27,067 nt of DNA, from NCBI GenBank assembly GCA_023249255.1, contig JAHFCY010000016.1, positions 1 through 27,067 on the forward strand, given 5' to 3'. Positions 1-27,067 of the stretch are shown here, one piece after another. A model generated the notes under the pieces. It did not search any database and had not been told where the DNA came from. It saw only the letters and a list, made by a program, of their open reading frames with translations. Source of the stretch: Candidatus Lindowiibacteriota bacterium. GTDB taxonomy: Bacteria > Lindowbacteria > 2-12-FULL-62-27. Each line of letters begins with the position of its first letter. Within the stretch, counting starts at the first letter, position 1. The translations under genes were made by a program, and so were the position numbers.

Positions 1-51
1 TAGCCATCGCATCACCGCTTCCGCCCTGTCTGTGTCACCCTGGTTGCGATA

Positions 52-390
52 ATGCGTGGCAAGTTTATGAAGAAACTCCGCCGCGTGGGCGGGATACATA
101 AAATGCGGTCGAAGACGCTGGAATTCGCACTTCCGAACAACAACCGAGAACCGTGGGATGATTGGGACAAGCAGTATTTGGGAATTATTCTCAAGCCCAG
201 ACTACCGGCAATCAAAGCCAAGATTCGCCAGGCAACAGCCGAATTGGAACAAAGCGAAAAGGAAATGGATGCCGCATTGGATGCGAATGATCATCCGGCT
301 TTTCGTCAGCTCGCGCAGCGTCGGAAGATACTGCAAGTCCGCGTGAATCGACTGCAAAAGATCGTTGAATTGATAGAAGTTGAGCCATAG
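52..390 (+). CDS. Small hypothetical protein with C-terminal coiled coil
   Basis: I do not recognise this protein. It is about 112 residues, hydrophilic and rich in Lys, Arg, Glu and Gln, with no signal peptide or membrane segment. The second half (about residues 50-110) has heptad-like spacing of Ile, Leu and Val among charged residues and probably forms a helical hairpin or coiled coil. The middle carries a Trp-rich patch, EPWDDWDKQYLG. The start is uncertain: in-frame ATGs lie at 52, 67 and 103, and none has a convincing Shine-Dalgarno site. The gene looks less GC-rich than its neighbours, and its codons (TTG, ATA, CTA, AGA) are less biased, which may point to an accessory origin. It converges on the amidotransferase gene, 25 bases away. 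A real gene is likely but not certain. Confidence 0.5.
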   Translation: MRGKFMKKLRRVGGIHKMRSKTLEFALPNNNREPWDDWDKQYLGIILKPRLPAIKAKIRQATAELEQSEKEMDAALDANDHPAFRQLAQRRKILQVRVNRLQKIVELIEVEP

Positions 391-415
391 GCGGGGCTAC
401 CGACGGCCGGAGAAA

Positions 416-1141
416 TCAAACGGCCGGGACAATCCGGTCGAAGTAATTCGAAAAAATCTTCCGAGCGGCGGCATGGACGCTGGCGAGTTTCTCGCGGCTG
501 TCCGCGAGGATCGTCTCGCGAGATGTCCGGGCAGACTTGAGTTCTTCCGCCGCGTTTGAAGTCCATCTGTCGATCATGTCCTCGGTGATCTCGAGATGAA
601 ATTGGAATCCGTAGGCCGACGGGTGAAGCCGAAGCGCCTGATGGCGGCATTGGGCGGAGCGGGACAGAAGCGTGGAGGCGGCGGGAAGTTCGAACCGGTC
701 GCCGTGCCAGTGAAATACGTCGAACCGGTTGGGCACGCCTGAAAAAATCGGGTCCCGAATTCCCTCGTCAGTCAGTTCAATCGCGTCAAATCCGATTTCT
801 TTTTCCTCGTTCGCCACAACCGGCGCTCCGGCCGACCGGGCCATGAGTTGTGCGCCGAGACACACTCCCATTATCGGAATTCCGGCCGCCAACACGTCTT
901 TGATCCAGACGCGTTCTTCCGACAGAAACGGATATCGATCCGTTTCGTCCACGTTCATCGGGCCGCCCAGGACGATCACGCCGCCGATCGTGTCCGTAGA
1001 CGTTTCCGGCAGGGCATCGCCCCGATGTAATTCCACGATCCGATAAGAATGTCCCCGGCTCGACAACTCCTCTGCGAGAAGTCCCGGCCCTTCGAAGGGA
1101 ACATGCTTGATGATCCACCATGGCGGTTTGGGAGTGTTCAT
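416..1141 (-). CDS. Class I glutamine amidotransferase, GMP-synthase-like
   Basis: Stand-alone class I (triad) glutamine amidotransferase of about 241 residues, related to the amidotransferase domain of GMP synthase. It should hydrolyse glutamine to glutamate and ammonia in the cytoplasm. Visible motifs are the oxyanion strand VIVLGGPMNV, the nucleophile elbow GVCLGAQL (Cys94) and the His/Glu pair in FQFHLE (His182, Glu184), so the triad is intact. The segment VFHWHGDRFELP is typical of this GMP-synthase-like subfamily. There is no ATP-pyrophosphatase domain, so it is not GuaA, and it is clearly different from HisH in this window. I chose the ATG at 1141, where the family-like sequence begins; the frame stays open to 1177. 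The gene is divergent from hisG, 66 bases away. Its acceptor substrate is unknown; members of the group act on gamma-glutamyl compounds or serve unknown ligases. Confidence 0.85.
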   Translation of the reverse strand: MNTPKPPWWIIKHVPFEGPGLLAEELSSRGHSYRIVELHRGDALPETSTDTIGGVIVLGGPMNVDETDRYPFLSEERVWIKDVLAAGIPIMGVCLGAQLMARSAGAPVVANEEKEIGFDAIELTDEGIRDPIFSGVPNRFDVFHWHGDRFELPAASTLLSRSAQCRHQALRLHPSAYGFQFHLEITEDMIDRWTSNAAEELKSARTSRETILADSREKLASVHAAARKIFSNYFDRIVPAV

Positions 1142-1207
1142 GACACCTGAAATGCCTGACCGGCGAGCCGATTGCAAGTTATCCCCGAGAAAGTTAGGTT
1201 GCGCGCC

Positions 1208-1825
1208 ATGATTCGAATCGCGTTGTCAAAGGGCAAATTGCTGGATGAGGCGATCGCGCTGTTTGCGCGGGCCGGCATTTCAGTCCCCGAAGAAATCCGC
1301 GACTCGCGCAAGCTCCAAGTCACGGACGCGCGCTCGGACCGGGCGTTCATGGTCGTGCGGGCGCAGGACGCCGCGACGTACGTCGCGCAGGGTGCGGCCG
1401 ACATCGGCATCGTCGGCCGGGACGTGCTCATGGAGCAGGAGGAAGACCTTTACCAGATGCTGGATCTTGGGATCGGACCCTGCCGGCTGGTGCTGGCGGC
1501 GAAGGATCCGACCGTTCTTTCGAAAACTTCCACGCTTCGGATCGCGACCAAATATCCGAACCTGACGCGGTCCTACTTTTTGAGCAAAGGCCGCGCGTGT
1601 TCGGTCATCAAACTCTACGGCTCGGTCGAGCTTGCACCGCTCGTCAATCTCGCCGACGCGATCGTCGATCTGGTCTCGACCGGCGAGACCCTGCGGCAAA
1701 ACGGGCTTGTCGTCCTCGAAGAGATTCTGAAATCAACAGCGGTCCTCGTGGTCAACCGCGTCAGCCTGAAAATGAACGCCGCCAAGGTGGACGAGATTCT
1801 TTCCGCGCTGAAAAAAGTCCTTTGA
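1208..1825 (+). CDS. hisG: ATP phosphoribosyltransferase, short (HisG_S) form
   Basis: First step of histidine biosynthesis: ATP plus PRPP gives phosphoribosyl-ATP, in the cytoplasm. The protein is 205 residues, the length of the short HisG form, which lacks the C-terminal regulatory domain and in known systems needs the HisRS-like partner HisZ for activity and feedback control. It opens with IRIALSKGKLLDEA and carries the family signature around residues 139-162 (GSVELAPLVNLADAIVDLVS followed by TGETL), then LVVLEEILKSTAVLVVNR. The chosen ATG matches the usual N-terminus; the frame is open a little further upstream, but that region overlaps the divergent spacer. No hisZ is present in the window. 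The 3' end overlaps the likely hisD start by 4 bases (TTGA), implying translational coupling. No His leader or attenuator fits in the short upstream spacer. Confidence 0.95.
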   Translation: MIRIALSKGKLLDEAIALFARAGISVPEEIRDSRKLQVTDARSDRAFMVVRAQDAATYVAQGAADIGIVGRDVLMEQEEDLYQMLDLGIGPCRLVLAAKDPTVLSKTSTLRIATKYPNLTRSYFLSKGRACSVIKLYGSVELAPLVNLADAIVDLVSTGETLRQNGLVVLEEILKSTAVLVVNRVSLKMNAAKVDEILSALKKVL

Positions 1826-3048
1826 AACAAGCAAGAAAAACGGAACCACTGACAGACACAGACAGCACAGACAGACACAGACAGATCGAAATGCGTGTTC
1901 GTCGTATTCTGGATGATGTCCGGCGGCGGGGCGACCGGGCCGTTTTGGACTATACGGCAAAATGGGACAAGGCGAAATTAAAATCTCTGCTGGTCACGAA
2001 ACAGGAATTCACCCGGGCCGAGAGAAGCGTGCCGGTTGAAGAGAGGCGCGTGCTGGAGCAGGTGGCAGAACGATTCCGCCGGTTCTACGAAGCCCAGAAA
2101 ATGCGAAGCGTGCCGGTCGTCGATAAAACCGGATTCTACTCGGAACGGGTTGCGCCCATCGACCGCGTCGGATTGTACGTTCCGGGCGGTCGGGCGCCGC
2201 TCGTATCGACGATGCTCATGCTTGGCATTCCCGCGCAGGTTGCAGGCGTTCCCGAGCGGTACGCGGCGACGCCGCCGCAACGGGACGGATCGATTCTTCC
2301 CCACATGCTCGTGGCGGCGAAACTTTCGGATGTAACGGCCGTCTACAAGATGGGCGGGGCACAGGCCATCGGGGCGTTTGCGTTCGGGACCAAGACGGTT
2401 CGACGGGTCGACAAGATTTTTGGTCCCGGAAATACATACGTCACCACAGCCAAAAGTCTTGTCTTCGGGCTTGTTGGAATAGACACCCTGGCCGGGCCGT
2501 CCGAACTTGTCGTCATCGCGGACGATTCTGCCGACGCCGAATTAGTTGCCGAGGATCTTCTGGCACAGGCCGAACACGGAGAAGACAGTCAGGCGATCCT
2601 GCTCACGACATCCCGTCGCATCGAATGCGAGGTCAAAGAAATCGTTTCTACGGAAACACATCTGAAGAAACAAATTCACGTCTTTTTGGCGAGATCGCTC
2701 AAGACGTGTGTCGAGGCCGCGGCAGACCAGGCGCCGGAACACTTGAGTCTGGCCGTGCAGGAGCCGGAAAAACTTCTGCCCGACATCGGCCCGGCAGGCG
2801 CGATATTTCTCGGATCAACCGCCGTCGCGCACGGCGATTACGTCGCGGGGCCGAACCACACCCTGCCGACGGCAGGCGCCGCGCGATTTTCCTCGGCACT
2901 GTCCATCGAGGCGTTTTACCGCCGAAGTTCCATCGTGAATGTACGCGATCCCGACGGGGAACTGTCGCGGCTTGGCGCCGTGATGGCCGAGATCGAAGGA
3001 CTGTCCCACCACTCACGGTCTTTGCGACTTCGCGCGCGGGGAAAATAG
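1822..3048 (+). CDS. hisD: Histidinol dehydrogenase
   Basis: Last two steps of histidine synthesis: NAD-dependent oxidation of histidinol to histidine, zinc-dependent. From the TTG at 1822 the product is 408 residues, a little shorter than the usual 425-440. Zinc ligands are visible as Gln249 and His252 (LLAQAEHGED), Asp339 (AHGDYVAGPNHT) and a C-terminal His in GLSHHSRSL. The catalytic Glu306-His307 pair sits in PEHLSLAV, and the NAD-binding region includes KIFGPGNTYV. The start is uncertain. No ATG precedes 1891, and starting there would lose the N-terminal helix. TTG 1822 overlaps the hisG stop and gives a better length. The 23 residues between the two candidates include a Thr/Asp-rich run encoded by a simple repeat and do not resemble the normal HisD N-terminus. 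The rest of the enzyme looks fully functional. Confidence 0.93.
   Translation: MKQARKTEPLTDTDSTDRHRQIEMRVRRILDDVRRRGDRAVLDYTAKWDKAKLKSLLVTKQEFTRAERSVPVEERRVLEQVAERFRRFYEAQKMRSVPVVDKTGFYSERVAPIDRVGLYVPGGRAPLVSTMLMLGIPAQVAGVPERYAATPPQRDGSILPHMLVAAKLSDVTAVYKMGGAQAIGAFAFGTKTVRRVDKIFGPGNTYVTTAKSLVFGLVGIDTLAGPSELVVIADDSADAELVAEDLLAQAEHGEDSQAILLTTSRRIECEVKEIVSTETHLKKQIHVFLARSLKTCVEAAADQAPEHLSLAVQEPEKLLPDIGPAGAIFLGSTAVAHGDYVAGPNHTLPTAGAARFSSALSIEAFYRRSSIVNVRDPDGELSRLGAVMAEIEGLSHHSRSLRLRARGK
1851..1884 (+). repeat. 15-bp direct repeat at hisG/hisD junction
   Basis: Two exact copies of GACAGACACAGACAG (1851-1865 and 1870-1884) are separated by 4 bases, giving a 19-bp period. The tract lies just after the hisG stop codon, inside the presumed N-terminal codons of hisD. 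The 13-base core CAGACACAGACAG recurs at 6295-6307 near the ribD start, and an 11-base part recurs in the opposite orientation at 26-36. Confidence 0.8.
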
Positions 3049-3052
3049 CGCC

Positions 3053-4126
3053 GTGAATCCGAATCCGAACATCCGCGGCATGACACCCTATCTTCCGCCG
3101 CCCCGGGCGGACGGCCTGATCACGCTCGACGCAAACGAAAGCCCGTTCGATCTGCCCGAGGCGGTCCGCTCGGCGTTTCTGCGGCGGATTCGCACGCTCG
3201 TTTTCAACCGCTATCCCGACGGGCCTTCGACTGAACTTCGGACCGCCGTGGGCCAGCGAGTGGGATTACTGCCGGACTGGATCGTTGCAGGAAACGGATC
3301 GGACGAACTCATCGGACTTCTGATCGACGCGTTCGTGCCCCACCGCGGCATGGTGGTCGTGCCCGACCCGACGTTTGTCATGTACGAGCGGCTGGCGAAA
3401 ATTCGCGGCGAGCGGGTCGTCAAAATTCCGTTGGACGAGCGGTTCGATCTCTCCCGCGAGTTTTTGAATCCGAAACTTCTGCGGGAAGCCAGCCTCTGGT
3501 TTTTCGCGTATCCAAACAATCCGACCGCAAACTGCTTTTCGAAAGAAATTCTGGCGAAAATCATAAATCGCGCGCGGGGCGTGGTCGTGATCGACGAAGC
3601 CTATGTCGATTTTTCGGGGAAAACGTTTTTGCGCGCGGTTCGCCGCAAAAAAAATCTCGTGATTCTTCGAACGTTTTCCAAAGCGCTCGGGATCGCGCTT
3701 GGACGCGTCGGCCTTGCGTTCGCCCATCCCTGCCTCACGCGGCTTTTGCACGTCGTCCGCATGCCCTACAACCTGTCAGGACTTGGTCAGGCGCTGGCCC
3801 TCACGACGCTCGCAAGTTCGACGGCAATCCAAAAAAACATACGCATGATCCGGACCGAGCGCGGCAAACTCGTCACTAGGCTCACCGCGACGGAGTCAAT
3901 CCTCGCCCCACTCCCGACCGACGCCAATTTCGTCCTGGCGCGCGTCTCGCCCGGACACTCGCCGAAAAAAGTTTTTGAATTTCTCCGGCGGCGGGGTATA
4001 CTCATCAAGATTTTCCACGAGCCCCGGCTGGAGCGGTTTGTCCGCATCACCGTGGGCCGGCCCGCCGAAATGCAAAAACTTTCGGCGGCGCTCGATGAAC
4101 TGGAGAGAACTTCATGCCGCGCGTGA
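3053..4126 (+). CDS. hisC: Histidinol-phosphate aminotransferase
   Basis: PLP-dependent class I/II aminotransferase converting imidazole-acetol phosphate and glutamate to histidinol phosphate. It is 357 residues, normal for HisC. Landmarks are the N-terminal LDANESPFDLP, RYPDGPSTELR, the AGNGSDELI loop, YPNNPT (153-158), DEAYVDF (181-187) and the Schiff-base lysine Lys210 in RTFSKALGIALGRVG. The start is GTG at 3053, 4 bases after the hisD stop, since no ATG gives a full-length N-terminus. The last 13 bases overlap hisB, consistent with coupled translation. HisC sits between hisD and hisB as in many his operons, which supports histidine over the related aromatic or cobalamin aminotransferase roles. 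Confidence 0.95.
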   Translation: MNPNPNIRGMTPYLPPPRADGLITLDANESPFDLPEAVRSAFLRRIRTLVFNRYPDGPSTELRTAVGQRVGLLPDWIVAGNGSDELIGLLIDAFVPHRGMVVVPDPTFVMYERLAKIRGERVVKIPLDERFDLSREFLNPKLLREASLWFFAYPNNPTANCFSKEILAKIINRARGVVVIDEAYVDFSGKTFLRAVRRKKNLVILRTFSKALGIALGRVGLAFAHPCLTRLLHVVRMPYNLSGLGQALALTTLASSTAIQKNIRMIRTERGKLVTRLTATESILAPLPTDANFVLARVSPGHSPKKVFEFLRRRGILIKIFHEPRLERFVRITVGRPAEMQKLSAALDELERTSCRA

Positions 4127-4740
4127 TCAAAATCGTTCGCCGGGCCGCCCGACAGGCGGCGGCGGAACGAAAAACGAAGGAAACCCAGGTCCAGGTCGCC
4201 CTCAATCTCGACGGCGCAGGCCGATATCTCATCGATACCGGCATGGGATTTCTCGACCACATGCTCGAATCATTCGCCAAACACGGGATGTTCGATCTGA
4301 AGATCCACGCCAAAGGCGATCTTCGGGTCGATTTTCACCACACCGTCGAAGACATCGGCCTCGTGCTCGGCCAGGCGTTTCGCAAGGCGCTCGGCGACAA
4401 AAAGGGCGTCACGCGATTTGGGGCGGCAAGCGTCCCGATGGACGAATCTCTGGCTGAGTGCGCCGTCGATCTTTCCGGCCGACCGGTATTCGTCTACGAA
4501 GCCGACTTCGGAGGCGGCGCGGACGAGCGCGTCGGAGATTTTCCCGTTTCACTCGTGCGGGAATTCTTCGAGGCATTCACGACGACGTCCGAAACGACCC
4601 TGCACCTCGGATTGCGGCGCGGCCAGAACGCCCATCACGGCATCGAGGCGATGTTCAAAGCCGCCGCACGGGCATTTCGCCAGGCCGTGTCCCCCGATCC
4701 GCGCGCCACGGACGTCCCCTCGACCAAAGGCGTTCTCTAA
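4114..4740 (+). CDS. hisB: Imidazoleglycerol-phosphate dehydratase
   Basis: Monofunctional HisB: dehydrates imidazole glycerol phosphate to imidazole acetol phosphate, a manganese-dependent enzyme that in known cases forms a 24-mer. The protein is 208 residues, typical of the version lacking the histidinol-phosphatase domain found in enterobacteria. Metal-binding and catalytic motifs are intact: GFLDHML (45-51), DFHHTVEDIGLVLG (73-86), GQNAHHGIEAMFKA (170-183) and the C-terminal VPSTKGVL. The ATG lies inside the end of hisC (13-base overlap). As HisB is monofunctional, histinidol-phosphatase activity must come from another gene. The PHP protein in this window (12367-13278) is of the TrpH type rather than the HisK type, so it is not an obvious candidate. 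Confidence 0.96.
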   Translation: MPRVIKIVRRAARQAAAERKTKETQVQVALNLDGAGRYLIDTGMGFLDHMLESFAKHGMFDLKIHAKGDLRVDFHHTVEDIGLVLGQAFRKALGDKKGVTRFGAASVPMDESLAECAVDLSGRPVFVYEADFGGGADERVGDFPVSLVREFFEAFTTTSETTLHLGLRRGQNAHHGIEAMFKAAARAFRQAVSPDPRATDVPSTKGVL

Positions 4741-4744
4741 GAAA

Positions 4745-5362
4745 TTGCAAGTCGCGCTGATTGACTACGGCGCGTCGAACCTGCGGAGCGTCGAAAAGGC
4801 GCTCGAGGCGGCCGGCGCTCAGGTCACGAAGGTCGACCGGGCGGAAAAACTCGGCGGCGCGGATGTCATCGTCGTACCCGGCCAGGGACATTTCGGCCAT
4901 TCGATGGCGCAGATTCGCGCGCGGGGATTTGAAGAGGCGCTGAAACGGAAAGTTTTCGAGGAGAAAATTCCGTACATCGGGATTTGCATCGGGTTTCAGA
5001 TTCTGTTCGACGAAAGCGAAGAAGCGCCGGGCGTTGCGGGTCTCGGCTGGCTGAAAGGCCGCGTGGTTCGTTTTCGCGGCAACCTGAAAATTCCGCACAT
5101 GGGCTGGAACGAAGTTCGGGCGGAGCGTCCGCATCCGGCGTTGGATGCCCTCGGGGTACGCGGCTCGGAACCGCCATTTTTTTATTTCGTCCACAGCTAC
5201 TATCCCGAACCCGTCGATCCGTCCGTCGTGCTGGCCACGTGCGACTACGGCGTCCGGTTTGCATGCGCCGTCCAGACCGGCCCCATCCTTGCCGTGCAAT
5301 TTCATCCCGAAAAAAGTCAGCAGGCCGGCAAGACCTTTTTATCAACGCTTCTTGCGCGCTGA
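4745..5362 (+). CDS. hisH: Imidazole glycerol phosphate synthase, glutaminase subunit
   Basis: HisH provides ammonia from glutamine to the HisF cyclase. It is 205 residues from TTG 4745, the only start that places the usual N-terminus (VALIDYGASNLRSVEKAL) directly after hisB, 4 bases downstream of its stop. The catalytic triad is Cys81 in YIGICIGFQILF and His187/Glu189 in AVQFHPEKS. The PGQGHFG segment (45-51) corresponds to the oxyanion-loop strand (PGVG in most relatives). The HMGWNEV motif is typical of HisH. HisF, its obligate partner, and hisA do not follow; instead the stop codon overlaps the ftsY start. The long open frame upstream of 4745 lies over hisB and is not part of the gene. 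Confidence 0.93.
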   Translation: MQVALIDYGASNLRSVEKALEAAGAQVTKVDRAEKLGGADVIVVPGQGHFGHSMAQIRARGFEEALKRKVFEEKIPYIGICIGFQILFDESEEAPGVAGLGWLKGRVVRFRGNLKIPHMGWNEVRAERPHPALDALGVRGSEPPFFYFVHSYYPEPVDPSVVLATCDYGVRFACAVQTGPILAVQFHPEKSQQAGKTFLSTLLAR

Positions 5363-6270
5363 TGGACATCAAGGGATTTTTCCGCAAGGCGCTCGGCAAG
5401 ACCAAAGACCTCATCGCCGGCGCGTTTCAGCCCGAATTGCCGGAGGAAGTCTACGCCGAACTCGAAGACCGCCTGATTCTGGCGGACGCGGGGCCGGCCA
5501 CGGCCGCCGGGATCATCGAATCGATTCAGTCAAAAAAACCGGCGACGGTCGAAACCCTCCGCGGCCATTTCCGTTCGGCCATCCGGGAAAGATTTTCCAA
5601 CTCCGCCGCGCCGATCTTCGCGCTGGCGCCTCCAACCGTCTGGTTCGTCTTCGGCACAAACGGCGCGGGCAAGACAACAACCGCCGCAAAAATCGCGAGT
5701 TTCTACAAATCGCAGGGGTCGACCGTGGGCCTCGTGGCGGCCGATACATTCCGGGCGGCGGCGATCGACCAGCTTCGCGTTCTGGCCGGCCGGGCCGGGT
5801 CCGAATTTTACGCGATGGAGGAGGGCGCGCATCCGTCGGCTGTGATTTTCGACGCGCTGTCGGACAAAACGATTCGATCCTGCAATCTTGTGATCGTCGA
5901 TACAGCCGGCCGGCTGCACACGAAAACATCTCTCATGGAAGAGCTGGCGAAGATGACCAAAAGCTGCGAGAAGACCGCGCCGGGCGCGCTCACCGAACGC
6001 CTGCTTGTACTCGACGGCACCGCCGGGCAAAACGCGCTGGTTCAAGCGAAAACATTCCATGCCTCGCTTCAACTCACCGGCCTGATCGTGACCAAACTTG
6101 ACGCGTCGGCGAAAGCCGGATTTTTGCTGGCGATCCGCCAGGATCTGCCCGGCGTACCGGTCAAATGGGTGGGCGTCGGCGAAACGCTTGAAGACATCGC
6201 GCCGTTTGATCCGGATGCATTTGTGGACGGACTGGTTGGAAGTGGCGAAAGTGTCAAAGTGTCAGAATGA
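5362..6270 (+). CDS. ftsY: Signal recognition particle receptor FtsY
   Basis: SRP-type GTPase that docks ribosome-SRP complexes at the inner membrane. It is 302 residues: a short N domain (about 1-85) plus the G domain, with no long acidic A domain; membrane contact would rely on the basic N-terminal helix (DIKGFFRKALGKTKD). GTPase motifs are G1 GTNGAGKTTT (98-107), DTFRAAAIDQL (128-138), DTAGRLHT (180-187), TKLDASAKAG (244-253) and GVGE (271-274). The fourth differs from the usual TKLDGTAKGG at three positions. The overall layout and short length fit FtsY and not Ffh, since no methionine-rich M domain follows. The ATG overlaps the hisH stop (TGATG) and its own stop overlaps ribD (ATGA), so it is translationally coupled on both sides. 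The final codons include a tandem 8-bp repeat, AAAGTGTC twice at 6248-6263. Confidence 0.94.
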   Translation: MDIKGFFRKALGKTKDLIAGAFQPELPEEVYAELEDRLILADAGPATAAGIIESIQSKKPATVETLRGHFRSAIRERFSNSAAPIFALAPPTVWFVFGTNGAGKTTTAAKIASFYKSQGSTVGLVAADTFRAAAIDQLRVLAGRAGSEFYAMEEGAHPSAVIFDALSDKTIRSCNLVIVDTAGRLHTKTSLMEELAKMTKSCEKTAPGALTERLLVLDGTAGQNALVQAKTFHASLQLTGLIVTKLDASAKAGFLLAIRQDLPGVPVKWVGVGETLEDIAPFDPDAFVDGLVGSGESVKVSE

Positions 6271-7394
6271 CCCCTCCTGCTCCTGACCGGATGGCAGACA
6301 CAGACAGGTGGATGGCCGGGGCGCTCGAGGAGGCGGGCAAAGGACTGGGGGACACGTCGCCCAATCCGGCCGTCGGCGCGTTGATCGTTCACGGCGGACG
6401 GGTGATCGCGCGGGGATATCACCGCGCGTTCGGCGGGCTCCACGCCGAGATCGAAGCCTTGAACTGCGTGCCGGAGGCGCTCCGAAAAAAATTCCGATTG
6501 ATGACGCTCGTCGTGACGCTCGAGCCATGCAACCATTTCGGCAAGACGCCGCCCTGCACCGATGCGATCATTCGGGCCGGAATCGGCCGCGTGATCGTCG
6601 GCATGCTCGATCCTCACGACATCGTCGCGGGACGCGGCGTGCGGAAACTTCGGCGGGCCGGAGTGCGGATCGAAGTCCAAAACAACGCCGGGGTGCGCGC
6701 GTTTTATGAACCGTACGTGATGTTTCATCGAAATCGCCGACCGCTCGTCACCCTGAAACTCGCGGTAAGCGCCGACGCAAAAATCGCCGGAAAAAAACAG
6801 GGCTGGATCACAGGACCGGCCGCCCGGGCGGAGGTCCAGCGGATCCGGCGGCGCGTCGACGCCATCATTGTCGGACGTAAAACCGCCGAGATCGACAATC
6901 CTCACCTGACCGTCCGGCCGCCGTTTCGCAAAAATCGGCGGCGCTCTCCCCTGCGCGCAATCCTGACCGCAGGCGGAAAACTTTCACCGAAACTGCGCCT
7001 GTTCCATGACGCCGCGGCGCCCACGCTCATCATCACCACCAAAAATGGGCGACGCCGGCTGTCCCGCCGCGCGCCCGCCGCTTCCGTTCTCACCGTGCCC
7101 GCCCAGGCCGGCGGAGTGTCTCTTCGTGCCGCGCTTGTCGCGCTCGCCCGGCGCGGGATCATGCACGTTCTTGTGGAAGGCGGCGCCGAGACGGCCAATC
7201 GATTCCTTGATGACGGACTCGTCGACGAACTCATTCTGTTTATTTCACCGAAGATCATAGGCGCCGGCGTCGACGCGTTTCGACCGAGGCATGCCCAGCG
7301 CACAGTTGGCCGGCGGCGCGGCGCATGGCGTCTCACCGCGAAGCGGTCGTTTGGACGCGACCTCATGCTGGTATTTCGCAAGGCTGGGGAATAA
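6267..7394 (+). CDS. ribD: Bifunctional riboflavin deaminase/reductase RibD
   Basis: Second and third steps of riboflavin synthesis: deamination of the diaminopyrimidine product of GTP cyclohydrolase II, then NADPH-dependent reduction of the ribose side chain. It is 375 residues. The N-terminal deaminase shows the zinc site HAEIEAL (His59, Glu61) and EPCNHFGKTPPC (Cys88, Cys97). The C-terminal reductase starts about residue 160 (TLKLAVSADAKIAG) and includes WITGPAARAEVQ, AIIVGRKTAEIDNPHLTVR and VEGGAETANRFL. Two starts are possible: ATG 6267, overlapping the ftsY stop, or ATG 6291. The first is preferred for coupling; the core begins near RWMAGALEEA in either case. The DPHDIVAGRG segment differs slightly from the common DPNPxVxGrG. 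No FMN riboswitch can precede the gene, because ftsY coding sequence fills the space. Confidence 0.95.
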   Translation: MTPPAPDRMADTDRWMAGALEEAGKGLGDTSPNPAVGALIVHGGRVIARGYHRAFGGLHAEIEALNCVPEALRKKFRLMTLVVTLEPCNHFGKTPPCTDAIIRAGIGRVIVGMLDPHDIVAGRGVRKLRRAGVRIEVQNNAGVRAFYEPYVMFHRNRRPLVTLKLAVSADAKIAGKKQGWITGPAARAEVQRIRRRVDAIIVGRKTAEIDNPHLTVRPPFRKNRRRSPLRAILTAGGKLSPKLRLFHDAAAPTLIITTKNGRRRLSRRAPAASVLTVPAQAGGVSLRAALVALARRGIMHVLVEGGAETANRFLDDGLVDELILFISPKIIGAGVDAFRPRHAQRTVGRRRGAWRLTAKRSFGRDLMLVFRKAGE

Positions 7395-7398
7395 TTCC

Positions 7399-8073
7399 AT
7401 GTTCAACGGCATCATCCGGCATCAGGGCAGAATTTCACGAATCGATTTGCCGCGCGGCAAAATGGAAATTTTTGCGCCGGTTCTGATCCGCCAACTGCAC
7501 CCCGGCGACTCGATCGCCGTTGACGGCGTGTGCCTGACCGTGACCCGGTGCGGACACGGGAGATTCTCGGTCGACGTCACGCCCGAAACCGTCCGGCGGA
7601 CGGCATTTCGCTGGAAAGCGCCGGGCGCGGCTGTCAATCTTGAACTTCCCATGCGCATGAATGACCGAATTCACGGCCATCTGGTGCTCGGGCACGTGGA
7701 CGGCGTAGGCGTAGTAACACTTTCTGGCTTTAAGAATAGCAGAATAATTCATTCAAAGACGAGACGACCGACGCGAGGCGTTCATCTATATCTTTATGTT
7801 CCTACACGACTTGTAAAATTTCTCGCCGAAAAAGGCTCTTGGGCCGTCAACGGAGTCAGCTTGACGATATCGGCTCTGCGTGGCAGACTGTCCGGTTCGG
7901 CGCTTATTCCGGAAACGCTTCAGCGCACGAATCTTGGCAGGCTCAAACCCGGCGACCGGGTGAACATCGAAGTCGATGTTCTGGCACGGTATGCGTATCG
8001 ATACGCCCGGTACCGAAGGACACGCGAGGAGTCATGGAAAAACAAATTTATTCGAGCATCGAAGAGGCGATAG
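7399..8073 (+). CDS. ribE: Riboflavin synthase, alpha subunit
   Basis: Dismutates two 6,7-dimethyl-8-ribityllumazine molecules to riboflavin. The protein is 224 residues with two lumazine-binding repeats: first [23 protein letters not shown] and [10 protein letters not shown]; second [27 protein letters not shown] and [13 protein letters not shown]. The ATG at 7399 starts the canonical MFNGI N-terminus and has GGGGA 8 bases upstream. In the second repeat, IPETL replaces the more usual IPHTL. Bases from about 7705 to 7840 (linker and start of repeat two) are visibly AT-richer, with rare codons such as AGA, ATA and CTA. The tail after residue 200 is basic ([11 protein letters not shown] and onward) and overlaps ribBA by 40 bases. 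Some databases call this gene ribC. Confidence 0.94.
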
Positions 8074-9269
8074 CCGACATACGATCGGGTCTCATGGTGA
8101 TCGTGGTGGACGATGAAGACCGCGAGAACGAAGGGGACCTGGTGATGGCGGCGGAGAAAGTGACGCCGGAAGCCGTGACGTTCATGGTGACGCACGGCCG
8201 GGGCCTGATCTGCGTTCCTCTGCCCGCGAGGCGATGCGCGGAACTCGGGTTGGATCTTGTGCCGCAGGAAAACTTTGAGCGCGACCGGACGCGGACGAAT
8301 TTCACGGTATCGGCGGACGCCAGGCGCGGCACGACGACCGGAATTTCCGCGCACGACCGGGCCGAAACGATCCGGCAACTGTCGAATCTTTCCTCGAGCG
8401 AATCCGATTTCATCCGGCCCGGCCATGTTTTTCCGATCCAAGCCCAGCCTGGCGGCGTGTTGAAACGCGCGGGACACACCGAAGCCTCCGTCGATCTGGC
8501 GCGGATGGCCGGGTGTCTTCCGGTCGGCGTCATCTGCGAGATTCTGAAAGACGACGGCGCGATGGCGCGCATGCCCGACCTCATCGTATTCGCCAAAAAG
8601 CATGATCTTCGAATCATCACCATCCGCGATCTCATCGCTTTTCGTGCGCGGACTGAAAAACTTGTGCATCTTGCGGCCGAGGCCGATTTCCCAACGCGAT
8701 ACGGCCAGTTCCGGATGAAGCTTTATCGCGACGATATCGAGAACAAGGAGCATCTGGCGATCATCAAGGGCGATGTCAGCGGCAGGGAAAACGTGCTGGT
8801 CCGCGTCCACTCCGAATGTCTCACCGGAGACGTCTTCGGCTCCGCCCGGTGCGACTGCGGCGAACAGCTCGCCAAATCCCTTCGCGCGATCGAATCCGAG
8901 GGCGCCGGCGTCGTGCTCTACATCCGGCAGGAGGGCCGCGGGATCGGCCTGGCAAATAAAATCAAAGCCTACGCATTGCAGGATCAGGGGCTGGACACCG
9001 TCGAGGCCAACCGCAAACTCGGGTTTGCGCCGGACCTTCGCGACTACGGCGTCGGAGCGCAGATTCTGGTCGATCTCGGCCTGACCACGATCCGGATTCT
9101 GACGAACAATCCGAAAAAAGTCGTCGGCCTCAAGGGATACCGGCTGGAAATCGTCGAGCAGGTCCCGATCGAAACAAAACCTACGGAACAAAATTACGAG
9201 TATCTGAAAACCAAAAAGGAAAAACTGGGTCATCTCATCAACCTCGATGAGGATCATTTCGCATCATGA
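8034..9269 (+). CDS. ribBA: Bifunctional DHBP synthase / GTP cyclohydrolase II
   Basis: Makes both riboflavin precursors: 3,4-dihydroxy-2-butanone 4-phosphate from ribulose 5-phosphate (N-terminal domain) and the pyrimidine precursor from GTP (C-terminal domain). It is 411 residues. The DHBP synthase half has [17 protein letters not shown] (25-41), [18 protein letters not shown] and [16 protein letters not shown] (145-160). The cyclohydrolase II half has [20 protein letters not shown], with zinc ligands Cys262, Cys273 and Cys275, then [21 protein letters not shown] and [11 protein letters not shown]. The ATG lies within the 3' end of ribE and is preceded by GAGGAG at a good distance. Both domains look active. 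This is the usual partner of ribD, ribE and ribH in compact rib operons. Confidence 0.96.
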
Positions 9270-9300
9270 GACCGGTCAGGTTGATGTTCTGCGCCCGTAC

Positions 9301-9307
9301 AAGGAGG
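9301..9307 (+). promoter_or_regulatory. Strong ribosome binding site for ribH
   Basis: AAGGAGG, a perfect anti-Shine-Dalgarno match, lies 7 bases before the ATG at 9315. It matters because it fixes the start upstream of an unusual basic N-terminal extension and argues that the tail is translated. It lies in a 45-base spacer after ribBA, one of the longer gaps in this operon. Confidence 0.85.
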
Positions 9308-9314
9308 AATTGCG

Positions 9315-9950
9315 ATGAGTCGGGATCGTAAGGCGTCCGGAGCGACGAAGGCAAGTTCGGCAAAGGCGAGTGTGGTGAAGGCGAATCCGGTGAAGGCCGG
9401 TCTGGTGGTCAAGGCCAGTCCGGTAAAAACCAATTCACGCGTCGCCAGAAAATCGGCGGCGCCGGCCGCCAAGCCGCCCGGGGAGCTATGGGGAACGAAA
9501 GTGGCGTTGGTGATTTCGGATTTTCATTCTGATATCACGGAGAAGCTGGCGTCAGGCGCCACGGAAGTTTTTCAAAAATCCGGGGCACAGATCGACCGAT
9601 TCTCGGTGCCGGGGGCGTTTGAAATCGCCGGCGTCATCACTCGGCTGGCCCGAAGCCGACGCTATGACGGACTGATCGCCATCGGCTGCGTTATTCGCGG
9701 CGAGACCGAGCACTACGATCTGGTTGTGGATCAGGTGAGGGAGGGCGTGGGAAAGGTTTCGGCCGGGGGAGACGTGCCGGTGACGTTCGGCGTGTTGGCG
9801 GTGGAAAACCGTAAACAGGCCGTGGACCGTGCAGGCGGCAAATTGGGGAATCTCGGGACGGAGGCCGCCGAAGCGCTGCTCAAACTGATTCCCATCTATC
9901 GCCGTACAACGCATCCAGCGCTGGTTCAGGCGGGTCAAGGTCACGGCTGA
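9315..9950 (+). CDS. ribH: Lumazine synthase with basic N-terminal tail
   Basis: Condenses the ribityl-pyrimidine with DHBP to 6,7-dimethyl-8-ribityllumazine. The family core (about 155 residues, usually pentameric or a 60-subunit shell) runs from about residue 57 to 200: TKVALVISDFHSDIT, VPGAFEIAG (98-106), GCVIRGETEHYD (124-135, catalytic His133) and PVTFGVLAVENRKQA. It is preceded by about 53 residues rich in Lys, Ala, Ser and Val, with 13 basic residues against 1 acidic, including an imperfect 11-residue repeat (VVKANPVKAGL at 20-30, VVKASPVKTNS at 31-41). The strong ribosome binding site supports this long form. The last dozen residues also extend past the usual end and overlap the upstream open frame of nusB. 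The tail resembles histone-H1-like or nucleic-acid-binding tails in composition only; its role is unknown. Confidence 0.95.
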   Translation: MSRDRKASGATKASSAKASVVKANPVKAGLVVKASPVKTNSRVARKSAAPAAKPPGELWGTKVALVISDFHSDITEKLASGATEVFQKSGAQIDRFSVPGAFEIAGVITRLARSRRYDGLIAIGCVIRGETEHYDLVVDQVREGVGKVSAGGDVPVTFGVLAVENRKQAVDRAGGKLGNLGTEAAEALLKLIPIYRRTTHPALVQAGQGHG

Positions 9951-10020
9951 AGTCCGGTCCACGAGCGGTAAACGGCATCTGTCCCGGTCACTGGCCGTTC
10001 AGGCGCTGTATGCGGCCGAA

Positions 10021-10380
10021 ATGAAAGGCAAGGGAGCCGAGGCAGCAGTCGAACTGGACCGGCTGATCGAGGTCGATCCGCCCGATGAGGGCGTGGTCGA
10101 GTACGCGCGAAAACTTCTGGAGGCCGTCGGGCAAAACGCCGAGGCTGACAGGGCGATCACGTCGGTGCTGTCATCGTGGACGCTGGAACGGGTCACCCCG
10201 GTCGAGCGATGCATCCTATGGGTGGGCTTGAGCGAGCTTCAGGGAAATTCAGGCGTACCGCCGATCGTCGCCATCGACGAAGCTATTCGTCTGGCGAAGG
10301 AATTCGGAACAAAAAATTCAGAGAAATTTGTCAATGGCGTTCTGGACGCGATTTATAAAAAGAAAAAGTCCGCTACTTGA
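10021..10380 (+). CDS. nusB: Transcription antitermination factor NusB
   Basis: NusB, with NusE (S10), binds boxA RNA and promotes antitermination of rRNA operons. The C-terminal half is diagnostic: TPVERCILWVGLSELQ, then AIDEAIRLAKEFGTKNSEKFVNGVLD, close to E. coli NusB. The first standard start is ATG 10021 (119 residues), but similarity clearly continues upstream in the same frame: bases 9961-10020 encode TSGKRHLSRSLAVQALYAAE, matching the conserved RRRARECAVQALY helix that carries the RNA-binding arginines. Between the in-frame stop at 9886-9888 and 10021 there is no ATG, GTG or TTG; CTG occurs at 9979 and 9994. The true start is therefore probably non-canonical, or a frameshift separates it from ribH, whose reading frame ends at 9950. 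The 3' end overlaps the TPR gene. A ribH-nusB order is common in bacteria. Confidence 0.88.
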   Translation: MKGKGAEAAVELDRLIEVDPPDEGVVEYARKLLEAVGQNAEADRAITSVLSSWTLERVTPVERCILWVGLSELQGNSGVPPIVAIDEAIRLAKEFGTKNSEKFVNGVLDAIYKKKKSAT

Positions 10381-12370
10381 GGCCCAAGAAAAGCCGGTAG
10401 GCTTTTTAAAGCGGATTGTGGCGTTTATCGTCAGGCAAAAACCGTTCTGGTATGCTTCCGGCGTGTCGCTTCTGGCGCTCGGCGCGGCCGCTTACTACAC
10501 AATCAAAATCCGCCCATACCTCGGCCGGCGTGCCGGCATCGTGATCGAACAGCCGGCCGCGCAGGAGGCGCCGCCTGTCCCGCAAGTCTCGAAAGAGGCC
10601 GAACCGTTTCCGACCATCGTCGAGAGTGTGACCGAGGCGCGGGCGCAGGCGGTCGAGTTGATGAAGGCGGCGGAGGCGCATTATCAGCAGGGCGCGCTTG
10701 ATGAGGCCAAAGACGAACTTCAACGCGCCATCGGACTCACCTCCGATACCGGACTTCTGACGGTGGCCTACACCAATCTCGCGCATATCCTCGGGGGCGA
10801 GGGCAGATATTCCCAGGCGGTGCTGTTCCTTCAGCGCGCGCTCTCATTCGACAAACATTTTATTCAGGGATATCACAATCTTGGCGTCGCTCACCTTCGG
10901 GCGCATGATTACGACGACGCGCAAATTGCGTTTCAAATCTGCCTTCGCGAAAAACCGGATTTTGCGCCCTGCCACACAGGCCTTGGCGAGCTTCACGCCG
11001 TCATGGGCAGACAGGCCCAGGCGATATCCGAATTTACCGAGTCGCTCAAGAACCAGGAAAATCCCGACGTGCGATACGATCTGGGCCTGGCGTATCTTCA
11101 AAGCGAAAACAAGGCCCTGGCCATCGAACAGTTCACCGCCGTGCAGAAAGCGGCCGTCGATCCCTATCTCCGGTATCTGGCGCTGTTCAATCGCGGCTAT
11201 GCGCTCGATCTTCTGGACCGGCATGAGGAGGCGGCGGAGGACTATCGGGCGGCGGCGGCCCTGGCGCCCAAGGATGTAGACGCGACGTTCAACATGGGGC
11301 TGGCGCTCATGGCGGCCGGACGGAAAGACGAGGCGCTGGCGGCATTCCATCGGGTCATCGATCTGGATCCTTCGAATTTCGACGCCTACGCCAACGCCGC
11401 GACGCTTCACGCGGCCCTCGGCCAGTATCAGGAGGGAATTTCCCTGCTCAAACCCGTCCAGGACAAACTGCCTCTGCACAAACAGGTCAACTATCTGCTC
11501 GGAAATCTTTACCATCGCGTCGGAAAATTGGCCGAGTCCCATGACGCGTACTACCGCGTGCTCAATTACAGCCCAGAAGAGCTTTCGTCCCAGCTTCAGG
11601 CGGACGCAATGGCGGCGCTGGCATCCGTGTTTGACGATTCTGGCGATCTGGACGCGGCCGAACGGCTGTATCACGACGCGATCTCCATCGACAAAAAGGC
11701 GGCGTATCTGCATTTCAATCTGGCCCGGACGTTCAGGCGGCACCGGAAATTCGAGGACGCCGTGAAAGAGATCGCGATGGCCGTCGAGATGACGCAGTCG
11801 AGCGATTACCAGTACGTGCTGGCCATGGCCGAAATTCTCCTCGACGCGGAACTCATGAACAAGGCCTTCGACGCCTACAGGCTTGCCCTGGAAATTTCTC
11901 CGAACGAAGTCTATCCGCGATTCATGATGGCCCATGTTGCCGCCCGGCAACAGCAGTGGACCACCGCCCTGACCGAATACAACCGTCTTCTGACCCAAAA
12001 TCCCGCGCCAGACGTGCGGAGCGCGGTCCACAAGGGAATCGGGAACGTCTACCACGAGCAAAGCCAGTACGATCAGGCGCTGTCCGCCTACAAGGAGGCG
12101 CTGACGGATATGCCGAACGACGCGGCCCTGTACTACAACATCGCCCGGACGTACATGCAGATGGACAAACTTGACGAATGCCACATGGCTCTGGACAAAA
12201 GCATCTCCCTCAATTCCGAATCGAGCGAGGCCTTCACGCTTCTGGGCGTGTACAATTTCAGAAAAGGGTTGATGGGGAAGGCCTACGAGGCGTTTGATCG
12301 AGCGGTCAAACTCAATCCGGAAAACATCGAAGCCTATTACAACCGCGAGGCGCTGAGGAAATATCAATGA
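10334..12370 (+). CDS. Membrane-anchored protein with about 16 TPR repeats
   Basis: A 678-residue scaffold protein. After a basic N-terminus there is one predicted membrane helix at about residues 38-56 (FWYASGVSLLALGAAAYYTI), then a Pro/Ala-rich linker to about 95. The rest is a solenoid of about 16 tetratricopeptide repeats, recognisable by the spaced A, G, Y and final P (for example VDATFNMGLALMAAGRKDEA and DAALYYNIARTYMQMDKLDE). The positively charged N-terminus suggests the TPRs face the periplasm. ATG 10334 is chosen; TTG 10328 would add two residues. It overlaps nusB by 47 bases and PHP by 4 (ATGA). The function is unknown: TPR arrays bind proteins, and the position before envelope genes (waaA) weakly suggests a role in envelope assembly or secretion. 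Confidence 0.9.
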   Translation: MAFWTRFIKRKSPLLEAQEKPVGFLKRIVAFIVRQKPFWYASGVSLLALGAAAYYTIKIRPYLGRRAGIVIEQPAAQEAPPVPQVSKEAEPFPTIVESVTEARAQAVELMKAAEAHYQQGALDEAKDELQRAIGLTSDTGLLTVAYTNLAHILGGEGRYSQAVLFLQRALSFDKHFIQGYHNLGVAHLRAHDYDDAQIAFQICLREKPDFAPCHTGLGELHAVMGRQAQAISEFTESLKNQENPDVRYDLGLAYLQSENKALAIEQFTAVQKAAVDPYLRYLALFNRGYALDLLDRHEEAAEDYRAAAALAPKDVDATFNMGLALMAAGRKDEALAAFHRVIDLDPSNFDAYANAATLHAALGQYQEGISLLKPVQDKLPLHKQVNYLLGNLYHRVGKLAESHDAYYRVLNYSPEELSSQLQADAMAALASVFDDSGDLDAAERLYHDAISIDKKAAYLHFNLARTFRRHRKFEDAVKEIAMAVEMTQSSDYQYVLAMAEILLDAELMNKAFDAYRLALEISPNEVYPRFMMAHVAARQQQWTTALTEYNRLLTQNPAPDVRSAVHKGIGNVYHEQSQYDQALSAYKEALTDMPNDAALYYNIARTYMQMDKLDECHMALDKSISLNSESSEAFTLLGVYNFRKGLMGKAYEAFDRAVKLNPENIEAYYNREALRKYQ

Positions 12371-13278
12371 TCTCGCGCATCGATCTGCATCTTCACACCG
12401 ACGCGTCGGATGGCGCGATCCCGGTCGAAATCCTCGTGGCACGCGCCGCGCTTGCGGGCCTCACGGACATCGCCATCACCGAGCATGACAACGTCGATTC
12501 GTGGGAACGGGGACGGCGGGCGGGCAGGCAATACGGACTGCATCTGACACCCGGCATCGAAATTTCGACCAGTGTTGACGGACAGGACGTCCATCTTCTC
12601 GGCTACGAATTTTCCCCGGAAAGCGCCATCCTGCGCGGCCTCGTCGATCACCAGCACAATCTTCGCATGAAACGATTTCGCGCCATAATCATCAAACTTC
12701 GGGACCTCGGCGTACGGCTGAATCCGTCCGACATACACACGGAAAAAACGTCGGCGCCGGGCCGGGTCCACGTCGCGCAGGCCCTCGTCGCCGCGGGATA
12801 CGTCAAAGATGTCGAAGACGCGTTCCGGCAATATTTGCGCCGCGGCCGACCGGCTTACATTGCGCACGAAACAATCTCACCGGAGGAGGCAATCCGGATC
12901 GTCCACATGGCGGGTGGATTCGTTTCGCTGGCCCACCCCATTTTTTCAACCGGCGGCGAGAAACTTCGCAACCATCTCGCCGATACGGGACTCGACGCCG
13001 TCGAAGTTCTTCATCCCAAGCACACTCCGGCGCTGCAGGCGCGCCTCGTCGAATTCTGCCGGCATCGCGGACTTCTCATGACCGGCGGATCGGACTGGCA
13101 CGGCACGCTTAACGAGCCGTACGATCTGGGCGAATGGTTTTTGCAGGGCAACGGCAAATCTGACCGCACGACGCTGTCACAAATTCTCCTCAATGCGCGC
13201 CCCAACCGCCCCCGACAGCGGCGCGCCCAGCCCGCCCCGAGGCACGGCAGGCAATCAGCCGCCGTTCAGAAGCGTTAA
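12367..13278 (+). CDS. PHP-domain phosphoesterase, TrpH/RNase AM-like
   Basis: Polymerase-and-histidinol-phosphatase-superfamily enzyme of 303 residues. Metal-binding motifs are complete: DLHLHTDASDG (6-16), ITEHDN (37-42), PGIEIST, LAHPIF and GSDWHG. This arrangement is that of the TrpH/YciV group, which acts as 3',5'-nucleoside bisphosphate phosphatase or 5'-3' exoribonuclease trimming rRNA 5' ends (RNase AM). Family membership is clear; the exact substrate is inferred. The last 30 residues or so are basic and Pro/Arg-rich (NARPNRPRQRRAQPAPR), which could contact RNA. The start ATG overlaps the TPR gene stop (ATGA), and waaA follows after 6 bases. A histidinol-phosphatase role is possible in principle, but the sequence looks TrpH-like rather than HisK-like. 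Confidence 0.88.
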   Translation: MISRIDLHLHTDASDGAIPVEILVARAALAGLTDIAITEHDNVDSWERGRRAGRQYGLHLTPGIEISTSVDGQDVHLLGYEFSPESAILRGLVDHQHNLRMKRFRAIIIKLRDLGVRLNPSDIHTEKTSAPGRVHVAQALVAAGYVKDVEDAFRQYLRRGRPAYIAHETISPEEAIRIVHMAGGFVSLAHPIFSTGGEKLRNHLADTGLDAVEVLHPKHTPALQARLVEFCRHRGLLMTGGSDWHGTLNEPYDLGEWFLQGNGKSDRTTLSQILLNARPNRPRQRRAQPAPRHGRQSAAVQKR

Positions 13279-13284
13279 GACTCT

Positions 13285-14598
13285 TTGTCGGTCATCTACT
13301 CCTCCTTTTTCTGCGCCGGTCTTCTGGCCACGTCGCCCTACTGGCTGTGGCGCGCCGCCAAAAAAAATGAATTATCGCTGACAGCGGCCAGACTGGGCTG
13401 GACCGCATGGCCTCTGCCGGCGGGAATGACCGATCCAGTCTGGTTCCACGCCGTGTCGGTCGGCGAAGTTCAGGCGGCCAGTCCTCTGATCCGTCTGATC
13501 CGGGAACGCCGGCCGGACCGGGCCATCGCGCTCTCGGTCACAACGCGGACGGGCATGGAGGTGGCGCGAAAATTACTGAACGGAATATCCGGCGTGACGG
13601 GGCCGCTTCCATTTCCGCTCGACGTGCCGTGGGCCGTTCACCGGCGCCTTCGGGAGATCCGGCCGCAGGCGATCGTCCTCATCGACACCGAACTCTGGCC
13701 GAATCTGATTTCCTCCGCGGCCAGACGGGGCACGCGCATATTCGTGGCCAACGGCCGCATTTCGGACAAATCCTTTCCGCGATATCGCGCGATCCGTCGA
13801 TTTCTCCGGCCGATGCTCCAAAGCATTTCCGTCTTCTGGATGCAGTCCGACGTCGACGCCGAACGCATTGCCGAGCTGGGCGCGCCAACGAAAAACATCC
13901 GGGTGCCGGGAAATCTGAAAATCGACGCGCTGGCGTTGTCTATGGGCGGTGGGGACGCTCCGGCGCGCGCGGAAATTCCGAGCGGGGCTCCGGTCGTCCT
14001 GGCCGCAAGCACGCATCCGGGCGAGGAGGCGATGATTCTCGAAGCGGCCGGCGCGTGGAAAAGCCGGGGACATCGATTCCATCTGGCGATCGCACCCCGC
14101 CATCCCGAACGCGCGGGCGAAGTCCAGCGGGAGATTGAGTCAGCGGGATTTCGGACCGTTCGACGAAGCGAGATGATTCGACGGGCGGGAGCCGGCCCAT
14201 CGTGGCCTGACGGCGCCAATCAACGGGACGTTCTGCTGATCGACACAATCGGCGAGCTAACAAGATTTTTCCCTCGAGCGCGCGTGGTGTTTGTCGGCGG
14301 AAGCCTGGTTCCCAGGGGCGGACATAATATATTTGAGCCTGCAGCATTCGGCCGGCCCGTCGTCTTTGGTTCCCACATGGAAAATTTCCGGGAGGCCGAT
14401 CAGGCGCTGAATGGGCGAGGCGGGCGGAAAGTTTTTTCGGCGGACGAACTCAGCGCCGTCGTCGAATCAATGTTGGACAATCCCGCGCTGGCCGAATCGA
14501 CGGGCCGAACCGCCCGCGAGACCTTCGAATCGCTCAAGGGCGCCGCCGGCAAGATTATCGGAGAACTTCTGGAGGCCGTCGACCATGGCCGATCTTGA
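13285..14598 (+). CDS. waaA: 3-deoxy-D-manno-octulosonic acid (Kdo) transferase
   Basis: GT30 glycosyltransferase adding Kdo from CMP-Kdo to lipid A precursor at the cytoplasmic face of the inner membrane, an essential step in lipopolysaccharide core assembly. It is 437 residues. It has an N-terminal membrane helix (about 4-23), the acceptor-side motif WFHAVSVGEVQA with catalytic Glu61, VLIDTELWPNL, AASTHPGEE and the nucleotide-sugar-binding C-terminal motif GGHNIFEPAAFGRPVVFG. The start is TTG at 13285; no ATG or GTG would retain the membrane helix. It overlaps the thioesterase gene by 14 bases. The gene is the best evidence that the organism is Gram-negative with LPS. The number of Kdo residues added cannot be read from sequence. 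Also known as kdtA. Confidence 0.95.
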   Translation: MSVIYSSFFCAGLLATSPYWLWRAAKKNELSLTAARLGWTAWPLPAGMTDPVWFHAVSVGEVQAASPLIRLIRERRPDRAIALSVTTRTGMEVARKLLNGISGVTGPLPFPLDVPWAVHRRLREIRPQAIVLIDTELWPNLISSAARRGTRIFVANGRISDKSFPRYRAIRRFLRPMLQSISVFWMQSDVDAERIAELGAPTKNIRVPGNLKIDALALSMGGGDAPARAEIPSGAPVVLAASTHPGEEAMILEAAGAWKSRGHRFHLAIAPRHPERAGEVQREIESAGFRTVRRSEMIRRAGAGPSWPDGANQRDVLLIDTIGELTRFFPRARVVFVGGSLVPRGGHNIFEPAAFGRPVVFGSHMENFREADQALNGRGGRKVFSADELSAVVESMLDNPALAESTGRTARETFESLKGAAGKIIGELLEAVDHGRS

Positions 14599-15010
14599 GG
14601 ACAATGACTACTGTTTCATCTGTGGCCGGGAAAATCCGATCGGATTAAAACTGAGTTTCGATCTCGACCTGACCCATCAGGCAGTTCGTACCGTGTTTCG
14701 ACCCGGCCGCGAGCATCAGGGATGGACCGGCCGGCTTCACGGCGGGATCGTCGCGGCGATCCTTGACGAAGTCATGGTCAACGCCGCGTATCTGTCGGAC
14801 ATCCCCGCCGTCACAGGCGAAATGACCATCCGCTATCGCGCGGCCCTGAACACCGCCCAGCGCCTGCACTTTCTTGGCCGGATCACCGAGACTCGCGTGA
14901 AATTCATGAAGGCCAAGGCCGAATGCCGAACCGATGACGGCAACCTCGTTGCCGAATCCTCGGCCCTGCTCATCCGAGGCCCCTTGAAGGCCGACGGCCG
15001 CGTAGGATAG
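14585..15010 (+). CDS. PaaI-like hotdog-fold thioesterase
   Basis: Acyl-CoA thioesterase-like protein of about 141 residues with a single hotdog domain. The typical helix motif is LHGGIVAAILDEVMVNAA (56-73), where Gly-Gly and the Asp/Glu of the hot-dog helix form the thioester site. The N-terminus has DNDYCFICGRENPIGLKLSF, a Cys-x2-Cys form common in this thioesterase branch. ATG 14585 lies inside the end of waaA, and the frame open further upstream overlaps waaA. The substrate is unknown; members act on phenylacetyl-CoA, acyl-CoA or related thioesters, and the position next to an LPS gene does not settle it. No signal peptide is seen. It ends the his-rib-waaA gene train; a 26-base spacer follows. 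Confidence 0.85.
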   Translation: MADLEDNDYCFICGRENPIGLKLSFDLDLTHQAVRTVFRPGREHQGWTGRLHGGIVAAILDEVMVNAAYLSDIPAVTGEMTIRYRAALNTAQRLHFLGRITETRVKFMKAKAECRTDDGNLVAESSALLIRGPLKADGRVG

Positions 15011-15024
15011 ACTCTGGATATCTC

Positions 15025-15031
15025 AAGGAGG
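15025..15031 (+). promoter_or_regulatory. Strong ribosome binding site for the aldo/keto reductase
   Basis: AAGGAGG lies 5 bases before the ATG at 15037. With the 26-base spacer it marks a fresh translation start, and possibly the head of the four-gene heme/isoprenoid group. I do not see a convincing promoter in the spacer itself. Confidence 0.8.
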
Positions 15032-15036
15032 CCGGA

Positions 15037-16095
15037 ATGCGGTATCGATTTTTGAGCGACGGAAAAACAGCGGTGTCCGAAGTGGGATTTGGCGTGTGGT
15101 CAGTGGCGACGACATGGTGGGGCGTCAAAGACGCGGAAACCGGTGTGCGGCTTTTGCGCGAAGCCTACGATCAGGGGGTCACGTTTTTCGACACGGCCGA
15201 TGTCTACGGAAACGGGCGAGGCGAGACGCTTCTGGCGGACGCGTTCTGGAAATCCGGCGTCCCGCGCGACAACCTGGTTATCGCGACAAAATTCGGATAC
15301 GACATTTACACGAACTCGGGCGAACGGAGCGGACATGGAGAATTGCCGCAGGATTTTTCGCCTGCATTCATCAAAAAGGCCTGCGAAGAGAGCCTCCGGC
15401 GTCTTTCGACCGACCACATCGACATCTACCAGCTTCACAATCCCCGCATGGATGCAATTCGAAGCGATGACATTATTGAAACGCTTGAGCGATTGAAAGA
15501 CGAGGGCAAAATCCGGCTGGGCGGCGCCGCGCTGGGGCCGGACATCGGATGGTTCGATGAAGGCATGGAGACGCTCGCGAGGGACGGCTACGACGCCATC
15601 CAGATCATTTACAGCCTTCTCGAACAGGAACCGTCCATCGGGTTTTTCCCGTCAGCCGAACAAAAAAACCGGAATCTCATCGTGCGCGTCCCGCACGCGT
15701 CGGGATTGCTTGATCGAAGTTACAAACCGGAAAACGCGTACGACAAATCGGACCACCGAAGTCACCGCAAGGACAAATGGATGGCCGCCGGCGTCGACGC
15801 CGTCCGGCAGTTCGAATTTCTCGAATCGACCATCGGCCCGACGAGACGGCTCCTGTCACAGGCCGCGATCCAGTTCTGTCTTGCCCAACCAACGGTCAAA
15901 ACCGTTCTGCCAAATTTCACACGGACGGACCAGATCAAGGAATTCTGCGCGGCGTCCGATCTTCCGCCGCTGACGAAGGACGATCTGGCACGCGTTCGAA
16001 AACTCTGGGATGACGGTCTGGGCTCCTCGCTCATTCAGCCGTTTTCGAATTCGATCACAAAACCTTCGCCGGTCGCCGCCGCAGGCAGGGGATGA
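15037..16095 (+). CDS. Aldo/keto reductase
   Basis: NADPH-dependent oxidoreductase of the AKR superfamily, 352 residues, TIM-barrel. The catalytic tetrad is complete: Asp52 and Tyr57 in TFFDTADVYGNG, Lys85 in VIATKFGYD and His134 in YQLHNPRM. The cofactor end includes VLPNFTRTDQIKEF near the C-terminus. The loop at 225-255 (SYKPENAYDKSDHRSHRKDK) is longer and more charged than in many relatives and may shape the substrate site. The start is set by the strong ribosome binding site. It is the first gene of a tight cluster with ahbAB, hemQ and ispH (6 bases to the next gene). The substrate is not predictable. A link to tetrapyrrole or isoprenoid metabolism is only suggested by position. Confidence 0.9.
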   Translation: MRYRFLSDGKTAVSEVGFGVWSVATTWWGVKDAETGVRLLREAYDQGVTFFDTADVYGNGRGETLLADAFWKSGVPRDNLVIATKFGYDIYTNSGERSGHGELPQDFSPAFIKKACEESLRRLSTDHIDIYQLHNPRMDAIRSDDIIETLERLKDEGKIRLGGAALGPDIGWFDEGMETLARDGYDAIQIIYSLLEQEPSIGFFPSAEQKNRNLIVRVPHASGLLDRSYKPENAYDKSDHRSHRKDKWMAAGVDAVRQFEFLESTIGPTRRLLSQAAIQFCLAQPTVKTVLPNFTRTDQIKEFCAASDLPPLTKDDLARVRKLWDDGLGSSLIQPFSNSITKPSPVAAAGRG

Positions 16096-16101
16096 ATTGA
16101 G

Positions 16102-17274
16102 ATGAGTCAGAACGCCGTGGCGGGCGACAGCGGGATCAAAAAACTGATGGACGATCCCGTCACGCGCGCAATCCTGAAAGCCGGAGAAGGCGGGTTGGCA
16201 GGAAAGCCGTTCACACACGGGCCGTGGGAAACGCTGGCAGAGGCGGCAAGGAAAAAATACGGCGAGGCGGCCGACCTCACCGCGGCGGCCGTCCGCGAGC
16301 GCGTCCGGGACCTGACGCGCGCGGGCCAGGTCCGATATTCGCGCTGGATTTTGGAGACGGGCAAACTGGTCGGCAAAACCAACACCGCGCTCGTCGCGCT
16401 CGCCGTCGGGCCGGGCGAGATCGACAGAGCCGCCGACATCCTGACGCGTCACCCGGGCGTCAGCCACTGTTATCTGCGCGGAGACAAAGGCTACAACGTA
16501 TGGTTCACACTCGCCGTTCCGCCGGCATGGTCCCTCGAAGCCACGGCCGGAAAATTGCGGGACCTGTCCGGCGCCGGGGGGGTGCGCGTATTGTTTGCCG
16601 AGCGCATGTTGAAAATCCAGGTGGCGCATACCGCCGCGGCCGAAAAAAAGGCCGGCGCCATCACGGACTCCGAACCCGATGTGGTCCAGCCGGACAGCGA
16701 GGGCACGGAACTGTCCGCCGAGGAGGAGCGCTGTCTTGAAATTCTCTGGGAGCCGATCGATTTTTCCGAAGGATCGCCGGAGGCTGAATCGGCCGAACCG
16801 TACGCCGTTCGAGCCAGGGCCGCAAGCGTGGATCCGAAACGGTTTGAAGAGGTCATATCCGGGTTGTATCAGAAAAAAATTCTTCGGCGGTTTTCCGTCA
16901 TCCTGAATCACCGAAACGCCGGCATCTCCGCCAACGGCATGTGCCAGTGGGACGTCGCGGACGAGCATATCGACGCGCTGGCCGACCTCATTCCGAAATT
17001 CGCCGCCGTCACGCACGCCTACATCCGCACGCGTTACGAAGACATTCCGTACCGTCTCTACGCCATGCTTCACGGCCCGTCGCTCGACTGGATCAAGGAG
17101 CGCAAGGATGCGATTGACGAAGCCGCAGCCAAATCCGGCGTGCCGATCAGAACTTCACGCGTGCTGATTTCCGGAAAAGAATTGGGCATGAAACCGCCAT
17201 GCCCCGTCCCCAGCGTTCATCGCGCCTGGTTCTCCAAACATGACCCAGCCGGATCCTGCCGAAAACGCGGCTAA
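16102..17274 (+). CDS. ahbAB: Siroheme decarboxylase, fused AhbA-AhbB (NirDL-like)
   Basis: Removes two carboxyl groups from siroheme to give didecarboxysiroheme, the first step of the siroheme-dependent heme route; homologous NirDL proteins act in heme d1 synthesis. It is 390 residues in two related halves, each an Lrp/AsnC-like winged helix plus ferredoxin-like domain. Half A (about 38-180) has TAAAVRERVRDLTRAGQV, RHPGVSHCYLR and YNVWFTLAVP. Half B (about 205-366) has KRFEEVISGLYQKKILRRFS, LNHRNAGISANGMCQWDV, AVTHAYIRTRYEDIPYRLY and AMLHG. The linker (183-205) is acidic and probably flexible. The order matches AhbA then AhbB. Its last 24 residues look non-conserved and overlap hemQ by 35 bases. 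The neighbouring HemQ-family gene favours heme b over heme d1; no other nir genes are present. Confidence 0.85.
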   Translation: MSQNAVAGDSGIKKLMDDPVTRAILKAGEGGLAGKPFTHGPWETLAEAARKKYGEAADLTAAAVRERVRDLTRAGQVRYSRWILETGKLVGKTNTALVALAVGPGEIDRAADILTRHPGVSHCYLRGDKGYNVWFTLAVPPAWSLEATAGKLRDLSGAGGVRVLFAERMLKIQVAHTAAAEKKAGAITDSEPDVVQPDSEGTELSAEEERCLEILWEPIDFSEGSPEAESAEPYAVRARAASVDPKRFEEVISGLYQKKILRRFSVILNHRNAGISANGMCQWDVADEHIDALADLIPKFAAVTHAYIRTRYEDIPYRLYAMLHGPSLDWIKERKDAIDEAAAKSGVPIRTSRVLISGKELGMKPPCPVPSVHRAWFSKHDPAGSCRKRG

Positions 17275-18007
17275 ACCCGCGACCGGTCCCCGGGGCGGAC
17301 CGGGCGGCGGACGGCCCGGCGCGGACGGCCCGCGCTATTTCGTGACGTACACGTTTTACAGGATTCAAAATAAATTCCGGCGGCTGGACGCAAACAGCCG
17401 GTTGACTGCGTCCCACGACTTCCGCCAGCATCTCGACGACTGGTCCAAAAAAATCCAGGTCCATGCCTATTCGACCGCCGGCATGCGGCCAGATGTCGAC
17501 TTTCTATTGTGGCGGATCGCGCCGGATCTCGAATCGCTCCACGACATGGCTCTCGCGACGAAAAAAACGGCGTTTGGCGTCCATCTCACAATCCCTCACT
17601 CCTATCTCGCGATGACCCGCCGATCGGTCTACGTCGACAAGCACCAGCATGAGGGTCAGGAAGGATCACGGCTTTATATCCGACCCACGGAATCGAAATA
17701 TCTGTTCGTGTATCCGTTCGTGAAAACCCACGACTGGTATCAACTCCCGATGGCCGACCGGCAAAAAGCGATGGACGAACACATCGCGATGGGCCACAAA
17801 TATCCGAGCGTGCGGATCAACACGACGTACTGTTTCGGTCTCGACGATCCAGAATTCGTCGTCGCGTTCGAGTCCGACCAACCCGGCGATTTCCTCGACC
17901 TCGTCATGGAAATGCGCTCCTCCAGGGCCCGTCCCTACACCCTCCGCGACACACCGATTTTCACCTGCATCCGCAAATCATTTCAGGAATTGTGCGAAGA
18001 ATTTTAG
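17240..18007 (+). CDS. hemQ: Chlorite dismutase family protein, probable coproheme decarboxylase
   Basis: Member of the chlorite dismutase-like family, most like HemQ/ChdC, which oxidatively decarboxylates coproheme (Fe-coproporphyrin III) to heme b. It is 255 residues; a disordered Gly/Pro-rich N-terminus (1-30) precedes the ferredoxin-like fold. The expected catalytic tyrosine is Tyr158 in FVYPFVKTHDWYQLP, corresponding to the YPF-type motif of ChdC. The segment MDEHIAMGHKYPSVR (His181 and surroundings) is where the proximal heme histidine lies. HemQ-like LDDPEFVVAFESD follows. The distal Arg of true chlorite dismutases is not evident from motif reading, favouring ChdC, but an alignment is needed. 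The start ATG sits within the end of ahbAB; no good ribosome binding site is seen, so translation is probably coupled. ispH follows after 9 bases. Confidence 0.85.
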   Translation: MTQPDPAENAAKPATGPRGGPGGGRPGADGPRYFVTYTFYRIQNKFRRLDANSRLTASHDFRQHLDDWSKKIQVHAYSTAGMRPDVDFLLWRIAPDLESLHDMALATKKTAFGVHLTIPHSYLAMTRRSVYVDKHQHEGQEGSRLYIRPTESKYLFVYPFVKTHDWYQLPMADRQKAMDEHIAMGHKYPSVRINTTYCFGLDDPEFVVAFESDQPGDFLDLVMEMRSSRARPYTLRDTPIFTCIRKSFQELCEEF

Positions 18008-18016
18008 AGGTCCGGC

Positions 18017-19138
18017 ATGAAAGCTGACCTTCTGAAAAAAGACATCCTTAAAAAATCCACCCGGCGGGACTGGACGGAGGAGAATGGCGTCCGGATGGGA
18101 TTTCACCGGATCGAAAAGAGCGGGCTCACTCTGCGGCTCGCGAATGTATGGGGGTTTTGTTACGGCGTATTGTACGCGATCGAAGCCGTGAACGAAACGC
18201 TCGACAAATACGCCGGAGCGCGGATCTACGTCCTCGGCGATCTCATCCACAACCCGCACGTCAACGGCGAGCTTCAAAAACGCGGCGCCGTGTTCATCGA
18301 TCCGGACGAGATTGACCGGGTCGAGTCCGACGCCGTCGTCGTGGTGCCGGCGTTCGGGACCCGCAAGGACATCTTTCAGAAAATCCGGGATAGAAAATGG
18401 GTGGCCGTCGACACAACGTGCCCGGAGGTGAAGACCGTCGAGGAGGAGGTTTCGCGGTTCAACGAGGAAGGATTCACGGCTGTCATTCACGGCAAATTCG
18501 AGCACCAGGAATCGATCGCCACGAGTTCCTTCGCCAATCACTATCTGATCATCCGAAATCTCGACGAAGCCGCATTTGTGTGCCGGTATCTTCTGGGCGG
18601 TGAAACGCGCGAGGTGTTCATGACGCGATTTTCGAAGGCGACGTCAGCCGGATTCGATCCGGCCGTCCATCTTCGGCGGATTGGCATGGCCAACCAGACC
18701 ACGATGTTGATGAACGAGTCGATGGAGGTTTTCGAGATGTTCCGGAAGGCGATTTTTGAGCGAGACGGACACACCGGCAATTTCCGCGCGATGAAAACCA
18801 TCTGCTCGGCCACGCAGGACCGACAGGACGCCGTTTCCGCGCTCGCGCGAAACGAACCCATTGACCTCTTCGTCGACGTCGGCGGACATTCCAGTTCCAA
18901 TACGCGAAATCTCGCCATCACCGCGCACCAAAACGGAGGCAAACCCGTCTATCACATCGAGCGCGCGAATGATTTATCGGCCGACTCCATCACGTATCTG
19001 CCGATCGATCAGAACAAGCCCGCCACCCAGCGCAACTGGCTGCCGGCCGGCCGCGTGACGATCGGCCTCACGGCAGGCGCGTCAACACCCCACTCGGAAC
19101 TGGAACTCGTGATTCAAAAACTGTTAAGTTTTTACTGA
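18017..19138 (+). CDS. ispH: HMBPP reductase IspH, plant/cyanobacteria-like type
   Basis: Last step of the non-mevalonate isoprenoid pathway: reductive conversion of HMBPP to IPP and DMAPP by a [4Fe-4S] enzyme. It is 373 residues. Cluster ligands are Cys48 (WGFCYGV), Cys135 (VDTTCPEVKTV) and Cys263 (TICSATQDRQDA). Substrate-site motifs include IHNPHVN, HGKFEHQESIATSS, ANQTTML, SSSNTRNL and GLTAGASTP. The HGKFEHQESIATSS stretch, AGFDPAVHLRRIGMANQTT, the long insert and the N-terminal extension (1-38) match the longer cyanobacterial/plant subfamily rather than the E. coli type. GAGG precedes the ATG at a suitable distance. It closes the AKR-ahbAB-hemQ-ispH group and converges on the next gene with one base between stop codons. 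An older name is lytB. Confidence 0.94.
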   Translation: MKADLLKKDILKKSTRRDWTEENGVRMGFHRIEKSGLTLRLANVWGFCYGVLYAIEAVNETLDKYAGARIYVLGDLIHNPHVNGELQKRGAVFIDPDEIDRVESDAVVVVPAFGTRKDIFQKIRDRKWVAVDTTCPEVKTVEEEVSRFNEEGFTAVIHGKFEHQESIATSSFANHYLIIRNLDEAAFVCRYLLGGETREVFMTRFSKATSAGFDPAVHLRRIGMANQTTMLMNESMEVFEMFRKAIFERDGHTGNFRAMKTICSATQDRQDAVSALARNEPIDLFVDVGGHSSSNTRNLAITAHQNGGKPVYHIERANDLSADSITYLPIDQNKPATQRNWLPAGRVTIGLTAGASTPHSELELVIQKLLSFY

Positions 19139-19139
19139 T

Positions 19140-19862
19140 CTACTGTTTGAGATCGAGGAGGGTGCCGATCATTTCGTCGGCGGCTTTGACGGGTTTGATG
19201 TTGGCCTGAAACGCGCGCAGATCGACGATCTGATCGACGATTTCCGATGCCAAATCGACGTTGGATCCTTCGAGCGTGCCCGGCATGAGCATCCCGAGAC
19301 CGCCGGAGCCGGGGGCGTTCATCACGGACGCGCCGCTGTTAGCCGTCGCCGACAGAAGATTGTCTCCCGATCGAGCAAGTCCACCCGGATTGGCAAATCC
19401 GGCGAGTTGAATCTGGCCTAGCGGCGCAACTGTACCGTCGGCCCGGACCGCGCCAACCTGCCCGTTCGACGTCACCTGAACGGCCGTCGCGCCCGCAGGC
19501 ACCGTCATGGCCGGCTGAAGAAAATTCCCGTTTGAATCGACCACGCGGCCTTGTCCGTCTATCTGAAAATGCCCGTCACGCGTGAACGATATCCGGCCGG
19601 CCGCATCCTGGACAGAAAAATATCCGTTCCCCCCGATCGACAGATCGAGCGCGCCACCCGTCCGCAAAATAGGTCCCGGCTGAATCACCGATCCGATCGA
19701 GTTGATCCGGGTTCCGCCCGTTTTGACGTCGGCCTGCGTGGCGTACTGCGCTTTGAATCCCGCCGTGTTCACATTCGCGGTATTATTTGCCGATACCGCC
19801 AGTCTGTCCTGCGCCGCGTTGAGGCCGGACAGTGAAAAAACGAACGTCGATGAAATCGTCAT
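19140..19862 (-). CDS. Flagellar basal-body rod/hook protein, FlgG/FlgF family
   Basis: Axial flagellar protein family member of about 240 residues, slightly shorter than FlgG (about 260). Rod-protein features are the N-terminal helix ending ANNTANVNTAGFKAQ, the core LDLSIGGNGYFSV then SFTRDGHFQID, the LQPAMTVP stretch, and the C-terminal TLEGSNVDLASEIVDQIV followed by FQANIKPVKAADEMIGTLLDL. It lacks the usual first residues of FlgG (LWTAATGM-like), having FSLSGLNAAQDRLA instead, so the exact name (FlgG, FlgF or an orphan relative) is open. ATG 19862 has GGAG 9 bases upstream. No other flagellar gene is in the window. It is third in a minus-strand trio after the HEXXXH and SGNH genes. No signal peptide, as expected for export through the flagellar type III apparatus. 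Confidence 0.85.
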   Translation of the reverse strand: MTISSTFVFSLSGLNAAQDRLAVSANNTANVNTAGFKAQYATQADVKTGGTRINSIGSVIQPGPILRTGGALDLSIGGNGYFSVQDAAGRISFTRDGHFQIDGQGRVVDSNGNFLQPAMTVPAGATAVQVTSNGQVGAVRADGTVAPLGQIQLAGFANPGGLARSGDNLLSATANSGASVMNAPGSGGLGMLMPGTLEGSNVDLASEIVDQIVDLRAFQANIKPVKAADEMIGTLLDLKQ

Positions 19863-19898
19863 GTGCAGATTCTCCATGCCCCGGGCGTGGAAGTCAAT

Positions 19899-21104
19899 TC
19901 AATGCGTCCATCCCAGCCGGTCGAATTTAGCCGTGATTTCCTGCGCGGCCAGCGAGTGGCCGGCGGGATTCCAGTGGCCGTCGTGGCGGAAATACAGGCG
20001 GTCAGAACCCGGATGGCCGCGGAATGCCGGAAGCAGATCAAGAATGGGAATGGAATCACCGGCCAGTCGTTGTTTGAGGAGAGCGTTCGGGCGCGTGAAG
20101 TCCGTGGCGGCGGATTGGAAGTTCACGTAGAAATTTTGCACGAATTGCTGAAGATCATCATAAACCTGGACCTGCGACGGGATGAGGACGATCAGCATTT
20201 TTTCTCCGCCGCGGCGGGTGTCCACGTCGAATTTCCGAAAAATATCCGCCGTCACGTCGAAGGCTTCATCCCATATTTTTTGCTCATCCGCCGGCAAATT
20301 CGTCAGAAATTGTTCCCAGTCTTTGTTGACTTCCTTGGCTTTCCAAAACCCCATCGATCGCATGAAGCGCGTGATCGACGGCGATTCGCGCATTCGGGCG
20401 CGCATCTGCACCGACGCCGAACGTTTGAGAGTCCAGAAATAGGTGTGGTAGAGCCAGTCGGAGTACCAGGGTCTTCGCGTGCTCAAGTTTTGGGAGCGCG
20501 AGACCTCGGCGGACGCCACATCCATCGGCAAAAATTCAAGCGAGCCGTTTTTTTTGACAAAATATGGGCGCGGATTGATATGCGACAGCGCCGGGTGGTT
20601 GTCCGAAACGTCGTTGTCCATGCAAACCATGACAACCACGATTTCAGGCTCGAATTGCCGGCCGACTTTCTCCCACATTTTGTATTCCTGCGCCGTGCCG
20701 AATCCGCCCATGCCCATGTTCAGAGTTTCCCATTTCCCGCCGCGGCCGATCAGAGCGGACTCGACGCGTTTCACGAACGACGACTCGAGCGGGAATCCGC
20801 CCTCCGTGAACGAATCGCCGACAAAGAGAATCCGGCGAACGCCGGAAGGACGGGTTGTGTCGTGATCGATGTCGTTAAAACCGAGCGAATTTGTCCATCG
20901 GCGGACATGCTGTTCGCCGTGAAGATCGTTGGTCTGGGTGAGCGCGTGGCCGGGCAGGCGCCAGCCATAGTCAAGATCATAGATTTTATCCGGCGTGAAA
21001 CTGGTCGGATCGGGCAGGGTAAGCCGCAGGACGATTTCGAGAGCGGTGAGTGTGATCAGAATTGACCCCGCGATCAGTCCGATCCGGGCAAAGGTTTTTT
21101 TCAC
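19899..21104 (-). CDS. Membrane-anchored SGNH/GDSL hydrolase
   Basis: Probable esterase or acyl-transfer/deacetylase enzyme acting at the cell envelope. It is 401 residues. An uncleaved signal-anchor helix (about 6-28, ARIGLIAGSILITLTALEIV) places the catalytic domain outside the inner membrane. SGNH blocks are visible: nucleophile Ser98 in LFVGDSFTEG, Gly in MGMGGFGTAQE, Asn in VCMDNDVSDNH and the catalytic Asp375/His377 in HDGHWNPAGH. The WNPAGH style is common in SGNH proteins associated with polysaccharide or glycan acetylation. Start is GTG at 21104, 5 bases after the preceding stop, with no good ribosome binding site, suggesting coupling. The substrate is unknown. Confidence 0.88.
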   Translation of the reverse strand: MKKTFARIGLIAGSILITLTALEIVLRLTLPDPTSFTPDKIYDLDYGWRLPGHALTQTNDLHGEQHVRRWTNSLGFNDIDHDTTRPSGVRRILFVGDSFTEGGFPLESSFVKRVESALIGRGGKWETLNMGMGGFGTAQEYKMWEKVGRQFEPEIVVVMVCMDNDVSDNHPALSHINPRPYFVKKNGSLEFLPMDVASAEVSRSQNLSTRRPWYSDWLYHTYFWTLKRSASVQMRARMRESPSITRFMRSMGFWKAKEVNKDWEQFLTNLPADEQKIWDEAFDVTADIFRKFDVDTRRGGEKMLIVLIPSQVQVYDDLQQFVQNFYVNFQSAATDFTRPNALLKQRLAGDSIPILDLLPAFRGHPGSDRLYFRHDGHWNPAGHSLAAQEITAKFDRLGWTH

Positions 21105-21109
21105 CCGCG

Positions 21110-22396
21110 TTATTTTTTTTCGATCTGTCGCAGGAGGGTTTTTACGAGCGGGCGTTTCGGGTCGAGTTGGATCACGCGACGAAGAGCCTCTTTTGCCAGC
21201 GCGTAATTTTTAATTTCGATGTACCGATGAGCGAGATTGTCGTATCGGTCAGCCAGAAATCCGCGTCGATCCAGCTTAGGATGATCCAGCGCACACGGTT
21301 TGCCGTCAAAGAGCCGGGTCAACGTCTGCGCGTACGCGAGTCCCGACGTCGGGACCGCCAGACATGCCCGGTGGTCGTAGATATCCTTGTATCCCTGAAT
21401 GACGTGCGTGCCGACCTCGTGCGCGATGATATGCGCAAGCGCCAGAACTCGGGCCTGCGGCGTCAACTCGCTTGTGTCGCGAAGTTCCGACACGGCCGGA
21501 ATATCCGTGAACACCGGAAACGTCGAGACGACCGCCTGCGCGCATTCCTCGTCGGCAAACCCGTTGAGAAGCCCGCCGCGGATGAGGCTGTGGGGCGGAG
21601 CGTCGGACAACGAATCGTCAATCAGCAGAACGTTTGTAACGATCAGGTTATCCGTAACCGAATCGGGCCAGACCGATTCAAACGCGCGGTCCCAATGCCA
21701 GTAACTGTGCTGGATCGGAAATGACGTATTAAAAAACGGAACGCCGCCGGGGGTCCGGATCTTTTTCCAGAGGCGGACCTTGGCGTCATACAACATGAGC
21801 ATATTGTACGCCGCTTCTTCGTAGGTCGTGATCAGCGGGCGCACGGCCGGCGGCACATACGCTCGCAGGGCGTCCAATGACTGATCCCGGATGATTTCAC
21901 TCTGGGACCGATAGAATCTCAACACCGTGTCTGTCCCATCGAGGGCATACGGATATTCGTTCCATTGGGCCGGGATCGGAAGACGATTGAAATATCCCGC
22001 GAGATAGGAATCGACCGCGACGGTTCGATCAATCTCAAACCGGATGCGCTTGCGATACCAGACCTCGATCCAGTTTGTAGCAATGTCGAGAGCCTGACGA
22101 ATCGTTTCCTTGGACACCGACGGCAGTCGCGGATCGTTGGCGATCACCACGCGAAACGGTTTGAGGACGCGGGTATCCCGAGGGGGCGTTGAGGCCGGCA
22201 CGGGCCGGGTGTCCGCCGAAGAATTTCCGGCGAGCGCGATCAGAATCCCCATTGCAAGAAAAAACGCACGGACGACGAATCGACTGGAATTCGACCGGCG
22301 CGACGAGTTCACATCAATATGCATGGCGGGAAGCAAATCTCCCCGGCCGACAAACGTCAAGTAAACGTGGCGAATCGCAATTGGCGTGATTCCCAC
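21110..22396 (-). CDS. Exported HEXXXH zincin-like protein
   Basis: I do not recognise an established family. It is 428 residues with a hydrophobic signal segment (about 39-58, RFVVRAFFLAMGILIALAG) preceded by an unusually long n-region. The outstanding motif is IIAHEVGTHVIQG: His326, Glu327 and His331, giving HEXXXH with three residues between Glu and the second His, not the standard HEXXH. That spacing is known in the DUF1704/MATCAP carboxypeptidase group, so a zinc protease is a fair inference. YDHRACLAVP follows, and a TPR-like helix pair ends the protein (AHRYIEIKNYALAKEALRRV). Start GTG 22396 is supported by AAAGGAG six bases upstream; ATG 22324 is an alternative giving a more normal signal peptide. 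First gene of the minus-strand trio, divergent from gyrB. Confidence 0.8.
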   Translation of the reverse strand: MGITPIAIRHVYLTFVGRGDLLPAMHIDVNSSRRSNSSRFVVRAFFLAMGILIALAGNSSADTRPVPASTPPRDTRVLKPFRVVIANDPRLPSVSKETIRQALDIATNWIEVWYRKRIRFEIDRTVAVDSYLAGYFNRLPIPAQWNEYPYALDGTDTVLRFYRSQSEIIRDQSLDALRAYVPPAVRPLITTYEEAAYNMLMLYDAKVRLWKKIRTPGGVPFFNTSFPIQHSYWHWDRAFESVWPDSVTDNLIVTNVLLIDDSLSDAPPHSLIRGGLLNGFADEECAQAVVSTFPVFTDIPAVSELRDTSELTPQARVLALAHIIAHEVGTHVIQGYKDIYDHRACLAVPTSGLAYAQTLTRLFDGKPCALDHPKLDRRGFLADRYDNLAHRYIEIKNYALAKEALRRVIQLDPKRPLVKTLLRQIEKK

Positions 22397-22402
22397 TCAA
22401 AT

Positions 22403-22409
22403 CTCCTTT
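22403..22409 (-). promoter_or_regulatory. Ribosome binding site for the HEXXXH protein
   Basis: On the minus strand AAAGGAG sits six bases before GTG 22396, an ideal spacing that supports this non-ATG start. It overlaps the candidate -35 box of the divergent gyrB promoter on the other strand. Confidence 0.7.
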
Positions 22410-22435
22410 GACGGGCGCCGATAAGATGATAGAGT
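22408..22435 (+). promoter_or_regulatory. Candidate sigma70-type promoter for gyrB-gyrA
   Basis: TTGACG (22408-22413) and TAGAGT (22430-22435) are separated by 16 bases, matching 5 of 6 and 4 of 6 of the consensus. Transcription would begin near 22442, about 50 bases before the gyrB ATG. This is the only spacer long enough to hold a gyrB promoter, but the call rests on pattern matching alone. Confidence 0.35.
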
Positions 22436-22461
22436 GGATTCATCTGTAGTGGACAGTTTAG

Positions 22462-24522
<2,061 letters not shown>

Positions 24523-24534
24523 TTTGAACTGACC

Positions 24535-27027
24535 ATGCCCACGGACGTTCAACAGCACGTCGAGGAAGCGTATTTCGAGGACCAGCTCAAGACTTCCTAC
24601 ATCAATTATGCGATGAGTGTCATCGTCGGGCGCGCCCTGCCCGACGTTCGGGACGGATTCAAGCCGGTCCACCGCCGGATTCTCTACGCGATGTACCACG
24701 ACCTGTCTTTGCACCACAACAAACGCTACTCCAAATGCGCCGGTGTCGTCGGCGAGGTCCTCAAGCGCTATCACCCGCACGGCGACACCGCCGTCTACGA
24801 CACGCTCGTGCGGCTCGCGCAGGACTGGGTCATGCGCTACATGCTCGTTGACGGCCAGGGCAATTTCGGATCCATCGACGGAGATCCGCCGGCCGCATAC
24901 CGATACACCGAGTGCCGGCTCGATCACGTCGCCGACTTTTATCTGAATGACATCGACAAGGAGACAATCGATTTCGGCCCGAATTTCGACGATACGCTCC
25001 AGGAACCTCTGATTATCCCGACGCGCCTGCCGAACATGCTCGTCAACGGATCAGCCGGCATCGCCGTCGGCATGGCGACCAACATTCCGCCGCACAATCT
25101 GCGCGAGGTCGTGGACGCGATCAGCGCCCTGATCGAGGATCCCGACATCGGCCCGAAGGAGCTAATGAAACACATCAAAGGGCCCGATTTTCCAACCGGC
25201 GGCGTGATTTACGGGGCGGAAGGCCTGACCGAAATGTATGAACAGGGCCGCGGCAAGTTCACCGTCCGGGCACGGGCCGTGATCGAGCGGCTCCGCAACG
25301 GCAAGGATGCGATCGTCGTGACCGAAATGCCGTTTCAGGTCTCGAAGACCCCGCTCATCGAAAAAATAGCCGATCTCGTCCGCGAGGAAAAACTCAAGGG
25401 CATTTCAGCGATGCGTGACGAGTCGGACCGCGACGGCATCCGGCTCGTGATCGAATTGAAGAAAGGCGAGACACCCCAGGTTGTTCTCAACAACCTCTAT
25501 AAACACACCCAGCTTCAGATTACCTTCGGGGCCATTCTCCTCTGTCTCGTCGACAATCAGCCGCTGATTCTTCCCCTGAAGCGCATCATCGAACACTTCA
25601 TCCAGTTCCGCAAAGACGTCATCACGCGACGGTGCAAGTTCGAACTTCGCAAGGCTGAAGAGCGGGCGCACATTCTCGAAGGGCTCAAAATCGCGATCGC
25701 GCACATCAACGAGGTCGTCAACATCATCAAGAAGTCGAAGGACACCGACGACGCGCGGAAGAAACTGACCAAACGATTCAAACTCTCGGACGTTCAGGCG
25801 CAGGCCATCCTCGACATGACCTTGAAACGCCTCACGAGCCTCGAGGTCGATAAGATCGACGACGAACTCAAAGAGCTCAAGGAGCAAATCAAGGATCTCA
25901 AGGCGATTTTAGCGAGCGAGAAAAAACTGCTGGGCGTCGTTAAAGACGAGCTTGAGGAAGTCAAAAAATTATTCGGCGACGATCGTCGGACCGAAATCGT
26001 CAAGAAGGCTGAAGACTTTTCGGTCGAGGACCTCATCGCCGAGGAGGACGTTGTCGTCACGATTTCGCACGACAGCTACATCAAGCGCATGCCTGTGTCG
26101 AGTTACCGGCGACAGCGGCGGGGCGGGCACGGCGTGACGGGGATGAAGACGAAGGAAGAAGACGCCGTCGAGCATCTGTTTGTCGCGTCGACCCACAACT
26201 ACATCCTGTTTTTCACCGACCAGGGCAAATGTCTCTGGCTGAAAGTCTACGACATTCCGGAAGGATCGCGGACGAGCCGGGGCAAGGCGCTGGCGAATTG
26301 TCTGGCGGTCGGCGGGGAGGAGCGCATCACGGCGTTCGTGCCCGTGAAGGAATTCACCGAAGGTTCATTCCTCTTCATGGTGACGAAAACCGGCACCGTC
26401 AAGCGCGTTGCGTTACCTGAATTTTCAAATCCCCGTTCCGGCGGCATCCGTGCGATCACGCTTGACGACAAGGATTCCCTCATCGGTGTGAAACTCACTT
26501 CCGGCAACGCCGAAGTCATTCTTTCCACGCACGAGGGCATCGCAATCCGCTTCCATGAAAACGACGCGCGCGTGATGGGCCGGGCGGCCGGCGGTGTCCG
26601 CGGCATCCGGCTCGGAAAAAATGATTATGTCGTGTCGCTTGCGATGGCCAACAAGGGGTCGGATCTTCTGGCCGTGACCGACAAAGGCTACGGCAAACGC
26701 ACGCCGCTCGACGAGTACCGCATCCAGTCCCGGGGCGGCAAAGGCATCATCAACATGAAGGCGACAGACCGGAACGGCAAAGTCATCAACGTCCTCGAAG
26801 TCAGCGACAAGGACGAGCTTCTCCTCATCACCAAAAAAGGCGTCGTCATGCGCATCCGTGTGAAGGAAGTCCGCGAGTGCAGCCGCAACACCCAGGGCGT
26901 CCGCCTCATCAATCTCGATTCCGGCGACTCGCTCGTCGACGTCGCCCGCGTCGTGGAGGAAGAAGCCGACGCGGAATCCCCATCTCCCGAGGAAAAAGAG
27001 CCGGAAATCCCGCCGTCAAAAGCCTGA
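24535..27027 (+). CDS. gyrA: DNA gyrase subunit A
   Basis: DNA-cleaving and wrapping subunit of gyrase, 830 residues. The catalytic tyrosine is Tyr124 in [10 protein letters not shown]. The quinolone-resistance region reads [15 protein letters not shown], with Thr at the position equivalent to E. coli Ser83 and Asp at 87. A coiled-coil arm (about 440-490) follows. The C-terminal beta-pinwheel carries the GyrA box as QRRGGHG (527-533), with His replacing the usual Lys, and a degenerate copy QSRGGKG (731-737). These identify gyrase rather than ParC. The protein ends in an acidic Pro/Glu tail ([17 protein letters not shown]). The ATG lies 12 bases after gyrB with no clear ribosome binding site, so coupling to gyrB is likely. 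Only about 40 non-coding bases remain after the stop, with no visible terminator. Confidence 0.97.
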
Positions 27028-27067
27028 TCACTTCAAGACAAAATTTACATCAACCGATAGGTCGTCG

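Follow-up and report, generated by a model that had tools for sequence, protein, structure and literature searches.

A siroheme decarboxylase-coproheme decarboxylase operon from the Lindowbacteria lineage suggests a heme b pathway with two last enzymes

An uncultured member of the Lindowbacteria lineage probably makes heme b from siroheme. One operon would supply the enzyme that opens this route and one of the two that can close it, with ChdC acting when an oxidant is present and a radical-SAM enzyme acting without one. The window, the 27,067-nucleotide stretch of DNA analysed here, is contig C66 of a metagenome bin (G000; 3.35 Mb in 366 contigs, 88.7% complete and 3.9% contaminated). A chimeric branch in which siroheme enters and ChdC finishes is supported by the sequences of the genes, and the presence of two last enzymes in one genome, ChdC and an AhbD-type radical-SAM enzyme, is the most likely reading of them. 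We infer the activities of the enzymes and an oxygen-dependent division of labour between the two finishers.

Results and Discussion

Conservation of the operon

The genes for siroheme decarboxylase and ChdC lie in a conserved block of four genes (Table 1). As the initial annotation had described, a fused AhbA-AhbB gene overlaps a ChdC-like gene, and the overlap is exactly 35 bases, suggesting that the two are co-translated. The conserved block (15037-19138) exceeds the interval originally noted (16102-18007). The window genome was compared with two relatives, Candidatus Lindowbacteria RIFCSPLOWO2_12_FULL_62_27 (G001) and a groundwater MAG (G002); the three represent three genera, and all are incomplete. 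The order AKR-AhbAB-ChdC-IspH is intact in all three genomes, with 60-77% identity for the block in the relatives. The block is considered an operon because it is kept as a whole, beyond the central pair. The ahbAB and chdC pair recurs in the two other genera with 57-73% identity, so the pairing is not due to chance. The overlap in G001 is also 35 bases long, and the start of chdC in G002 is ambiguous (GTG at 9687 or TTG at 9636). KdtA and a thioesterase, found 5' of the block in the window, were not found in the 20 kb flanking the block in both relatives. A contig scan with AhbAB as the query gave matches only in the two close relatives, and a scan of the operon for promoters and terminators gave no signal above shuffles.

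Table 1. Positions of the operon genes, their neighbours in the window, and the AKR gene of a second lineage
Feature	Sequence	Position	Strand	Basis or remark
Riboflavin operon (RibD, RibE, RibBA, RibH)	Window	6267-9950		5' of the conserved block
AKR (aldo/keto reductase)	Window	15037-16095	+	Pfam PF00248, 7e-50; ends 6 bases 5' of ahbAB
Fused AhbA-AhbB siroheme decarboxylase	Window	16102-17274	+	390 aa, ATG start; AhbB NCBIfam model, PDB 4ch7, motif
ChdC/HemQ-type coproheme decarboxylase	Window	17240-18007	+	255 aa, ATG start; Pfam PF06778, 1e-55
ahbAB/chdC overlap (35 bases)	Window	17240-17274	+	ORF coordinates
IspH (4-hydroxy-3-methylbut-2-enyl diphosphate reductase)	Window	18017-19138	+	TIGR00216, 226.6 bits (cut-off 187.85); ends the conserved block
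gyrB-gyrA	Window	22492-27027		3' of the conserved block
AKR of G185	L114	7676-8776		Adjoins the ChdC/AhbAB pair

Siroheme decarboxylase

The sequence, predicted fold, and active-site motif of AhbAB all point to siroheme decarboxylase. Two AsnC_trans_reg2 stretches (Pfam, 3e-35) mark the protein as a duplication, and its N-terminal half resembles AhbA and its C-terminal half AhbB. It passes the NCBIfam cut-off for AhbB (134.2 bits, cut-off 125) and falls below that for AhbA (110.6 bits, cut-off 140). Its sequence matches PDB entry 4ch7 (3e-26), and the best PDB fold for the AlphaFold2 model (pLDDT 85) is the NirDL siroheme decarboxylase 4ch7/4czc (Foldseek E 9e-20). Because identity with canonical bacterial AhbAB proteins is low, at about 30%, the active-site motif was inspected. 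The HXYXR motif faces the active site of siroheme decarboxylase, and its arginine is essential in Desulfovibrio (PMC4145669). The motif occurs twice in the window protein, once per half (H122-C-Y124-L-R126 and H305-A-Y307-I-R309). The tyrosine and arginine of both copies and the second histidine are invariant in all ten aligned proteins, which come from several bacterial families. At E <= 1e-20 the AhbB model has one match per genome in each of the three family genomes, and this is AhbAB itself.

Coproheme decarboxylase

The product of the overlapping gene has the residues of a ChdC and not those of a chlorite dismutase. Its best PDB matches are the ChdCs of Streptomyces and Corynebacterium, and actinobacterial ChdCs are the nearest proteins by both sequence and fold. 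The protein was aligned with Listeria ChdC and with a plasmid-encoded Cld-family protein whose gene adjoins a molybdopterin oxidoreductase. Tyr158 aligns with the catalytic tyrosine of the Listeria and actinobacterial enzymes, where the Cld-family protein has valine. The proximal histidine is His181, and His135 aligns with the distal histidine of actinobacterial ChdC. The criteria for chlorite dismutase were a distal arginine and a glutamate bonded to the proximal histidine (PMC7611857), and the window protein has Ile193 and Ala230 at these positions. The initial annotation had called for a check of the tyrosine, the proximal histidine, and the distal arginine; the first two are present and the third is absent. 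Tyr158, Ile193, and Ala230 argue against chlorite dismutase function, which was rejected.

The score against the HemQ equivalog model NF042928 (HemQ_actino) is 136.9 bits, below the cut-off of 235, and the scanned homologues are below it too. Because this model was missed and was built for actinobacteria, the protein is called ChdC-type and not a certified equivalog. The low score, together with an identity to solved ChdCs of about 25-27%, would fit a heme- or coproheme-binding peroxidase or an accessory factor, with heme always made by the radical-SAM enzyme described below. This explanation is very improbable, since the catalytic tyrosine, the proximal and distal histidines, and the loss of the Cld arginine and glutamate are all ChdC-like, and ChdC clusters with AhbAB in two lineages.

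Entry into the pathway

The distribution of the remaining heme genes suggests that coproheme is made from siroheme. A SUMT-HemD fusion, HemC, HemA, and a protein with a precorrin-2 dehydrogenase domain are clustered on contig C287 of G000. At L084:3725-5275, SUMT is fused to uroporphyrinogen-III synthase (HemD) and adjoins HemC and HemA. AhbC (a 371-aa frame) is found on contig C354 of G000, and its score against TIGR04546 (404.7 bits; 420.7 bits for the G001 protein) is below the cut-off of 650. AhbC is the first or second best model for the protein, which groups with AhbC/NirJ1-type proteins, some of them encoded beside AhbAB genes.

Ferrochelatase and HemY/CgoX were not detected in any of the three incomplete family genomes, and URO-D was not detected in G000 or G001, also incomplete; the control genomes were positive for these enzymes. 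The only URO-D match in G002 is 32 residues long and lies at a contig end. The classical and coproporphyrin routes were rejected for G000 because it has no detectable URO-D, ferrochelatase, or HemY/CgoX. For the same reason the coproheme for ChdC must come from siroheme through AhbAB and AhbC. The proposal of entry by the siroheme route is thus upheld: SUMT-HemD, precorrin-2 dehydrogenase, and AhbC are present and no other source of coproheme was detected. The initial annotation had set a complete CpfC/CgoX route against this proposal, and neither enzyme was found in the three genomes.

Heme-copper oxidase genes are present in G000 and G001, so heme is required, and these genes imply exposure to oxygen. 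Another possible role for AhbAB and AhbC is in heme d1 synthesis (NirDL/NirJ) and not in heme b synthesis. AhbAB is homologous to NirDL, and the AhbC protein scores nearly equally with the NirJ1 and AhbC models (414 vs 405 bits). However, G000 encodes heme-copper oxidases and shows no other route to heme b, and the partner of ahbAB is chdC, with no pairing with nir genes. A role in heme d1 synthesis is therefore extremely unlikely.

A radical-SAM protein encoded beside AhbC

The genome probably encodes a second last enzyme, a radical-SAM protein whose gene lies directly downstream of ahbC on C354. The two genes are adjacent in all three family genomes. The protein scores 347 bits against the AhbD model TIGR04545, below the cut-off of 500; the next best proteins of G000 with this model are AhbC, at 187 bits, and two with weak scores of 77 and 71 bits. 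The radical-SAM protein passes the cut-off for TIGR04053 (468.9 bits, cut-off 395), a family that has no functional name in NCBIfam and for which a literature search found nothing. In trees it is placed in a TIGR04053 clade (100/100), apart from the AhbDs that score above the cut-off, and this clade includes a protein from a nirK cluster of Haloferax larsenii. It has GGN where the above-cut-off AhbD clade has GGC, with a cysteine. The AhbC-TIGR04053 pair is followed by a nitronate-monooxygenase-like (PF03060) protein at L019:5876-7369 and L020:11720-13150, and by a histidine kinase and a sigma-54 response regulator in G000.

The Haloferax proteins provide a link to function. The H. larsenii protein scores 501.6 bits with TIGR04053 and 343 with the AhbD model, and it is 46% identical to the C354 protein. 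Its gene neighbours are a multicopper oxidase, a halocyanin, and a cbb3/NorB-type oxidase subunit, and Thermus thermophilus has a TIGR04053 gene in a similar neighbourhood. In H. volcanii the ahbD gene is HVO_2144, which lies amid nirK, halocyanin, and norB genes, and the deletion mutant grows poorly under anaerobic conditions if no heme is supplied (PMC5746218). Gene order, taken only from the sister species H. larsenii, suggests that HVO_2144 is a TIGR04053 protein. The likeliest function of TIGR04053 would then be that of an oxygen-independent coproheme decarboxylase.

TIGR04053 genes are found in haloarchaea, Thermus, and Deinococcus ficus (L143, L144, L146, L148, and L147). In haloarchaea and Thermus the neighbours are multicopper oxidase (nirK-type), NorB-type oxidase, halocyanin, cytochrome c, or nosZ genes, while in D. 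ficus the gene is near cobA and a SirB-like gene. These neighbourhoods suggest a role in anaerobic heme synthesis.

It could be argued that ChdC has fully replaced AhbD and that the radical-SAM protein beside ahbC acts otherwise. The low TIGR04545 score, the position outside the above-cut-off AhbD clade, the missing cysteine, and the lack of a functional name for TIGR04053 would agree with this. However, the cysteine is likewise missing from AhbDs of non-methanogenic archaea (PMC10452713), a TIGR04053 protein occupies the ahbD position in Haloferax, and the gene adjoins ahbC in three genera. Full replacement therefore appears unlikely. A stronger statement, that AhbD is absent altogether, had been based on the TIGR04545 cut-off and was dropped in view of the same archaeal AhbDs and the Haloferax neighbourhood.

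The preferred reading is that the Ahb set probably includes its own last enzyme, so that ChdC is an additional finisher and not the sole one. The initial annotation had proposed ChdC in place of AhbD, and the TIGR04053 protein (469 bits against 395, in a clade with the Haloferax nirK-cluster protein) speaks against this. It had also named ahbD together with a complete Ahb set as evidence that would refute its proposal, and an Ahb set with a last enzyme of its own is probably present. The core of the proposal, siroheme in and ChdC out, is right, while its exclusivity is probably wrong.

In the proposed pathway, uroporphyrinogen III would be converted to siroheme by SUMT-HemD and precorrin-2 dehydrogenase. 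AhbAB would take off the two southern acetate carboxyls of siroheme, and AhbC, encoded away from the operon on C354, would produce coproheme. When an oxidant is available, the ChdC of the operon would use H2O2 to convert coproheme to heme b. Without an oxidant, the AhbD-type radical-SAM protein encoded beside ahbC would most likely finish coproheme.

Comparison with known heme pathways

The closest parallel is the dual pathway of H. volcanii (PMC5746218, PMC8305020), which also uses the siroheme route and lacks URO-D, CgoX, and CpfC. Both organisms have a fused AhbAB, ChdC, and an AhbD-type enzyme, and gene neighbourhood indicates that the radical-SAM family TIGR04053 is common to the two. G000 has the gene content of the haloarchaeal type: Ahb genes, ChdC, and an AhbD-type enzyme are present, and URO-D and CpfC were not detected. 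In H. volcanii, growth phenotypes show that ChdC (PitA) is required under oxic conditions and AhbD under anoxic conditions (PMC5746218). Nearly all haloarchaea have chdC, and two thirds also have ahbD (PMC8305020). Unlike in H. volcanii, the system described here is bacterial, and its ahbAB and chdC genes overlap and share an operon with AKR and ispH. In addition, the window ChdC lacks the antibiotic-monooxygenase domain and the His-rich linker of haloarchaeal PitA.

Sulfate reducers and methanogens, whose siroheme-dependent pathway runs through AhbA, AhbB, AhbC, and AhbD, share the AhbAB and AhbC steps. In contrast to those organisms, no AhbD above the TIGR04545 cut-off is found here, and a TIGR04053-type protein and ChdC are present instead. 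The coproporphyrin pathway of Gram-positive bacteria (CgoX, CpfC, ChdC) also has ChdC as its last enzyme, with an actinobacterial-type distal histidine as in the window protein. It differs in its source of coproheme, which in the window genome, with URO-D, CgoX, and CpfC undetected, must be siroheme.

Recurrence in other bacteria and the AKR gene

The association of AKR, ChdC, and AhbAB is also found in a second bacterial lineage. In a survey of 386 sampled genomes, AhbB was found in 57, and 16 of these also have a chlorite-dismutase-family gene, some of the matches being weak or partial. Outside the window family, a full ChdC-type gene without detectable ferrochelatase is found in G185, G349, G172, and family f70. 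G349, which is 100% complete, also has AhbC and COX1. ChdC-like proteins of family f70 (L118, L120) lack the distal His loop; AhbAB is present there and ferrochelatase was not detected. G225 and G350 (L122, L123) have ferrochelatase and HemY as well as AhbAB, an AhbC-like protein, TIGR04053, and ChdC, and they possibly have two entries to coproheme.

Five genomes of family f166 (G185 and four relatives; L114, L139-L142) have the order AKR-ChdC-AhbAB-HemA, and their AKR is 42-45% identical to that of the window. Because the same three partners are found in two lineages with different gene orders, the functional link between them is strong. The AKR gene is adjacent to ChdC and AhbAB in both, which makes it a candidate component of the pathway. 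No paper that links an AKR to HemQ and heme biosynthesis came up in a literature search. In G185, AhbC and AhbD were not detected at E <= 1e-35, and neither were ferrochelatase, HemY, and COX1. One further explanation is that AKR, ChdC, and AhbAB form a dedicated module with AKR as a real component, and that the AhbC step in f166 and similar lineages is carried out by another enzyme, possibly AKR itself; taken as a whole this is quite doubtful.

Conclusions

A mixed route with siroheme entry and a ChdC finish was already known from haloarchaea, and here it is described in a Lindowbacteria-lineage genome. Earlier reports of such an arrangement in bacteria may exist beyond the literature covered here. 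The authors of the H. volcanii study left open the source of coproheme for ChdC (PMC5746218). Found in two bacterial lineages with differing gene order, the AhbAB-ChdC operon provides direct evidence at the genome level that ChdC receives coproheme derived from siroheme, and this linkage answers the question for these bacteria. For TIGR04053 the analysis also points to a likely role, the anaerobic decarboxylation of coproheme, and it marks AKR as a candidate for a new component of the heme pathway.
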